Source: Rhodoglobus sp.
GTDB lineage: Bacteria; Actinomycetota; Actinomycetes; Actinomycetales; Microbacteriaceae
Direction: 5' to 3'
DNA: 64,000 nt
NCBI GenBank assembly: GCA_025463605.1
Contig: JAODAV010000015.1
Coordinates: forward strand, 1 to 64,000
Below are positions 1 through 64,000 of the stretch, in pieces. The number at the start of each line of letters is the position of its first letter. The stretch's first letter is position 1. Made by a program: the position numbers and the translations under genes. The notes below the pieces were generated by a model. It was given only the letters and a program-made list of their open reading frames with translations, had not been told where the DNA came from and ran no database searches.

Positions 1-210
1 TCTGACATCGAGATCCAGGCCGCCGAGGTGCTGCGCATGCGTGACTGGCTCGAGGAGACCCTCGCGCTGCACTCCAACCGCAGCCGTGAGCAGGTCAATA
101 AGGACATCGAGCGGGACAAGATCCTGGGCGCGGAGGAGGCCGTCGAGTACGGTCTCATCGACCAGGTGCTGTCGAGCCGTAAGAACATCCCGGCGCTGAC
201 CGCGAAGTAG
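1..210 (+). CDS. clpP: ATP-dependent Clp protease proteolytic subunit ClpP, C-terminal part
   Basis: This is the C-terminal 69 residues of ClpP, the serine peptidase that forms the double-heptamer chamber of the Clp protease in the cytoplasm. The frame is open at the left edge and begins SDIEIQAAEVLRM. The ending GAEEAVEYGLIDQVL followed by a short basic tail is the conserved handle and C-terminus of the family. The catalytic Ser and His lie upstream of the window. A strong hairpin follows the stop codon. The partner ATPase gene clpX lies 2.2 kb downstream on the same strand, separated by a block of minus-strand genes, an arrangement common in actinobacteria. Confidence 0.93.
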   Translation, partial: SDIEIQAAEVLRMRDWLEETLALHSNRSREQVNKDIERDKILGAEEAVEYGLIDQVLSSRKNIPALTAK

Positions 211-227
211 TCCGCGAGACTGAAGAG

Positions 228-258
228 AGTGCGCCTCCCCGTCCGGGGAGAGCGCACT
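228..258. terminator. Strong hairpin between clpP and the copC-like gene
   Basis: The half AGTGCGCCTCCCCG pairs with CGGGGAGAGCGCACT across a very small loop, followed by TTTCTG on the plus strand. It sits between two convergent genes and could serve both. The T-run is short, as is usual in high-GC actinobacteria. Confidence 0.8.
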
Positions 259-274
259 TTCTGCATTCTCGGCG

Positions 275-859
275 TCAGGTGGTGGTGCGGCGGCGGCGGC
301 CGATCACGAGAAACGCGATGAGCGCGGCTACGGCCACCGCGATGATCGCCCCGCCGATCCACAGCACGTCGGACAGGTTCGCGTTGGCGTGCTCCCGCGG
401 CGCATTGGTCGACACGGGGCCGCTTGCCTCGCCGCCGCACGAGGGCGGGGTCGGTGAACCCGCCGAGGGTTCGATGCCCGCCGCGGGCGCCCACGTGAAG
501 TCGAACTCGCCGGACACCGGATGCCCGTCCGCCGACACGACCTGCCACAGCAGGGTGTAGTCGCCGGCCTCGCCGAGTGTCGCCCCCATCGAGAGCGTGG
601 CGTCCACGATCGAATAGCAACCGTCGCCGTAGTAGGCGCCGTCGGTATCCTTCACTTGCATAGCGAAGCCGGCGCCGTCACCAGACAGGTCGAGCAGGGT
701 CTCGTTGGTGGTGACGGAGAAGGCTTGTGGCAGCTCGGTGATCGTGCTGCCGACCTCGGGCGTCGACGACACGAGCGAATTGTGGGCCTGCGCCGGGGCG
801 GCCGCGCCGAGCACGACCACCCCGATCGCGAGCACGAGTGCTGCGGTACGACGCACCAT
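275..859 (-). CDS. CopC-domain copper resistance/binding protein, membrane anchored
   Basis: This 194-residue protein has a signal peptide ending in the AQA-HNSL region, so the mature protein would begin with the His that CopC proteins use as a copper ligand. A CopC-type beta-sandwich domain follows (LVSSTPEVGS near the start, then WQVVSADGHPVSG with a second conserved His). A Pro/Gly/Ser linker and one C-terminal membrane helix (about residues 166-187) end in RRRR. It would sit on the outside of the cell membrane binding Cu. The start codon is preceded by GGAGG, and it lies 2 bp after the YcnI-type gene, so the two are co-transcribed. The family is clear; the copper role is inferred from the family. 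Confidence 0.86.
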   Translation of the reverse strand: MVRRTAALVLAIGVVVLGAAAPAQAHNSLVSSTPEVGSTITELPQAFSVTTNETLLDLSGDGAGFAMQVKDTDGAYYGDGCYSIVDATLSMGATLGEAGDYTLLWQVVSADGHPVSGEFDFTWAPAAGIEPSAGSPTPPSCGGEASGPVSTNAPREHANANLSDVLWIGGAIIAVAVAALIAFLVIGRRRRTTT

Positions 860-861
860 GG

Positions 862-1572
862 CTACCGGGCCTCCGGGCGACGACGTGCCGTGAATCCGAC
901 GACGAGGCCGACTACGCCCACGATGAGGCCGGCGATTCCCAGGACTCGAGCGAGCACATCCGTCGTCGCCGCTGCAGGCGTCTCATCGCTCACGGAGACG
1001 GCGGGCTCATCGGTACCGGCGGCGTGGTGGTCGACGGGTGCATCGTTGATGAAGAGCACGGGGGCAGGATGCTCGGGGTCATCACCCTCCTCGCTCCAGC
1101 TCACCGTGGTGCCGTCGCTGTACCCCTGGTCGGTGGGGAGCAGGATCGAGCCGGTGTCGGGAACCGGACCGAGCGACAGCGGGAAGAGTTGCAGTTGTGC
1201 GGCGGCGATCTCGAACCCGGGCTGCGCCGTCCACACGACGGAAGTCACGGCCTCGGTGATCTCGCTCTCGCCGATCATCACCGGCTTCGGCAGCGTCTCG
1301 CGCACGAGCTCGGCGGTCCACCCGGCGACCGGCACGTAGCGAACGCTCGTGAAGGGGGTGTCCGTCGGCAGGAACACCTCGACGCGGTTGGTGGTCGCGG
1401 TGTCGGACTCGTTGGGCACCTTGACGGTGACCAGCGCGTAGGAGCCGGGGGTAGCGGCATCCGGGCTGATGGTGACGTGGGCGCTCGCCGCCAGGGGCAG
1501 GGTGAGCGCGAGCAGGATGCCCCCAAGGAGGGCTGTCGCGGCCGAGGCGATGCGGGGTTTCTTCATGGTCAA
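862..1572 (-). CDS. YcnI family (DUF1775) envelope protein
   Basis: This 236-residue protein has an N-terminal signal peptide cleaved near AASA-HVTISPD, the hallmark start of the YcnI/DUF1775 domain. That domain covers about residues 32-150, including VPNESDTATTNRVEVFLP and VVWTAQPGF. A linker and a C-terminal membrane helix (about 203-226) ending TARRR follow. In Bacillus, YcnI binds copper through the His at the new N-terminus, and that His is present here. The gene is immediately upstream of the copC-like gene, with a 2-bp gap, so the pair probably forms a membrane-anchored copper-handling system. An AAGGA ribosome site precedes the ATG. Confidence 0.86.
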   Translation of the reverse strand: MTMKKPRIASAATALLGGILLALTLPLAASAHVTISPDAATPGSYALVTVKVPNESDTATTNRVEVFLPTDTPFTSVRYVPVAGWTAELVRETLPKPVMIGESEITEAVTSVVWTAQPGFEIAAAQLQLFPLSLGPVPDTGSILLPTDQGYSDGTTVSWSEEGDDPEHPAPVLFINDAPVDHHAAGTDEPAVSVSDETPAAATTDVLARVLGIAGLIVGVVGLVVGFTARRRPEAR

Positions 1573-1654
1573 GTCCTTCGGTGGGTCGCGCAGGCGCGAC
1601 GATGTGTGAGGGCTGCGGGGTGCAGCGCGGGCGATCGCCCAGATGCGTGTGCGG

Positions 1655-2227
1655 TTACGCCGCTGCGCAGGCGGCCGGAGGCCCGCGGTGTCTCATCGAG
1701 GACAGGAGCACGGCCAGATCGGCCGGGAGCACGGTGCGCTCGGGTACTGCGAGCGTGGGCCGCAACGGCACGGGGACCGCGAAAGTGAGGGCCAGGAGCC
1801 GGGCGAGCGCGAGGCGCGCGGTGTTCGCGAGTCCCCAGAACGCGGCCTCGGCGTAACGGAAGGCGAGGATCGTCACGAGCGCCGCAATGACGTGGGCGAG
1901 CCACATCCCGCCGCCCGAATGCTCGTGGACGGGTGGCGCGATGCCCATCGCCGCCATGTCGTGGGCGACGGCAACGGGTGTTCCCACGCTGCTGAAGAGA
2001 CCGTGGAAGAGGGCCTGGCTCACCGCGACGGAGGCCGTGAGGCGCACGAGTGAGAGCGTTCGGCCCGCGAGAATCGTGCATACCGAGGCCGAAAGCACGA
2101 AAGAAGCGAGGATGCCGAAGGCGCTCGGAGCGGCACCGCCCGCGACGGCGTGCGAGAACGCGGCGACGAACGTCGCGAACCCGGCGGCGGTGAAGCCGCG
2201 GGCGAGGCGTGCCCACCTCGAGTCCAT
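1655..2227 (-). CDS. Multi-pass membrane protein of the copper-type cluster
   Basis: This protein of about 190 residues has at least four hydrophobic segments (TAAGFATFVAAFSHAVAG; GILASFVLSASVCTIL; the ALFHGLF stretch; WLAHVIAALVTILAF). His residues lie in or near the membrane (SHAVAGG, LFHGLF, AHDMAAMG, VHEHSGGG), suggesting metal handling. It lies upstream of the ycnI-like gene on the same strand with an 82-bp gap. I chose the ATG at 2227 because GGGAG lies about 5 nt before it; a GTG one codon earlier is possible. The C-terminal 40 residues are not hydrophobic. I do not recognise a named family, and the copper link is contextual inference. Confidence 0.7.
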   Translation of the reverse strand: MDSRWARLARGFTAAGFATFVAAFSHAVAGGAAPSAFGILASFVLSASVCTILAGRTLSLVRLTASVAVSQALFHGLFSSVGTPVAVAHDMAAMGIAPPVHEHSGGGMWLAHVIAALVTILAFRYAEAAFWGLANTARLALARLLALTFAVPVPLRPTLAVPERTVLPADLAVLLSSMRHRGPPAACAAA

Positions 2228-2425
2228 CACCGCTCCCGTTCCCGCCGGGACTTCACGCCCGGCAGTATCCCATTGTCTCGCAGTATTCGTCGCCGATCGC
2301 GCGGGCGATCGGCAGGCGGCGCGCCGTGACGGAATGTGGACTGAAGTGCCCGGCAGCGTCCCCGGATCGGGTTAGGCTCGGTCAAGGCCTCTTTTCGTCG
2401 GGCCCTCACCGGAGAGGAATAGCAG

Positions 2426-3703
<1,278 letters not shown>

Positions 3704-3859
3704 CTCGAGCCCTCGCGTGCCGCTGGCGCGCTCTCTCTGCCGCGCCGCCTGCTCCGGCTGCCGCGCCCTTGCCCTGCCCAAACCTTCGGATCAGGAGTAG
3801 GCACGCGACGAGTTCGGCCAGGTATTCATTGAAGTCGTTCACCGATCTGGCCTGTCGGG

Positions 3860-3905
3860 TTGACGCCATCGACTACTTCATTCTAGAGTTTATTTAGTTA
3901 TGAAC
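3860..3905 (+). promoter_or_regulatory. Promoter with overlapping inverted repeat, upstream of the ROK gene
   Basis: TTGACG (3860-3865) and TAGAGT (3884-3889) are separated by 18 bp, a reasonable sigma-70-type promoter. An imperfect inverted repeat, GTTTAT-TTAGTT-ATGAAC (3888-3905), overlaps the -10 and the expected start site. It is strikingly AT-rich for this genome. ROK repressors bind AT-rich palindromes, so this is a likely autoregulatory operator. This is inference from sequence and position. Confidence 0.6.
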
Positions 3906-3930
3906 AAAGCCGATCAGTTAGGCACAACCA

Positions 3931-5148
3931 ATGGCGCTTCGCCCCGCGGCCCGCACCGATGTCAATCGGTCGGCGATACTCGCGTACCTCGGCGCCCACG
4001 GTCCTGCCTCTCGCGCCGATCTGGCCCGCGCTCTCAACGTCTCGCCGGCGCTCATGACCTCCCTCACGAAAGACCTCATCGCCGACGGCCTGCTCGTCGA
4101 GCTCGAGCACTCTCCCTCACAGGGCGGCAGACCGGCCCGGATGCTCGGGCTCGTGTCATCCGCCGGGCGCGCGATCGGCGTCAAAGTCGTCGCTGACCAC
4201 GTGGCTTTCGTCGAAGTGGGAATCGACGGGGCGGTGCGGCGCTCGGCGAGTGAGCCGTTCGATGCGTCGGCGACGACGTTCCTCGCCGACCTCACCCAGC
4301 TGTTGCGCCGCTTCATTGCGGGAGGCTCGAACGAGCCGCTGCTCGGCATCGGCGTCGGGGTTCCGGGTAGCGTCGATCGCCAGGGCAATGGTCTCGTCGA
4401 TTCCTCACAGCTCGGCTGGCAGCAGGTGCCGATCGGTTCGACCCTGCGGCGCGAGTTCGCGCTGCCGGTGCTCGTGGAGAACAACGTCAACGCCCTCGCA
4501 GTTGCGGAGCGGCTGTACGGCGTGGGCCGGCAGTTCGAGAACTTCCTCGTGGTGACGATCGGTACGGGCGTCGGCGCCGGCATCGTCGTCGACGGGGTCG
4601 TGTTGCGCGGCAACGCCGGGGGAGCCGGCGAGATCGGCCACATTCCGGTCACGGAGGACGGCCCGCTGTGCTCATGCGGCAACCACGGCTGCCTGGAGAC
4701 CTACATCGGCGAGGCGGCCCTCGTGCACGAGGCGCGCAAGCGGGGCGTCATCGGCGAGCGCAGCGGCATGGCCGCCCTGCGCAGCGCCGCGGATGCCGAC
4801 AATGCGCTCGCGACCGAGATCTTCAGCGCGGCAGGGCACCTGCTCGGCCGGGCGCTCGCGGGCATCATCCATACGCTCGACCCGGAGATCGTCATCGTGC
4901 TCGGCGAGGGCACGGCCGCCTGGAAGCACTGGTCGTTCGGGTTCGAGCCCGCGTTGCGGTCATCCCTCATGCAGAGCCGCCGGGGCGTAGCCGTTGCGGT
5001 CGAGACCTGGCAGGACGAGAGCTGGGCGCAGGGCGCCGCCGCGATCGTGCTCGCGACCCCCTTCGACTCGGAGGGTCTCGCGGGAGATCAGGGCAGACTC
5101 GTGCGCGCGCGGCTCGTCGAGCAGTCGAGCCCGCAGGAGGCCCCGTGA
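3931..5148 (+). CDS. ROK family transcriptional regulator
   Basis: This 405-residue protein has an N-terminal winged helix-turn-helix (about residues 10-60; AILAYLGAHGPASRADLA then LTKDLIADGLL) joined to a ROK sugar-kinase-like domain. The ROK zinc/sugar signature CSCGNHGCLETY lies near residues 246-257, and GIGVGVPGSVD and VVTIGTGVGAG are further family motifs. It probably represses the downstream ABC/glycosidase genes until a sugar binds. Its stop overlaps the GTG of the first permease (GTGA), so the regulator is co-transcribed with the transport genes. Promoter and operator candidates lie just upstream. The sugar ligand cannot be told from sequence; an alpha-glucoside is likely given the neighbours. 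Confidence 0.92.
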   Translation: MALRPAARTDVNRSAILAYLGAHGPASRADLARALNVSPALMTSLTKDLIADGLLVELEHSPSQGGRPARMLGLVSSAGRAIGVKVVADHVAFVEVGIDGAVRRSASEPFDASATTFLADLTQLLRRFIAGGSNEPLLGIGVGVPGSVDRQGNGLVDSSQLGWQQVPIGSTLRREFALPVLVENNVNALAVAERLYGVGRQFENFLVVTIGTGVGAGIVVDGVVLRGNAGGAGEIGHIPVTEDGPLCSCGNHGCLETYIGEAALVHEARKRGVIGERSGMAALRSAADADNALATEIFSAAGHLLGRALAGIIHTLDPEIVIVLGEGTAAWKHWSFGFEPALRSSLMQSRRGVAVAVETWQDESWAQGAAAIVLATPFDSEGLAGDQGRLVRARLVEQSSPQEAP

Positions 5149-6089
5149 GCGTCTCAACCGTTCAAACGAGCATCCTCGACCGCTCGAAGCCGCCCGAGCT
5201 GACCGCGCCCGTGCGCAGGAATCGCACGAGGTACGCCCTCACGGTGCTCGCGTTCCTGCTGCCGAGCGCTATCCCGCTCACCCTCTTCGTGCTCGGCCCC
5301 ATGGTCGCCGCGGCGTGGGTGAGCCTCCAGAAGTGGAACCTCATCTCGCCCATGCAGTTCGTGGGGCTCGGTAACTACGAGAAACTGCTCACCGACCCGG
5401 TGACGGCGGACGTGTTCCTGCACACCGTGTACTACATCGCCGGGTACCTGCCGCTCGTCTACTTCGGCGGACTGGCCCTCGCGCTCGCGCTCAACACCGC
5501 GCTCAAAGGCCGCTCGTTCCTTCGCGGCGTCTACTTTCTGCCGGTCGTGACGAGCTGGATCGTCGTCGCGCTCGTGTGGCGCTGGCTGCTCAACCCGAGC
5601 AACGGCATCGTCAACACCGTGCTCGCATTCTTCGGCATCGACGGGCCGGGGTGGTGGAGCGATCCCGCGTGGGCTATGCCCTCGATCATCATCGCGTCCG
5701 CCTGGAAAGACCTCGGCTTCGTCATGGTCATCCTCCTTGCCGGCCTGCAGGCCATCAACCCCGACATGTACGACGCCGCGAAGGTCGATGGGGCCGGATG
5801 GTGGCGGCGCCTGATCAGCGTGACCCTTCCGCTGCTGTCGCCGTCGACATTCTTCGTGCTCGTGATCTCGCTCATCAATGGCTTCCAGGTTTTCGACCAG
5901 GTGTACGCGATGACGGCTGGCGGTCCCAACGGGGCGAGCACCGTGGTCGTGCAGCAGATCTACGACCTGACGTTCCGCTATGGAGCCGCGGGAGAGGCAT
6001 CCGCCCTGTCCTGGATCCTGTTCATCGTCATTCTCGCGATCACCCTCATTCAGGTGCGGGGCCAGAGGCGGTGGGTCAACTATGGCTGA
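5145..6089 (+). CDS. Carbohydrate ABC transporter permease (MalF-type)
   Basis: This 314-residue inner-membrane permease is one half of the channel of a sugar importer. It has six hydrophobic helices, and the cytoplasmic EAA loop reads DAAKVDGAGWWRRLISVTLP, which docks the ATPase. The reading frame is open far upstream, but the GTG at 5145 overlapping the ROK stop (GTGA) gives the correct family N-terminus. A longer version would run through the ROK gene. It overlaps the second permease by 8 bp. The transported sugar is unknown from sequence; the adjacent GH15 and GH31 enzymes argue for an alpha-glucoside. Confidence 0.92.
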   Translation: MSVSTVQTSILDRSKPPELTAPVRRNRTRYALTVLAFLLPSAIPLTLFVLGPMVAAAWVSLQKWNLISPMQFVGLGNYEKLLTDPVTADVFLHTVYYIAGYLPLVYFGGLALALALNTALKGRSFLRGVYFLPVVTSWIVVALVWRWLLNPSNGIVNTVLAFFGIDGPGWWSDPAWAMPSIIIASAWKDLGFVMVILLAGLQAINPDMYDAAKVDGAGWWRRLISVTLPLLSPSTFFVLVISLINGFQVFDQVYAMTAGGPNGASTVVVQQIYDLTFRYGAAGEASALSWILFIVILAITLIQVRGQRRWVNYG

Positions 6090-6933
6090 GCTGACCCTTC
6101 AGACCCGCAGGATGCCCGCCTCCCGCCGCGCGGGTTGGATCGTGCTGCACGTGGTCATCATCCTCGGTGCGATGGCCATGTTCTTCCCGTTCCTGTGGAC
6201 GATCATCACCTCGATCAGCCCCGGCATGGGACTCACCGTGACGCCCGCGCTCATCCCCGAGAACCCCTCGCTCGAGGCATACGCGCGGCTGTTCGCCGAG
6301 CGGCCGTTCGGGCGCGTCATCCTCAACAGTCTCGGTCTTGCTGCCGCAACGACGATCGTGCAGCTCGTCACGAGCACCACTGCCGGCTACGCCTTCAGCC
6401 GCCTGCCGTTCAAGGGCAGGGGCGTCGTCTTCGCGATCTACCTCGCGACCATGATGATCCCGCTGCAAGTGCTCATCGTGCCGCTGTTCGTGGAGCTCAA
6501 GACCTTCGGGCTGCTCAACACCTATCTCGGCGCGTTGCTGCCGACCTTCGCGAGTGCATTCGGCATCTTCCTGCTTCGGCAAGCCATCAACCAGGTGCCG
6601 CGCGAACTCGACGAGGCGGCGACGCTCGACGGGGCGGGACACTTCCGTATCTTCTTCTCGGTCGTCATCCCGAACATCAGGCCCGCACTGGCGACCCTCA
6701 CGGTGTTCGCCTTCATGGGCAGTTGGAACAGCTTCCTCTGGCCGCTCGTCGTGCTCCGTAAGCCCGAACTCCAGACCCTGCCGATCGCGCTCGCGGGCTT
6801 GCAGGGGCAGTACACCACCGAGTGGGACATCATCATGGCCGGCTCAGTCGTGAGCATTCTTCCGATGCTCGCGCTCTACATCTTCGCCCAGAAGTACGTC
6901 ATCCAGGGCGTAGCCAGCTCAGGGATCAAGTGA
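6082..6933 (+). CDS. Carbohydrate ABC transporter permease (MalG-type)
   Basis: This 283-residue second permease subunit has six predicted helices and the EAA motif ELDEAATLDGAGHFRIFFSV. The start ATGGCTGAG at 6082 lies inside the end of the preceding permease gene (8-bp overlap), implying translational coupling. Upstream in-frame codons belong to the other gene's frame and were rejected as the start. It ends FAQKYVIQGVASSGIK, typical of MalG/CUT1 proteins. No ABC ATPase gene is present nearby, so an MsiK-like shared ATPase encoded elsewhere would have to power this importer, as is common for CUT1 systems in actinobacteria. Confidence 0.93.
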   Translation: MAELTLQTRRMPASRRAGWIVLHVVIILGAMAMFFPFLWTIITSISPGMGLTVTPALIPENPSLEAYARLFAERPFGRVILNSLGLAAATTIVQLVTSTTAGYAFSRLPFKGRGVVFAIYLATMMIPLQVLIVPLFVELKTFGLLNTYLGALLPTFASAFGIFLLRQAINQVPRELDEAATLDGAGHFRIFFSVVIPNIRPALATLTVFAFMGSWNSFLWPLVVLRKPELQTLPIALAGLQGQYTTEWDIIMAGSVVSILPMLALYIFAQKYVIQGVASSGIK

Positions 6934-6984
6934 TCCCGTGAGTCCGGACAGCACCACGAGAGATATCGAAGGAGATACAGCACC

Positions 6985-8226
6985 ATGAACCGCAAACTAC
7001 TGGCGTCCGTCGGCATGCTGGGCATCGCTGCCCTTGCCTTGACCGGCTGCGCGACCCCCGCGGCGGACTCCGGTCCCGTCACGATCACATACACCAACTT
7101 CATCTCGAACGACGGCAACGAGGAGAACCTCCAGACCATCGTCGACGCCTTCGAGGAGGAGAACCCCGACATCACCGTCGAGGTGACCACACTGCCCTAC
7201 GCCGACTACGGCACCGCGCTGCAGACCGACCTCGCAGCCGGCACCGTCTCTGACGTGTTCGACATCGAGTACTCGAACTACGCGGCCTACCAGGCCAACG
7301 GAGTGCTCGCACCGCTCGAGGTCGCCAACGTCGACGCCTACCGCCAGTCGCTCATCGAGGCGTACTCGACGGACGGCACCTCCTACGCCCTGCCGAGCTC
7401 GTTCTCGGATGTCGTGCTCTACTACAACGCCGACCTCTTCGACGCTGCCGGGCTCGACTACCCGACCAACGACTGGACCTGGGAGGACGAGAAGGCTGCG
7501 GCCGAGGCGATCACCGACCAGGCCGCGGGCGTGTGGGGCGACCACCAGCCGATCAGCTTCTACGAGTACTACAAGGTGCTCGCGCAGAACGGCGGCCAGT
7601 TCCTCAACGATGACAAGACCGCTGTCGCGTTCAACACCCCCGAGGGCCTCGAGGCCGCCGAGTGGCTCGTGAACAAGAGCGGAACGGTCATGCCCACGAT
7701 CGAGCAGGGCCAGGGCACGCCCGACTTCGACACCAACCTGTTCAAGGACGGCAAGCTTGGCATGCTGCATACCGGCATCTGGGTGTTCGGTGCCGTGGCG
7801 GACGTTCCGTTCAACTGGGACATCGCCGTCGAGCCGGGCAACACCGACCAGGCGAGCGCGGTCTTCTCGAACGCGGTCGGAGTCTCCGCGACATCCGAGC
7901 ACATCGACGCCGCCACCAAGTGGGCCGAGTTCCTGACCTCGTCCGACACCATGGTGCAGGCGCGTCTCGACTCCGGCTGGGAGCTTCCCCCCATCTCCGA
8001 TGAGGCGCAGCTCGCGACCTACCTCGACAAGGGTGCCCCGGCGAACCGCCAGGCCGTCTTCGACTCGCTCGACGGTATCGCACTGCCCCCCGTCGTGGCC
8101 GAGGGCCAGACGGAGATGCAGGACATCATCGGCGAAGAGCTCGTCGAGGCCCAGGCCGGTCGCAAGACCGTGCAGGAGGCGCTCGACTCCGCCGAGGAGC
8201 GCATCAACGCAGTAATCGGCGGCTAA
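6985..8226 (+). CDS. Sugar-binding extracellular lipoprotein (CUT1 family)
   Basis: This 413-residue solute-binding protein has a lipoprotein signal peptide ending LALTGC, with the lipidated Cys at residue 22. The mature part starts TITYTNFISNDGNEENL and matches the family 1 extracellular solute-binding fold. GAAGGAG lies 9 nt before the ATG. It follows both permeases with a 51-bp gap, and a stable hairpin (8237-8268) comes after it, which probably boosts its level relative to the distal enzymes. It captures the substrate outside the cell and delivers it to the permeases. Many aromatic and acidic residues fit sugar binding, but the exact ligand is unknown. Confidence 0.92.
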   Translation: MNRKLLASVGMLGIAALALTGCATPAADSGPVTITYTNFISNDGNEENLQTIVDAFEEENPDITVEVTTLPYADYGTALQTDLAAGTVSDVFDIEYSNYAAYQANGVLAPLEVANVDAYRQSLIEAYSTDGTSYALPSSFSDVVLYYNADLFDAAGLDYPTNDWTWEDEKAAAEAITDQAAGVWGDHQPISFYEYYKVLAQNGGQFLNDDKTAVAFNTPEGLEAAEWLVNKSGTVMPTIEQGQGTPDFDTNLFKDGKLGMLHTGIWVFGAVADVPFNWDIAVEPGNTDQASAVFSNAVGVSATSEHIDAATKWAEFLTSSDTMVQARLDSGWELPPISDEAQLATYLDKGAPANRQAVFDSLDGIALPPVVAEGQTEMQDIIGEELVEAQAGRKTVQEALDSAEERINAVIGG

Positions 8227-8236
8227 CACCCGCCGC

Positions 8237-8268
8237 AGGGTCCCGGGGCGCAACAGCCCCGGGGCCCT
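8237..8268 (+). terminator. GC-rich hairpin within the sugar operon
   Basis: AGGGTCCCGGGGC and GCCCCGGGGCCCT pair around a GCAACA loop (one G-T pair). There is no T-run, and the GH15 gene continues 37 bp later. It is more likely an mRNA-stabilising or partially terminating element after the binding-protein gene than a full terminator. Confidence 0.75.
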
Positions 8269-8304
8269 CACCTCGACCATCACTACCCAGGGAGCACCAC
8301 GAAC

Positions 8305-9429
8305 ATGACCGCCGTCGAGAGCCGCGCCTGGACGCTGCCCGAGCTCGCAGCGCTGGCCGACAGCAGTTTCGACACGATCCTGGCCCTGCAGGACCCTTCG
8401 GGCGCCTACCCGGCGAGCCCGACCTTCTCCGCCTACCGCGGCTACTCGTGGTTCCGCGACGGTGCGTTCATCGCTGATGGCGTGTCTGCGTACGGGGGAG
8501 TGGAGTCGGCGAGCCGTTTCCACGACTGGTGTGCGGGCATCCTCGTCGCTCGCGAGCAGCAGATCGGCCGCATCGTGGCCGCAGCGGCGGACGGTCACCC
8601 CGTTCCCGATAGCGAGATGCTGCCGACTCGTTTCACCTTCGCGGGACAGGCTGGCGACGACGAGTGGTGGGACTTCCAGCTCGACGGCTACGGCACGTGG
8701 CTGTGGGCCGTCGTCGAGCACGGCAGGCGGCACGGACTGTCGTTGCGGCCCTGGTCGCGGGCCATCGAGCTGGCGACCGACTACCTCGTGAGTTCCTGGA
8801 CCCGGCCGTGCTTCGACTGGTGGGAGGAGCGCGTCGAAGAGGTGCACGTTTCGACCCTCGGATGCATCGCCGCCGGCCTGCTCGCGGCCGCAGCCCATCT
8901 CGACGAGAGCCGTGCCCTCGCTGCCCGCGGCGCCGTGAACGAAATCCGTGCGCTCATCCGCACGAAGGGCATCGTCGACGGACGCCTGGCCAAGTGGCTG
9001 GGTTCGACGGCCGTGGACGCGAGCCTGCTGTCGGTCATCCATCCCCTCGGTGTCTTTCCCGCTGCCGGTTCGATCGGCGCGGCGACGATCGCTGCCATCG
9101 ACGAGCAGCTCAATGTCGACGGGGGCGTGCACCGCTACAACACCGACACCTTCTACGGCGGCGGCCAGTGGCCGCTGCTCAGTTGCATGCTCGGCCTTGC
9201 CTTCTGCGCTGCAGGCGAGCGCGACCGTGCCCTCGAGCAGTTGCGCTGGGCGGCCGGCACGGCGACGGCCGAGCATCACCTGCCCGAGCAGGTCGCCGAT
9301 CACCTCATCGATCCGTCGATGCGGCAGCAGTGGGTGGACCGGTGGGGCACCGTCGCGACGCCGCTGTTGTGGTCGCACGCGATGTACTTGCGCCTCGCCG
9401 TCGAACTCGGCATCGGGAGGCCCGCGTGA
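8305..9429 (+). CDS. Glycoside hydrolase family 15-type (glucoamylase/isomaltose-type) enzyme
   Basis: This 374-residue enzyme resembles the GH15 (alpha/alpha)6-barrel catalytic domain. SWFRDGAF and WWDFQLDGYGTWLWAV are substrate-site segments. FDWWEE contains the likely general acid (E174/E175), and HLPEQVAD contains the likely general base (E328). There is no signal peptide and no starch-binding domain, so it is cytoplasmic and probably releases glucose from short imported alpha-glucosides, as in actinobacterial isomaltose-type GH15 enzymes. It lies between the binding protein and the GH31 gene and overlaps the latter by 4 bp (GTGA). The family assignment is good; substrate specificity is inferred. 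Confidence 0.83.
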   Translation: MTAVESRAWTLPELAALADSSFDTILALQDPSGAYPASPTFSAYRGYSWFRDGAFIADGVSAYGGVESASRFHDWCAGILVAREQQIGRIVAAAADGHPVPDSEMLPTRFTFAGQAGDDEWWDFQLDGYGTWLWAVVEHGRRHGLSLRPWSRAIELATDYLVSSWTRPCFDWWEERVEEVHVSTLGCIAAGLLAAAAHLDESRALAARGAVNEIRALIRTKGIVDGRLAKWLGSTAVDASLLSVIHPLGVFPAAGSIGAATIAAIDEQLNVDGGVHRYNTDTFYGGGQWPLLSCMLGLAFCAAGERDRALEQLRWAAGTATAEHHLPEQVADHLIDPSMRQQWVDRWGTVATPLLWSHAMYLRLAVELGIGRPA

Positions 9430-11597
9430 TCCGGCACCGGCCGTTCGGCTCCGGTCATCCGTATTCGGTCGACACCGAGCAGCGGCATCCCGTCGATCCC
9501 GTCGCGGGGCACCCCGTGACACTCGGCGTGCGAACGTCGGGCGGCGTCACGGAAGTCGTGCTCGAGTACACCGTCGACGGTGGCGCCGTGCAGACGGTAT
9601 CGCTCGCTCCCGCCCAGCGCACCTCGCGCGGGCAAGCGGTCGACGGGGGGCACCTCGCGTCCGCGCAGGCGCGGCTCGCGCGTGCCGCGAGCGGCTGGAC
9701 GGTCGACCTCGATGGCCTCACTGCTGACTCCTCGTACCGATACCGCTTCGTGGCGGGTGCCGAGCGCACCCGCTGGTTCGAGTTCCGCGTGGCAGCGTGG
9801 CGCCCGTTTGACCTGCCTGGCCTCGACGATGTCACCGCGCTCAGCGCCGGCGGGAGCATCCTGCGCGTGCGCTTCTCACTGCCGCTCGCGCCCGGCGAGC
9901 GCGTCGCGGGATTCGGCGAGCGGTACGACCGCCTCGACCACCGCGGCACGAGCCTTGATTCGATCGTTTTCGAGCAGTACAAGAATCAGGGTGCGGAGCG
10001 CAAGACCTACCTGCCCATGCCGTTCGCCCATGTGGTGGGCGGCACCGGCTGGGGCTTTCACGTGCGCACGTCGCGCCGCGTGTGGTTCGACATCGGCGAG
10101 AGCACCCCCGATCGCCTCTGGATCGAAGCCGAAACCGGCCCGGACGGCGCTCTCGAGGTCGCACGCTTCGACGGCAGCCCGACGGAGGTGCTCGACGCGT
10201 TTCTCGCCGAGGTGGGGCGCCCGAAGGAATTGCCCGACTGGGTGTTCCGGTTGTGGGCGAGCGGCAACGAGTGGAACACCCAGGCCGAGGTCATGCGCCA
10301 GGTCGACGCGCATCGCAACCACGACATCCCGGTCGGATCCGTGGTGATCGAAGCGTGGAGCGACGAGAGCACTTTCACCGCATGGCGGGGTGCCGAGTAC
10401 GAGGTGGCCGACGGCCCGCACCGCCTCGCGGATTTCCGCTTTCCGGAGGATGGCCCGTGGCCAGACCCGAAGGCCATGGTCGACGAGCTGCACGCCCGCA
10501 ACATCCGGCTGCATCTGTGGCAGATCCCGCTCATCAAGATGCGGCCGCATCCGCGCGGTCAGGTCGCAGCCGACGCCGCTGCCGCGATCCGCGACGGCGT
10601 GCTCATCAACGAGCTCGCGCCGGACGGCGCCCTGCGCCCCTACCGCAACCGCGGATGGTGGTTCCCGCTCGGCCTCATGCCTGATCTCACCGACGAGCGC
10701 GCCGCGAAGTGGTGGACCGACCGACGTCGCTACCTCGTGGAGGAGGTAGGCATCGACGGCTTCAAGACGGACGGCGGCGAGCACGCCTGGGGCCGTGACG
10801 TGCGTTACCTCAGCGGGCTCAGTGGCGACGAGGGTAACAGCGTCTTCCCGGTGCACTACGCGAAGGCGTACGGCGATCTACTCGAGTCTGCGGGCAAGGC
10901 GCCGGTCACGTTCAGCCGAGCAGGCTTCACCGGCAGCCAGGCGCACGGCGCATTCTGGGCCGGCGACGAGAACTCGACCTGGGAGGCGTTCCGCTGGTCC
11001 ATGTTCGCGGGACTGTCGGCGGCATCCAGCGGCATCGTCTACTGGGGCTGGGACTTCGCGGGCTTCTCCGGCGAGATCCCAGATGCCGAACTGTACTTGC
11101 GATCGGCGGCCGCCGCGGCGTTCGTGCCTATCATGCAGTACCACTCCGAGTTCAACCACCATCGCACGCCCTCGCGGGACCGCACACCGTGGAACATCGC
11201 CGAGCGCACCGGTGACGAGAGTGTCATGCCGGTGTTCCGCCGGTTCACCGAGTTGCGCGATCGGCTTGTGCCGTACCTCGCGGCTTCGGCGCGCGAGACG
11301 ATCGCGACGAGCGCACCGCTCATGCGGCCGCTGTTCTTCGATCACCCGAGCGACGACGCGGTATGGGAACACCCCCTGCAATGGATGCTCGGCGCCGACC
11401 TGCTCGTCGCGCCCGTGCTCGAGCCCGGAGCCACGTCGTGGCAGGTCTACCTGCCTGCCGCAGACTGGGTCGACGCGTTCACCGGGGAGGCCGTGCAAGG
11501 CGGTGCCGTGGTCGAACGGGATACCCCGATCGATGAGCTGCCGGTGTTCGTGCGGGCCGGTGCGTGGGAGCGAATGAGGCCGGTCTTCTCGCCCTAG
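9426..11597 (+). CDS. Glycoside hydrolase family 31 alpha-glucosidase-type enzyme
   Basis: This 723-residue enzyme has an N-terminal beta-sandwich (FGERYDRLDHRG) and a (beta/alpha)8 barrel. The nucleophile motif is IDGFKTDGGEHAW (D449 in KTDGGE), and the acid/base is in FWAGDENSTWEAF (D514). PVFVRAGAW near the end is the usual C-terminal sandwich. There is no signal peptide, so it acts on imported oligosaccharides. The open frame reaches back to 8664 inside the GH15 gene, but the GTG at 9426 overlapping the GH15 stop (GTGA) gives the proper start and translational coupling. GH31 includes alpha-glucosidases and alpha-xylosidases, and the exact bond is not decided by sequence alone. Confidence 0.9.
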   Translation: MIRHRPFGSGHPYSVDTEQRHPVDPVAGHPVTLGVRTSGGVTEVVLEYTVDGGAVQTVSLAPAQRTSRGQAVDGGHLASAQARLARAASGWTVDLDGLTADSSYRYRFVAGAERTRWFEFRVAAWRPFDLPGLDDVTALSAGGSILRVRFSLPLAPGERVAGFGERYDRLDHRGTSLDSIVFEQYKNQGAERKTYLPMPFAHVVGGTGWGFHVRTSRRVWFDIGESTPDRLWIEAETGPDGALEVARFDGSPTEVLDAFLAEVGRPKELPDWVFRLWASGNEWNTQAEVMRQVDAHRNHDIPVGSVVIEAWSDESTFTAWRGAEYEVADGPHRLADFRFPEDGPWPDPKAMVDELHARNIRLHLWQIPLIKMRPHPRGQVAADAAAAIRDGVLINELAPDGALRPYRNRGWWFPLGLMPDLTDERAAKWWTDRRRYLVEEVGIDGFKTDGGEHAWGRDVRYLSGLSGDEGNSVFPVHYAKAYGDLLESAGKAPVTFSRAGFTGSQAHGAFWAGDENSTWEAFRWSMFAGLSAASSGIVYWGWDFAGFSGEIPDAELYLRSAAAAAFVPIMQYHSEFNHHRTPSRDRTPWNIAERTGDESVMPVFRRFTELRDRLVPYLAASARETIATSAPLMRPLFFDHPSDDAVWEHPLQWMLGADLLVAPVLEPGATSWQVYLPAADWVDAFTGEAVQGGAVVERDTPIDELPVFVRAGAWERMRPVFSP

Positions 11598-11606
11598 GCT
11601 TGCGGG

Positions 11607-12794
11607 GTGCTCCAGCCCATCTCCGCCGGCTTCGTCGCCGCGATCTCCGGTTTCGCTACGTCGTTCGTTCTCGTGATCGCGGGTCTTCGAGCGGTCGGGG
11701 CCACGCCGGACCAGGCGGCATCCGGACTTCTCGCCGTCTGCCTCGCGATCGGAGTGGTCAGTACCGTTGCGTCGCTGTGGCTGCGCATTCCGCTCGCTAT
11801 CGCGTGGTCGACTCCGGGCGCCGCGGTGCTGCTCGCGGCAGCCGGCAACGGCATCGAATTCTCCGACGCGGTCGGCGCGTTTCTCGTGAGCGGTGTGCTC
11901 GTCGCGCTCTCCGGGCTCTGGCCGGCGCTCGGCCGGGCGATCACGGGCATACCGAGGCCGCTCGCGAGCGCGATGCTCGCCGGTGTGCTTCTGCCCATCT
12001 GCCTCAAGCCGATCGAAGCAGTGGCCCAGCTGCCGCTGCTTGCGGCGCCGATCGTCATCGTGTGGCTCGTGCTCTATCGGCTCGCGCCCCGCTGGGCCGT
12101 GCCTGCCGCGATGGCCGTCGCCATCGGCGCGATCATCGTGTCAGCAGGCACCGACTGGATCTCTGTCACGAACATCGCCCCGCAGTTCGCGTTCGTCGCT
12201 CCCACTTTCGACCTGTTTACGATCCTGACGCTGGGTCTTCCGCTGTTCATCGTGACCATGGCCGGCCAGAACGTGCCCGGCTTCGTCGTGCTCGCGACGA
12301 ATGGCTACGTGCCGCCCCCGCGGTTCGCGCTCGTGAGCACCGGACTGGGCTCGGCCGCCGGCGCCCTGTTCGGCGGCCACGCCATCAATCTCGGCGCCAT
12401 CACCGCCGCCATCATGGCGGGGCCGGAGTCGCACCCCGACCCTGCGCGACGCTGGATCGCGACGCTCACCAACGGCCTGCTCTACATTCCGCTCGGCCTC
12501 GGTGCGGCAATGGCGGTTGCGCTCGTAAGCGTCGCGCCGGCCATCCTCATCACGGCTGTCGCCGGACTCGCGGTGCTGGGGGCACTCATCTCGAGCATCG
12601 TGAACGCCCTCGAAGACCCGGACCACCGCGTCACCGCCATCGTGACGTTCCTCGTCGTGGCATCCGGGATCGTCGTTCAGGGCGTCGGATCGGCATTCTG
12701 GGGACTGCTGGTCGGTGGGATCGTCATGGGTTGGCTGGGCTGGCGCCGCAGGCGACACGAGCCGGTTGCAGAACTCGACGACGCTTTGGAATAG
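11607..12794 (+). CDS. BenE family (benzoate/H+ symporter-type) transporter
   Basis: This 395-residue membrane protein has about 12 hydrophobic segments and the BenE family start (PISAGFVAAISGFATSFVL), with [10 protein letters not shown] and the GGHAINLGAITAAI segment. It would import an aromatic or related acid with protons, but specificity is uncertain because family members vary. The GTG start has no ribosome site. TAGGCT (11595-11600) lies exactly 6 nt before it, giving a leaderless-mRNA geometry even though the gap from the GH31 stop is only 9 bp. It may be read both from its own promoter and by read-through. It ends convergently with the metQ-like gene. Confidence 0.88.
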   Translation: MLQPISAGFVAAISGFATSFVLVIAGLRAVGATPDQAASGLLAVCLAIGVVSTVASLWLRIPLAIAWSTPGAAVLLAAAGNGIEFSDAVGAFLVSGVLVALSGLWPALGRAITGIPRPLASAMLAGVLLPICLKPIEAVAQLPLLAAPIVIVWLVLYRLAPRWAVPAAMAVAIGAIIVSAGTDWISVTNIAPQFAFVAPTFDLFTILTLGLPLFIVTMAGQNVPGFVVLATNGYVPPPRFALVSTGLGSAAGALFGGHAINLGAITAAIMAGPESHPDPARRWIATLTNGLLYIPLGLGAAMAVALVSVAPAILITAVAGLAVLGALISSIVNALEDPDHRVTAIVTFLVVASGIVVQGVGSAFWGLLVGGIVMGWLGWRRRRHEPVAELDDALE

Positions 12795-12858
12795 CCTCGC
12801 TATTCGGCTCGGCTCGAGCCGGATCGGACCAGCCGATCCCGCCCGAGCCGGTGCGTCC

Positions 12859-13779
12859 CTACTCCGCGTCGATCGGGAGCAGGATGTCCTTGACCGAGGG
12901 GTCGGTGCGCAGGAACTCCTGCACGGCCGGGTCTTGGAAGGCCTGGATGAGCTTCTTGATGTTGTCGGTGTTCTTGTAGTTCGATCCGATGGTCAGCTGG
13001 CCCGCGAAGTCGTCGGGTGCCGCGGGAGCGAAGATCTGCTTCTCGATGTCGATCTGCGCCGCGAGGTAGTACTCGGTGTAGCCGACGGCCGCATCCAGAT
13101 CCGGCAGCGAGCGGGACTGCGCTGCGAAGTCGAGCAGAACGAACTTGAGGTTCTTCGGGTTCGCGGTGATGTCATCCTGCGTGGCGTAGGCCTTGTCGAT
13201 CGACGGGTCGAGTTCGATCAGTCCCGCGCGCTCGAGAACCCAGAGGCCCTGTGCCTCGTTCGCCGGGTCGGAGTAGAGCGAGATCGTGGCGCCGTCGGGA
13301 ATCTCGCTCACATCGGTGTACTTGTCTGACCAGAGTCCGAATCCCCAGCGGAAGACGGGCACTGCGGCCTCCTCCTTGAAGTCGGGGTTGGCCTCGAGCA
13401 CCTGGCTGAGCCAGAGCTTGTGCTGGTAGATCGTTCCGGCCACCTCGCCCTCGCTCACGGCGCGGTTGATGGTGTTGCTGTCGGCGAGGCCGCGGAAGGC
13501 GATCGTGATCCCGTACTTCGGGGCGACCTCTTTCGCAATGAACTCGACGAGCGCCTGCTCAGACGCGTTTCCCTCCGCAGTGGCGACGTAGAGAGTTGCG
13601 CCCGCGACCTCGTTGGGCGACTTCGTCGGGTTGAGCAGTGGCACGGCGATGAACGCGGCGACGGCAAGGACGAGGAGCACCGCTCCAAGGATCCAGGGCC
13701 AGCGCTTGCGTTTCTTCAGTTCGAAGCCGAGGCCTCCGTCGTCGGGCGGCGTTGTCGGCTTGTCGATTGTCGTGGTCAT
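12859..13779 (-). CDS. metQ: MetQ/NlpA-family substrate-binding protein with N-terminal membrane anchor
   Basis: This 306-residue protein belongs to the NLPA family that binds methionine and related substrates outside the membrane. It lacks a lipobox. Residues about 27-50 (WPWILGAVLLVLAVAAFIAV) instead form an uncleaved-looking anchor after a basic stretch, KKRKR. The binding domain runs from about residue 58 (ATLYVATAEGNASEQALVEF) to the C-terminus. I chose the ATG at 13779 with GAGGAG upstream; the open frame runs much further back through the permease gene but is not coding there. It is last in a reductase-metN-metI-metQ operon. The ligand may be methionine or another organosulfur compound. 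Confidence 0.85.
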   Translation of the reverse strand: MTTTIDKPTTPPDDGGLGFELKKRKRWPWILGAVLLVLAVAAFIAVPLLNPTKSPNEVAGATLYVATAEGNASEQALVEFIAKEVAPKYGITIAFRGLADSNTINRAVSEGEVAGTIYQHKLWLSQVLEANPDFKEEAAVPVFRWGFGLWSDKYTDVSEIPDGATISLYSDPANEAQGLWVLERAGLIELDPSIDKAYATQDDITANPKNLKFVLLDFAAQSRSLPDLDAAVGYTEYYLAAQIDIEKQIFAPAAPDDFAGQLTIGSNYKNTDNIKKLIQAFQDPAVQEFLRTDPSVKDILLPIDAE

Positions 13780-13817
13780 GGCAGAGCTCTCCTCAGATGT
13801 GATGCAGTGTGTGGTTG

Positions 13818-14525
13818 TCAGGCGGGTTGGGCTACGCGATGCTGGCGGCGCGCGTATGGGGTGGTGAGACGCACGAGCGCGTCCCCAAGCTTTTGCACAC
13901 AGGCCACGAGCACGACGAGCACGATGATCGTCGCGAGCATGACGCCGTTGTCGAAGCGCTGGTAGCCGTAGGTGACGGCGACATAGCCGATGCCGCCGGC
14001 GCCGATGCTGCCCGCGATGGCCGAGTATTCGATCATCGCGATCGTGTTGATCGTGAGACCACCGATGATGCTCGGCACTGCCTCTGCGAGTTGCGCCGTT
14101 CGGATCACCTGCAGTGGAGAGGCGCCGCTGGCAGTCGCGACCCTGGCGAGATCGGGCGGCACGCTTCGCAGGGAGTTCTCGACGATGCGCGTGAAGAATG
14201 CGATGCCGGCGATCGACATGGGCACAACGGCGGCGGGGATGCCGATGTTGGTTCCCGTGATGAACCGGGTGAACGGAACGATCGCCGCCATGAGGATGAG
14301 GAACGGCAGCGACCGTCCGACACTCACGATCCAGCTCAGCACGGTGTGCAGTCGGGGCCGGGGGAACTGGCCCTGCGGCGCCAGGTTGTGCACGAGTGCG
14401 CCGAGAGGAACGCCGACAATGACGACGATGGCCATGACGATGCCCACCATGATCAGCGTGTCCAGCAGCGCGGGGAAGATGAGGGCCGGGATGTCGGGCA
14501 ACGGCACGTTGTTGGAGTGCCTCAC
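13818..14525 (-). CDS. metI: MetI-type ABC transporter permease
   Basis: This 235-residue permease of the D-methionine type has about five membrane helices, short for ABC permeases but normal for MetI. The EAA-like loop is VATASGASPLQVIRTAQLAE, and SIGAGGIGYVAVTYGYQRF is the conserved C-terminal segment. It overlaps metN by 4 bp (ATGA) and is followed by the metQ-like gene after 38 bp. With MetN and MetQ it forms a complete importer. The family is well supported; the substrate could be methionine, a methionine derivative or another small organosulfur compound. Confidence 0.92.
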   Translation of the reverse strand: MRHSNNVPLPDIPALIFPALLDTLIMVGIVMAIVVIVGVPLGALVHNLAPQGQFPRPRLHTVLSWIVSVGRSLPFLILMAAIVPFTRFITGTNIGIPAAVVPMSIAGIAFFTRIVENSLRSVPPDLARVATASGASPLQVIRTAQLAEAVPSIIGGLTINTIAMIEYSAIAGSIGAGGIGYVAVTYGYQRFDNGVMLATIIVLVVLVACVQKLGDALVRLTTPYARRQHRVAQPA

Positions 14526-15514
14526 GAGGTGACCGACAGACGCACGGGGTCTTCGCGGCGGGCATCCAGACCCAAAGAGTCGAGAGCGAGTCGAACGCGC
14601 TCATCCTCGGAGGTCTCGACGCTGATGGTGGCATGGCCGACCGTCGACTCGTGCAACACCTCGATTGATGCGCCGAGCAGTGACACCGACGAGCCGAGCG
14701 CGGCACCGAGCTGCGATACCCAATCCGCCGGCACGAGTGCGGAGCGGTACGAGACGAACCAGGTGATCGCTGACGCGGTGGCCGCGGCGTGAGCGCGCCG
14801 TGGCTGAAGCGAGCGGCCGAGCTCTGAGTCGGGGTCATGCAGAAGCTTCACGAGCGAGCCGGATTCGACGATTCGGCCACGGTCGAGGCGCGCGACCGAA
14901 TCCGCAATGCTGCGCACGGTGTCCATCTCGTGCGTGATGAAGATGATGGCGAGATCGAGATCGTCGCGCAGCTCCTTGATCAGGCTGACGACCGATGCCG
15001 TGGCTTCGGGGTCGAGTCCGCTGGTCGCCTCATCGGAGATGAGCACGCTCGGCCGAAGCGCGAGCGCGCGGGCGATGCCGACGCGCTGACGCTGCCCGCC
15101 GGACAGCTCGTGAGGGTAGCTGCGCGCCTTGCCGGACAGGCCGACCCGGTCGAGCAGCTCGGCGACGCGACGCTTCGACTCGAGAGGGGTGACGCCCAGG
15201 TACTCGAGGGGCAGCGCCACATTCTGGGCGGCTGTGCGCCTGCTGAATAGCCCGTCGTGTTGGAATATGGTGCCGATCTTGCGCCGCGCAACGCGCAATT
15301 GGGCGGCGTTGAGGTGCGAGAGGTTGTCGCCGTTGACGATGACCGAGCCGGATGTGGGCGGCTCGAGGAGCGTGGCGCACTGCGCCAGAGTGCTCTTGCC
15401 TGCACCGCTGGGGCCGACGACCGCGAAGATCTCCCCTGAGTCGACGCTGAAGTCGAGCCGGTCGAGCACCGTCGTGTCACCGAAGTTCTTGGTGAGTTGT
15501 TCAAGCCGGATCAT
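14522..15514 (-). CDS. metN: MetN-type ABC transporter ATP-binding protein
   Basis: This 330-residue ATPase has Walker A GPSGAGKST (34-42), the signature LSGGQRQRVG near 135, Walker B VLISDEATSGLD, and the switch His in IFITHEMD. The C-terminal 80 or so residues (from about 250) look like the NIL regulatory domain, which in MetN binds methionine and inhibits transport. It lies 7 bp after the FMN reductase gene and overlaps metI by 4 bp. Physical linkage to a flavin reductase and a divergent FMN monooxygenase suggests the imported compound is oxidatively desulfurised. Confidence 0.93.
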   Translation of the reverse strand: MIRLEQLTKNFGDTTVLDRLDFSVDSGEIFAVVGPSGAGKSTLAQCATLLEPPTSGSVIVNGDNLSHLNAAQLRVARRKIGTIFQHDGLFSRRTAAQNVALPLEYLGVTPLESKRRVAELLDRVGLSGKARSYPHELSGGQRQRVGIARALALRPSVLISDEATSGLDPEATASVVSLIKELRDDLDLAIIFITHEMDTVRSIADSVARLDRGRIVESGSLVKLLHDPDSELGRSLQPRRAHAAATASAITWFVSYRSALVPADWVSQLGAALGSSVSLLGASIEVLHESTVGHATISVETSEDERVRLALDSLGLDARREDPVRLSVTS

Positions 15515-15521
15515 GGCCGCA

Positions 15522-16133
15522 TCACCACGGGCTCGGTCGGCTGGGGGTGAGTTCGAAGTGCAGGAGGGGCAGCGCCCGGTGCACGGCCTTGTCGATGCGA
15601 TCGCGAAGGCCGGGATCGCTCACCTGGTAGTCGGTGAACTCGGAGTCTTTGGCGTAGACGCCGATCGGTAGCGTGAGCGCTTGGAAGAAACCGAAGAGTG
15701 GACGTATCTGGTGCTCGACGATGAGCGCGTGTCGGTCGCTGCCTCCCGTAGCGGCGAGCAGTACGGGCTTGTCGACGAGCGCGTATTGCCCGACGAAGTC
15801 GAACAAATGCTTGAAGAGCCCGGTGAAGGATGCGCGGTAGACGGGACTCGCGACCACGAGCAGGTCGGCCTCCTCGATGGCGCGCAGCTCGTTCTCCGCA
15901 CTCGGCGGGAGCTGGTCGCGGCGTATGGCGCCGGCAAGAAGCGGCCCGAGATCCGCGAGCTCAATCAGGTGCTGCTCGATCTCCCGCTCTTGGGAAAGGG
16001 CGTCGAGCAGCGCCACGAGCAGCGCAGTCGTTCGCGAAGGCGACTGCAGGCTGCCGGAAACGGCGACAACGCGCAGCGGCCGGTCGGTGGCAAGGGATGG
16101 CATGCCGACGACCGTAATGTGCCTTCCGGACAT
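15522..16133 (-). CDS. NAD(P)H-dependent FMN reductase (SsuE/MsuE-type)
   Basis: This flavodoxin-fold reductase of up to 203 residues has the FMN phosphate loop SGSLQSPSRT near residues 26-35 and the family segment LLVVASPVYRASFTGLFKHLFDFV. Such enzymes supply reduced FMN to two-component monooxygenases, and the likely partner is the divergent monooxygenase at 16226. It heads the minus-strand metNIQ operon. The start is uncertain: the ATG at 16133 gives an extra 11 residues, while an internal ATG (MPSLATDRPL) starts closer to the fold. Neither has a strong ribosome site at ideal spacing. Confidence 0.87.
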   Translation of the reverse strand: MSGRHITVVGMPSLATDRPLRVVAVSGSLQSPSRTTALLVALLDALSQEREIEQHLIELADLGPLLAGAIRRDQLPPSAENELRAIEEADLLVVASPVYRASFTGLFKHLFDFVGQYALVDKPVLLAATGGSDRHALIVEHQIRPLFGFFQALTLPIGVYAKDSEFTDYQVSDPGLRDRIDKAVHRALPLLHFELTPSRPSPW

Positions 16134-16168
16134 CCGTGCAGCTTCGATGACGCTTTGCGTAACCGTGT

Positions 16169-16184
16169 GACGACTTATTTCGTC
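16169..16184. promoter_or_regulatory. Inverted repeat in the divergent reductase/monooxygenase promoter region
   Basis: GACGA-CTTATT-TCGTC lies near the centre of the 92-bp gap between two divergently transcribed genes. It is a candidate operator for a shared regulator, perhaps one sensing sulfur status. No convincing -35/-10 pair was found for either gene, and the AGGAGG at about 16198-16203 is too far from the ATG at 16226 to act as its ribosome site. Confidence 0.4.
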
Positions 16185-16225
16185 GCGGTTCGTGCTAGGA
16201 GGATTGTCTGTCGCACCATTGGCAA

Positions 16226-17608
16226 ATGACTCGACAGATCCGCTTCAACGCTTTCGACATGAACTGCGTCGCCCACCAGTCCTCGGGCATGTGGCGTCAC
16301 CCCGATGACCGCTCGGCGAACTACAAGGACCTCAGTTACTGGACCGAGCTGGCCAAGTTGCTCGAGCGCGGCACGTTCGACGGCATCTTCATCGCCGACG
16401 TGCTGGGTACTTACGACGTCTACGGCGGAACCAACGAGGCAGCGATCCGTCACGGCGCGCAGGTGCCCGTGGGCGACCCCGTGCTGCTGATCTCGGCCAT
16501 GGCCGCTGTCACAGAGAACCTCGGGTTCGGAGTGACCGCCGGAACGGCTTACGAGCATCCCTACCCCTTCGCACGCCGCATGTCGACTCTCGACCACCTG
16601 ACCAAGGGCCGCGTCGGCTGGAACGTCGTCACCGGATATCTGCCCTCCGCGGCCCGCAACATGGGCAACGAAGACCAGCTCGAGCACGACGACCGCTACG
16701 ACCACGCCGATGAGTACCTCGAGGTGCTCTACAAGCTGTGGGAGGGTTCGTGGGAGGACGACGCCGTCATCCGCGACCGCGAGACCGGCGTGTTCACCGA
16801 CCCGGCGAAGGTGCACGAGATCGGCCACAAGGGCAAGCACTTCACCGTTCCGGGCATCCACATCTCCGAGCCTTCGCCGCAGCGCACGCCCGTGATCTAC
16901 CAGGCGGGCGCATCCTCGCGGGGCATCGCATTCGCCGCGGGCAACGCCGAGGCCATCTTCGTGGCCGCTCCGACCAAGGCGGTGCTCAAGAGCACGGTGA
17001 GCAAGATCCGCGACGCACTCGAGGCGGCGGGGCGCGACCGCTACTCGGCGCGCATCTACACGCTGCTGACGATCATCACCGACGAGACACCCGAGAAGGC
17101 GCAGGCCAAGCACGAGGACTTCCTGCAGTACGCGAGCCACGAGGGCGCCCTGGTGTTCATGTCGGGCTGGATGGGCATCGACCTCTCCCAGTACGACCTC
17201 GACGAGCCGGTCGGCAACGTGAAGAGCAACGCGATCCAGTCGATCATCGCGAACTACGAGGAGTCGGCGGCGCTGGGTGAGAAGTTCACCGTTCGCGACA
17301 TCGCCCGGCTCGGCGCGATCGGCGGCCTCGGCCCGACCATCGTGGGCTCAGGCAGCCAGATCGCGGACCAGCTGCAGGAGTGGGTGGAGGAGACCGACGT
17401 CGACGGGTTCAACCTCGCCTACGCCATCACGCCAGGCACGTTCGAGGACATCGTCGAGTTCGTGATCCCGGAGCTGCGCAAGCGCGGCGCGTACCCCGAC
17501 TCCTACGTCGAGGGCACGCTCCGCAACAAGCTGCACGGCAAGGGCGACCGCCTTCCGGCGGACCACACGGGCGCCCAGTACCGCGTCGGGGCGCGCGCGG
17601 TGTTTTGA
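16226..17608 (+). CDS. NtaA/SnaA/DszA-type FMN-dependent monooxygenase
   Basis: This 460-residue monooxygenase has a bacterial-luciferase-like TIM barrel. It begins RQIRFNAFDMNCVAHQSSGMW and contains WTELAKLLERGTFDGIFIAD, LDHLTKGRVGWNVVTGY and ARNMG, all typical of the NtaA/SnaA/DszA family. These enzymes use FMNH2 from a separate reductase to oxidise organosulfur, nitrilotriacetate or related compounds. The divergent FMN reductase and MetNIQ importer suggest a sulfur source as substrate. The ATG at 16226 is the first family-like start, but it has no ribosome site at normal spacing. The gene ends just before a GC-rich tandem repeat. Confidence 0.9.
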   Translation: MTRQIRFNAFDMNCVAHQSSGMWRHPDDRSANYKDLSYWTELAKLLERGTFDGIFIADVLGTYDVYGGTNEAAIRHGAQVPVGDPVLLISAMAAVTENLGFGVTAGTAYEHPYPFARRMSTLDHLTKGRVGWNVVTGYLPSAARNMGNEDQLEHDDRYDHADEYLEVLYKLWEGSWEDDAVIRDRETGVFTDPAKVHEIGHKGKHFTVPGIHISEPSPQRTPVIYQAGASSRGIAFAAGNAEAIFVAAPTKAVLKSTVSKIRDALEAAGRDRYSARIYTLLTIITDETPEKAQAKHEDFLQYASHEGALVFMSGWMGIDLSQYDLDEPVGNVKSNAIQSIIANYEESAALGEKFTVRDIARLGAIGGLGPTIVGSGSQIADQLQEWVEETDVDGFNLAYAITPGTFEDIVEFVIPELRKRGAYPDSYVEGTLRNKLHGKGDRLPADHTGAQYRVGARAVF

Positions 17609-17615
17609 CTCGACC

Positions 17616-17720
17616 GCGGGTGTACGAACGGCCGCGGCGGCGCCAAACCTCAGCGGCGGCCCCCGACCTCCGCGGCCGCGCCAAATCGCCGCGGCGGTGT
17701 CGAGCCCGCCGCGGGCCGCG
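17616..17720. repeat. Degenerate ~19-bp GCGG-starting tandem repeat
   Basis: Units begin GCGG at 17616, 17634, 17653, 17672, 17691 and 17711 (spacing 18, 19, 19, 19 and 20). Two carry the shared core GCGCCAAA. They fill the gap between the convergent monooxygenase and M3 peptidase genes. GGCCGC/GCGGCC self-complementarity lets it fold into GC-rich hairpins, so it may double as a bidirectional terminator. Confidence 0.55.
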
Positions 17721-19760
17721 CTAGTTGAGCCCGCGGCGGTCGAGCAGGGGCTGGATGTCGGCGTCGCGCCCGCGGAAGTCGCGGAACGCCTCGAGCGGGT
17801 CTTTCGATCCGCCCACGCCGAGGAGCCGCTGCCGGAACCGGTCGCCGTTCTCACGGGTCAGGCCGCCGTTCGCCTTGAACCACTCGACCGTGTCCGCGTC
17901 GAGCACTTCACTCCAGATGTACGAGTAGTACCCGGCGTCGTACGCCGACGTCGCGAACACGTGCTGGAAGTAGGTGCTCGAGTACCGCGTGGGTACCACG
18001 GGGTTGTCGAGCCCGATGGCGGTGAGCGCTTCGGCCTCGAACGCGGCGACGTCGGTGATCGAGTCATCCGCCGAGATTCGGTGCCAGGCCTGATCGAGCA
18101 GGGCCGCGGCGAGGTACTCCGAGGTCTGGAATCCCTCGTTGAACGCCGATGACGCCTGGATCTTCTCCACGAACTCCTTCGGCATGGGCTCACCGGTCTC
18201 GAAGTGCACCGCGTAGTTCTCGAGGATCTCAGGCCAGAGCATCCACATCTCGTTCACCTGGCTCGGGAACTCGACGAAGTCGCGGTACGTGTTTGTGCCC
18301 GCGAACTTGGGGTAGGTGACGCGCGCGAACAGTCCGTGCAGCGCGTGGCCGAACTCGTGGAAGAACGTGTTCACCTCGTCATAGGTGAGCAGGGTCGGCT
18401 CTCCGGCGGCGGGCTTGGGCACGTTGAGGTTGTTGGTGACGACGACCGGGTGATCGAGCAGCGTCGACTGGGAGATGAGTGAGTTCATCCAGGCGCCCCC
18501 GCGCTTCGAATCGCGCGTGTAGAGGTCGAGCGTGTAGAGCCCGACGGGGGAGCCGTCGTCGTTCCTCACCTCGAACACGCGCACGTCGGGGTGGTAAGCG
18601 GGAATGTCGTCACGCTCTGTGAACGTGATGCCGTAGAGCTTCGTAGCGGCGTAGAACACGCCGTCCTTGAGCACGCGCTCTGCCTCGAAGTACGGGCGCA
18701 TCTTCGACTCGTCGACGTCGTACTTGGCCGTGCGCACCTTCTCGGTGTAGAAAGCCCAGTCGGAAGCCTGCACCGCATGCCCGGCGATGGCCTCGAGGTC
18801 GGCCTGCTCGTCGCGCGCATTGCGCGCAGCGGGAACGGCGAGCTTGCCCAGCATCTCCGCGACATTCTCGGGATTCTTCGCGGTCTCGTCGGCGGTCACC
18901 CACGCGGCGTGCGAGTCGAATCCGAGCAGCTTCGCCCGCTCGGCGCGCAGACGCGTGATCTCGAGAACGAGCTGATTGTTGTCCCAGTCGTTGCTGCGCG
19001 TGCCGCGAGCGCGCGAGGCTTCCATGATGCGTGCGCGAGTCGCCGGGTCGGTTAGTCCTGAGAGGTAAGGATGCCCGGTCGGCAGCACGAGCGTGACGAG
19101 GTACTTCCCCTCGAGTCCGCGCTCTTTGGCTGCCTCGAGGGCGGCGGAGATCTCGCCCGGCTCGAGGCCCGCGAGGTCGGCCGGATCGTCGAGCACGACG
19201 GCGAGGTCGTTGGTGTCGGCGAGCAGGTTCTTCTCGAACCGGGTGGTGAGGGTGGAGAGCCGCTGGTTGTAGTCGCGGAGCTTCTCTTTCTGCGCATCGT
19301 CGAGGCCCGCGCCCGCCACGGTGAATTCGATGTAGTACCGCTCGATGAGGTACCGCGATTCGGCGTCACTGTACTCGTCTTCCGGGCGAAGGTCGTCGAG
19401 CTGATCGTGCAGGGTCTTAATGCGCCAGTAGAGCTGCGAGTCGAGCCTGATCGCGTCGTTGTGCGCGGCGAGCAGGGGAGCGATCTCCTCCTCGAGTTCG
19501 CTCGTGAAGTCGTTGCTGTCGGCCGATGCCTTGTTGAAGAACACCGTCGCGACTCGATCGAGCAACTGGCCGCTCTTCTCGAGAGGGATCATCGTGTTCT
19601 CGAATGTCGGCATGTCACGCCGCGCCGTGATCGAGCGGACCTCCGTGAGGTGCTCTTCCATTCCCTTCTCGAACGCCGGACGGTAGTGCTCGTCGGTGAT
19701 CTCGGCGAACGGCGGCATGCCATAGGGGAGGGTGCTGGGCTCGAAGAAGGGATTGGTCAT
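17721..19760 (-). CDS. M3 family metallopeptidase (peptidyl-dipeptidase Dcp/oligopeptidase A type)
   Basis: This 679-residue zinc peptidase has the catalytic motif HEFGHALH (H468-H472) in FFHEFGHALHGLF, and the third ligand region is in the downstream helix (EMWMLWPEILENYAVH). The length matches Dcp/OpdA proteins, with an N-terminal helical half and a C-terminal catalytic half. There is no signal peptide, so it acts in the cytoplasm, clearing peptides of protein turnover. The C-terminus (FRDFRGRDADIQPLLDRRG) is standard for the family. It is divergent from the methyltransferase with only 22 bp between start codons, so the two promoters must overlap or at least one lies in coding sequence. Confidence 0.94.
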   Translation of the reverse strand: MTNPFFEPSTLPYGMPPFAEITDEHYRPAFEKGMEEHLTEVRSITARRDMPTFENTMIPLEKSGQLLDRVATVFFNKASADSNDFTSELEEEIAPLLAAHNDAIRLDSQLYWRIKTLHDQLDDLRPEDEYSDAESRYLIERYYIEFTVAGAGLDDAQKEKLRDYNQRLSTLTTRFEKNLLADTNDLAVVLDDPADLAGLEPGEISAALEAAKERGLEGKYLVTLVLPTGHPYLSGLTDPATRARIMEASRARGTRSNDWDNNQLVLEITRLRAERAKLLGFDSHAAWVTADETAKNPENVAEMLGKLAVPAARNARDEQADLEAIAGHAVQASDWAFYTEKVRTAKYDVDESKMRPYFEAERVLKDGVFYAATKLYGITFTERDDIPAYHPDVRVFEVRNDDGSPVGLYTLDLYTRDSKRGGAWMNSLISQSTLLDHPVVVTNNLNVPKPAAGEPTLLTYDEVNTFFHEFGHALHGLFARVTYPKFAGTNTYRDFVEFPSQVNEMWMLWPEILENYAVHFETGEPMPKEFVEKIQASSAFNEGFQTSEYLAAALLDQAWHRISADDSITDVAAFEAEALTAIGLDNPVVPTRYSSTYFQHVFATSAYDAGYYSYIWSEVLDADTVEWFKANGGLTRENGDRFRQRLLGVGGSKDPLEAFRDFRGRDADIQPLLDRRGLN

Positions 19761-19782
19761 CGGCCCAGCCTATTCTCGAACT

Positions 19783-20598
19783 ATGACCGGCATCCCTGAC
19801 CGCCCTGCTCACGAGCGCTACTCCCACGGCCACCACGAGAGCGTGCTCAAGTCCCACACGTGGCGCACGATCGACAACTCCGCCGCCTATCTCGCCCCGC
19901 ACCTCTCGCCCGGCCTCGCCCTGCTCGATGTCGGCTGCGGCCCCGGCACCATAACGATCGAGTTCGCCGAGCGCCTCGCCCCCGGCCGCGTGGTGGGGCT
20001 GGATGCCTCGACCGAGGTCATCGAGAAGGCGCGAAGCGATTTCCGCCGCGAGAACCTGGAGTTCGTCACGGGCGACGCGTATGCGCTGCCGTTCGCGGAT
20101 GACACCTTCGACATCGTGCACGCGCACCAGACCCTGCAGCACGTCGCTGACCCCGTCGCGGTGCTGCGCGAGATGCGGCGCGTCGCGAAGCCCGGCGCAA
20201 TCGTCGCGGCGCGCGACGTCGACTACGACGGCACCATCTGGTACCCCGAGATATCCGCACTCGACGCGTGGCTCAGCTTGTACAAGCTCGTGCACCGCAG
20301 CAACGGCGGCGAGCCGAACGCGGGTCGGCGATTGAAGGCCTGGGCGCGCGAGGCCGGTTTCGAGCAGGTCGAGACGTCGGCATCCGTCTGGAATTTCTCG
20401 GACGCGACCGATCGCGAGTGGTGGGGGAGCATGTGGGAGGCCCGCGTGTTGCAGTCTGCGTTCGCCGGGGATGCCCTGGGCAAGGGTCTCGCGTCGCAGG
20501 AGCAACTCGAGCTCATCAGCCGCGGTTGGCGCGAATGGGCCGACTCTGAGGACGGTTGGCTCGCGATGGTGCACGGGGAGATCATCGCCCGGGCGTAG
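19783..20598 (+). CDS. Class I SAM-dependent methyltransferase
   Basis: This 271-residue protein has motif I LLDVGCGPGTIT (about residues 46-57), the acidic loop GLDASTEVIE, and the motif DTFDIVHAHQTLQHV. It is UbiE/arsenite-methyltransferase-like; the substrate is unknown. I chose the ATG at 19783 rather than an upstream in-frame start because the latter would lie within the divergent M3 gene. TATTCT (19771-19776) ends exactly 6 nt before the ATG with no ribosome site between, so the mRNA is probably leaderless. The C-terminal half (WGSMWEARVLQSAF; WREWADSEDGWLAMVHGEI) matches small actinobacterial methyltransferases. Confidence 0.88.
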   Translation: MTGIPDRPAHERYSHGHHESVLKSHTWRTIDNSAAYLAPHLSPGLALLDVGCGPGTITIEFAERLAPGRVVGLDASTEVIEKARSDFRRENLEFVTGDAYALPFADDTFDIVHAHQTLQHVADPVAVLREMRRVAKPGAIVAARDVDYDGTIWYPEISALDAWLSLYKLVHRSNGGEPNAGRRLKAWAREAGFEQVETSASVWNFSDATDREWWGSMWEARVLQSAFAGDALGKGLASQEQLELISRGWREWADSEDGWLAMVHGEIIARA

Positions 20599-20642
20599 CT
20601 CTCCGCCGGTTCATCGGGCTCGTGCAGGACCGGAAGTCCCCC

Positions 20643-20721
20643 TGCAAAGAACTCGTTGCAAAGAAACCAATGCAAAGATGTAGTTGCAAAGAAACCTTTG
20701 CAATGATACCTTTGCATTATG
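20643..20721 (+). repeat. Six 14-bp tandem repeats (TGCAAAGA-type) overlapping a leaderless promoter
   Basis: Units start at 20643, 20657, 20671, 20685, 20699 and 20713, exactly 14 bp apart. The first four begin TGCAAAGA, the fifth TGCAATGA, and the sixth TGCATTAT, which includes the ATG of the next gene (20719). A promoter fits inside: TTGCAA (20684-20689), 17 bp, TACCTT (20707-20712), then 6 nt to the ATG. The array runs straight into the ArsR-type gene, so it is most likely its own multi-site operator. Confidence 0.8.
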
Positions 20722-21432
20722 AGCACAACGGATAGCGAGCCCCGCGTCGACGGCACTGTCGCCGATACGGACGCGTCCGCCGCCGCCGACACCGCGACCC
20801 AGTCGGTTGTGGAGCCGGAGACCGAGACCACCGGCCCGACCGACCGGCAGCTCGACTTCGACAGTCTCAAGGCGCTCGCCCACCCGTTGCGCGTCGAGAT
20901 TCTCGACACGCTCTCGACCTACGGCCAGTTCACGGCGAGCGGACTCGCGGAGCGCCTGGGAGAGTCGAGCGGTGCCACGAGCTATCACTTGCGTCAGCTC
21001 GAACGTCACGGCTTCGTCCGCGAGGTCGAGGGCAAGGGCACCGGCCGGGAGCGCTGGTGGGAGCGGGTTCCCGGCGGCATCACGCTGTCCGCGGCCGGGC
21101 TCGAGGATACCCCCGCGGCGCGCGCCGCGACCAAGACGGTGATGCGGCAGTGGGAGCGCAATCGTTCCGCGCTGCTCACGGACTTCCAGGAGCGCGGATA
21201 CGACGAGCTGACCCCGGAATGGCTCGAAAGCACGACCGTTTCCACCGTCAACCTGAGGCTGACCCGCGAGCAGCTCAAGGAGGTCGTCGACCTCTGGACA
21301 AAGTACTCCGACGAAATCCTCGATAAGTACCGTGGCCAGAACCCGCCCGGTTCCCGTCCCGTCCAACTCCATTTCAACGCATTCCCCGTGCTCGATGGGG
21401 AAGAGACAATTTCCGCCCCCGAGGAGGCCTGA
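20719..21432 (+). CDS. ArsR-type winged-helix transcriptional regulator
   Basis: This 237-residue protein starts with a disordered acidic/Ala-rich segment of about 45 residues. An ArsR/HTH_20 domain follows (FDSLKALAHPLRVEILDTL; GLAERLGESSGATSYHLRQL; HGFVREVEGKGTGRERWW), then a helical C-terminal part with EQLKEVVDLW. No Cys pair for metal sensing is seen. There is no ribosome site; the ATG is inside the last unit of the upstream 14-bp repeat array and 6 nt after TACCTT, so the transcript is probably leaderless and autoregulated. A small gene follows 4 bp after its stop and is likely co-transcribed. Confidence 0.86.
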   Translation: MSTTDSEPRVDGTVADTDASAAADTATQSVVEPETETTGPTDRQLDFDSLKALAHPLRVEILDTLSTYGQFTASGLAERLGESSGATSYHLRQLERHGFVREVEGKGTGRERWWERVPGGITLSAAGLEDTPAARAATKTVMRQWERNRSALLTDFQERGYDELTPEWLESTTVSTVNLRLTREQLKEVVDLWTKYSDEILDKYRGQNPPGSRPVQLHFNAFPVLDGEETISAPEEA

Positions 21433-21436
21433 AGAC

Positions 21437-21775
21437 ATGACCATTCTGCTCGAGAAGACGACACCGATCGTTCGCCAGAACCCCACCGCGATGTCAGTGG
21501 ATGACCGTAACTTTGACCTTGACGAAGAGGTGAAAACGATGACCGTGACGACTGCTTTCGACCGCCTGATCGACGCCCCCGCAGGGCGCCGCGCTCGCCC
21601 GCACGGCGTTGACCGCCTGGTCATGCGCCTTAGCCTGGCGATGCTGATCTGGGCACGCGAGCGCGCAGAGCGCGACGCGGTGTCCCACGACGAGCGTGTG
21701 CTCCGCATCAGTCAGGTCCGCGCCACCCAGAGGCGTGAGCACGATGCCGCCCTGCGTGCGGCCCGCGTCCGCTAG
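21437..21775 (+). CDS. Small protein co-transcribed with the ArsR-type regulator
   Basis: This 112-residue protein of unknown function begins MTILLEKTTPIV four bases after the regulator's stop, with GGAGGCC of the preceding coding end available as a ribosome site. The C-terminal half is a predicted amphipathic helix rich in Arg and Glu (LVMRLSLAMLIWARERAERD and onward). There is no signal peptide and no convincing membrane span. The tight coupling suggests it works with, or is controlled by, the upstream regulator. An internal ATG (MTVTTAFDRL) could give a shorter form. I do not recognise a named family. Confidence 0.7.
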   Translation: MTILLEKTTPIVRQNPTAMSVDDRNFDLDEEVKTMTVTTAFDRLIDAPAGRRARPHGVDRLVMRLSLAMLIWARERAERDAVSHDERVLRISQVRATQRREHDAALRAARVR

Positions 21776-21957
21776 CGGACCCTACCGACCCCAGCCCCGA
21801 CGATCCAGCCTCGAACTCGAGGCGCGGCGACCACGTGCACCGGCGTCCTAGCGCCACCTCCTGTGCAGGATTCATCCATCGCCGCGGATCGCCGGGGCTG
21901 GTCCTTCTGTGGCTCGACCGCCGCGCCGACCCCGCGCCCTCGCTTGTGGAAAGCCGC

Positions 21958-22185
21958 TTAGTCGGCGTCCTCAACGGTCACGAGGCCATCGTGGCCCACC
22001 CGGATCGTTGTGCCATCGTCGAGTTCGAGCACCGGGCGGCCTTCGAGCCACGTGAGCGTCCAGCGCCATCCGGTGGTCTCCACGCCCGCCAGTTCGGACT
22101 CGACGCGCGCTATCGCGGCGAGCACGGCATCCGGCAGCGTCGTTGGCGCAATGGCGCCCACGTTCCAGCGCGTGCCGAGCTGCAT
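21958..22185 (-). CDS. Hypothetical 75-residue protein downstream of the acetyltransferase
   Basis: This short acidic protein starts MQLGTRWNVGAIAPTTLP and ends TTIRVGHDGLVTVEDAD. Its ATG overlaps the stop of the GNAT gene (TGATG), indicating translational coupling at the end of the valS-GNAT transcript. A longer open frame reaches 22278 but would run inside the GNAT gene and was not chosen. No motif was recognised. The 182 bp between this gene and 21775 hold no visible gene or clear signal. Confidence 0.7.
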   Translation of the reverse strand: MQLGTRWNVGAIAPTTLPDAVLAAIARVESELAGVETTGWRWTLTWLEGRPVLELDDGTTIRVGHDGLVTVEDAD

Positions 22186-22625
22186 CAGGTGCCCCGTTCG
22201 TAGGTGACCCACGTCGTGCGCTTCGCGACGCGGTCGTAGACCTTCTGGGCGCGCAGGTTGTCCTCCGCCGTGATCCACCGCAGGGTGCCTCCGCCGTCGG
22301 ATGCCGCACGGTCGGCCACGGCGTCGATGAGCGCCTCACCCGTACCCGAGCCGCGATGGGCGGGCTGCACGTAGAGGTCGTCGAGGAACCAGGCCGCGCC
22401 CGCCGTGAAGGTGTCGGGCAGCTGGCGGTAGTGCGCGAAACCGACGACCGCGCCCTCATCTACCGCGACGACCGCGCAGACCTCGGATTCGGCATCCATG
22501 AGCCATGCCCACACGCCGTCGAGCACTCGATCCTCGAACGCGGTCTCGTAGAAGTCGCCGTACTCGGTGAAAAGGCGGCGCCACGCGTCACGGTCGCCTT
22601 CACGGATGTCACGCACGTCACTCAA
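22185..22625 (-). CDS. GNAT family N-acetyltransferase
   Basis: This 146-residue protein has the GNAT fold. It starts MSDVRDIREGDRDAWRRLF, carries the beta4 strand DLYVQPAHRGSGTGEALI with the acetyl-CoA pyrophosphate loop (Q-x-x-x-G-x-G/A type: HRGSGTG), and ends with a typical KVYDRVAKRTTWVTYERGT strand region. The acceptor substrate is unknown. It overlaps the valS stop by 8 bp and the next small gene by 1 bp, so it is translated as part of the valS operon. Confidence 0.88.
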   Translation of the reverse strand: MSDVRDIREGDRDAWRRLFTEYGDFYETAFEDRVLDGVWAWLMDAESEVCAVVAVDEGAVVGFAHYRQLPDTFTAGAAWFLDDLYVQPAHRGSGTGEALIDAVADRAASDGGGTLRWITAEDNLRAQKVYDRVAKRTTWVTYERGT

Positions 22626-25170
22626 TCGGCACCTCCGCCAGCACGATGTCGCGCACCTCGATCTCGTCCGCTTCGACGAACTCTACGCTCGCGATGCGGC
22701 CCACTGCACGCAGGTCGTCGAGACCCCCGCGCAGGATGGCCGGTCCCGCGATCGTGGCCGACACGACATCGGTCTTCTGCGATGCCTTGGCGTCGGTTTT
22801 CGCGCGCCGGATGCCGATGAGAGTTTCGCTCACGGCACCGAGCAGCCCGGTCGGGGCAACCTCGACGCCGAGGTCCTCCACCGTGGGCCAGGCGGCGATG
22901 TGCACCGATCCCTCGTGGGTCCAGCTCCACACTTCCTCGGTCGCGAACGGAAGGTAGGGGGCGAAGAGGCGAAGCAGCGCGTCGATCGCGGTGCGGAGCG
23001 CTGTGACGGCGCTTGCCTGGGCCTCGGGGGTCGCGGCGCCGTACGCCCGCTCTTTCACGAGTTCCAGGTAGTCGTCGCAGAAGGTCCAGAAGAACTGCTC
23101 AGCGCTCTCGAGTGCGCGGGCGTGGTCATAGCCCTCGAGGGCTGTCGTAGCGGTGGCGATCACGGCACCGAGCTCGGCGAGCATGTCGAGGTCGAGGGGT
23201 TCCGTGACCGCGCCCCGGGCGTCCGGGAACGAGTACACGAACTTCGCCGCGTTCAGCACCTTGATCGCGAGCCGTCGGCCGATCTTGATCTGCTTCGGGT
23301 TCTGCGGGTCGAAAGCTGCGTCGGTGCCGAGCCGGCTCGACGCCGCCCAGTAGCGCACCGCATCCGAGCCGTGCTCATCGAGCATTCCCTTGGGAGTGAC
23401 GACATTGCCTTTCGACTTTGACATCTTCTTGCGGTCGGGGTCGACGATGAAGCCGGAGATGCCGGCGTTCTGCCACGGGACGGTGTGGTGTTCCAGTTCG
23501 GCGCGCAGCACCGTCGAGAAGAGCCACGTGCGGATGATGTCCTGACCCTGGCTGCGCAATGAGTACGGAAACACGAGGTCGAACAGCTCCGGGTCCGTCT
23601 CCCAGCCGCCCGCGATCTGCGGGGTGAGGGAGGAGGTGGCCCAGGTGTCCATGATGTCGAGCTCACCGACGAAGGTCGTGCCTCGGTGCGCTTCGGTGAA
23701 GCCGGGCGGCACATCCGAGGAGGGATCGATCGGAAGGGCATCCTCGGAGGGAACGATCGGTTCGCCCTTTTCACCGTTCGCGTCGAGGTGGTACCAGACC
23801 GGGATGGGCACGCCGAAGAACCGCTGCCGCGAGATGAGCCAGTCGCCCGTGAGCCCGCCGACCCAGTTCTCGTAGCGAACCCTCATGTGCTCAGGCGTGA
23901 AACCGATCTGCCTGCCAGCGTCGATGAGCCGAGCTCGCAGTGCCTCGTCGCGCGCGCCGTTCGAGATGTACCACTGGCGCGTCGAGATGATCTCGAGCGG
24001 CTTGTCACCCTTCTCGTAGAACTTCACGGCGTGGGTGATGGGCTTCGGGTCGCCGATGAGTTCACCGCTCTCGCGCAGCAACTCGACCACGCGCGCCTTG
24101 GCGCTGAACACCGTCTTGCCCACGAGCTCGCCGTACGCTGCTTTCGCGGCATCCGAGGCGATCGCGTCCGGTGCGTCGGCGACGATGCGTCCGTCGGGTC
24201 CGATGATCGTGCGGTTGGGGAGGTCGAGCTCGCGCCACCACACGACATCGGTCACGTCGCCGAAGGTGCAGATCATCGCGATGCCGGTGCCCTTGTCCTG
24301 CTGGGCGAGGTGGTGGGCCACGATGGGCACCTCGACGCCGAATAGGGGCGTCGTGACGGTCGTGCCGAACAGCGCCTTGTAACGGGGGTCATCAGGATGC
24401 GCGACAAGAGCCACGCACGCCGGGAGCAGTTCCGGCCGCGTCGTCTCGATCTCGATCGTGGACCCGTCGGGCTTGTGGAATGCCACGCGGTGGTAGGCCG
24501 CTGGCTGCTCCTTGTCTTCGAGCTCAGCTTGCGCGACCGCGGTACGGAAGGTGATATCCCACAGAGTCGGCGCCTCCGCCTGGTATGCCTCGCCGCGGGC
24601 GAGGTTGCGCAGGAAAGCACGCTGGGCGGCGAGTTGAGCCTCGGGCCCGATCGTGCGATACGTGAGGCTCCAGTCGACGCTGAGGCCCAACTGGCGCCAC
24701 AGGTCTTCGAATTGCTTCTCATCCTCGGCGGTGAGGGTCTCGCACAGCTCGATGAAATTGCGTCGGGAGACCGGGAGCTGGTCTTGTGCCTTGCCGCTCG
24801 AGCCTTCGCCGCCCTGCAGCGGCGGCACGAAGTCGGGGTCGTAGGGGAGCGTGGGGTCGCACCGCACGCCGTAGTAGTTCTGCACGCGGCGCTCGGTGGG
24901 CAGACCGTTGTCGTCCCAGCCCATCGGGTAGAACAGGGTCTTGCCGCGCATCCTCTGGAATCGAGCCGCAAGATCCATGTGGGTGTAGCTGAAGACGTGC
25001 CCGATGTGCAGGCTGCCGGATGCCGTCGGCGGGGGAGTGTCGATGGAGAAGATGTTCTCCTTCGTAGCCGCATCCCGATCGAACCGGTGGGCGCCGTTGG
25101 CCTCCCAGATCGGGGACCACTTGTCTTCCAGGCCCTCGAGGGCGGGTCTCTCAGGAATGGCAGCGGCCAT
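22618..25170 (-). CDS. valS: Valyl-tRNA synthetase
   Basis: This 850-residue class I synthetase charges tRNA-Val. The HIGH motif is H55-H58 (GSLHIGHVFS) and KMSKS is at 582-586 (KKMSKSKGN). An editing (CP1) domain sits between them, and the anticodon-binding helical domain follows KMSKS. It lacks the long C-terminal coiled-coil of the usual bacterial ValS and resembles the more compact archaeal-type ValS found in many actinobacteria. I set the start at the ATG at 25170, with GGAG 8 nt upstream; the longer open frame lacks coding character. The first downstream gene overlaps by 8 bp. Confidence 0.95.
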   Translation of the reverse strand: MAAAIPERPALEGLEDKWSPIWEANGAHRFDRDAATKENIFSIDTPPPTASGSLHIGHVFSYTHMDLAARFQRMRGKTLFYPMGWDDNGLPTERRVQNYYGVRCDPTLPYDPDFVPPLQGGEGSSGKAQDQLPVSRRNFIELCETLTAEDEKQFEDLWRQLGLSVDWSLTYRTIGPEAQLAAQRAFLRNLARGEAYQAEAPTLWDITFRTAVAQAELEDKEQPAAYHRVAFHKPDGSTIEIETTRPELLPACVALVAHPDDPRYKALFGTTVTTPLFGVEVPIVAHHLAQQDKGTGIAMICTFGDVTDVVWWRELDLPNRTIIGPDGRIVADAPDAIASDAAKAAYGELVGKTVFSAKARVVELLRESGELIGDPKPITHAVKFYEKGDKPLEIISTRQWYISNGARDEALRARLIDAGRQIGFTPEHMRVRYENWVGGLTGDWLISRQRFFGVPIPVWYHLDANGEKGEPIVPSEDALPIDPSSDVPPGFTEAHRGTTFVGELDIMDTWATSSLTPQIAGGWETDPELFDLVFPYSLRSQGQDIIRTWLFSTVLRAELEHHTVPWQNAGISGFIVDPDRKKMSKSKGNVVTPKGMLDEHGSDAVRYWAASSRLGTDAAFDPQNPKQIKIGRRLAIKVLNAAKFVYSFPDARGAVTEPLDLDMLAELGAVIATATTALEGYDHARALESAEQFFWTFCDDYLELVKERAYGAATPEAQASAVTALRTAIDALLRLFAPYLPFATEEVWSWTHEGSVHIAAWPTVEDLGVEVAPTGLLGAVSETLIGIRRAKTDAKASQKTDVVSATIAGPAILRGGLDDLRAVGRIASVEFVEADEIEVRDIVLAEVPIE

Positions 25171-25195
25171 GATTGTGCTCCGGTTCGATATGTGC

Positions 25196-25244
25196 GGCAC
25201 CGAGTCGGTGATGAGGTGCCTGAGTGTGCGGTTGCTCGATTCTA
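25196..25244 (-). promoter_or_regulatory. valS promoter -10 and leader hairpin
   Basis: On the minus strand TAGAAT (25239-25244) is a good -10, with no clear -35. The roughly 65-nt leader contains GGCACC...GGTGCC (25196-25220) with an alternative inner palindrome CACCGAGTCGGTG. There is no T-box sequence. The two mutually exclusive pairings are suggestive but unproven as regulation. Confidence 0.4.
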
Positions 25245-25377
25245 CCGTGGGGCGCTCGTGCGAGCCGCGCAGCCCACTCATGGCCGAAACATGTGGTGAA
25301 AGCGGCACAGAAGTACTCCGTCGGGGTGGTCCTATTCGCGTGCGCGGTGGCCACCCGCATCCCGCTAGCATCTGACC

Positions 25378-25908
25378 ATGTCCGACGATCCGCGTCCACG
25401 AGCTAGATCGACGCCGCGGGTTTTGGATTTTCGCATTGTCAGGTGGTACTTCAAACTTCTCTATGCCGCCGGAGTGTGGGTTGCGGGCTATCCCGTAATC
25501 GGGATCTTCGCGCTGCTGTCTGCACCCTCGATATTCGGGAGTGTGGGCAACTCCCTCGTGACACTCGCAGGCATTATTCTCGGTGCTCGAATCTTTCGAG
25601 GCAAAGACGAGCCGGTTGCGCCGCGGCGCCCTTGGTGGCGAATGACGGCCCGACGCACGCTCAGCCGGGTAGTTGGCATCATCGCCGTGGTGAGCGTTCT
25701 ATCCACGGTGGCGGTCTTCATCGGTGCCGCGATCGGTTCGGAGCCGTCAATTCGAGCGTTGGACCGGATCACGCTTCAGGACGGCGTCGTGAGCACCATA
25801 TTCGCTGCGGTGCTCGCGTTCCTCTACTTGAACTCCGCGGCGCGCCTTCCGAAGCCCTCGAGGCGCACACGTGCACCCAAGTTCAAGCCGCGCATGAAGT
25901 TGCAGTAG
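25378..25908 (+). CDS. Hypothetical membrane protein, divergent from valS
   Basis: This 176-residue protein has about four hydrophobic segments (FKLLYAAGVWVAGYPVIGIF; NSLVTLAGIILGARIF; VVGIIAVVSVLSTVAVFIG; the segment VVSTIFAAVLAFLYL) with basic loops and a very basic tail (RRTRAPKFKPRMK). There is no recognised family. TAGCAT (25366-25371) lies exactly 6 nt before the ATG with no ribosome site, suggesting a leaderless transcript. It is convergent with the Thr/Pro-rich protein gene at 26013, with 104 bp between stops. Confidence 0.75.
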   Translation: MSDDPRPRARSTPRVLDFRIVRWYFKLLYAAGVWVAGYPVIGIFALLSAPSIFGSVGNSLVTLAGIILGARIFRGKDEPVAPRRPWWRMTARRTLSRVVGIIAVVSVLSTVAVFIGAAIGSEPSIRALDRITLQDGVVSTIFAAVLAFLYLNSAARLPKPSRRTRAPKFKPRMKLQ

Positions 25909-26012
25909 GTCGTACTGGCAGTTTGTCCCGTCGGCGATGCCGGTCCTGCCGCGATGGCGATGCCCACTGTGCCAAATTGTGGATAACCGGTGCCCGCTCG
26001 TACGGAGCGTGT

Positions 26013-26627
26013 TCAGGGCAGGTGGCGGTAGATCACGCCCGTCGCGCTCAAGGTGCGGCCCTCGGCGTCTTCGATTGTGACTGTGTAGCTCTGGCTTTCG
26101 AGCGAGCACGGGAACCGAAGTGAGAGGTAGAGGCCCGATCCGGGGAGGTCGGAGACCTCCGGGTTGAGTTTGGCGTCGTCGGTATCGATACCGATATAGG
26201 CGGCGATCGCCTGATCGCTTCCCCACACGAAGCTGATCGGCGCGTCCGACGCGGTGTCTTCGCAGGTCGCATACGGCTGGATCGCAAGGTGATTGAACGT
26301 GGGTCCCTCGTACGGCGCGGGAGGCGTCACCGGCGGCGGCACCGGAGGGGCGGCCGTCGGGGTTGGCGTGCGAGTAGGGGCAGGGGTGGACCCGACAAGC
26401 GTCGGAGCGGGAGTTGGCGTGCTGCTCCGGGTGGGCGCAGGAGTCGAGCTGGTGCTTGCGCCCGAATGTGTCGGCGTCGGGCCGGATGCACCTGTTTGGC
26501 CCGCTGCCGACTGAGACAGGATGATCAGCGTCGTGACGATCGCGAGCGCCAGCACGACCGCGACGGCGCCGAGCGTGAGCAGCATCGGACGGTTCGGAGT
26601 GCCCTGCGGGCCAGCAGGAGTCGTCAT
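26013..26627 (-). CDS. Single-pass membrane protein with Thr/Pro linker and small extracytoplasmic domain
   Basis: This 204-residue protein has a short cytoplasmic N-terminus, one membrane helix (about residues 15-38, LLTLGAVAVVLALAIVTTLI), a linker of about 65 residues made of Thr, Pro, Ser and Ala, and a C-terminal domain of about 95 residues with two Cys (YATCEDTASD; RFPCSLESQ) that may form a disulfide. GAGGAAAG precedes the ATG. The layout and the last domain resemble the protein at 29561-30247, so the two look like diverged paralogs flanking the two-component system. Function unknown; it is probably a surface protein. Confidence 0.78.
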   Translation of the reverse strand: MTTPAGPQGTPNRPMLLTLGAVAVVLALAIVTTLIILSQSAAGQTGASGPTPTHSGASTSSTPAPTRSSTPTPAPTLVGSTPAPTRTPTPTAAPPVPPPVTPPAPYEGPTFNHLAIQPYATCEDTASDAPISFVWGSDQAIAAYIGIDTDDAKLNPEVSDLPGSGLYLSLRFPCSLESQSYTVTIEDAEGRTLSATGVIYRHLP

Positions 26628-26699
26628 CTTTCCTCACTTTTCGGAGTGTTGGGCGCAAGTGTACCGGCGCGAAACGCCGACATTGCCCATACTTGGTCT

Positions 26700-28175
26700 A
26701 TGGCGTCGGCCCGACCGCGAAGTACGCGTTTGCCCGCGTGGTCTGTGCGCGCCCGCATCCTCGCGTCAATACTCACCGTCGCCGCCCTGGGCATGGTGGG
26801 CGCGGGCGGCACCGCCTACCTCCTGCAGCGTGATCGCGTGCTGAACCAGATCGACGACCGCCTGCAGTCGCGGGTGGCTGCCGCACGCCACCTCGTGACC
26901 AACGAACAGGCCCTGGCGGAGAGCGCCGCCACGGAGTCGGCGACACCGGTCGGCGCCACGTGGACCGCTCGGGATGCGCTCGAGTCGGTGATTGCGGGGG
27001 TGATCCCCGATCGCAATGAGAGCTCGGTGGGCATCCTCGATGGCCGTGCGGCGTTCGTGCCCGGTGTTGAGGTGGCTTTCCATCTCGAAGAAGACGCCGC
27101 CTTCATCGACAGGGTCGTCGCGGAGGCGCAGCAGGATGTCGTGCTCGGAACGACCCCATCCCCGCTGGGCACCCTGCGTTACATCGCCGCGCCCATCGCG
27201 ATCGACGGAGACGTCGCCGTTTATGTGGCCGCCATCGACCTCGACCGAGAGCTCGCGGATCTGACGGCGGCGTTCACCACCTATGCGATCGTCGCTCTTA
27301 TCGCACTCCTCACGATCGGTGCCGTCGGATGGCTCGTGGCCGGCCGTCTTCTCGACCCCATCCGCGGCCTGCGGGTCGCGACCTCGCGGATCACGGCGAG
27401 TGACCGCCACGAGCGGCTCCCCGTGGTCGGGCGCGACGACGTATCCGACCTCACCAGAACGGTCAACGACATGCTTGACCGGCTCGACACGGCGCTGACG
27501 AGTCAGCAGCAGTTGCTCGACGACGTGCGGCACGAACTCAAGACGCCCCTCACGATTCTGCGTGGACACCTCGAACTGCTCGACACCGGCCGGGTGGCGG
27601 AGGTGGAACGCACCAGGGCGCTCGCGATCGATGAACTCGACCGCATGACGGCGCTCGTCGACGACATCGAAGCGCTCGCGGAGAGCCAGGTCGCGATTCC
27701 CGCATGGCGGGTCGTGGATGCCGCAGCATTCACAGCTGAGGTGTACGGCAAGGCCCGCGGCATGGTCGGGCACGAGTGGTTGCTCGGCGAAACGGCCAGC
27801 GCGCCGATCGAACTGGATCCGTCCCGCGTCACGCAGGCGTTGCTGCAGCTCGTCGACAACGCTGCGAAGTACTCGCCGGCCGGGTCGACCATCGAACTGG
27901 GGTCGGCCGACCTGGGCGACGACATCGAGTTCTGGGTCTCAGATGCTGGTTCGGGCATCCCGGAAGGCTCGGAGGATCGGATCTTCGAGCGATTCGGTCG
28001 CATCGATGGTGGCCGCGGAGTCACCGGATCGGGGCTCGGTCTCAGCATCGTGAAGGCGATCGCGTCCGTACACGGCGGTAGTGTCAGTTTGTCGTCATCG
28101 AAGGAGGGGTCGGTGTTTGGGCTCATACTGCCGAAGACCCGTCCCTCGGGCATCCCGGTCGAGGAGGACCAATGA
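26700..28175 (+). CDS. Two-component sensor histidine kinase
   Basis: This 491-residue kinase has a first membrane helix at about 18-40, an extracytoplasmic sensor domain (about 45-190) and a second helix (about 196-218, TTYAIVALIALLTIGAVGWL). A HAMP linker (DPIRGLRVATSRI) follows, then HisKA with H278 in DDVRHELKTPLTILRGH, and HATPase_c with N-box LVDNAAKYSPAG, G1 VSDAGSGIP and G2 TGSGLGLSIVKAI. The ATG at 26700 was chosen over a much longer open frame because that frame is antisense to the neighbouring gene. No ribosome site is present; CATACT sits 6 nt upstream, so a leaderless start is possible. It overlaps the regulator gene by 4 bp (ATGA). Confidence 0.92.
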   Translation: MASARPRSTRLPAWSVRARILASILTVAALGMVGAGGTAYLLQRDRVLNQIDDRLQSRVAAARHLVTNEQALAESAATESATPVGATWTARDALESVIAGVIPDRNESSVGILDGRAAFVPGVEVAFHLEEDAAFIDRVVAEAQQDVVLGTTPSPLGTLRYIAAPIAIDGDVAVYVAAIDLDRELADLTAAFTTYAIVALIALLTIGAVGWLVAGRLLDPIRGLRVATSRITASDRHERLPVVGRDDVSDLTRTVNDMLDRLDTALTSQQQLLDDVRHELKTPLTILRGHLELLDTGRVAEVERTRALAIDELDRMTALVDDIEALAESQVAIPAWRVVDAAAFTAEVYGKARGMVGHEWLLGETASAPIELDPSRVTQALLQLVDNAAKYSPAGSTIELGSADLGDDIEFWVSDAGSGIPEGSEDRIFERFGRIDGGRGVTGSGLGLSIVKAIASVHGGSVSLSSSKEGSVFGLILPKTRPSGIPVEEDQ

Positions 28176-28828
28176 GCTCCATCGTCGTCGCGGAGGACGA
28201 GCCGCGCATATCGGGCTTCATCGATAAAGGTCTACGGGCCGCCGGGTACTCGTCGACTGTCGTCGCAGACGGCCGACAGGCACTCGAGCGGGCGCTGTCG
28301 GGCCAGCACGACCTCATGCTGCTCGACATCGGGCTTCCGACGATGGATGGATTCGAGGTGCTCAGGCGGGTGCGGGAGGCCGACTCCACACTGCCCGTCA
28401 TCATGCTCACGGCTCGAACCGGGGTCCGCGACACGGTCGCGGGTCTCGACGGAGGGGCGGACGACTACATCGCCAAGCCATTCAAGTTCGACGAGCTGCT
28501 CGCACGCATCCGCTTGCGGCTTCGGCAGGCCTCACCCGCGGGCGAGGGCACACTCGAGCACGACGGGCTCTCGCTCGACCTGTTGACCCGTCGTGCGACC
28601 GTGGGTGGCCAGCAGACCGATCTATCGGCGCGCGAGTTCGCGCTCGCCGAGGAGTTTCTGCGCCACCCCGAGCAGGTGTTGAGCCGCGAGCAGCTGCTCA
28701 GCCGGGTGTGGGGCCTCGATTTCGATCCGGGCTCCAACGTCGTCGACGTCTACGTGCGGTACCTGCGCGGCAAGCTCGGCAACGATCGCATCGAGACGGT
28801 GCGCGGGATGGGCTACCGGCTGAAGTGA
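28172..28828 (+). CDS. OmpR/PhoB-family response regulator
   Basis: This 218-residue regulator has a receiver domain with the acidic pocket AEDEP (N-terminal), phosphoacceptor D52 in LMLLDIGLPTMDG, the conserved Thr/Ser region MLTAR, and Lys in YIAKPF. A winged-helix DNA-binding domain (about 125-218) ends with VVDVYVRYLRGKLG and TVRGMGYRLK. It is translationally coupled to the kinase gene upstream (ATGA). A strong hairpin terminator starts 3 bp after the stop. Likely targets are the flanking exported-protein genes, where repeated TGAGA...TCTCA motifs occur (see findings). Confidence 0.95.
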   Translation: MSSIVVAEDEPRISGFIDKGLRAAGYSSTVVADGRQALERALSGQHDLMLLDIGLPTMDGFEVLRRVREADSTLPVIMLTARTGVRDTVAGLDGGADDYIAKPFKFDELLARIRLRLRQASPAGEGTLEHDGLSLDLLTRRATVGGQQTDLSAREFALAEEFLRHPEQVLSREQLLSRVWGLDFDPGSNVVDVYVRYLRGKLGNDRIETVRGMGYRLK

Positions 28829-28830
28829 GG

Positions 28831-28858
28831 AGCGGGCGCGGCCCCCGCCGCGCCCGCT
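28831..28858 (+). terminator. Terminator hairpin after the response regulator gene
   Basis: AGCGGGCGCGG pairs perfectly with CCGCGCCCGCT around the 6-nt loop CCCCCG. It begins 3 bp after the stop codon. There is no T-run, but the stem is very stable. Confidence 0.82.
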
Positions 28859-28968
28859 GCCTCCTGCGGTGAACTGCAGTCTCTCTCCCGAAGCAACTAC
28901 AGCGCACACCGAGGGGGCTTCCTCTTGGCTCATCGTGGTCCTGCGAAATGAGACCGGGAAAAGATGGG

Positions 28969-28986
28969 CATGAGAGCACTCTCATG
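28969..28986. promoter_or_regulatory. Perfect palindrome CATGAGAG-CA-CTCTCATG
   Basis: This 18-bp perfect inverted repeat lies 12 bp beyond the stop of the minus-strand Gly/Asn-rich gene, between it and the response regulator gene. On the minus strand it is followed by CCCATCTTTT, so it could be a terminator. The half-site TGAGAG also resembles the repeat upstream of the same gene (29507-29522), so a protein-binding site is the alternative. Confidence 0.55.
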
Positions 28987-28998
28987 CGTGGTCAGCCG

Positions 28999-29472
28999 TT
29001 ACTCGTCGCCTTCGACGTCGTCGCTGCCGTGGGTGTCGTTGCCGCCACCGTTATCGTTGCCCGGACCAACCCCGTTGCCCTCGTTACCCGTGCCGTTGCC
29101 GCTGCCGTTGCCGACACCCGCTCCGTTGTTGCCGTCGCCATTGCCGGTGCCCTCGCCGGTGCCATCGTCAACGGGAGGAAGCTCCTCGGCGCCGAACGGT
29201 ACGACGACCTCCGGCGCGTCCGTTGCGGGCGGGGTGGCCGGCGCTGGTGCGGATTCCGGCCCCTGGGGCGGTGTGGAATCGGCCGGCGACTCAGGGTCGG
29301 TAACGTCGCCGCCGGAGACCGGGGAGTCCCGAGGGACCACGATCGGAGCGACATCCTGCACGACGCCTTGCACGTCAACGGGGATGATCGCCACGGCGAA
29401 TGCCGTAGCGCCGACCGCGAGCGCCCCCGTCACCGACGCGGCGATGACGAGCAGAAAGACGGCGCGGCGCAT
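28999..29472 (-). CDS. Exported Pro- and Gly/Asn-rich low-complexity protein
   Basis: This 157-residue protein has an N-terminal hydrophobic helix (residues 5-28, VFLLVIAASVTGALAVGATA) that is either a signal peptide or an anchor. A Pro/Ala/Asp/Glu-rich segment follows, then a tail of Gly-Asn-Gly repeats (GNGDGNNGAGVGNGSGNG and similar) ending in an acidic stretch. There is no catalytic domain. The acidic Asn/Gly tail could bind cations such as calcium or serve as a spacer. It is convergent with the response regulator gene, is bracketed by TGAGA/TCTCA repeats and may be regulated by the adjacent two-component system. The function is unknown. Confidence 0.72.
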   Translation of the reverse strand: MRRAVFLLVIAASVTGALAVGATAFAVAIIPVDVQGVVQDVAPIVVPRDSPVSGGDVTDPESPADSTPPQGPESAPAPATPPATDAPEVVVPFGAEELPPVDDGTGEGTGNGDGNNGAGVGNGSGNGTGNEGNGVGPGNDNGGGNDTHGSDDVEGDE

Positions 29473-29506
29473 TGTCCTATTCTCGTCGGTCGATTCGGAT
29501 GGGGTG

Positions 29507-29522
29507 TGAGAACCCTCTCATG
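29507..29522. promoter_or_regulatory. Inverted repeat TGAGA-ACCC-TCTCA upstream of the Gly/Asn-rich gene
   Basis: This 5-bp perfect inverted repeat followed by TG lies 35 bp upstream of the start at 29472. It shares half-sites with the palindrome at 28969-28986 on the other side of the gene. It is a candidate binding site for the adjacent response regulator. Confidence 0.4.
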
Positions 29523-29560
29523 GTGGTCCGCGACGGTCTAGTCTGCCCCGCCATGTCTGG

Positions 29561-30247
29561 CTAGAACTGGTCTCCCGTGTTCTCGACTGTCCAGGTCTTG
29601 TTGACGTGCTCGCCGTCGGGGCCGACCAACGTAATGGTGAACGTGTCGCTATCTCCACCGCAGTTGAACTCGCGCGGGAACGGGAAGTCGTTCTGATTGC
29701 CGTTGAGCGGGATCTGCATGTATCCGGCCTCGGCCGCGTCACCGCTTCCGCCAACGAACCACGCCTCATCCGTGCCTGCGGACGACCATGACACCGTGAC
29801 TGTGGGTCGGGTCTCGGGGAAGCCAGGTCCTCCCATCGAGCATCCGCCCTCGGTCGACGGGGCCGAGAAGCTCGTGAAGCGGGGGCCCGCTGCCTCGGGC
29901 GGCGGCGGCGGCGCGGCCGTCGCTGTCGGTGTTGGCGTCGGTGTCGGCGTGGGTGTGGCCGAGGGCGTCGGCGTCGCGGACGGCGTGGAACTCGCGCTGG
30001 GCGTCGGTGTCGGCGACGACGTGGACGATGTGGGGATCCCGGGATCGCGCGTCAGCAGGAAGATGAGCACGATGAGCACACCGAGCAGGAGGGCTCCGCC
30101 GATCGACGCGAGAATGATGAGCAGGCGGCGCGACTTGCGCTCTTCCGCGACCTCGAGAGGTACGTCATTGGGTTGCGTCGTCGTCAGCCGCTGCGTGGGT
30201 GTGTCCCCGGTTGCGTTGAATCGCTGGGTGGGGGTGTCGTCGCTCAT
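29561..30247 (-). CDS. Single-pass membrane protein with Ser/Thr/Pro linker, paralog of the 26013-26627 protein
   Basis: This 228-residue protein has an N-terminal cytoplasmic segment of about 43 residues containing two near-identical DTPTQR repeats, a membrane helix (LLIILASIGGALLLGVLIVL), a long Thr-Pro-Ser-Ala linker, and a C-terminal domain of about 100 residues with two Cys (EGGCSMGGPG; EFNCGGDSD) ending in an Ig-like strand, TFTITLVGPDGEHVNKTWTV. The DTPTQRF/L repeats resemble Thr-containing FHA-ligand phosphorylation sites, which would be consistent with a Ser/Thr kinase substrate. It is probably surface exposed. No family name was recognised. Confidence 0.75.
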   Translation of the reverse strand: MSDDTPTQRFNATGDTPTQRLTTTQPNDVPLEVAEERKSRRLLIILASIGGALLLGVLIVLIFLLTRDPGIPTSSTSSPTPTPSASSTPSATPTPSATPTPTPTPTPTATAAPPPPPEAAGPRFTSFSAPSTEGGCSMGGPGFPETRPTVTVSWSSAGTDEAWFVGGSGDAAEAGYMQIPLNGNQNDFPFPREFNCGGDSDTFTITLVGPDGEHVNKTWTVENTGDQF

Positions 30248-30285
30248 CGGTTTCCTCAGACGGCCGGCTACCGGGGAAAGCCCCA

Positions 30286-30317
30286 GACGAGGGACAGCTT
30301 AGAGGCTGCCCCTCGTC
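30286..30317 (-). terminator. Hairpin between the symporter gene and the downstream membrane protein gene
   Basis: GACGAGGG-ACAGC and GGCTG-CCCCTCGTC pair around TTAGA with one mismatch/bulge. It lies 30 bp past the stop of the MFS gene on the minus strand and just before the next gene's start, so it is likely the MFS terminator. There is no T-run. Confidence 0.65.
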
Positions 30318-30346
30318 CGCGACAACGATTTATGAGGGGTGTTCGC

Positions 30347-31690
30347 TTACGCCTCGATCACTGCGGCGTCGACCGGCTTCGACCACCTGGACGCGACTAT
30401 CGCCGACACGAGGGTGACCACCGAGAGGATGGCCAGCACGACACCCGGGTGCCACCATGCGGCATCCGTCGCTATGGCCAGCGACTGCGTGGCGAACGGA
30501 ACGGCACCCGAGAGAGCGGCTGCGACCGCATAAGCGATCGACAGGGCACTGTACCTGACCTGACCGCCGAAGATGTCGGCCATCAGCCCGCCGAGTCCCG
30601 CCCAGGCGAGGGTCGGAAGGATGCCGCCGATGATCATCGTCGCAACGAGTATCGGGAAGGTGGCGAACTGCAGCAGGAAGTACATCGGGAAGGCGATGAG
30701 CAACGTGCCGGCGGCGCCGATCGCGACGACTCTCGCCGAGCCGATGCGGTTGGCGAGCACCCCGAACAGCGGGATCGTCACGAGTTGCAGGGTGCTGCCG
30801 ATGAGGGTCGCGAGCGCGAGGTCGGGATAGGAGAACCCGAGCACCTCGATGCCGTACCCGATCGTGTAGGTGTTCATGAGCGAGTACGAGCCGATGCCGA
30901 GCAGCGCCGCTCCGATTGCCACGATTATCGCGACCGGATACTTGCGGAACGCGGAAAGCACGGGGATGCGCTCACGGCGATCGTTGACGAGCAGCGACTT
31001 GAACACGGGGGTCTCGTCGATGGCGAGTCGCAGGTAGATCGAGACCGCGAGCAGCGGGAACGCGACCAGGAACGGAATGCGCCAGCCCCAGGCGAGCATG
31101 TCTTCGCCGCCGATGAACATCGGGAGCACGATGAGCAGGCCACCCGTGAGGATCGTGCCGATGGGCGAACCGAGCTGGGGCAGCGCGGCGTAGAGGCCGC
31201 GGCGCTTGGGCTCGGCGTGCTCGACGGCAACGAGGATGCCCCCACCCCACTCACCCCCGAGCGACAGCCCCTGCACGATACGTAGCAACAGCAGCAGCAG
31301 GGGAGCGGCGATGCCGATCGTGGCAAAGTCGGGAAGGAGTCCGATTGCACCGGTCGCGAGCCCCATGATGGCGATCGTCAGCAGCAGTGTGCGCTTGCGT
31401 CCGATGCGGTCGCCGAGGTTGCCGAAGATCGCGGCTCCGAGGGGGCGCACGATGAACGCGACGGCGACGAACGCGAACGCGCCGAGCAGCCCGGCCGCGG
31501 GATCGAGATCCGGGAAGAAAAGGGGCGCAGCGAAGATCGCGCTGAAATACGCGAAGACGTAGAAGTCGAAAGCTTCGAGGGAGGAGCCGACGAGTGCGGC
31601 CCAGACTGCTTTGCGTGCCGTGGTGCGGTCGCTCGGCGGGACGGGTATTGCCTCTGTAGTGGTTGGCGCTTTGCCACTGGTGATAGTCAC
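30347..31690 (-). CDS. MFS transporter, metabolite:H+ symporter (MHS) family
   Basis: This 447-residue protein has 12 hydrophobic helices. The family signature after helix 2 is RPLGAAIFGNLGDRIGRKRTL, and GLSLGGEWGGGILVAVEHAE in helix 5 is diagnostic for the ShiA/ProP/KgtP-type MHS group. SSLEAFDFYVFAY in helix 1 also matches. It imports an organic acid or osmolyte with protons; the substrate cannot be determined from sequence. It is flanked by a hairpin on each side and appears monocistronic. No regulator lies adjacent. Confidence 0.93.
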   Translation of the reverse strand: MTITSGKAPTTTEAIPVPPSDRTTARKAVWAALVGSSLEAFDFYVFAYFSAIFAAPLFFPDLDPAAGLLGAFAFVAVAFIVRPLGAAIFGNLGDRIGRKRTLLLTIAIMGLATGAIGLLPDFATIGIAAPLLLLLLRIVQGLSLGGEWGGGILVAVEHAEPKRRGLYAALPQLGSPIGTILTGGLLIVLPMFIGGEDMLAWGWRIPFLVAFPLLAVSIYLRLAIDETPVFKSLLVNDRRERIPVLSAFRKYPVAIIVAIGAALLGIGSYSLMNTYTIGYGIEVLGFSYPDLALATLIGSTLQLVTIPLFGVLANRIGSARVVAIGAAGTLLIAFPMYFLLQFATFPILVATMIIGGILPTLAWAGLGGLMADIFGGQVRYSALSIAYAVAAALSGAVPFATQSLAIATDAAWWHPGVVLAILSVVTLVSAIVASRWSKPVDAAVIEA

Positions 31691-31747
31691 AAAGGATCAA
31701 AGCTTAGAAACGGCTGAAAGAATTCCCCAACCACGTCGATCGGCCTT

Positions 31748-31776
31748 CGACCGGCCGTCGACTCGACGGCCGGTCG
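31748..31776 (-). terminator. Perfect long hairpin after the beta-helix protein gene
   Basis: CGACCGGCCGTCGA pairs perfectly with TCGACGGCCGGTCG around a single central base (an effective 3-5-nt loop). Further outside pairing comes from CGATC...GATCG. It sits 20 bp past the stop at 31797 on the minus strand and ahead of the MFS start region, making it a strong terminator candidate. Confidence 0.78.
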
Positions 31777-31796
31777 GGCGATCGATCAGCGCGCCA

Positions 31797-33833
31797 TCAC
31801 CAGGCTGACGGTGCCGGCGGCACGACCACCGGCGGGCGGTCGTCGCAGGTGATCGTGTTCGGCAGCTGCCACGAGCCGAACCACGGGCCCGTCGTACCGC
31901 CGCCGTCGTTGCCACCCAGGTCGATCAACGAGAACTCGGAGCCGGCGGGCGTGAAGTGGAACGAGCCGCAGTTGTTGATGCCGACGGCACCCACGTTGCG
32001 GGCATCCACATTCTCGAACGACGCGGAACCGGCCGCGCGAGCACTGACCACCGAAGTGCCCGTGCCGTCGACCCGAACGTCTGCGAAGTGCACGTTCGTA
32101 ATCGAGTACAGGTCTTTCACCGGCCAGTCGGTCACGAGCATGATCGCGTTGTAGCCGTTGTCGAGGTAGTGGTCTCCCGTCACACGGATGTCGGCGTTGA
32201 TGCTCTTGTCGAGCGCGAAGAACCAGATCGCGCCGAGTCCGATGTTCCAGTTGAGCTCGTATGTTCCGGCCCGCACCGTGGTGTTGTCGGTGATCCAGAG
32301 CGAGCCGGCGAACGCTTCGGCGCCAAATCGCGCGCCGACGTGGATGCCACTGCCCTCACGGATCGGATCAGCCACGAGGTTGTTCGACACGGTGTTGTCG
32401 GTTCCGCCGTAGATCGCGATGCCGTTTGCCAGCGTCGGCGTCTGCACGGTGTTGTGGTCGAACGTGTTGCCGGCGTTGGACGTGCCCTCCGACCACATTG
32501 CCAGTCCGTCGTCACCGGTGTTGCGCACGAACGTGTTCGACACGGTCGAATTGGTCACGCCGGTATGGAAGTTGAGCGCGTCCGCGATCTGGTCGACCAC
32601 GATCGTGTTGCTCACAGTGAGGCTGTCCATCGGTCCGTCGAACCACAGGCCGACCTTGGTGTGCTGGATGTAGAGTCCGTCGATCACCGAGTCGCTCATC
32701 GCGCCGCCGATGCCGTTCACCTGGTCGGTGTCGATGCGCTCGCGCACGTCACCCACGATGGCGAAGCCGGACAACGTCACGTTCGCACTACCGCCGTCCG
32801 CCGCAGACTTGCCATAGAAGCCGACGCCGGTGTGCACCGAGCCGTCGGGCGCCGGTGTGCTCAGCGCCACTTCCGTGCCCCGGATGATCGTGTGCCAGTT
32901 GCCCGCACCCTCGATGGTGATGTCGTCGACGATGATGTGGCGGTTCACCTGGTAGGTGCCCGGCGGTACATAGACCGTGAGGTTGTGCGCCTGGGCGAAC
33001 GCGATCGCGGCATCGAAGGCGTTGGCGGAGTCGCGCTTGCCCTTCGGGTCGGCGCCGAACTTCACGACGTTCGCGGCATCCTTATTGACGTACGGGTCGG
33101 CCACGAGCTCGGAGTCGAGAAGGTCGATCACGATCCATGACGCCGCGCCGCCCTGGGGAGCCGTCAGCCGCACGGTGTCGCCGGCGTTGAAGGTCTTTCC
33201 CAGCAACAGCCGCTGCTCGTCGTAGAAGTGCATCGGTCGGAAGGGTGTGCTGATCTGCGGTGTCGGCGTCGTCGCGGCCGGTACGCAACCGCACTCGGTG
33301 ATCCACCAGTCGGGATGCAACAGGCCGGCCTGCGGGTCGTTCGTGAACGGGTATTGGTTGTAGAGCCACGAGTACTCCGATGTGAGCGTCATGGTCTTCT
33401 TGTGACCGCCGTTGACCCGCACTTCGAGCGGTGTCGTGATGCCACCGCCAGCGGCAGAGTCCGGGATGCTGTAGCGCACGGTGATCGCGTTGGCTGCCTC
33501 CGGCAGGGTGAATTCCACGTATTGGCCCGCGACGAGCTGAACGGCCGTTCGCCCGGATGCTTCCGCGGGGAGCGTGTACGCGGTGCGGTCAGGGCCGATT
33601 GTGGTCCCGTTCGTCTCGGCGTTCTCGGCTTCCTGCTCGAGGAAGGCGACGTCGGCACCGCGCCCGCTGACGAGGGCTGGGTCGAGGGCTGCCCGTGTCA
33701 CTACGGGAGTGCCGCCACCGCCCTGCGCGCCGTTCTGGGCCAGTGCCGCCCCGCCGCAGGTTGCGACCAGGCCGATCGCCATGGCGAGCGCCGCGGCGCT
33801 TCGGATGGCGAGTGATCTGTTGTTCCGTGTCAT
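31797..33833 (-). CDS. Secreted right-handed parallel beta-helix glycan hydrolase-like protein (GH87/mycodextranase-like)
   Basis: This 678-residue protein has a signal peptide of about 33 residues ending GGAALAQ. An N-terminal carbohydrate-binding-like domain (FLEQEAENAETNGT; VRYSIPD) follows, then a pectate-lyase-type beta-helix from about residue 255 (VKFGADPKGKRDSANAFDAA) with many Asn-rich coils. The segments QIADALNFH and NTGDDGLAMWSEG carry clustered Asp that resemble the active site of GH87 alpha-1,3-glucanases. The C-terminus holds a CDDRPP tail with Pro. I chose the ATG at 33833 with GAGAGGA upstream over a GTG 14 codons earlier. The beta-helix is certain; the GH87 assignment is moderate. 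Confidence 0.75.
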   Translation of the reverse strand: MTRNNRSLAIRSAAALAMAIGLVATCGGAALAQNGAQGGGGTPVVTRAALDPALVSGRGADVAFLEQEAENAETNGTTIGPDRTAYTLPAEASGRTAVQLVAGQYVEFTLPEAANAITVRYSIPDSAAGGGITTPLEVRVNGGHKKTMTLTSEYSWLYNQYPFTNDPQAGLLHPDWWITECGCVPAATTPTPQISTPFRPMHFYDEQRLLLGKTFNAGDTVRLTAPQGGAASWIVIDLLDSELVADPYVNKDAANVVKFGADPKGKRDSANAFDAAIAFAQAHNLTVYVPPGTYQVNRHIIVDDITIEGAGNWHTIIRGTEVALSTPAPDGSVHTGVGFYGKSAADGGSANVTLSGFAIVGDVRERIDTDQVNGIGGAMSDSVIDGLYIQHTKVGLWFDGPMDSLTVSNTIVVDQIADALNFHTGVTNSTVSNTFVRNTGDDGLAMWSEGTSNAGNTFDHNTVQTPTLANGIAIYGGTDNTVSNNLVADPIREGSGIHVGARFGAEAFAGSLWITDNTTVRAGTYELNWNIGLGAIWFFALDKSINADIRVTGDHYLDNGYNAIMLVTDWPVKDLYSITNVHFADVRVDGTGTSVVSARAAGSASFENVDARNVGAVGINNCGSFHFTPAGSEFSLIDLGGNDGGGTTGPWFGSWQLPNTITCDDRPPVVVPPAPSAW

Positions 33834-33911
33834 CGTTGACTCGTTCCTCTCAGGGCTGTGTGCACCTTCGGACACTCAATTCGGACGCCGCGGGGCGCCG
33901 AGATTGAGGTC

Positions 33912-33941
33912 ACTGTACCCCGGCTTTTCATTGCCTGACAA
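33912..33941 (-). promoter_or_regulatory. Promoter of the beta-helix protein gene
   Basis: On the minus strand TTGTCA (33936-33941) and TACAGT (33912-33917) are 18 bp apart, leaving a leader of about 70 nt before the ATG at 33833. The neighbouring stretch to about 34000 is unusually AT-rich (GTTAGTTAATTAC) and may hold an activator or repressor site. Confidence 0.55.
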
Positions 33942-34036
33942 GAATCTGCAACAGAATGTTAGTTAATTACTGCTCTTGCGCAATTGCTTGCAAAAGTGTG
34001 ACCGTAACTGACGGCCGAAGCGCTCCGCGAGTCACC

Positions 34037-34244
34037 TAGAATTGCGGAAGCGACTGTGATCCGGCCATCACCGGGGAGTCCTCGGAAGAACGGGCGCGAG
34101 CCCCAGTAGAACCGAGCGGGGAGCCCGTTACAGCCATGAAGAGCGGTCGTTCTGCCACCCGGGAACTCTCGGTGGCAAGCGGCAAGCGAGGTGGTACCGC
34201 GGCATCCGTCGTCCTCGTGTGAGAACCACACGACCAGGAGCGAC
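34037..34244 (+). ncRNA. ileS T-box riboswitch (translational type, actinobacterial)
   Basis: Stem I has the AUC isoleucine specifier (34059-34061) in ACTGTGATCCGGCCATCACC. The T-box core AGGTGGTACCGCGG (34189-34202) presents the TGG bulge for the uncharged tRNA end. The last part, GTCGTCCTCGTGTG...CACACGACC-AGGAGCGAC (about 34208-34245), pairs so that the ribosome site AGGAG is sequestered. It therefore controls translation rather than termination. TAGAAT (34037-34042) is a likely -10, which puts the RNA start near 34049. Uncharged tRNA-Ile should open the ribosome site. Confidence 0.93.
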
Positions 34245-37200
34245 ATGACCTACCCGCGCAATTCCGAAGAGCCCGTCCCGTCGAGCCCGCGGTTCCCGGA
34301 GATCGAGGAGCGGGTTCTCGCGTACTGGAAAGACGACGGCACGTTCCAGGCCTCCGTCGACCAGCGCGAGGGTGCGCCCGAGTGGGTCTTCTACGACGGA
34401 CCACCGTTCGCCAACGGCCTGCCGCACTACGGTCACCTGCTCACCGGCTACGCGAAAGACCTCTTCCCGCGCTTCCAGACCATGCGCGGCAAGCAGGTGC
34501 ACCGCCGTTTCGGCTGGGACACGCACGGACTCCCGGCCGAACTCGAGGCGGAGCGCCAGCTCGGCATCACCGACAAGAGTCAGATCGAGGAGATGGGCAT
34601 CGCCGCCTTCAACGCCGCGGCGAAGGAGTCGGTGCTGCGTTACACGAAGGAGTGGGAGGAGTACGTCACTCGCCAGGCCCGGTGGGTCGACTTCGAGAAC
34701 GACTACAAGACCCTCGACCCCTCCTTCATGGAGAGCGTCATCTGGGCGTTCAAGCGGCTGCACGACAAAGGCCTCGCGTACGAGGGCTACCGGGTGCTGC
34801 CGTACTGCTGGCGTGACCAGACGCCGCTCTCGAATCACGAGCTGCGCATGGATGACGACGTCTACAAGATGCGGCAGGACCAGTCCGTTACGGTGACCTT
34901 CCCGCTCGACGGGGCAAAGGCCGAGGCGCTCGGCCTGACCGCGGTGCGGGCGCTCGCCTGGACCACAACCCCGTGGACGCTTCCCACCAACTTCGCGCTC
35001 GCGGTCGGACCCGATATCGAGTACTCGGTCGTCCCCTCGGGTCCGCTCGGCGGGGGAGATGGAGCCGCTGAGGGCGTCGCCGCCTACCTCCTCGCGACCG
35101 ACACCGTTGCCGCCTACGCGAAAGACCTGGGTTACGCAACGCCCGCTGAAGCCCTCGAAGCGGTCAGCCGCACGGTTACGGGGCGTGAACTCGACGGGGT
35201 GCGTTACGGCCGCCTCTGGGACTTCTACGCGGATGCCGCGCACTGGGGCACCGAGAACGCATGGCAGATCCTCGTGGCCGACTACGTCGCGACGGGTGAG
35301 GGCACGGGAATCGTTCATCAGGCACCCGCTTACGGCGAGGACGACCAGGTCGTGGCGGCGGCGGCGGGCATCCCGGTGATCCTCTCGGTCGACGACGCCG
35401 GCCGGTTCCTGCCCACCATCACGGATGTCGCGGGGCTGCAGGTCTTCGATGCGAACAAGCCGCTCACCCAGAAGCTGCGGGCCGACGGCCGCCTGCTGCA
35501 GGTGAAGAGCTACGAGCACAGCTACCCGCACTGCTGGCGCTGCCGCAATCCGCTCATCTACAAGGCTGTGTCGAGCTGGTTCGTGCGGGTGCCTGAGTTC
35601 CGCGACCGCATGGGCGAGCTCAACCGCCAGATCAACTGGGTGCCCGACAACGTGAAAGACGGCCAGTTCGGCAAGTGGCTCTCGAACGCTCGCGACTGGT
35701 CGATCAGCCGCAACCGGTACTGGGGTTCGCCCATCCCGGTGTGGAAGAGCGACGACCCCGCCTACCCCCGTATCGATGTCTACGGTTCGCTTGCCGAACT
35801 CGAAGCCGATTTCGGAGTGCTGCCGCTCAACGAGGCCGGTGAGCCCGACCTACACCGCCCGTTCATCGACGAGCTCACCAGGCCGAATCCGGATGACCCG
35901 ACCGGCGCATCCACGATGCGCCGCATCCCCGACGTGCTCGACGTGTGGTTCGACTCCGGTTCGATGCCGTTCGCCCAGGTGCACTACCCCTTCGAGAACC
36001 AGGACTGGTTCGCTACGCACAACCCCGCCGACTTCATCGTCGAGTACATCGGTCAGACCCGCGGCTGGTTCTACCTGCTACACGTGCTCTCGACGGCGCT
36101 ATTCGACCGCCCCGCCTTCAAGAACGTCATCAGCCACGGCATCGTGCTCGGCAGCGACGGCCAGAAGATGTCCAAGTCGCTTCGCAACTACCCCGACGTC
36201 AACGAGGTCTTCGACCGAGATGGGGCGGATGCGATGCGCTGGTTCCTCATGTCGTCGTCGGTTATCCGCGGTGGCAATCTCATCGTCACCGAGGAGGGAA
36301 TCCGAAGCGGTGTGCGGGAGTTCTTGCTGCCGCTGTGGAGCACGTACTACTTCTTCACGCTCTACGCGAACGCTGCGACTGAGACTGGGTACGAAGCCAC
36401 CTGGCGCACCGACTCGAGAAACGTGCTCGACCGCTACCTGCTCGCCAAGACCCGGCAGCTGCTCGACGAAGTGACCGAGGAGCTCGAAGCCCTCGACAGC
36501 CCACTCGCGGCCGCGAAGCTGCGCGACTTCGGCGACGTGCTCACCAACTGGTACGTGCGCCGCGGTCGCGACCGATTCTGGGGCGGCGATGATCTCGACG
36601 CATTCGACACCCTGTACACGGTGCTCGAGACGGTCGCCCGCGCCTCGGCACCGCTCATCCCGCTCGTCGCCGAGGAACTGTGGCGCGGCCTCACCGGTGG
36701 TCGAAGCGTTCACCTCCAGGATTGGCCCGACGCGACGCTGTTTCCCGCCGACGACGCGCTCGTCGCCTCGATGGATCGCGTGCGCGAGGTGGCGTCGGCC
36801 GGACTCGCCCTGCGCAAGGCGCAGGGACTGCGAGTGCGCCTTCCCCTCGCCAAGCTCACTGTTGTGTCGGCACAGCCCAGTGCGCTCGAGCAATTCGCGG
36901 ACATTCTGCGCGACGAGCTCAACGTCAAGGCGGTCGCATTCGATGCGCTCGTCGACGACTCGCTCGAGGCCTTCGGCATCACACGTCGCCTGACGGTCAA
37001 CGCGCGCGCCCTCGGCCCTCGTCTGGGCAAGCAAGTGCAGCAGGTGATCGCCGCCGCGAAAGCGGGGGACTGGTCCCAGTCGGCACGGCCGGCCGATGCT
37101 GGCGCATCGTCCGGGACCGCTTCAGAGAACACTGTGGTCGTCGGCGGCATCGAGTTGCTCGCGGGCGAGTTCGACCTCGTGATGGAGGCGGCCGAGGCTT

Positions 37201-37607
37201 CCAGTGCGATCGCGTTCCTCGGCGAAGGCGGGTTTGTCATCCTCGACACCCAGACGACGCCGGAACTCGAGGCGGAAGGGCTCGCGCGCGACGTCATCCG
37301 TGCGGTTCAGGACACTCGCAAGGCGGCCGGGCTCGACGTGAGCGACCGAATCGCCCTGTCGATCACCGGTTCGTCGTCGGCTGATATCGAGGCCCTGCGC
37401 TCGTTCGCGGAGACGATCGCGGCCGAGACGCTTGCGCTCACCACGTCGATCGACGAATCGGCCGACCCGGAGACGAGCGCTGCACTGGATGCTGCTGCGG
37501 GCGCCCAGCGCGCCGTGGTGGCTGTCGGCAAGTACGCGAATGCTGATGTACTGGTAATCGACGTCTGGAAGTCGGGTACGGCCAAGTCGGGAGCAGTGAA
37601 TGTCTGA
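34245..37607 (+). CDS. ileS: Isoleucyl-tRNA synthetase
   Basis: This 1120-residue class I synthetase charges tRNA-Ile. The HIGH-type motif HYGH is at 61-64 ([16 protein letters not shown]), KMSKS at 641-645 ([13 protein letters not shown]), with the CP1 editing domain between. The anticodon domain and a C-terminal extension of the eukaryotic-like type follow, consistent with the long IleS of actinobacteria. The ATG at 34245 has AGGAG 4 nt upstream, which is the site controlled by the T-box leader; the longer open frame runs into the leader RNA. It overlaps folC by 8 bp. Confidence 0.97.
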
Positions 37608-39078
37608 TCGGGACGACGAGTTCGACGAGAGCGATCTCGGCGACGACGATCGCAATCCACTGGCGGATCTGAGCCCGTTCGCGCAAGGCGACGAGGGCAC
37701 GAACCTCGACGACGACTCCGATTGGGAGCTCGAAGACGCCGAGTACCAGGATGACGCGGATCGCGTCTACGCCGAGCTGCTCGCGCGAATCGGCGAGGCG
37801 GCACCCCAGCCGCGGCTCGAGGCCACTCGAAGGGCGGTCGAGCTGCTCGGGGATCCGCAGCGCTCGTACCCGATCATCCACGTCACGGGAACGAACGGTA
37901 AGACCTCGACGAGCCGCATGACGGAGAGCATCCTGCGGGCATACGGCCTTCGCACGGGGTTGATGACGAGCCCGCACCTCGTCCGCGTCAACGAGCGCAT
38001 CGTGATCGACGGCCAGCCCATCTCGAACCGGGCGCTCGCAGCGAATTGGGCGGACATCCGCCCGTTCCTCGACCTGGTCGACGCCGAGCTGGTCGCCAAC
38101 TCGGATGAGCCGCTCACGTTCTTCGAAGCGCTCACGGTGCTCGCCTTCGCGAGCTTCGCCGACGCTCCCGTCGATGTCGCCGTCATCGAGGTGGGCATGG
38201 GCGGCGAGTGGGATTCGACCAACGTCGGAGATGGCCAGGTCGCCGTGTTCTCACCGATCGCGCTCGACCACACGCAGCGGCTCGGTTCGACCGTCGCCGA
38301 GATCGCGCGCACGAAGGCGGGGATCATCAAGCCGGTCGCGAATGTCGTCTCCGCCGAGCAATCCCCGGATGCCCTCGCCGAACTGCAGCGTGCCGCCGAG
38401 CTTACCGAGTCGAGCCTGGCGGTGGAGGGCACCGGCTTCGCGCTCGAATCCTCCGCTGTAGCGGTCGGCGGACAGGTCATCACGGTTCGCGGCCTCGCCG
38501 GCACGTACGCCGACCTGTTCCTGCCGCTGTTCGGCGACCATCAGGGCCACAACGCGGTGCTGGCGATCGCGGCCGTCGAGTCGTTCCTCGGGGCGGGAAG
38601 TCAGACGCTCGATGGAGCCGTGCTGGCAGAGGGACTCGCCACCGCGTCGTCACCGGGTCGCCTGCAGATCATCGGCACGGAGCCCACCGTCATCGTCGAT
38701 GCGGCGCACAACCCGCACGGCGCGACAGCGCTCGCGGCGGCCCTCGCGACCTACTTCACGTTCGACGAGATCGCGATCGTGCTCGGCGTGCTGCAAGACA
38801 AGGATGCACGCGGCATCGTCGAGGTGCTCGCCCCGGTGGCGACAAGCATCTACGTGACCCAGTCGCAATCGGAGCGCGCAGTGCCGGCCGAGGAACTCGT
38901 CGAGATCGTTCGCGAATTCACCGACGAGACGACCGACTTTGACAGCTTCGGCGACGCCGTGCAGCAGGCCCGCACCTGGGCTGCCGAATCACCGGGACGC
39001 GCCGTCGTCGTGACCGGGTCGATCACGCTCGTGGGCGAGGCGATCGCGCTCGCCGCCGCCGAAGGCTGGAAACGGTGA
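37600..39078 (+). CDS. folC: Folylpolyglutamate synthase/dihydrofolate synthase
   Basis: This 492-residue Mur-ligase-type ATP-dependent enzyme adds glutamate to folates. The P-loop [12 protein letters not shown] lies near residues 93-104, [13 protein letters not shown] is the folate-site loop, and the Mg/ATP-site segment [14 protein letters not shown] is present. The central GRLQII and [10 protein letters not shown] motifs are standard. It has an unusual N-terminal extension of about 55 residues rich in Asp and Glu ([15 protein letters not shown]) before the usual start of the family near YAELLARIG; similar acidic extensions occur in other actinobacteria. The start overlaps ileS, and the stop overlaps the next gene (GTGA). 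Confidence 0.94.
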
Positions 39079-39455
39079 GCGAGCCCGCGCGCACGCCGCG
39101 GCGCGAGCGCTCGGTGAGCGAAAGCCTGCTGAGCATCGTTCTGGGGCTCGAGGCGATTCTCGTGTTCTTCGTGATGCTCACGGCGTTCGGCCTTAAGGCC
39201 CTGCCACCGCTCGCCGCCTTCGCGGGCGGCGGCGGGCTCATCCTCGCGCTCGTGCTGGCCGCGAGTCTTCTTCGGTTTCCGTGGGGCGTCTGGCTGGGCT
39301 GGCTTCTCCAGGCGGTGCTCGTGACGACGGGTGTCGTGCTGCCGATCATGTACTTCATCGCGGCGGGCTTCGTCGCGATCTGGATCTACTGCTTCATCAA
39401 AGGCCGCCAGCTCGACCGGGCCCGGGCCGCAATCACCCCTGAGGAGACCGCATGA
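39075..39455 (+). CDS. DUF4233 domain membrane protein
   Basis: This 126-residue protein has about four hydrophobic helices in a compact actinobacterial family that almost always sits between folC and ndk. The visible segments are SLLSIVLGLEAILVFFVML, LPPLAAFAGGGGLILALVL, GVWLGWLLQAVLVTTGVVL and MYFIAAGFVAIWIYCFIKG. The GTG start at 39075 overlaps the folC stop by 4 bp, and its stop overlaps the ndk start (ATGA). Function unknown; its conservation with folC and ndk suggests a shared operon rather than a shared reaction. Confidence 0.88.
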   Translation: MSEPARTPRRERSVSESLLSIVLGLEAILVFFVMLTAFGLKALPPLAAFAGGGGLILALVLAASLLRFPWGVWLGWLLQAVLVTTGVVLPIMYFIAAGFVAIWIYCFIKGRQLDRARAAITPEETA

Positions 39456-39868
39456 CCGTCGAAGAAACGCTCGTACTCGTGAAGCCGGACGGCGTCGCAC
39501 GCAACCTCACGGGGGAGATCCTGCGCCGCATCGAGTCGAAGGGCTACCAGCTCGTCGACGTGAGAATGGTGCAGGCCGACCTCGACCTGCTCTCGGCGCA
39601 CTACGAGGAGCACCAGGGCAAGCCGTTCTACGGGCCGCTCGTCGAGTTCATGCAGAGCGGGCCGACGGTGGCGCTTCGCATCACGGGACATCGCGTGATC
39701 GAGGGCTTCCGCTCGCTCGCCGGCACGACCGACCCCACGACCGCCGCGCCTGGCACGATCCGTGGCGACCTCGGTCGCGACTGGGGCCTCAAGGTGCAGC
39801 AGAACCTCGTGCACGGCAGCGATTCCCCGGAGAGCGCCGAGCGCGAGCTCGCCCTCTGGTTCGACTGA
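39452..39868 (+). CDS. ndk: Nucleoside diphosphate kinase
   Basis: This 138-residue kinase transfers the terminal phosphate between nucleoside triphosphates and diphosphates through a phospho-His. The active His is H121 in NLVHGSDSPESAERELALWF. The N-terminal TLVLVKPDGVARNL and the Kpn-type segment RVIEGFRSLAGTTDPTTA are conserved. The length is normal for bacterial Ndk. It is the last gene of the ileS-folC-DUF4233-ndk transcript and converges with the VKOR gene with a 13-bp gap between stops. Confidence 0.96.
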   Translation: MTVEETLVLVKPDGVARNLTGEILRRIESKGYQLVDVRMVQADLDLLSAHYEEHQGKPFYGPLVEFMQSGPTVALRITGHRVIEGFRSLAGTTDPTTAAPGTIRGDLGRDWGLKVQQNLVHGSDSPESAERELALWFD

Positions 39869-39881
39869 CTCAGGGTGCGGG

Positions 39882-40490
39882 TCAGCTGCCGAAGCCGACC
39901 GTGAGCAGCAGCGGGAACTGCACGAGGATCGTGAGCACGATCACCGCGTAGTTGGCGAGCACGATGATCCATGCGAACGGGAACACGCGCTCCCCGAAGC
40001 GGCGACCGCGCGGCCCTAACAGCACGCCGTGCTTGAGTCCCCACGCCAGCAGGTACCAGAACATCGGGATCGTGACGGCCCACACGAGCATGCAGTAGGG
40101 GCACAGCACGCCGATCGCGAAGACGCTCTGCGTGTAGAGCCACGTAACGAAGAGCCACGCGCCGAAAACTCCGGCCGTGAACAGCCGCCAGAACCACGCG
40201 TCGAAGCGAGCGCCCGCGAGCAGTGCGACGCCGACGGCGATGGGGGCGACGAAACCGGCAACTCCGAGGACGGGATTGGGGAAGCCGAGCAGTGCGGCCT
40301 GCCACTGGTCGAAGAGCGCCCCGCACGAGATGAAGGGGTTCACGTCGCAGCTGAGCACGGCATCCGGGTTGAGGAGCTTGTGGATGCGCTCCACGAGAAG
40401 GATCGTCGACCCCGCCCACCCGATGGCGCCCGTCAGAATGAGAAATATCGCGAATCCGATGGGGCGGCGCGTGGCCACGGCGTCAGTCAT
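39882..40490 (-). CDS. Vitamin K epoxide reductase (VKOR) family membrane protein
   Basis: This 202-residue protein has about five hydrophobic helices, the redox pair CPYC in GVLCPYCMLVW, and the loop cysteines CDVNPFISC. VKOR homologs in actinobacteria reoxidise the DsbA-like thiol oxidase with menaquinone and so support disulfide formation outside the membrane. No DsbA-like gene is adjacent. The presence of both Cys pairs suggests an active enzyme. It is monocistronic and convergent with ndk; the start is the ATG at 40490. Confidence 0.93.
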   Translation of the reverse strand: MTDAVATRRPIGFAIFLILTGAIGWAGSTILLVERIHKLLNPDAVLSCDVNPFISCGALFDQWQAALLGFPNPVLGVAGFVAPIAVGVALLAGARFDAWFWRLFTAGVFGAWLFVTWLYTQSVFAIGVLCPYCMLVWAVTIPMFWYLLAWGLKHGVLLGPRGRRFGERVFPFAWIIVLANYAVIVLTILVQFPLLLTVGFGS

Positions 40491-40538
40491 TCTCGGATTA
40501 TCGCACGCGCCGAAACACCTCTAACTGGGAACGCGTGC

Positions 40539-40771
40539 GATAATGGGGGGCAGTCATCTGAGCCGCGCTCGGCATGACGCCAAAGAAGGCTTACCGGACA
40601 TGAAACCGGTGCATGAACAAACTGCAGCGCGAGTAGTCCTCCGTAGGACAGGCCCGCTGCAGGACCTGAAGGATTAGTAGCGGTCTCCCGCCGAAGTTTG
40701 CGGGGGATAGCGCACGAGAGAGTACCCAGTGGGTGGCGCGGTCGCCCACTCGGGCAAGGAGTACACCAGCA
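40539..40771 (+). promoter_or_regulatory. Promoter and long structured 5' leader of the RNase E/G gene
   Basis: An extended -10, TGCGATAAT, ends at 40544, giving a leader of about 220 nt. It contains CTGCAGCG...CGCTGCAG (40622-40662) enclosing GTCCT-CCGT-AGGAC, then CCCGC...GCGGG (40687-40704), then AGTGGG...CCCACT (40728-40750) directly before the ribosome site AAGGAG. RNase E of other bacteria controls its own mRNA through leader hairpins, and the same may apply here. Confidence 0.55.
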
Positions 40772-43252
40772 ATGGTGAATGCAACCGAAAACAACGAAGA
40801 GAACCCGAAGAAGCGCAGTCGGCTATTCGGGCGTAAGAGCGCTCCGGGTGCCGCGGCTCCCGAATCGCCCGCGAGTGACGCCCCCGCCACCGAGGCCGCC
40901 GCTCCCGCTGAAACGATCTCGGCGCCGCGCAAGCGTGCCGCCACGAAGAAGGCTTCTGACCACGTTGCTGCGGGCGACGCCGCCCAGGCGGCCGAGCCGC
41001 ACGACGCCGCTCCCGTGAAGCGCTCCTCCGCGAAGAGGCAGGCGGTGGAGGCATCCGAGGATGCACCGAAGCGCTCTCGCTCGAAGAAGGCCGCCGAGGA
41101 GGCGCCGCAGCAGCAGGAGCAGAAGCCCGTCGTGCGTCCCACGACCTCGCTGCTCTTCCAGGCTCCCGATCTGCCGCCGCTGCAGCCCGTGCGCGCCGGC
41201 CAGGGCCGCGATGCGCAGAGCCGCGACGGACAGAGCCGCGACGGCCAGAGCCGTGACGGCCAGAGTCGTGACGGCCAGGGCCGCCAGGACCGCGACAACG
41301 GCACCGACGAGGGCGGCACGGTTCGCCGCCGCTCACGCCGCCGGCCGGGCGAGGAGGCCCGCCCAGGCGACGAGGCTCCCAACACCGTCGTGCGCGTGCG
41401 CCAGCCGCGCCCGGAGCCGGTCGTCAGCAACGAGCCCACGAGGGTCAAGGGTTCGACGCGTCTCGAGGCCAAGAAGCAGCGCCGTCGCGACGGACGCGAT
41501 GCCGGGCGCCGACGCCCCGTCGTCACCGAGAGCGAGTTCCTCGCCCGTCGTGAGAGCGTCGACCGGGTCATGGTCGTGCGTTCGAAGTTCAGCCGCATCC
41601 AGATCGCCGTGCTCGAAGACGGCGTGCTCGTCGAGCACTACGTCGCCAAGGCGCAAGACGCGAGCCTCATCGGCAACGTCTACCTCGGCCGCGTGCAGAA
41701 CGTGCTGCAGAGCATGGAGGCCGCGTTCGTCGACATCGGTCGCGGCCGCAACGCCGTGCTCTACTCCGGCGAGGTCGACTGGGATGCCGCCGCCGAGAAC
41801 TCGAGCGAAGGCAAGAGCCAGGCGCGCCGCATCGAGCTCGCGCTCAAGCCCGGCGACCGGGTGCTCGTGCAGGTCACGAAAGACCCCGTCGGCCACAAGG
41901 GCGCCCGGCTCACGAGCCAGGTGAGCCTGCCGGGCCGCTACCTCGTCTACGTGCCCAACGGATCGATGTCGGGCATCAGCCGCAAGCTTCCCGACACCGA
42001 GCGCGCGCGCCTCAAGAAGATCCTCAAGGAGGTGCTGCCCGATAACGTGGGCGTGATCGTGCGCACCGCCGCGGAGGGCGCCACAGAGGAGCAACTCACG
42101 CTCGACGTCAACCGTCTCACCACGCAGTGGGCGGAGATCAGCCACCAGGTCGAGACGGTTCAGGCCCCAGCGCTTCTGCACTCGGAGCCCGACCTGCTCA
42201 TCAAGATCGTGCGCGACGTCTTCAACGAGGACTTCCACAAGCTCGTCATCGAAGGCGACGACGCCCGCGAGACGATCGAGAGCTACCTGCGCTCGGTCGC
42301 GCCCGACCTGCTCGATCGCCTGCAGAGCTACGACAACCCGGTGGACTCATTCGACGAGTACCGCGTTTCGGAGCAGATCGAGAAGGCACTCGACCGCAAG
42401 GTCTGGCTGCCGTCTGGCGGTTCGCTCGTCATCGACCGCACCGAGGCCATGACGGTCGTCGACGTCAATACGGGCAAGTTCGTCGGCTCGGGCGGAAACC
42501 TCGAAGAGACGGTGACCAAGAACAACCTCGAGGCCGCCGAGGAGATCGTGCGCCAGTTGCGCCTTCGTGACATCGGCGGCATCATCGTCGTCGACTTCAT
42601 CGACATGGTGCTCGAGTCGAACCGTGACCTCGTGCTGCGGCGACTCGTCGAGTGCCTCTCCCGCGACCGCACAAAGCACCAGGTTGCCGAGGTCACCTCG
42701 CTTGGCCTCGTTCAGATGACTCGTAAGAAGCTCGGCCTCGGTCTGCTGGAGACCTTCAGCGAGACCTGCGAGGTGTGCGCCGGTCGCGGCATCATCGTGC
42801 ACCACGACCCCGTGACCAAGCACCGCCAGCAGCAGCAGACCGCGCAGCCCGAACAGGCCGGCAGCGGCCGACGCAACCGGCGCGGTGGCGGCGGAGGCGG
42901 CTCGGCCCCGACGGTGAAGAACGGCGTCGGCAGCAACGGCACGCACGCGATCACCGAAGACGTGCGCAATGCACTCGCGCGAGTCGCCGCGAGCACGGTG
43001 GCTCACCCCACGGAGAACCACGTGGAGACGCCAGCGCCCGAGGTCGTGGACGAAGTGCCGGAGACGGTCGAGATCCTCGACATCCCCGTGACCAAGGCGC
43101 CGCGCGCACAACGCAAGGTCAGCACGCACGACGCGGAGCAGATTCTCGACTCCGTGCTGGAGGCGCTGCCCGAGCCGAAGCAGCCGGGCCAGGGGCGTTC
43201 GCGCGTCTCGCGCCGGGCATCCTCACCGGTCATCACGACGAACGAGTCCTGA
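40772..43252 (+). CDS. rne: Ribonuclease E/G family endoribonuclease
   Basis: This 826-residue enzyme processes rRNA and mRNA. An N-terminal disordered, Ala/Lys/Glu/Arg-rich part of about 265 residues includes repeats of SRDGQ (near 150-172). The S1-like and catalytic core of RNase E/G follows. Catalytic Asp motifs are VVDVNTGKFVG and VVDFIDM, and the zinc-link CEVCAGRG is at about 668-675. The C-terminal tail is also disordered and basic. I chose the ATG at 40772 with AAGGAG 10 nt upstream; a start 13 codons earlier lacks a ribosome site. Actinobacterial proteins place the disordered scaffold at both ends, as seen here. Confidence 0.93.
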   Translation: MVNATENNEENPKKRSRLFGRKSAPGAAAPESPASDAPATEAAAPAETISAPRKRAATKKASDHVAAGDAAQAAEPHDAAPVKRSSAKRQAVEASEDAPKRSRSKKAAEEAPQQQEQKPVVRPTTSLLFQAPDLPPLQPVRAGQGRDAQSRDGQSRDGQSRDGQSRDGQGRQDRDNGTDEGGTVRRRSRRRPGEEARPGDEAPNTVVRVRQPRPEPVVSNEPTRVKGSTRLEAKKQRRRDGRDAGRRRPVVTESEFLARRESVDRVMVVRSKFSRIQIAVLEDGVLVEHYVAKAQDASLIGNVYLGRVQNVLQSMEAAFVDIGRGRNAVLYSGEVDWDAAAENSSEGKSQARRIELALKPGDRVLVQVTKDPVGHKGARLTSQVSLPGRYLVYVPNGSMSGISRKLPDTERARLKKILKEVLPDNVGVIVRTAAEGATEEQLTLDVNRLTTQWAEISHQVETVQAPALLHSEPDLLIKIVRDVFNEDFHKLVIEGDDARETIESYLRSVAPDLLDRLQSYDNPVDSFDEYRVSEQIEKALDRKVWLPSGGSLVIDRTEAMTVVDVNTGKFVGSGGNLEETVTKNNLEAAEEIVRQLRLRDIGGIIVVDFIDMVLESNRDLVLRRLVECLSRDRTKHQVAEVTSLGLVQMTRKKLGLGLLETFSETCEVCAGRGIIVHHDPVTKHRQQQQTAQPEQAGSGRRNRRGGGGGGSAPTVKNGVGSNGTHAITEDVRNALARVAASTVAHPTENHVETPAPEVVDEVPETVEILDIPVTKAPRAQRKVSTHDAEQILDSVLEALPEPKQPGQGRSRVSRRASSPVITTNES

Positions 43253-43256
43253 GCGG

Positions 43257-43275
43257 GACCTGTCGGCAACAGGTC
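43257..43275 (+). terminator. Hairpin after the RNase E/G gene
   Basis: GACCTGT pairs with ACAGGTC around CGGCA, 5 bp after the stop codon. There is no T-run, so the end may be a Rho-dependent or stabilising structure. Confidence 0.6.
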
Positions 43276-43318
43276 GCTGCCACTACTGTGTGGTCATCCG
43301 ATTCCGTCAGGAGCTTTC

Positions 43319-43942
43319 ATGACCGACAACCCAGCACCACCGCCCGAGCCCGGTACTCAGCCTCCCGCTGCCGCTGCGGTGCCTCCGGCGGCGCCACGTA
43401 AACCGGGGTCGGCCGCGACTCTCTTCTGGCGTCGTCCGGATGCGGCGACCCTCCGCGGCGCCCTCATCGCGGTCGTCATCGCATGGATCATCGAACTCAT
43501 CTACCAAGTGCTCTACATCGTCGAAGCGATCTCGTGGTCGATCAACGACGGTCCGGGCGGCGTACCCCAGGCGATCGGGGACTTCTTCTTCTACGGCCTT
43601 CTCAAGGCGCTGTTCTTCTTCGGGCCCGTCTTCATCGTGCTCTGGCAGCTGCTGCCCATTGTCAAGGAGTCTCCGCTGCCGGTCATCCTCAAGCGCGCCG
43701 CAGTGTCGGGCGTCGCCGGGCTTGCGGGTCTCATCGTGTTCGGTATCGGTGAAGCCATCGCCGACATCGTCAACTACAGTTTCGCGTTCGGCTACTTCGT
43801 CGTATCGATGCTCTGGTTCCCGCTTATTCTCGCGCTCGGCTTCACCGTGCAGCTCATCGTCGGTTCTGTCGTCGCGTGGATCGTTGCCGCGCGGGCGCCG
43901 AAGGTCGTCGCGGCGGCCCCCGCAGCGCCTCCCGCCACCTAG
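43319..43942 (+). CDS. Multi-pass membrane protein with Pro/Ala-rich N-terminus
   Basis: This 207-residue protein has a disordered Pro/Ala/Pro N-terminus of about 35 residues and four hydrophobic segments (LRGALIAVVIAWIIELIYQV; FFFYGLLKALFFFGPVFIV; AAVSGVAGLAGLIVFGIGEA; LWFPLILALGFTVQLIVGSV). AGGAG lies about 7 nt before the ATG. I recognise no family. It ends convergently with the DUF4031 gene, with a 4-bp stop overlap. The neighbours give no function. Confidence 0.75.
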   Translation: MTDNPAPPPEPGTQPPAAAAVPPAAPRKPGSAATLFWRRPDAATLRGALIAVVIAWIIELIYQVLYIVEAISWSINDGPGGVPQAIGDFFFYGLLKALFFFGPVFIVLWQLLPIVKESPLPVILKRAAVSGVAGLAGLIVFGIGEAIADIVNYSFAFGYFVVSMLWFPLILALGFTVQLIVGSVVAWIVAARAPKVVAAAPAAPPAT

Positions 43943-44199
43943 CGGTCGCGCTGGCGCACCCGCAGGCCGCTCGCCTGCAGGCGCTCCACGAACTCACGAA
44001 CACCGACCGGCTCAGCGCCGAGGGCGACCAGCTCGCTCCAGCGCTGAGCCGGTACGTCGTAGTGGTCGCGGTCGAAGCCGCGCCGCGGGATGCCGGCGAC
44101 CGCCGCGAAGGCGTGCAGCTCGTCGAGCGACGTGTCGCTCACGATGTGCGCCCAGAGAGTCTCGTGTGCGGGCCAGATCGGCTGGTCGATCAGGATCAC
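43939..44199 (-). CDS. DUF4031 domain protein
   Basis: This 86-residue protein fits the small DUF4031 family: it begins MILIDQPIWPAHETLWAH and contains SDTSLDELHAFAAVAGIPRR then FDRDHYDVP, with several His and Asp residues typical of the family. The GTG at 44199 has GGAGGG about 8 nt upstream. Function unknown. It overlaps the end of the convergent upstream gene by 4 bp. Confidence 0.82.
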   Translation of the reverse strand: MILIDQPIWPAHETLWAHIVSDTSLDELHAFAAVAGIPRRGFDRDHYDVPAQRWSELVALGAEPVGVREFVERLQASGLRVRQRDR

Positions 44200-44311
44200 G
44201 GAATGCGCCCTCCCTTGCAGTCGGCCCTGCAGTCATCGTATTGAGTCGCCACCTGTTGCGGTCGCAACCGGATACTCTGTGGCTGCACCCAAGACAGCCT
44301 GAGGAGAATGC

Positions 44312-44575
44312 ATGAACTGGAGTGGCCTGGTCTTCGTGATCGTCGGGCTGGCCGCGGTCGTGGCCTCGAACTTCCTCATCCGTCATCGTGCGGAGTACTA
44401 CGAGTTCATGGCGGGGCAGCAGGAGCAGATATTCGGCAGCAAAGGCCGAAGGTTGTCGGCGGGCGGCTCCTCTAACATCTTCCTGGCTGTCGGCATCGTT
44501 GGAGTCTTGATCGGAGCTGCCGCCGCCGTGCTCGGACTTCTGACGCTCGTCGGTGCTCTGCAGCCTCCGAACTAG
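44312..44575 (+). CDS. Small two-helix membrane protein
   Basis: This 87-residue protein begins MNWSGLVFVIVGLAAVV, followed by a hydrophilic segment (IRHRAEYYEFMAGQQEQIFG) and a second helix (NIFLAVGIVGVLIGAAAAVLG). GAGGAG precedes the ATG. It has no recognised domain. It lies 28 bp upstream of another membrane protein gene in the same direction, so the two are probably co-transcribed, perhaps with the NACHT gene further on. Confidence 0.75.
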   Translation: MNWSGLVFVIVGLAAVVASNFLIRHRAEYYEFMAGQQEQIFGSKGRRLSAGGSSNIFLAVGIVGVLIGAAAAVLGLLTLVGALQPPN

Positions 44576-44603
44576 CGCGATCGAGCGAGAAGGAGTTCAT
44601 GCG

Positions 44604-45164
44604 GTGGCGATCACGATGAAGCAACTGCTGTTCCGGCGCGGGGCGCTCGCAGCGCTCATCACGGCGCTCGGTGTCATGGTCGTGCTGCTACTGCTGCCCC
44701 CTCTGCGGGTACTGGTCGCGGGCATCGCCTCGCTGCGCGTCAACCCGGATGCCGCATTCACGCCCCTGCCGGGCGACTTTCTGCTGCACGTGCTGCCGTT
44801 CGGTGTGGGCGTGTTCCTGAGCCTGTGGATCCTGGCTCCCGTCGCGGCGGAACTCACCCTCGGGTTCGTCGTGACTCGATCAGTGCTCGCGGCAGTCGTC
44901 GGCACGATCGTGCTCTTCCTCACGACGATCGCCTTGGGCATCCCGGGCCTCGTGGCACCCGGGTCGGCCTTCTGGCTTCGCGCCGACGGAATCTCGCTCG
45001 ACTTCGTGCCCGTCGGTCGCACCATCCTGCAATCACTGACTTTCTCCCTGCTGTTCTTCCTCGACGCGGTTGCCATCGTCGTGCTGGGAGCGGTTTTCCA
45101 GTGGAACTGGCTGAAGCGGCATCCCCCCGCTTTCGGCGTCGCGGGACTTATTGATGAGGTGTGA
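44604..45164 (+). CDS. Multi-pass membrane protein upstream of the NACHT gene
   Basis: This 186-residue protein has four predicted helices (AALITALGVMVVLLLLPPLR; HVLPFGVGVFLSLWILAPVA; SVLAAVVGTIVLFLTTIALG; SLTFSLLFFLDAVAIVVLGA). The GTG at 44604 is chosen because AGGAG lies 8 nt upstream; an ATG at 44616 is a weaker choice. It ends 43 bp before the TTG of the NACHT gene, so a common transcript is possible. No family was recognised. Confidence 0.75.
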   Translation: MAITMKQLLFRRGALAALITALGVMVVLLLLPPLRVLVAGIASLRVNPDAAFTPLPGDFLLHVLPFGVGVFLSLWILAPVAAELTLGFVVTRSVLAAVVGTIVLFLTTIALGIPGLVAPGSAFWLRADGISLDFVPVGRTILQSLTFSLLFFLDAVAIVVLGAVFQWNWLKRHPPAFGVAGLIDEV

Positions 45165-45207
45165 AACGCTCTCGAAAAGCTAAGCTGGGCTCAACCCGGG
45201 AGGTGCC

Positions 45208-48200
45208 TTGGCGTACTCGTTCGAGATGGGCGGGGCTGCCCGGTTCGCCGATCTCTGCCTTGCGTTGATCGCTCCCGATCACGAAGAAGTCCAACTGCTC
45301 GAACTAGGCCGGCCCGATAGCGGCCGCTACGGATTCGAACGCTTTCCGGATGTCGCGGACAAGGTCGTGCTGCAGGTCGCATTCGAGCCCGCACTCGAGT
45401 CCGACCCCACGGCGAGTGTGCTCGCGCTACTCGATGCCGAGCGTCCCAAGATCCTGGAACTCGAGCGCCGCGGAGCCCTGCGGTACATCTTCGCGACGAA
45501 CCTGCCGCGGCCCGAGGCGGACCCGGAGACGGGGGTCGATACGGTGCAAGCCTGGCTCGCGGTCAACTGTCCTGTGCCTGCAACGTGCCTCTGGCGGGAA
45601 GATGTGGATCGTCGCCTCGATTGGGCTCCGGCGGCTACCAGCCTGCGATTCCCTGAGATCCTCGACCGCCGCAACGCGGTCGCCGGTGTCCTCGCGACGA
45701 TGTTCGCGGGCTCGGGGGAGCAGTCGCTCGAGGCCCTGCTCGAACTCGTCGTCGTGGCCTACCGCCGCAACCTCGGTCTCACGAGGGACGTCTTCGTCGA
45801 CATCCCGCTGCGGGACGACCCCGACACCACTGCGGCTGACCTGCTGCTCTCGGAGGCATCCTCGCCCCAGGCCCCGTGGCGGCTCCTGGAGGGGGAGAGC
45901 GGCAGCGGCAAGTCGACAGTGGCGCGCTACGTCGGCAACGTCCACGCGGCCCGCTTGCTCGATGACACGGCCTATCTCGCCTCGATCCCGCCTGCGCACG
46001 CGCGAACCTCCTTCCGGATTCCGCTGGCAATCGACGCCCGGGACTACGCGGCGCATCTCGATGCGCTGCAGGCCGCCGATCCGAAGCGCGGGCCCGACCG
46101 GAGCCTCGAGGCCTTCGTGGCGGGCATCCTCGACGCCGCCTTACCCCACGCACCATCGATCTCGGCCGTTCGCACGCTGTTCCGTACTGCCCCGTGGTTC
46201 GTCATGCTCGACGGGCTCGACGAACTCGGCGACGCCGAGTTGGGCGCCCGCGTTTCGACCTCGGTGCTGAGGGCGCTCGCCGCACTCGGCAAGTCGGGCG
46301 CGGACATCCAGTGCCTCGTCGTCACGCGACCCTCCGTGCCGGGCTCCATCCCGAGCCGCGAGCGTTCACTGCTGTCGCCCATCGAGCTCGGCCCGCTCGC
46401 CGGTGCAGGAATCGCCGAGTTGACCGAGCGGTGGCTGGCGAGTCGCGGGCTCACGCCGCAGCGCGCCGCGCCCGTGACCGAGACGTTCGCGCTTCTCCTC
46501 GAATCGCCGTCGTATCGCGACCTCGCAGGCAACCCGATGCACTTGCGCACTCTCCTCGAACTCGCGCTGGTCGATGGCGCCGCCGTTCCCGATCGTCGCA
46601 GCCAGTTGTTCCAGGCGCACGCACGCGGGTCGATCGACGGCGACGAGCTTGCCCTCACAGAGCTCCGCGTGCGCCGCCATCTCGTCCGCGAATTCGCGGG
46701 GTTCGTCGCCTGGACCCTGCACCGGGATGCGCAGACTCCGGCGAGCGCGTTCGGTGCCACGATCGACGGGCTCACGGCCATCGCGACTGACTTCGTCGAC
46801 GCGCACAACCATCCCGCGCACGTCGTCGGTGCGCTGGTCGCAGCGCTGCAGCGCCTGCCGTACGTCGAGCAGAGCGCCGAGGGGCTCGTGCGCTTCCGCG
46901 ACCAGGCGGTGCGGGAGTTTCTCTGCGCGCAGTACCTGCTCGAATCAGAACCTGCGGATGCCCGATCCGCGCGCCTGGCCCGGCTCGTGGGTCGACCGCA
47001 CTGGGCAAACGTCGCGAGGTTCTTCGCCGGCCTGTACTCGGACGGCGACTTGGATGCGCTCGTCGACGACATCATCGCGCTCATCGCCGACGAGGCCCCG
47101 GCGGTGTCATTGCATGCCCGCGAACTCGGGCACGCCATCCTCACCGATCGCGTGATGCGCAGCCGGCCGCGGACCCAGGGCAGGCTCGTGCACGCCGTCT
47201 TCGGAGGGGCGGGGGTCGAGCTTGCAGCCCGCCGCCCCTATGGAAGGGCACCGTTCGCACTCGCTCCCGACTGCGGCCGCGAGGAACTGCGCGACCTGCT
47301 CATGGCAGACTACGTGCGCGACCCTTCGGGCCACATGCGCGAGTCGGTCGCACAGCTGCTCGAGGCGAATGGCGGCCCTGACCTCGTTGCGGAATTCACC
47401 GCGCACGCAGAGGTGGCGACGGGTCAGTCGCGCACGGAGCGGCTTTCTGCGATGTTCCGCTGCGGGGCCCACCGTCACGTGACGGCTGATCGGCTTGAGT
47501 CGCTCATCTACGACGACCAGCCGCAGCCTAAGGAGCTATACCTCCGCCTGACGGCGCTGATCGATGCAGGCACCACCGCCTTCTCGGTTTCGCCGCGCAT
47601 GAGTGCCGATCTGATCGAGCAGCTGCTCAAGTGGGGAGCGACAAGGTCAGCGGGAAATCCCTCACGCATCGCCTCGTTCGCCACAGTGGTCGCGGATGGA
47701 AAGAACACCGTGGCGGTGATCGAGGGTCTGGCGTTCGCGCGAGACTACGACAGCGCGGCAATCGCGATCGAAGCGATCCGCACCGAGTTCGGCGACACGT
47801 GGGCGACGTTCGCGCTCGCGGCCGCTGCGGCGGGCATCCCGCGCCACTCCAATGTCGGAGCCGTGGAGAAGTCGCTAATGGACCCGGCGCTGCCGCTGTG
47901 CGATCGCGCCTTGGCCGCACGGTTCTGGCGAGGCAGGTCCGCGTGGTGGGCGGAGGAACTTGCCGGCGCCACCAGCACGCCGGAGCGGATGTTCTGGGCC
48001 GTCGTGCTCGCTGCCTGGGGCAGTGCCAGCCATGTGACCGACCACCTCGAGGCGCTCGACGCCGCTCTCGCGGCCCTGGACGGGGACGAGTACCTCCTCG
48101 TGGTTTCGGCCACACAGACCGCTCTGCGGGGCCGCGAGGTTCACGGGGGTCGGCCCAGGCCGGCAGTGCCGATCGACAGGGTGAGCGATCGAGCGGCGAT

Positions 48201-48570
48201 CCTGGTCGCGATCGCCTTCTCGTCTGACGAACTGCGCCCGGTCGACCCCGATCGGGCGGGAGCGCTCATCGCCCGCGTCGCCGAGCGCACCGTCGTCGCA
48301 GAGCGGATGCGCGCATTCCAGTCGTGGGCCGGATTGAGCGAGCAAGACGGCCTCGAGTGGGCGGACGTGTTCGCCGAAGCGGCGCGACTCGATTCAGAGC
48401 TCCCCGATGGGGTCGCGGCGCGCGTCTCATCAGACCCGATGCCGCCGGCCGCCGTCGCACGGGTACTCCGCTCGCCCGAACGCTACCCCGGTGTGCTCGT
48501 CACGCACGGGATCCTGAGCGCCGAGGCAGCCGACCGTGCCGTCGACACAGTCGTTGGCGAACCGGTCTAG
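45208..48570 (+). CDS. NACHT-type STAND NTPase with degenerate nuclease-like N-terminus
   Basis: This 1120-residue protein has Walker A GESGSGKST (229-237) and a NACHT-type Walker B, FVMLDGLDELG (331-341; D335, D338, E339), followed by VVTRP, the sensor-like Arg. The first 150 residues resemble a PD-(D/E)xK-type domain fused to STAND proteins (GRPDSGRYGFERF; VVLQVAFEP; FATNLP; LWREDVDRRLDW). The usual Asp and Lys positions appear to be Y41 and A58, so the nuclease may be dead. The region after about residue 420 is helical, with no obvious sequence repeat. The TTG start has GGAGG 5 nt upstream. The stop overlaps the tadC stop (CTAG). Many such proteins act in anti-phage defence; that role here is inferred. 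Confidence 0.82.
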   Translation: MAYSFEMGGAARFADLCLALIAPDHEEVQLLELGRPDSGRYGFERFPDVADKVVLQVAFEPALESDPTASVLALLDAERPKILELERRGALRYIFATNLPRPEADPETGVDTVQAWLAVNCPVPATCLWREDVDRRLDWAPAATSLRFPEILDRRNAVAGVLATMFAGSGEQSLEALLELVVVAYRRNLGLTRDVFVDIPLRDDPDTTAADLLLSEASSPQAPWRLLEGESGSGKSTVARYVGNVHAARLLDDTAYLASIPPAHARTSFRIPLAIDARDYAAHLDALQAADPKRGPDRSLEAFVAGILDAALPHAPSISAVRTLFRTAPWFVMLDGLDELGDAELGARVSTSVLRALAALGKSGADIQCLVVTRPSVPGSIPSRERSLLSPIELGPLAGAGIAELTERWLASRGLTPQRAAPVTETFALLLESPSYRDLAGNPMHLRTLLELALVDGAAVPDRRSQLFQAHARGSIDGDELALTELRVRRHLVREFAGFVAWTLHRDAQTPASAFGATIDGLTAIATDFVDAHNHPAHVVGALVAALQRLPYVEQSAEGLVRFRDQAVREFLCAQYLLESEPADARSARLARLVGRPHWANVARFFAGLYSDGDLDALVDDIIALIADEAPAVSLHARELGHAILTDRVMRSRPRTQGRLVHAVFGGAGVELAARRPYGRAPFALAPDCGREELRDLLMADYVRDPSGHMRESVAQLLEANGGPDLVAEFTAHAEVATGQSRTERLSAMFRCGAHRHVTADRLESLIYDDQPQPKELYLRLTALIDAGTTAFSVSPRMSADLIEQLLKWGATRSAGNPSRIASFATVVADGKNTVAVIEGLAFARDYDSAAIAIEAIRTEFGDTWATFALAAAAAGIPRHSNVGAVEKSLMDPALPLCDRALAARFWRGRSAWWAEELAGATSTPERMFWAVVLAAWGSASHVTDHLEALDAALAALDGDEYLLVVSATQTALRGREVHGGRPRPAVPIDRVSDRAAILVAIAFSSDELRPVDPDRAGALIARVAERTVVAERMRAFQSWAGLSEQDGLEWADVFAEAARLDSELPDGVAARVSSDPMPPAAVARVLRSPERYPGVLVTHGILSAEAADRAVDTVVGEPV

Positions 48571-49439
48571 AAGAACGCTTCGAAGATGGATATGCCCGCG
48601 GGGGTAAGCAGAACGATGAATAGCACCGGCAGTATGCAGAAAATGAGCGGGAAGATCACCTTCACGGGAACCTGCATTGCCTTTTCCTCCGCGCGCTGAC
48701 GGCGCTTGAGACGCATCTCACTCGCCTGCACTCGCAGCACGTCCGCAATCGCAATTCCGTATATGTCCGCCTGTGTGACGGCGCGCGTGAACCGCCGCAG
48801 ATCGACGGACGATGTGCGCGCCGCGAGCGCTTCATAGGCGTCCCTGCGGGTGCGGCCGATGCTCATGTCCTGCAGGGTACGGATGAGCTCTTCCGCGAGC
48901 GGGCCGCTGCCGTTCTGCCCCGCCTTAGCCATCGCCGCTTCGAAGCCCAGCCCGGCCTCGACTGAGATGGTCATTTGGTCGAGGGTGTCGGGGAGTGCCA
49001 GCTGGATCTTCTCCTGCCGTTCGAGTGCCCGGCTCCAGATGAGCAACTCCGGTACGAAGAACGCGAGCAGCGTCGAGAAGATGCCGAGCCCGATGCGAAG
49101 CGGCACGGGATCCATGCTTGCGAACCAATAGGCTGCCAGCGCGATCGGGACGGCGAGCATGGGTTTCGCGAGGATGATCTTGTCGACGGTCCAGCCGACA
49201 GGTCGCCCCGCGAGCATGATGTTTCGCTCGATCATGCCGATGTAGCCCTTGGGGAGTGCCCCGGTCAACGCCTCGCCTCCTGCGCGCTTCGCCTTCGGCG
49301 AGGGCGCAGCAGGGGGACCGTCAGGCATGGGAGTGACTGCGGGAGCTGTGCGTTGGCGACCGCCGCCGATCAGGATGCCGACGACAGCCGCAATGCCTCC
49401 GGCGACGGCAACACAGGCGAGGATGACGATGAGTGACAT
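48567..49439 (-). CDS. tadC: Tad/Flp pilus platform protein TadC (type II secretion F family)
   Basis: This 290-residue inner-membrane protein has an N-terminal helix, a cytoplasmic T2SSF domain (SVEAGLGFEAAMAKAGQNGSG; ELIRTLQDMSIGRTRRDAYE) and a C-terminal hairpin (KVIFPLIFCILPVLFIVLL). It pairs with TadB to form the platform that turns with TadA. It is the last gene of the minus-strand tad operon. It lies 8 bp after tadB and ends convergently with the NACHT gene with a 4-bp overlap. Confidence 0.92.
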   Translation of the reverse strand: MSLIVILACVAVAGGIAAVVGILIGGGRQRTAPAVTPMPDGPPAAPSPKAKRAGGEALTGALPKGYIGMIERNIMLAGRPVGWTVDKIILAKPMLAVPIALAAYWFASMDPVPLRIGLGIFSTLLAFFVPELLIWSRALERQEKIQLALPDTLDQMTISVEAGLGFEAAMAKAGQNGSGPLAEELIRTLQDMSIGRTRRDAYEALAARTSSVDLRRFTRAVTQADIYGIAIADVLRVQASEMRLKRRQRAEEKAMQVPVKVIFPLIFCILPVLFIVLLTPAGISIFEAFF

Positions 49440-49447
49440 GGCGGCGC

Positions 49448-50410
49448 TTAGAACTTCACCTTGACAACGACAGACAACCAGAACGCGCCGACGATCAGCA
49501 GAACGATGGCAAGAGCAAGGGCAATTACGCCGATTATGTGGGTGAAGAAGCCCTGGAAGTAGCCCGGTTGCGTGAAGTACAGGAAAGCGAACACCCCAAT
49601 GGGGAGGGCGATGAGTACCAGCGCGGAAATGCGGCCCTCGGCGCTGAGCGCCTTCACCTGTCGGCGAATCTGATTACGTTCGCGGATGGTCGCTCCCACC
49701 TGGTCGAAGACGTCAGAGAGATTGCCACCGACTTCACGGTTGATCGCGATAGCTTGCGCCACCCACTCGAAGTCGAGACTGCGCATTCGTGCTGCGGTGC
49801 TGGCGAGCGCGTCGCCCAGGTCGCGACCGATTCTCGATTCGTTAATGACACGGGCGAGTTCCTCGCTCGTCGGCGCGTCGATCTCCTTCGAAACAGCGTC
49901 GATCGAGCGAAGTAGGCTGTGGCCGGCACGCAGGCTGCCGGCGAGAAGCGTCAGCGTGTCATCCAGCTGATCGCCGAACTTGGCTCGACGGCTTGAGGTG
50001 CGAACGCTGAGAAGGATTTTTGCGCCGAGCGGGGCCAGGGCGGCAAACAGCGGGATGAGCAGAATGCTCCAGAGCGTGAACCCCCCGACGAGCACCCCGA
50101 GCGCCCCGAGTACGACGCTGGCGCACACGACCATGAGCACGAACGACGAAGGGGCAAGCCTGATGCTGGCTTCCTCGAGTTCAACGGCGCCGAACAAGGG
50201 CTGGCCACGCTTGCTCATGACGGTGTCGATCGCGTGGACCGTGCGATCAGTGACTTTCGTGATCGTCGAAACGTGCACCGCCCCGGGCGCCCGGCGGCGT
50301 TCCAGAGGGACCTTGGGAGGCGGCGGGGCGATGACGAGGAACACGACGACGAATAGCGCGACCAACCCGAAGGCGACCCCGGCGTAGAGAAGGACATCGG
50401 TAGCGTTCAT
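49448..50410 (-). CDS. tadB: Tad/Flp pilus platform protein TadB (type II secretion F family)
   Basis: This 320-residue protein has a similar T2SSF layout: an N-terminal hydrophobic helix (VLLYAGVAFGLVALFVVVFL), another pair near the middle (VCASVVLGALGVLVGGFTLW), a T2SSF core (LLAGSLRAGHSLLRSIDAVS; AINREVGGNLSDVFDQVGAT) and C-terminal helices (FLYFTQPGYFQGFFTHIIG). It overlaps tadA by 4 bp (ATGA). Together with TadC it anchors the pilus motor in the inner membrane. Confidence 0.93.
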   Translation of the reverse strand: MNATDVLLYAGVAFGLVALFVVVFLVIAPPPPKVPLERRRAPGAVHVSTITKVTDRTVHAIDTVMSKRGQPLFGAVELEEASIRLAPSSFVLMVVCASVVLGALGVLVGGFTLWSILLIPLFAALAPLGAKILLSVRTSSRRAKFGDQLDDTLTLLAGSLRAGHSLLRSIDAVSKEIDAPTSEELARVINESRIGRDLGDALASTAARMRSLDFEWVAQAIAINREVGGNLSDVFDQVGATIRERNQIRRQVKALSAEGRISALVLIALPIGVFAFLYFTQPGYFQGFFTHIIGVIALALAIVLLIVGAFWLSVVVKVKF

Positions 50411-51885
50411 CTGGCACCGCGGGTGGTGAGAGGGGCGCTGAAGATCGAAGGAGACAGGGGAATGCCGAGATCGCGGAACCGGTCGGCGAACCTCGGCCGC
50501 ACCCCGGTGGCGACCGCATGTCCGAGAAAGCGCCCGTTGTCGTCGACGCCCGCGGAGTAGTCGAACGCGAACGCCTCCTGGAGGGTGACTATGTCGCCTT
50601 CCATTCCCTGCACCTCGGTGATGTGGGTGATGCGGCGGGTACCGTCGCGAAGGCGGCTGATCTGCACGATCACGTCGATAGCAGACGCGATCTGCTCGCG
50701 CACTGCGCGCAGCGGCAGGTCCATGCCAGCCATGAGCACGAGTGTCTCCATACGTGCAATGGCGTCTCGAGGAGCGTTGGCGTGCACTGTGGAGATCGAG
50801 CCTTCGTGACCGGTATTCATGGCTTGCAGCATGTCCAGGGTCTCACCACCGCGACACTCGCCGATGATAATGCGGTCGGGTCGCATGCGAAGCGAGTTGC
50901 GCACGAGATCGCGAATGGTGATCTCGCCCTTGCCTTCAATATTTGAAGGGCGAGATTCGAGTCGCACCACGTGAACCTGCTGAAGCTGCAACTCCACCGC
51001 GTCCTCGATGGTGACGATGCGCTCTTCTTCGGGAATGAAGCCGCTCAGCACGTTGAGCAGGGTGGTCTTGCCGGTGCCTGTACCACCCGACACGATGATG
51101 TTGAGTCGAGCGAGCACACAGGCCTCGAGCATCGCAGCCATGTCCTGGGTGAGAGTACCGAACGACATAAGGTCCGATACAGTGAGCGGCTCTCTCGAGA
51201 ACTTCCGGATCGTGAGTGAGGAGCCATTGACAGCGAGCGGAGGAATAATCGCGTTGACGCGCGAGCCGTCAGGGAGCCGGGCGTCGACGAGCGGCGACGA
51301 CTCGTCGATGCGTCGTCCAACCTTGGACACGATTCTCTCGATAACGCGCCGCAATTGGGCTTCACTTGTGAACCGCGATCCGCTGAGTGTGAGATGGCCG
51401 TCGCGCTCGACATACACCTGGTCGGGACCGTTGACCATGATCTCCGTGACGCTTGGATCGTCCAGTAGCAATTCGAGTGGCCCGAAGCCGAGGACGTCTG
51501 CGCCGATCTCCTTGATGAGGTTTGCGCGTTCCCCGGAGCTCAGCGGAACCTGCTCCTCGGTGACGATTTGTAGCAGTTCGGACCGTGCGTACGCGTGCAG
51601 TCGCTCCTCAGACAGGCTGGAGTCGTTGAGGCGCGAGCTGATACGTTCGAACAGCTGCTGTGCGGCGCGCTCCTTCAGGTCGGCTAGCGCATCGCGTGCA
51701 CCGGCTGCGGCGCGGGGTTCGACCGGCGCGCGAGTGGCTGGCGTCGCTGGGCGCGCGACGGGAGGAGCGGGCGCTGGCTCGATTGGGGTGACGGCAGCCG
51801 GTGCGACTGGTGCCTGCGCGGGTTCAGCCGTGGGTGACGCCGCGGGAACCCCGCGGGCCGCATCGATACGATCGGTAAGTTTCAT
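50407..51885 (-). CDS. tadA: Tad pilus assembly ATPase TadA/CpaF
   Basis: This 492-residue hexameric secretion ATPase powers Flp pilus assembly. The Walker A is [14 protein letters not shown], the Asp box is [13 protein letters not shown], and the His-containing segment is [20 protein letters not shown]. The Pro/Ala-rich N-terminus (about residues 12-60) is probably disordered; the conserved N-terminal domain starts after it ([17 protein letters not shown]). It overlaps the upstream tadZ-like gene and the downstream tadB gene by 4 bp each, indicating tight coupling. Confidence 0.95.
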
Positions 51886-53162
51886 GCCACGCCTTTCGTT
51901 CGTATGGCAGGCATTGATCGGCCGGCCGGCAGCCCGCCAATACGTGAGATGAGTTCGAGAATGGCCTTAGAAGCCGGGTCTCTCGGACTATCGGCAATGA
52001 TTGGCACTCCGCGATTGGTCGAAAGCGGAACGGCTTTCGAACGCGGGATGATCACGTCGACAGATGCACCGATGGTCTCCTCCGCGTCTCGTCGGTTGAG
52101 CCCGCTGGTCTTGTCGGCTAGGTTCAGCACGATGTGTCGCGATGTCGGTGTTAAACCGATGCTGTTCAGCACGGCGAGTTCCTTACGCAGGGCGCGGAGA
52201 TTGGGCACTGCGAGGCTGCACAACATGACGGCGTCGGTGGCCTGTTCGATGGCCGCCAGGGCATGTTCGCCCAGGCCCGGCGTGGTGTCGATAATGACGT
52301 AGCGGAACACATCGGCGAGCTGGTGGATGAGGTGGGTGAGCTGCTCTCCGTTCACCCTGTCACCATCCGCGGGGGAGTCCGCGCCACCGATCACGTAGAA
52401 GCCTGCGGGGTGGGGCGTAAGGAAGGTCTTGAGCACCATCGTGTCGCGCGCGGCCAGTCCGCTGACCATATCAGGCAGCGTATGGGCCGGATTGAGACCG
52501 AGAACCGTTGCCACATCGCCGAACTGAACGTCCGCATCGACGAGTACTACCGAGTCGCGTGCGACCCTGGCCAGCCCGAGTGCCAGGTTCGTCGCGATGG
52601 TCGTCTTGCCGAGCCCCCCCTTCGGCGAGATTACGGCGATCACCTGTCTGCGCCCCTCGATGTCCCCGCCGCCGATCTCCGGAAGAATCGACTCGTCGGC
52701 GCCGCCGGTCTGAAGATCTGAAATATCGGTCGGAACATCGTCGGAGACGATTTCGTCATCGGGACCCGACGGATGATCTGAGTGCGACTCGCCGCTCGCT
52801 TGAGCTCCCAAGCGCGACACCAGGCCGAGCACATCGTCGTCGGTGGCTGCCGGACTGATGACGGCGTTCGCCCCGATATCGTCCAGCCAACCGTCGATTG
52901 CAGCCGTGTTCTCATGCACGAGCACGATTGCGACCCCAGGGTAGCGTTCGCGCAGTCCCGTCGAAAGCTCGTGCGACGTCTCGAAACTGAGGTAGGGACC
53001 CACGAACACGACGTCGGGCTGCGCATCGGCGATGTGGTTGAAGAAGACCTCAGTGCCGAACGTGAGGAACGCCCCCATGACGCTCGTCAGCTGCGCTCCG
53101 AGCAACCCCTGCAGGCGCAGTTCGTACTCGTGGCTGCGACTGATGAGCAGTACCTCGGTCAT
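51882..53162 (-). CDS. TadZ/CpaE-type ParA/MinD ATPase
   Basis: This 426-residue protein has an N-terminal receiver-like domain (residues 1-125; LISRSHEYELRLQGLLGAQL), an acidic linker, and a MinD/ParA ATPase from about 165 (deviant Walker A SPKGGLGKTTIATNLALG; ILPEIGG precedes it). TadZ/CpaE localises the pilus machinery at a cell site. DVQFGDVATVLGL and VIIDTTPGLGEHAL are Walker A' and B. It overlaps tadA and cpaB by 4 bp. The receiver's phosphoacceptor seems degenerate, as is usual in TadZ. Confidence 0.92.
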   Translation of the reverse strand: MTEVLLISRSHEYELRLQGLLGAQLTSVMGAFLTFGTEVFFNHIADAQPDVVFVGPYLSFETSHELSTGLRERYPGVAIVLVHENTAAIDGWLDDIGANAVISPAATDDDVLGLVSRLGAQASGESHSDHPSGPDDEIVSDDVPTDISDLQTGGADESILPEIGGGDIEGRRQVIAVISPKGGLGKTTIATNLALGLARVARDSVVLVDADVQFGDVATVLGLNPAHTLPDMVSGLAARDTMVLKTFLTPHPAGFYVIGGADSPADGDRVNGEQLTHLIHQLADVFRYVIIDTTPGLGEHALAAIEQATDAVMLCSLAVPNLRALRKELAVLNSIGLTPTSRHIVLNLADKTSGLNRRDAEETIGASVDVIIPRSKAVPLSTNRGVPIIADSPRDPASKAILELISRIGGLPAGRSMPAIRTKGVA

Positions 53163-53875
53163 TGGAAGACAGTCATCCAGTCCACCGTTCGACCGCCGCT
53201 TTCATCCGCGGACTCGGGCTCGAGGGTGAGCCAGACCCAACCGAATTGCTGTGTCCAGGCAACGACTTCGACTTGCGGGGTCGTCAACGCGAGCGTGACC
53301 ATGAGAGCTTCGACCGGCTCCCCGTTGGGCTGGCCCTCGTCGGCCACGATCGCTGTACCGCTTTGAACGGACAGCACGAGCACCTTGTGGTAGCTCTGTC
53401 GTGAGTATTCGGTCTCGCTTAGCTGAGCTGTACTGACGACTCCAACTGTGTCCCCAGCCTGAACGGTGCCCCCAACGACGCGCTCCACGGGGAGTGCGAT
53501 GGTCAGGGCCTGCATGTTCTCGGGTAGAGGTACCTCTCCTCGCGACGCGATCTCCGCGGGGTCGATCCATCGCGCCATGATCAACTGCTCACCCGGCTGA
53601 AGGATCACGTCAGCCTGTAGCCCCCTGAGTTCGCGAAGGTTCGTGACCCTGTCTGGCACTGCCGCAATCGCCGGGATCTCCCGCACCGCGATGTATTGCT
53701 CGATGTTTTCGCCGCTCGTGCCCGCCGGAACCTCGTCCTCTACGACATACACTCGCACGATCTCAGCGCCATTGGCAGCTCGGATGTCTGCGGTACGCAC
53801 ATAGTTGAAGAGCACAATCGTGCCGATGGCGGCCAGCACGATCGCGACGATCGCACCGATGATTCGAGTTTTGAT
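53159..53875 (-). CDS. cpaB: Flp pilus assembly protein CpaB, apparent non-ATG start
   Basis: This 238-residue protein has an N-terminal membrane helix (IIGAIVAIVLAAIGTIVLF) and a SAF/RcpC domain (YVVEDEVPAGTSGENIEQYI; LPVERVVGGTVQAGDTVGVV). CpaB probably guides the pilus through the envelope. The family usually begins MKTRII, but here the codon is ATC (IKTRII at 53875-53873), 10 nt after the TadG stop, with GGGGG just upstream. No ATG, GTG or TTG is available at a sensible site; the next upstream start would give a long overlap with the TadG-like gene in another frame. Initiation at ATC, or a sequence error, is likely. It overlaps tadZ by 4 bp. Confidence 0.78.
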   Translation of the reverse strand: MKTRIIGAIVAIVLAAIGTIVLFNYVRTADIRAANGAEIVRVYVVEDEVPAGTSGENIEQYIAVREIPAIAAVPDRVTNLRELRGLQADVILQPGEQLIMARWIDPAEIASRGEVPLPENMQALTIALPVERVVGGTVQAGDTVGVVSTAQLSETEYSRQSYHKVLVLSVQSGTAIVADEGQPNGEPVEALMVTLALTTPQVEVVAWTQQFGWVWLTLEPESADESGGRTVDWMTVFQ

Positions 53876-53885
53876 GACGTCCCCC

Positions 53886-54860
53886 CTAGTCGATGAGGCG
53901 CACGATCGACGCGCCGAGATCAGGACCGCCGAGTTCGTAGTCCCCCGCGCTGTCCAGCGAAACGTACTCGATGAAATATCCCTGAATTCCACGGCACGAG
54001 CCTGTGCACTTCGGTGCAGCACTGTCGATGCTGACCTGAGGGTACCCCGAACCCGAGAATTTCCAGCCGGTTACTTTGAATGCCGCGAAACCATAGAGGG
54101 TGTACGCCTTGTCCTTGCCGTGCTTGATCTCGAATCCGTTGTGGATCGGCACGAGGATGGTGGAGCCTTCAAGGCCCGACATCGTCTCATCGCAGGCGCC
54201 TGGATATGAGTTGCCCGATTCGCTAGGAGCCGTGCCATTGTCAAGATCGATGAACGATTCGCAGCCCCCGTCGATGCGATCGAGCCACGCGAATCCACCC
54301 GGGATGGGGTGCACGCATCCAGGGGACGTCGGCATTTCGTAGGTGATCAGGAGCAGCTTTCCGGGCGCTCCGGCGATCGCCTTCTCGAACTCGCAGAGTG
54401 AGAGGGCCAAGGGCAGAACGACCGTGCTCGCGCGAGGCGAGCCCCACTCAGCGGTAGCGGTTGCATGCACGGTCGTCTGATCGTGCCCGATCAGCGCCGC
54501 GAACGGGTGATTGATCGCACTATCGCCGGAACTCGCTTCGAGGGTGCTCGTGGATACCACGACAGTGTGGGAATTAGGGAATGACGGGGCGAGGTTGTTC
54601 GCCGCCGCATCGTTGGCGTTTGCGTCGCTGAACGATGCCGCAAGCGCGCCAGAGGCACTGCAAACTCCGTCTTCCGCACATTCCTGGGCTATCGCGAGGG
54701 CCGCCGCATCCGCGCCGTTCTGCAGTTGCGCGCGCTCGGCATAGACGGCTCCCACATCGACGGCTATCGCGACAAAGCCTGTGAGGGGCACTAAGAGAAT
54801 GCCTACGAGTACCGCAACGGCACCCCGCTCGCCGCGCAGTCTCTTGACTATCCGCCGCAT
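53886..54860 (-). CDS. TadG-like pilus protein (Tad domain)
   Basis: This 324-residue protein starts with a charged stretch, then the hydrophobic Tad domain (GAVAVLVGILLVPLTGFVAI; then DVGAVYAERAQLQNGADAAA), typical of TadE/TadG-type pseudopilins. An extracytoplasmic part with several Cys (for example SLCEFEKAI; SPGCVHPIPGG; CDETMSG; CTGSCRG) follows, probably forming disulfides. It overlaps the upstream tadE-like gene by 13 bp and ends 10 nt before the cpaB start codon. It is likely a pilus-associated or adhesin component. Confidence 0.85.
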   Translation of the reverse strand: MRRIVKRLRGERGAVAVLVGILLVPLTGFVAIAVDVGAVYAERAQLQNGADAAALAIAQECAEDGVCSASGALAASFSDANANDAAANNLAPSFPNSHTVVVSTSTLEASSGDSAINHPFAALIGHDQTTVHATATAEWGSPRASTVVLPLALSLCEFEKAIAGAPGKLLLITYEMPTSPGCVHPIPGGFAWLDRIDGGCESFIDLDNGTAPSESGNSYPGACDETMSGLEGSTILVPIHNGFEIKHGKDKAYTLYGFAAFKVTGWKFSGSGYPQVSIDSAAPKCTGSCRGIQGYFIEYVSLDSAGDYELGGPDLGASIVRLID

Positions 54861-55237
54861 CTCATCACTCCTCTGCCTTCCAAGCCAATAATTGGTACGA
54901 AATATCCGCTGAGAAGGGTCACGTCGTACGCGATCGTCACCGTGACCGTTTGGCCGGCATCGCAGTCCGCTGGGGTGATTGTGATATTTCCCGCGGCGAG
55001 TGCCGGGTTCACCGACGGTGCAGCGTTGATCGCATCCGCGCGCGCGAGTGCAGGATCGTTCTCGATCGCCATCGTGCGCGCCGCTTCGCGAGCGGCGTTC
55101 GTGATGGAGATCTGAACATTGAATATGCGGCCGAACTCTATGAGTCCGAGGATGAGAACGATCAGGATCGGCAGTATGAGCGCGAACTCGACTACGGCCG
55201 CCCCACGCTCATCATCGCGCCTCGGGAAGCGCATCAT
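54848..55237 (-). CDS. TadE-like pseudopilin
   Basis: This 129-residue protein has the TadE signature ERGAAVVEFALILPILIVLI followed by LGLIEFGRIF. The Glu after the cleavage region fits processing by the prepilin peptidase. The C-terminal part has two Cys (PADCDAGQTV; VMRCGG). It overlaps the TadG-like gene downstream by 13 bp and follows the flp gene across a hairpin. Confidence 0.9.
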   Translation of the reverse strand: MMRFPRRDDERGAAVVEFALILPILIVLILGLIEFGRIFNVQISITNAAREAARTMAIENDPALARADAINAAPSVNPALAAGNITITPADCDAGQTVTVTIAYDVTLLSGYFVPIIGLEGRGVMRCGG

Positions 55238-55261
55238 GAATGGTCCCCTAAAGTGGGAAAC

Positions 55262-55311
55262 TCTCTCAGCAGAACCGGCAGCAACGAAGTGCGCCGGTTC
55301 CGCCGGAGAGA
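55262..55311 (-). terminator. Hairpin between flp and the tadE-like gene
   Basis: GAACCGGC (55272-55279) pairs with GCCGGTTC (55293-55300), and TCTCTC pairs with GAGAGA outside. It lies just downstream of the pilin stop on the minus strand, before the rest of the tad operon. It probably stops most transcripts and raises pilin mRNA relative to the assembly genes. Confidence 0.7.
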
Positions 55312-55315
55312 TTTC

Positions 55316-55495
55316 CTAAAGGGAGCCCTCGACCGTGGTGAACAGCCCGTTGAGCGCCGCACCGACGAGCGTGACGGTTCCGATCACCGCGACGGCGATG
55401 AGAGCCACCATGAGGCCGTATTCAACGGCAGTTGCGCCTTCGTCTTCGGAGCGAAGCGAGTTGAGGCGCGCGAGAACATTCGTGTAGAGCTTCAT
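55316..55495 (-). CDS. flp: Flp-type major pilin
   Basis: This 59-residue pilin starts MKLYTNVLARLNSLRSEDEG. The processing site is G followed by ATAVEYGLM (Flp motif: after Gly, with Glu at +5 and Tyr at +6), then one hydrophobic helix to the end (VALIAVAVIGTVTLVGAAL). The CpaA/TadV-type peptidase encoded nearby should cleave it. It is short enough to be missed by a 60-residue cutoff, and it is the main structural subunit of the pilus. A stem-loop follows it. The start at 55495 lacks a strong ribosome site; the operon's promoter is probably the one at 55559-55588. Confidence 0.93.
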   Translation of the reverse strand: MKLYTNVLARLNSLRSEDEGATAVEYGLMVALIAVAVIGTVTLVGAALNGLFTTVEGSL

Positions 55496-55558
55496 GACAT
55501 ATCCATTCGGGTTGGAACTAAGTCGCCGGGTTAGGGTTTCCCGGCTCGGGTGCCCAGA

Positions 55559-55588
55559 ACGCTACGTCTGTCCCCACCCTGAGCGCAA
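55559..55588 (-). promoter_or_regulatory. Candidate flp promoter
   Basis: On the minus strand TTGCGC (55583-55588), an 18-bp spacer and TAGCGT (55559-55564) precede flp by about 60 bp. The match to consensus is moderate. The 110-bp gap between the cpaA and flp genes also contains CATTAGATGAATCTCATTC, a short AT-rich segment. Confidence 0.4.
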
Positions 55589-55605
55589 GGGTCTTTGAAT
55601 GAGAT

Positions 55606-56259
55606 TCATCTAATGAAGAGTGCGAGGAAGGCGCCCGCCAGCATCGATGGCCCGAACGGCACGAGGCTTTTCATGCCGATTCGACGGCTAGCGAGGCCTA
55701 TCAGCGACACCACGGCGCCGACGAGGAAGCCGCCCAGAAGAGCGACGAGCCAGGCCGTGAGGCCGAGGTAACCCGCGGCCACACCGACCGTGATCGCGAG
55801 CTTCACGTCGCCCATCCCCATGCTCCGCGGAGAGATGAGTGCGAGCATGAAATACACCGCGAACAACCCGGCCCCTCCCGCGAGGGCGCCGATCGCCGAA
55901 GGCCAGGAACCGTCGACGAGCGCCGCGAGCAGCAAGAGCGCGAAAACCACTCCAGCACTGGGAAGAACCACGACATTCGGCAGGCGCTTCTCACTGAGGT
56001 CCACAATCGTGAGCACCACGGCGGATGCCGCGAACACCAGATACGCGGCGACCTCAAGGGGTGCGGCGAAGCGAGCCGCGATGAGCCCGAACATGATGCC
56101 GGCGGCGATCGAAGCCGCCAGATTCACCCCCCATCCGAGCCTTCGAGGTTCACGCAGGAAGCGCCCCGCGGCGAGCGCCAGGGGAGTGCCGACGGCGAGC
56201 CCCAGGATGACCGCGCCGAGCACAAAGGGAAGCGCGAGGCCCGTCCATTCGAGAACCAT
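55606..56259 (-). CDS. Prepilin peptidase CpaA/TadV (A24 family)
   Basis: This 217-residue aspartic membrane protease has about seven hydrophobic segments. The two catalytic Asp residues are in LTIVDLSEKRLPN and in GMGDVKL, the latter being the conserved GxGD motif. It cleaves and probably does not methylate the Flp and TadE-like leaders. It is the first gene of the minus-strand tad group. The 110-bp gap to flp suggests separate promoters. Confidence 0.93.
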   Translation of the reverse strand: MVLEWTGLALPFVLGAVILGLAVGTPLALAAGRFLREPRRLGWGVNLAASIAAGIMFGLIAARFAAPLEVAAYLVFAASAVVLTIVDLSEKRLPNVVVLPSAGVVFALLLLAALVDGSWPSAIGALAGGAGLFAVYFMLALISPRSMGMGDVKLAITVGVAAGYLGLTAWLVALLGGFLVGAVVSLIGLASRRIGMKSLVPFGPSMLAGAFLALFIR

Positions 56260-56335
56260 GCGGGTCAGTATGGCCGATGGCGATCGTGCCTTGCCTTCTA
56301 TTCCCCAGTACGGTTAACACGGCATCTTCTGGGGT

Positions 56336-56365
56336 TTGACCGTGACGACGAAAGTCGAGTATTGT
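56336..56365 (+). promoter_or_regulatory. rplU-rpmA promoter
   Basis: TTGACC (56336-56341) and TATTGT (56360-56365) are 18 bp apart, giving a 5' leader of about 63 nt before rplU. A small GGGCTGAGCCC hairpin lies in the leader. The TAGGGT just before the start (56424-56429) may provide an additional start site. Confidence 0.6.
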
Positions 56366-56434
56366 TGACCCTTGGTGTCTGCAGGGCTGAGCCCGCAATC
56401 GAGCACCACAAGCTTCCAAAAGTTAGGGTCCAAA

Positions 56435-56743
56435 GTGGTTTACGCAGTTGTGCGCGCCGGTGGTCGGCAGGAGAAGGTCGAGGTCGGCACGATCGTCGTT
56501 CTCGACCGCATCGCGGCCGACAAGAACGGCAACGTCGAGCTCGTCCCCGTCCTGCTCGTCGATGGTGACAAGATCACCCACGGTGTGAAGGACCTCGCGA
56601 AGGTCAAGGTCGTCGCGGAGGTGCTCGGCAACGAGCGCGGACCCAAGATCGTCATCCAGAAGTTCAAGAACAAGACCGGATACAAGAAGCGCCAGGGCCA
56701 CCGCCAGGAGCAGACCCGTATCAAGATCACCAGCATCGCGTAG
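56435..56743 (+). CDS. rplU: 50S ribosomal protein L21
   Basis: This 102-residue protein matches L21 in length and sequence ([39 protein letters not shown]). The GTG start at 56435 gives the standard N-terminus [10 protein letters not shown]; an upstream in-frame start would add 21 unrelated residues. It lacks an obvious ribosome site, and TAGGGT lies 5 nt before the GTG. It is followed by rpmA after 14 bp. Confidence 0.96.
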
Positions 56744-56757
56744 GGAGCTGAGCACTA

Positions 56758-57009
56758 ATGGCACACAAAAAGGGCGCAAGCTCCACCCGTAACGGCCGCG
56801 ACTCGAACGCGCAGCGCCTCGGCGTCAAGCGCTTCGGCGGTCAGGTCGTTCTCGCCGGCGAGATCATCGTCCGCCAACGCGGCACCCACTTCCACCCCGG
56901 CGCCAACGTCGGTCGTGGCGGCGACGACACGCTGTTCGCCCTCTCGGCGGGTTCCGTCGAGTTCGGCGCCAAGGGCGGCCGCAAGGTCGTCAATATCGTC
57001 ACCAACTGA
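56758..57009 (+). CDS. rpmA: 50S ribosomal protein L27
   Basis: This 83-residue protein begins [20 protein letters not shown], with the typical basic N-terminus reaching the peptidyl-transferase centre, followed by [20 protein letters not shown] and [20 protein letters not shown]. It lies 14 bp downstream of rplU with GGGAGCTGAG before the ATG. A nested hairpin (57028-57114) separates it from obg. Confidence 0.97.
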
Positions 57010-57027
57010 CTTACTTCAGCAGGGCCT

Positions 57028-57114
57028 GAGCGAGCCGAAATTGGGCCCCCGCTGAGCAGTCCGCACGATTCGTAAGAATCGGGCGGCGGCTCAGTAGGGG
57101 ACTTCGGCTCGCTC
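57028..57114 (+). ncRNA. Nested three-tier hairpin between rpmA and obg
   Basis: GAGCGAGCCGAA (57028-57039) pairs with TTCGGCTCGCTC (57103-57114), perfect over 12 bp. Inside, CCCC-G-CTGAGC (57047-57057) pairs with GCTCAG-TA-GGGG (57089-57100). The innermost hairpin CGATTC-GTAA-GAATCG (57066-57081) carries a GNRA-type loop. It could be a terminator or a structured RNA that uncouples rplU-rpmA from obg. I know of no named RNA family that fits. Confidence 0.75.
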
Positions 57115-57141
57115 TTGTCAGTTAACAGAACGGAGAGTGCC

Positions 57142-58668
57142 ATGGCGTCATTCGTCGACCAGGTCACGCTCCACCTCGCCGCGGGTCACGGGGGCAACGG
57201 CTGCGTCTCGGTCAAGCGTGAGAAGTTCAAGCCTCTCGCGGGACCCGACGGCGGCAACGGCGGTGACGGCGGCGACATCGTGCTCGTGAGCGACAGCCAG
57301 GTCACGACGCTGCTGGGCTTCCACCGCGCGCCGCACCGCAAGTCGGAGCACGGACAGCCCGGTCAGGGCGACCACAAGTCCGGCACATCCGGCGAAGATC
57401 TCGTGCTGTCCGTTCCCGTCGGCACCGTCGTCAAAGACGCCGAGGGCAACGAACTGCTCGACATGGATGCCCCCGGCCTGCGTATCGTGGTCGGCCCCGG
57501 CGGCCAGGGCGGGCTCGGCAACGCGGCTCTCGCCACCACGAAGCGAAAGGCACCCGGTTTCGCGCTGCTCGGAACCCCCGGGTTCGAGGGGGACGTCTTC
57601 CTCGAGCTCAAGACCGTCGCCGATGTTGCGCTCGTCGGCTACCCCTCCGCGGGCAAGTCGAGCCTCGTCGCGGCGATGAGTGCCGCGAAGCCCAAGATCG
57701 CGGACTACCCGTTCACGACGCTGCACCCCAACCTCGGTGTCGTCGAGTCGGGGGAGACCCGCTACACGATCGCCGACGTGCCCGGCCTCATCGAGGGCGC
57801 GAGCGAAGGCAAGGGCCTCGGTCTCGAGTTCCTCAGGCACGTCGAACGCTGCACGGCGCTGCTTCACGTGCTCGACTGCGCGACCCTCGAGCCCGGTAGA
57901 GACCCGCTCACCGACCTCGACGTGATTCTCGGCGAACTGGCCGCCTACCCGGTGCCCGAGGGCCAGCTGCCCCTGCTGGAACGAGCACAGCTCATAGCGC
58001 TGAACAAGATCGACGTGCCGGAGGGCCAGGAGCTCGCCGACCTCGTGCGGCCCGAACTGGAGGCGCGGGGCTACCGTGTGTTCGAGGTGTCCGCCGTATC
58101 GCGCAAGGGACTCAGGGAGCTCTCCTTCGCGCTCGCTGCGCTCGTGGAGGCCGACCGCGCTGCGAAGGCGCTCGAACCGGCCAAGCAGCGCATCGTCATC
58201 CGCCCGAGGGCAGTCAACGAGAAGGAGTTCGCCGTCAAGGTCGAGGGCGGCACGTACGGCAACGTCTACACCGTCGTCGGCGCCAAACCGGAGCGCTGGG
58301 TGCAGCAGACCGACTTCAACAACGAGGAAGCGGTCGGGTTCCTGGCCGACCGGCTCGCGAAGCTCGGCGTGGAGGAGGAGCTCTTCCGCGTGGGCGCAGT
58401 TCCGGGCGCCGCCGTCTCGATCGCGGGTCGCGAATTCGAATGGGAGCCCACTCTCTCGTCGACGGCGGAGCTCATCACGAGTCCGCGCGGCACCGACTCG
58501 CGGCTCGACGACAACCAGCGCGACACCAACCGCAAGCGTCGGCAGACCTACCTGGAGCGAATGGATGCCAAGGCCGCCGCTCGCGCCGAGCTCGAGGCGG
58601 AGCGCCGTGCCGGCATCTGGAGTGACGACGAAGGGTTCGCGGTGCAGAAGGACGACGATGGCGACTAG
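57142..58668 (+). CDS. obg: Obg/CgtA GTPase
   Basis: This 508-residue GTPase is involved in 50S ribosome assembly. The Gly-rich N-terminal Obg fold ([35 protein letters not shown]) is followed by the G domain (G1 GYPSAGKSS at about 167-175, switch/G2 [13 protein letters not shown]3 [10 protein letters not shown]4 NKID). A C-terminal OCT domain and an actinobacterial Arg-rich tail end it. The ATG at 57142 (GGAG 8-9 nt upstream) was chosen over an earlier in-frame start. Its stop overlaps proB by 11 bp. Confidence 0.95.
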
Positions 58669-59443
58669 CTCCCGATCGGAGATTCCCGCAGCCCACCGCA
58701 TCGTCGTGAAGGTGGGCTCGTCTTCTGTCAGCGGTCCGAACGTCGGCCAGATCGGTCCGCTCGTCGACGCCCTCGCGGCCGCGCACGGCCGAGGTTCGGA
58801 AGTGATTCTCGTCTCGTCGGGGGCCATTGCCACGGGCATCCCGTATCTCAATCTCGACTCTCGCCCCACCGATCTCGCGACGCAGCAGGCAGCCGCGGCC
58901 GTGGGCCAGAACGTGCTGATCTTCCGCTACCAGGAGAGCCTCGACCGCTACCGCATCGTCGCGGGGCAGATCCTGCTCACGGCGGGCGACATGCAGAACC
59001 CCACGCACCGCAGCAACGCCCAGCGCGCTCTCGAGCGACTGCTGGGGCTGCGCATCCTGCCGATCGTCAACGAGAACGACACGGTGGCGACCCAGGAGAT
59101 CCGCTTCGGCGACAACGACCACCTCGCGGCACTCGTCTCAGTGCTCGTGCACGCGGACGTGCTCGTGCTGCTATCCGACATCGACGCGCTCTACACGCAC
59201 CCGCCCGGCGACCCGGGTGCGCGCAAGATCGAGACGGTCGCGTTCGACGACGACTTGAGCGGTGTGACCTTCGGCGACATCGGCGCGGCGGGCGTCGGCA
59301 CCGGGGGAGCGAGCACGAAGGTCGCTGCCGCCAAGCTGGCGGCGGCCGCGGGTATCCCCGTGCTCCTGGCGGCAACGGGCAGCGTGTCAGAGGCTCTGTC
59401 GGGCGCAGAACTCGGCACGTGGTTCGAGGCCGCGCAGTCGTGA
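58658..59443 (+). CDS. proB: Glutamate 5-kinase
   Basis: This 261-residue amino-acid kinase catalyses the first step of proline synthesis. [31 protein letters not shown] and [15 protein letters not shown] are standard motifs. It lacks a PUA domain, so it is the short form. The ATG at 58658 overlaps the obg stop; the earlier open frame is an artefact of the obg region. Its partner proA lies 876 bp away, separated by a minus-strand gene. Confidence 0.95.
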
Positions 59444-59447
59444 CGCT

Positions 59448-60233
59448 CTAGTCGGAGAAGAACTCCGCGAGCACCGGCACGAGGTCGTCGATGGCCCACT
59501 CGTGCATGGCAGCGGGAATCGTCACGAGTCGGGCGTCGGCGAGCGACGCGAGGATCGACTCGGCTGCGGGCGGCATCAGAGGGAGGGTGTCCTCGCCCAA
59601 CAGAACGAGTGTCGGCTGCGTTACGGATGCCCACAGTTGCGCGCGCGGTTCAGACTGCGTCCAGGCGAGCGCCTCGGAGTCCGCCTCGAGGCTCGGCGCC
59701 AGCGCAGTCATGATCGGCCAGCCCGGGCTCTGCTTCGCGCCCTCCAGCCACTGCGGCGGCATGTCCTTCATGAAGTACTCGATCGTGGCGTCACCGTCAC
59801 CGGCGGCGATGCGCTCGCGCAGGCCTCCCAGGAACTCGGCCCCACCGGAGCCGAGCTCGTCGCCGAGAGGCACCTCCCACAATGCGAGCCGCGTCACCGG
59901 CAGTCCGGCGGCGGCGGCGGCCAGTGCGATTGCCCCGCCCGACGAGCTGCCGTAGAGGCCTGCACGGCCACCGTGTGCGTCGATGAGGGCGGCGATGTCC
60001 TCAATGTCCCGCTCGAGGCCGTAGCTGCGCGCGTCGGCGCTCTCACCGCGCCCGCGGCGGTCGTAGTTGACCACCGTGAGGCCTTGCGATGCGAGCTTCG
60101 CCGCCATCTCGACGGTCGTGGGGTCGAATGCCCTGAATTGGAATGCTCCGGCGATGAGGATGACCACCGGCCCCGTCCCCTCGCTGTCGTAGGCGATGCG
60201 GGTTCCGTCGGCGGACGTGACGAACTGGGTCAT
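59448..60233 (-). CDS. Alpha/beta hydrolase
   Basis: This 261-residue hydrolase of the alpha/beta fold has the oxyanion region VVILIAGAFQFRAFD, nucleophile elbow GLYGSSSGGAIALA (Ser), and a C-terminal His in AAMHEWAIDDLVPVL. The Asp of the triad is likely in LLGEDTLPLMP (E/D). AAGGAG lies 5 nt before the ATG. It lies inside the proB-proA pair on the opposite strand and converges with proB, leaving 4 bp. The substrate is unknown. Confidence 0.88.
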   Translation of the reverse strand: MTQFVTSADGTRIAYDSEGTGPVVILIAGAFQFRAFDPTTVEMAAKLASQGLTVVNYDRRGRGESADARSYGLERDIEDIAALIDAHGGRAGLYGSSSGGAIALAAAAAGLPVTRLALWEVPLGDELGSGGAEFLGGLRERIAAGDGDATIEYFMKDMPPQWLEGAKQSPGWPIMTALAPSLEADSEALAWTQSEPRAQLWASVTQPTLVLLGEDTLPLMPPAAESILASLADARLVTIPAAMHEWAIDDLVPVLAEFFSD

Positions 60234-60318
60234 GGATGCTCCTTGTTGACGCCGTACACATTGCCACGTCGCGTGCCTTCCCGCAACCGCGCTACCGCCG
60301 GAGTCGTAAACTTGGCGC

Positions 60319-61587
60319 ATGTCCGAGACGGCTCTTGCAGCACCCACACTCACCGAGAAGCTCACGGCCGCGCGCGAGGCGGCGCGAGTGCTCGCGACGG
60401 TCACGTCCGGTCAGAAGAACGCGGCGTTGCACGCGATCGCGGATGCCGTCATGCGCAACGAGAGCCGCATTCTCCCGGCGAATGAGCTCGACCTCGCCAA
60501 CGGGCGCGAGAACGGGCTGAGCGACGGCCTGCAAGACCGACTGCGGCTCGACGTGAATCGTCTCGCCGGCCTTGCGACTGCCGTTCTCCAGGTCGCCGAC
60601 CTCACCGATCCTGTCGGCCAGGTCATGCGCGGATCGGTGCTGCCCAACGGACTCAACGTCACGCAGGTGCGTGTGCCGTTCGGCGTGGTCGGAGCGATCT
60701 ACGAGGCGAGGCCGAATGTCACGATCGACATCGCAGCGCTCGCGCTCAAGAGCGGTAACGCGGTCGTGCTGCGCGGTGGCTCAGCGGCCGAGAACACCAA
60801 CCGCGTGCTCGTCGATGTGATCCAGTCGGCCCTCATGGAAGCGGGCCTGCCCCTCGAGTGCGTGCAGACGATCGACGAGTTCGGCCGCGATGGTGCGACC
60901 CAGCTGATGCGTGCTCGCGGATTCGTTGACGTGCTCATTCCGCGGGGCAGCGCGAACCTCATCAACTCGGTCGTGGCGGAGTCGACAGTGCCCGTCATCG
61001 AGACCGGGGCCGGGGTTGTGCACGTGTACCTCGACGAATCCGCGGACCTGACCACGTCGGTCGAGGTCGTGCACAACGCGAAGGTGCAGCGCCCGAGCGT
61101 GTGCAACGCGCTCGAGACCCTGCTCGTGCACGCGGCGTCTGCTGAGCGCCTGCTCCCGCCGGTGCTTGCTCGCTTGCGTGAGGCGGGCGTCACGGTGCAC
61201 GCGGACGCGCGCGCGCGGGCCATCTTCCCGGATGCCGTGCCCGCCACAGTCGAAGACTGGGCGACCGAATACATGTCGCTCGACGTCTCGGTAGCGATCG
61301 TCGACGACCTGGATGCCGCGCTCGAGCACATCCGCCGCTACTCGACCCACCACACCGAGTCGATCATCACCAACGATCTCGCCAGGGCGGAGCGATTTCT
61401 GGCTGAGGTCGACTCGGCCGTCGTCATGGTGAACGCCTCCACGCGATTCACCGACGGGGGCGAGTTCGGTTTCGGAGCGGAGGTCGGCATCTCCACCCAG
61501 AAGCTGCACGCGCGTGGACCGATGGGCCTGCCCGAACTCACGAGCACGAAGTGGGTTGTGCGCGGCAGCGGCCAGGTGCGCGGATAG
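60319..61587 (+). CDS. proA: Gamma-glutamyl phosphate reductase
   Basis: This 422-residue NADPH-dependent reductase carries out step two of proline synthesis. The catalytic Cys is C262 in RPSVCNALETLL. The Rossmann segment PFGVVGAIYEARPNVT is conserved, and the C-terminal part FTDGGEFGFGAEVGISTQKL matches ProA. TAAACT (60307-60312) ends 6 nt before the ATG and there is no ribosome site, suggesting a leaderless mRNA. It is divergent from the alpha/beta hydrolase, with an 85-bp gap. Confidence 0.95.
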   Translation: MSETALAAPTLTEKLTAAREAARVLATVTSGQKNAALHAIADAVMRNESRILPANELDLANGRENGLSDGLQDRLRLDVNRLAGLATAVLQVADLTDPVGQVMRGSVLPNGLNVTQVRVPFGVVGAIYEARPNVTIDIAALALKSGNAVVLRGGSAAENTNRVLVDVIQSALMEAGLPLECVQTIDEFGRDGATQLMRARGFVDVLIPRGSANLINSVVAESTVPVIETGAGVVHVYLDESADLTTSVEVVHNAKVQRPSVCNALETLLVHAASAERLLPPVLARLREAGVTVHADARARAIFPDAVPATVEDWATEYMSLDVSVAIVDDLDAALEHIRRYSTHHTESIITNDLARAERFLAEVDSAVVMVNASTRFTDGGEFGFGAEVGISTQKLHARGPMGLPELTSTKWVVRGSGQVRG

Positions 61588-61617
61588 TATTCAAGAGCCC
61601 CCTGAACGGAGAACCTG

Positions 61618-61809
61618 ATGTCGCTGCTCGCCATTGTCCTCACCGAGACCGAGGAACTCGCGCCTCTGCTGATGCCCCCGCTGGCATTCGCAGGCATCGC
61701 CGTCGCCGTATTCCTCACGCTCGGTTTCATCACGTGGAGCTTCCGTGACGTGGCCAACCGGCACAGCGAGAAGACCGGCAAGGCCGATTCGCACGGCGCT
61801 GGCCACTAG
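61618..61809 (+). CDS. Small membrane protein between proA and nadD
   Basis: This 63-residue protein has one hydrophobic helix ([20 protein letters not shown]) and a polar His-containing C-terminus ([20 protein letters not shown]). It lies 30 bp after proA and 14 bp before nadD. GGAGAACC lies before the ATG. Its position between proA and nadD matches a conserved small protein in many actinobacteria. Function unknown. Confidence 0.8.
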
Positions 61810-61823
61810 GGCTCAGCCGACGC

Positions 61824-62456
61824 ATGGTCGAGGCAGCCCCCGTGGCCGACAGCGCCCCCGGGGTCGCGCCGACGAGACGCCGACGGGTGGGCGTCATGGG
61901 CGGCACCTTCGACCCGATCCACAACGGTCACCTCGTGGCTGCAAGCGAGGTGCAGCAGCAGTTCGACCTCGATGAGGTGATCTTCGCCCCCACCGGTGAA
62001 CCCTGGATGAAGCGCACGGTCACCGAGGGGGAGCACCGCTATCTCATGACCGTCATCGCGACGGCCGCGAATCCCCGGTTCACCGTGAGCCGCGTCGACA
62101 TCGATCGTGATGGCCCCACTTACACGATCGACACCCTCAGGGACATCCGCAGGAGCCACCCGGACGCCGAGCTGTTCTTCATCACGGGGGCGGACGCGGT
62201 GGCTCAGATCCTCGACTGGAAAGACGTCGACGAGGTCTGGAGTCTCGCCCATTTCGTAGCGGTTTCACGGCCCGGACACTCGCTGACCATTAGCGGTTTG
62301 CCAGAGCAGGGCGTAAGCTCGCTTGAAGTGCCGGCGCTGGCGATCTCATCTACAGACTGTCGGAGCAGGGTCAGCCGGGGTTTCCCGGTCTGGTACTTGG
62401 TTCCCGATGGTGTAGTCCAATACATCGCCAAGCACCACTTGTATCGGAGTATTTAA
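61824..62456 (+). CDS. nadD: Nicotinate-nucleotide adenylyltransferase
   Basis: This 210-residue enzyme adenylates nicotinate mononucleotide in NAD synthesis. Motif I is [15 protein letters not shown] (about 23-37), and the C-terminal [10 protein letters not shown] matches the family ISSTxxR segment. [15 protein letters not shown] is conserved. The first 20 or so residues are an Ala/Pro-rich addition; an alternative start is possible, but no better ribosome site was seen. Its stop overlaps the start of the next gene by 1 bp. Confidence 0.94.
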
Positions 62457-64000
62457 TGACCACATTCCAAGATCCGCCCCCGCAGTCGCGGCGCGCGGTT
62501 CGGCAGAGTGAGCGCGGTGAGAGCGCAGAATCCCCGGTCGGATTCAGCCATCAGGAGCCTGCCGCTCCGCAGTTCTACTCGGACCCGGAGGCATCTCGGG
62601 ACATGTGGGACACCACGGCACGCCGCGCCGCCCAACTGCCGCCGTCCGCACCGCGTGAAGAGCAGGCTCCAGACCCGGCTCGTGGTCGTCGCGCCGCTCC
62701 CGCCCAACCGGCGCCGGTGGCCGAACCGCTGACCTATTCGACCCAGTCGAAGCCTCCCGTGCCGACCTACGACGGCCCGTTCCGCAACCGGCCCAACGCT
62801 GCTCCCGAGTCGGAAGCGCCGGAGCTGCCTCCCACCCAGGCGATGCCAAAGATCGAACAGCCCGCGTATCGCGTTCGCGACTTCAGCCCGGAGTCCCGCC
62901 GCGCGGCACCCGCCGTCGCACCCGTCTGGACCCCTCCGCAGGCTCCCGCCGTTGTGCCGGACGACGGTCCTGCTGCGGCACCGAGCGACCTCGACTACCA
63001 CACCGAGGTGCGCGAGCCGGTTCCCGCTCCCGTCGCCGAGGCTCCCGCAGCTGTGGAACCACTCCAGCCTCCCCTCGAGCACACCATGTCTCGTCGCGAA
63101 ATGCGCGCACTGCAGACCGCCGAGCGCGATCTCACGCCGCAGTCGGACGACCAGCAGGCGCCCCAGCAGTCGCTCGCACAGCAATTGCAGGCCGCCCAGG
63201 CCGAGGAGCCCGTTGCCGAGCCCCAGGATGCTGCCGTCGAGCCCCAGGCCGCGGTCGAGCGCCAGCCCGAGCCCATTGCCGAGTCCCCGTTCGAGGCGCT
63301 GTTCCGCCCGGCCTCACAGGAGCCCCCGGTGCAGCCGGCTCCCGTCGCCGAGGTGCCGCTACTGCCGCTGGTAGCTCCCGAGCCTGCCACGAACACAGCG
63401 CTCAGCAATGCGCTCGAGGAATTCGACGCCCTCACGCGTTCCCAGCAGCCGGAAGCTCAGCCCGAAGCGCAAGCTCCCGCGCCGGCTCCGGCGCCGACCT
63501 CGCAGGATTCGGGGGAGCCGTCCACGTGGACCCCTCCGGTCGGCCACTGGTCCACCCAGGCCGACCTCGACGACGAGAACCAGCCCAGCGAGATCACCCT
63601 CAACCGCACGATCGGCAGCGGCAGCACCGCCACCAACGCGCTCGTGCTGCCGAACATCCCACTCGGAACGGACATTCGCGGACCGTTGACCAGCACCGGC
63701 GAGATCATGCTCACCGGTTCGATCGACCTGCCGCGCACGCTCGCCTCGAGCGGCACATCCGCCCGCTTCGACCATGACGGGCTCGACGCCCTGTTCGACG
63801 CCAGCGATCACGAGCTGATCTCGACGGATTCTGCCCCCGTGCGCGCCATTCGCGCCGTGAGCACGCATCCATCCGGCCACGGCGTCACCCATACCCAGAA
63901 GCCGAAGGGCACCAAGGCTCTCACCGCACTGCTGATCGCGGCCGCATCCATGGCCGTCGTGGTGGCCGGGCTGCTCGTGTCCGTGTTCGCGTTCAACGTA
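62456..64000 (+). CDS. Pro/Ala/Glu/Gln-rich protein with C-terminal membrane helix (partial)
   Basis: The ATG at 62456 overlaps the nadD stop (TAATG). The frame is open to the window end (515 codons so far). The first 350 or so residues are disordered Pro/Ala/Glu/Gln-rich sequence. A conserved-looking stretch follows (NRTIGSGSTATNALVLPNIP; GEIMLTGSIDLPRTLAS; DGLDALFDASDHELI), then one hydrophobic segment (ALTALLIAAASMAVVVAGLL) at about 493-512. It is possibly a membrane-anchored cytoplasmic protein with a long disordered cytoplasmic arm. No named family is recognised. Confidence 0.75.
   Translation, partial: MTTFQDPPPQSRRAVRQSERGESAESPVGFSHQEPAAPQFYSDPEASRDMWDTTARRAAQLPPSAPREEQAPDPARGRRAAPAQPAPVAEPLTYSTQSKPPVPTYDGPFRNRPNAAPESEAPELPPTQAMPKIEQPAYRVRDFSPESRRAAPAVAPVWTPPQAPAVVPDDGPAAAPSDLDYHTEVREPVPAPVAEAPAAVEPLQPPLEHTMSRREMRALQTAERDLTPQSDDQQAPQQSLAQQLQAAQAEEPVAEPQDAAVEPQAAVERQPEPIAESPFEALFRPASQEPPVQPAPVAEVPLLPLVAPEPATNTALSNALEEFDALTRSQQPEAQPEAQAPAPAPAPTSQDSGEPSTWTPPVGHWSTQADLDDENQPSEITLNRTIGSGSTATNALVLPNIPLGTDIRGPLTSTGEIMLTGSIDLPRTLASSGTSARFDHDGLDALFDASDHELISTDSAPVRAIRAVSTHPSGHGVTHTQKPKGTKALTALLIAAASMAVVVAGLLVSVFAFNV

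Follow-up and report, generated by a model that had tools for sequence, protein, structure and literature searches.

A NACHT/STAND protein with a putative Mrr-type pseudo-nuclease domain in an accessory insert of Rhodoglobus sp.

Relation to described NACHT systems

In the bacterial proteins bNACHT25 and bNACHT32 (clade 6), an N-terminal PD-(D/E)XK effector is followed by a central NACHT module and a C-terminal helical domain, and the D48A substitution in the effector is reported to abolish both DNA degradation and defence (PMC12169576). Clade 14 proteins are said in the same report to have no discernible effector domains, yet they defend (PMC12169576). EcoKMrr and MspJI are reported to have active sites of the PD-QxK type (PMC12707154). 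Inactivated PD-(D/E)XK domains are known according to PMC1189080, which also describes migration of the catalytic residues. In other conflict systems, inactive enzyme domains have been proposed to act as decoys or dominant-negative effectors (PMC7159879). No naturally nuclease-dead REase-NACHT protein was seen among the titles and abstract openings listed in our searches of the open-licence literature.

The protein described here is encoded in a 64,000-nucleotide stretch of Rhodoglobus sp. DNA, which is called the window in the following. The window protein has the same domain order as bNACHT25 and bNACHT32 (PMC12169576). Unlike these proteins, whose defence needs D48, it possesses neither the catalytic Asp nor the catalytic Lys, as far as a comparison by description goes. 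Because D48A stops DNA degradation by bNACHT25 and bNACHT32, cutting should be abolished in the window protein as well. The clade 14 members bNACHT02 and bNACHT12 are an earlier case in which no catalysis is visible behind the output, but they differ by their short C-terminal SNaCT domain, and no pseudo-nuclease is described for them in the part of the report used here (PMC12169576). The same full-length family as that of the window protein is found on actinobacterial plasmids, annotated as "large ATP-binding protein" or "NACHT domain-containing protein" (L004-L008, L011); the PADLOC candidate PDC-S73 belongs to this family too. These plasmid homologs keep the motif DGG(R/I)D...QVK, from which the window protein has lost Asp and Lys.

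The gene and its NACHT module

The gene (45208..48570, + strand) encodes 1120 amino acids and begins with TTG, as the initial annotation had stated. This start is supported by a probable ribosome-binding site, GGAGG (45199..45203, +), 4 nt upstream. The Y-x-(Y/F)-E opening common to the homologs, which precedes the next ATG at residue 7, supports it too. Upstream of the TTG, 8 further codons are open and no more. At its 3' end the gene overlaps a convergent tadC-like ORF by 4 bp (48567-48570), as had likewise been noticed.

The NACHT NTPase module was delimited by alignment and Pfam to residues 221-470 (45868..46617, +); these boundaries, like that of the N-terminal domain at residue 165, are our choice from the alignment. 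It contains the Walker A motif GESGSGKST (residues 229-237; 45892..45918, +) and the NACHT-type Walker B motif DGLDE (residues 335-339; 46210..46224, +), both of which had been recognised from the sequence and agree with the alignment. The Pfam NACHT model scored 18.9 bits, under its cut-off of 26.7, which four of the seven homologs scanned passed (best 39.2 bits). Residues 471-1120 (46618..48567, +) were modelled as a mostly helical array, the presumed sensor. The full-length AlphaFold model (mean pLDDT 78.5) displays the order effector, NACHT, sensor and an NLR-like fold. At E <= 0.001 it matched ten PDB entries, the best being NLRP3 (E 3.3e-6), SAMD9 (E 7.2e-6) and NLRP1; the query-normalised TM-scores were low (0.14-0.28; NLRP3 0.25). 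Sequence searches of solved structures yielded nothing useful. Since the Walker motifs, the homologs above the Pfam cut-off and the fold matches to NLRP3 and SAMD9 agree, the earlier assignment to the NACHT/STAND proteins was right.

Nine residues, picked by us as the core of the Walker motifs, all match the family (9/9). Among the other near-invariant NACHT positions, 18 of 37 are altered, two of them within the P-loop (P231S, Q233S). If losses fell randomly among the near-invariant NACHT columns, retention of all nine would have P = 0.006.

The N-terminal domain

Residues 1-165 (45208..45702, +) are a homolog of the Mrr-type PD-(D/E)xK (PD-QxK) domain, from which the catalytic Asp and Lys are gone: residues 1-159 are 39% identical to the intact G217 homolog L129 (E 5.9e-27). 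A PD-(D/E)xK-type N-terminus, proposed from the order of its elements, is thereby borne out by homology. Of 37 N-terminal domains of the family, 11 matched the Pfam domain Mrr_cat at E <= 0.1, and at the same threshold the window protein's own domain gave no match; when ten domains were scanned singly, two matched, one of them (L026) above the cut-off.

The family motif is mostly DGG(R/I)D...QVK. As predicted beforehand, the window protein carries Tyr41 (codon TAC, 45328..45330, +) in the column of the catalytic Asp and Ala58 (codon GCA, 45379..45381, +) in that of the catalytic Lys. Among the homologs read, 67 bear an REase; every one of these 67 has the Lys, and the column of residue 41 held an acid in all of them (62 Asp, 5 Glu), the nearest relative included, in a set whose rows are not independent and are in part nearly identical (L011, L038). 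The first alignment contributed 60 of these homologs (57 Asp, 3 Glu): it had 65 rows after removal of the duplicates L122, L108 and L121, and five of these rows had no readable REase domain (L009, L010 and L053 with HNH, the frame-broken L041, and L119). A second set with five REase and two HNH proteins added five (4 Asp, 1 Glu), and a third added L142 (Glu) and L143 (Asp); L144 was not counted, as it repeats the gene of L115. The window protein alone among the sequences read has lost both residues, and no second member with the same two losses was found among the homologs. It is the single example of the predicted nuclease-dead form. A read error behind Tyr41 and Ala58 was considered and rejected: to get from Asp and Lys codons to TAC and GCA, at least three base changes in two codons are needed, which is therefore not one read error.

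Of the Asp, Gln and Lys of PD-QxK, only Gln56 is retained, and by this chemistry the domain is a predicted pseudo-nuclease. Asp37, Gly39, Gln56, Val57, Glu78, Thr97 and Trp129 are still conserved. The persistence of Gln56, Glu78 and Asp37, together with a lysine (Lys52) close to the site, would suit a nuclease that is still active, its catalytic carboxylate and lysine having migrated within the PD-(D/E)XK fold, and such migration has been recorded in the superfamily (PMC1189080). However, the nearest intact homolog has Lys52 next to the canonical Lys, so that Lys52 is no clear replacement, and where the catalytic strand was expected, the model shows a helix of low confidence. We therefore hold continued cutting to be quite improbable.

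The N-terminal model (168 amino acids from residue 2, 37 sequences) had a mean pLDDT of 88 and a pTM of 0.83. Its residues 37-44 (38-45 of the protein), where the Asp-bearing strand was expected, form a helix bordering the block of lowest confidence. The full-length model repeats this helix at residues 38-45, with pLDDT below 50 just before and into it. A Foldseek search of the PDB with the N-terminal model gave no match at E <= 0.001; EcoT38I at rank 7 and Avs4 at rank 12 were both non-significant. A fold search of BFVD likewise gave no match at E <= 0.001. Because of the lack of significant PDB matches, the model alone would not identify a nuclease fold, and the claim is carried by homology. 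The fold check proposed earlier produced a model but no significant match to a PD-(D/E)xK template. The initial annotation had suggested that the fold was kept and cutting lost; homology and the similar divergence of the REase and NACHT domains (see below) speak for this, whereas the structure model does not. Its alternative suggestion, an effector of a new type, gained no positive support.

Family and distribution

The usual domain order in the family is an Mrr-like REase, NACHT and a helical array. In five homologs (L009, L010, L053, L134, L135) the NACHT and C-terminal chassis is unchanged, but the N-terminus is of HNH type and not an REase; the Pfam domain HNH_2 scored above its cut-off in L009 and L010, and the HNH of L053, L134 and L135 was recognised by sequence likeness. 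This replacement suggests that the family has an exchangeable effector at its N-terminus.

A tblastn search of plasmids returned 12 records, every one from an actinobacterial genus, of which nine were fetched; the same search of phage records gave no match. The window protein was aligned with seven plasmid homologs (alignment A1), and a search with A1 matched at least 36 loci in genome_contigs. Going by record titles, the matches listed include Actinomycetota, Pseudomonadota, Cyanobacteriota, Acidobacteriota, Spirochaetota, Chloroflexota and others. In viral_contigs A1 matched three loci, two of them with a protein identical to that of other rows. With the own genome included in each case and the best few candidates per genome scored, A1 matched 9 genomes out of 396 from the order and 14 out of 394 from the class; further matches were obtained in 4 of 346 genomes of the phylum (with the wider alignment A3) and in 7 of 398 of the family (single query). 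Single-query scans of genome_contigs and viral_contigs returned nothing useful.

Of the 34 proteins in A3, 9 matched PDC-S73. The window protein itself matched no PADLOC model at E <= 0.001; it left the Avs profiles unmatched, and its sole match was PtuA with E 0.074. Avs is also absent from the four PADLOC families listed for A3. A PADLOC scan of 122 ORFs neighbouring the homologs returned 193 families, the first 25 of which include type I methyltransferases, RmrA, mad2 and GajB. We give this result no weight because it had no control set and the ORFs came from a simple script.

The locus

The gene lies in an insert of about 11.2 kb (45165..56331) between the ORF 44553-45164 and the leader of the gene we take to be rplU. 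The insert also holds a tad/Flp pilus locus (48567..56259, - strand), which is convergent with the NACHT gene. Four of the tad-locus genes have the Pfam domains T2SSF, RcpC, Tad and Peptidase_A24; the others are taken to be tad genes. In congeneric genomes the order is rne, DUF4031, the homolog of ORF 44553, rplU-rpmA-obgE, proA and nadD, where rne, rplU, rpmA and obgE are identified by our assumption and the other flanking genes by Pfam. At the seven sites inspected (of 26 congeners) this order was found each time, with neither the NACHT gene nor the insert, and in the window it is broken by about 11.2 kb, to an insert end near 56331. Searched at E <= 1e-10, none of the other 26 congeneric genomes matched the NACHT gene. 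The presence/absence comparison at this tad-flanking locus, recommended at the outset, places the gene in an accessory location. That the gene stands alone among ordinary genes is true in part: it shares its insert with the tad locus, and the flanks are in conserved synteny. The patchy accessory distribution fits a defence role.

We found no direct repeat flanking the insert, and no integrase among the five insert genes scanned with Pfam. A promoter scan gave nothing useful. Assembly contamination was rejected, as the flanks of the insert lie in conserved congeneric synteny. The membrane ORF 44553-45164 was rejected as a partner effector; its homolog (30-37% identity) is syntenic in all seven congeners inspected, and these lack the NACHT gene. 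An intact paralog that could act in trans was not seen in the same genome, a weak test at 87% completeness, in which one search at E <= 1e-10 scored the best 7 of its 11 candidates and three more at E <= 1e-20 scored two each.

The shared insert and the convergent, overlapping ends raise the possibility that this STAND protein has a regulatory task, in housekeeping or linked to tad (for example control of the pilus locus), and is not a defence protein. We consider this improbable, a shade more so than continued cutting. Because the orientation is convergent, the gene shares no operon with tad. Moreover, G023, which has the closest tadC found, carries its tad locus some 126 kb away from the equivalent site and has no NACHT gene, and no tad gene is annotated alongside the plasmid homologs shown.

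Divergence and constraint

The nearest relative, L051 (the same gene as L129), comes from the same order but a different family and has an intact motif, DGGRD and QVK. It is 39% identical to the window protein over residues 1-159 and 32% over residues 203-804; by domain, identity is 38% in the REase and 41% and 31% in the two NACHT halves. The two proteins pair in the REase tree (49 rows; support 98/92) and in the NACHT-to-C1 tree (62 of 66 rows; SH-aLRT 94). They do not pair in the NACHT-only tree, which like the other per-region trees had 28 of 66 rows.

The branch of the window protein is long throughout. In the NACHT-to-C1 tree it measures 1.79 against 0.49 for L051. Under one simple model the corresponding values are 1.65 and 0.54 for the REase, 1.79 and 0.76 for NACHT, and 2.73 and 0.54 for C1; a mixture model, run on the REase, gave 2.65 and 0.52. 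By the simple model and by identity to L051, the REase domain diverged about as fast as the NACHT domain. Near-invariant columns, counted on 47 of the 65 homologs with HNH, fragmentary and distant rows omitted, are retained by the window protein in 11 of 18 cases in the REase, 28 of 46 in NACHT and 17 of 32 in C1 (losses of 39-47%). The linker keeps one column of its 6, and residues 721-1120 keep two of theirs, also 6; a conserved terminal Trp is gone as well. The other 47 members retain at least 84% of these columns in REase, NACHT and C1, with a minimum of 50% in residues 721-1120. Losses across all regions speak against the view that catalysis alone was targeted; the whole protein has changed its regime. 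As it evolves fast throughout and near-invariant positions are lost everywhere, adaptation is not needed to explain the loss of the catalytic residues.

The long branch in every region and the many losses, the terminal Trp among them, would also be expected of a degenerating defence gene that was acquired, then became useless and lost conserved positions throughout, its frame staying open by chance. The lowest GC3, which falls in the REase block (75.6%), and the absence of a match in all 26 other genomes of the genus are in line with this. Against it, all 1120 codons are open, and the reading frame and codon bias are intact: GC at codon positions 1, 2 and 3 is 74.2, 51.2 and 82.5% for the whole gene, and in each of the seven blocks GC2 is at least 11 points under both GC1 and GC3, a sign of coding constraint. 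The core Walker residues are retained nine out of nine, and we infer that 1.6-2.7 changes per column exceed what a free-drifting frame survives without stops. On the open frame, the codon bias and the Walker retention a pseudogene was rejected as the first choice; decay of this kind is unlikely, though less so than migrated catalysis or a tad-linked regulator.

Possible function

Our preferred interpretation is that the window protein is a diverged Mrr-REase-NACHT member of the prokaryotic STAND (NLR-like) proteins, whose effector is now a non-catalytic pseudo-nuclease and whose NTPase core is intact, forming a switch with a non-cutting output. A selected NTP switch with a folded, non-cutting effector is favoured because the Walker core is kept, the REase has not changed faster than NACHT, and the codon bias persists. 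We put the probability of this reading at roughly one half. Counting against it are the single example, the losses in all regions, P231S and Q233S included, the longer REase branch under the mixture model, the low GC3 of the REase block, the lack of significant PDB matches for the N-terminal model and the known migration of catalytic residues in the superfamily.

Since the NTPase core is intact, a sequence of sensing and ATP-driven assembly can be proposed. A ligand is probably sensed by the C-terminal helical array; assembly, driven by ATP via the NACHT module, would then bring the N-terminal domains together. The non-cutting output could consist in binding or occlusion of DNA, or in the recruitment of a partner. 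The steps of sensing, oligomerisation and DNA or partner binding, as well as the role in defence, are what we infer for the window protein.

More tentatively, and with rather less confidence than we place in the switch itself, the protein might be a bacterial NLR that is nuclease-dead by nature: ATP would drive the switch, and the effector would have turned from a DNA cutter into a DNA- or partner-binding pseudo-enzyme. Such a protein may serve as a reversible DNA trap, as bait for phage inhibitors of active relatives, or as a signal to a separate effector. If this were so, an intact switch core with a lost active site would stand for a non-cutting output, unlike that of the D48-dependent bNACHT25 and bNACHT32 as reported (PMC12169576), and would parallel the inactive enzymes for which a decoy role has been suggested in other conflict systems (PMC7159879).

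The intact homologs form a ready comparison pair with the window protein. Up to 12 kb upstream of the L051 gene there are genes for an ApeA_NTD1 protein, an HD phosphohydrolase, a phage integrase and an SNF2 helicase. GC3 is low in the ApeA_NTD1 protein, the HD phosphohydrolase and L051's own gene (0.67, 0.69 and 0.65, respectively) and high in the phage integrase and the SNF2 helicase (0.93 and 0.95).

The REase domain is not the only N-terminus found on the NACHT chassis. In five homologs of the window protein (L009, L010, L053, L134 and L135) an HNH-type N-terminus takes its place and the chassis is unchanged; this exchange is a natural effector swap. At the catalytic Asp column of the REase itself, Glu is found in five REase-NACHT proteins (L054, L113, L114, L136 and L142; motif GGRE...QAK). 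L054, L113 and L114, the three Glu variants covered by the tree, lie within a divergent branch of nine rows, the remaining members of which carry Asp. The coding sequences of the homolog copies L016, L041, L017 and L009 are spread over several reading frames; either the genes are broken or the sequences contain errors.

The nearest homolog is preceded, at a distance of about 9-12 kb, by genes for an ApeA_NTD1 protein and a phage integrase (L138:4007-6483), with a GC3 of 0.67 for the former versus 0.93 for the latter.

Before the insert, two mutually overlapping small ORFs (window 44312-45164) are membrane-protein-like in appearance. The second has a homolog at the same place in all seven congeners inspected and, with 30-37% identity to them versus 70-77% for rne, is fast-evolving. 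The tad/Flp pilus locus itself lies within the insert (window 45165-56331); in G023, a congeneric genome without the NACHT gene, its closest counterpart found is ~126 kb away from the site equivalent to the insert.
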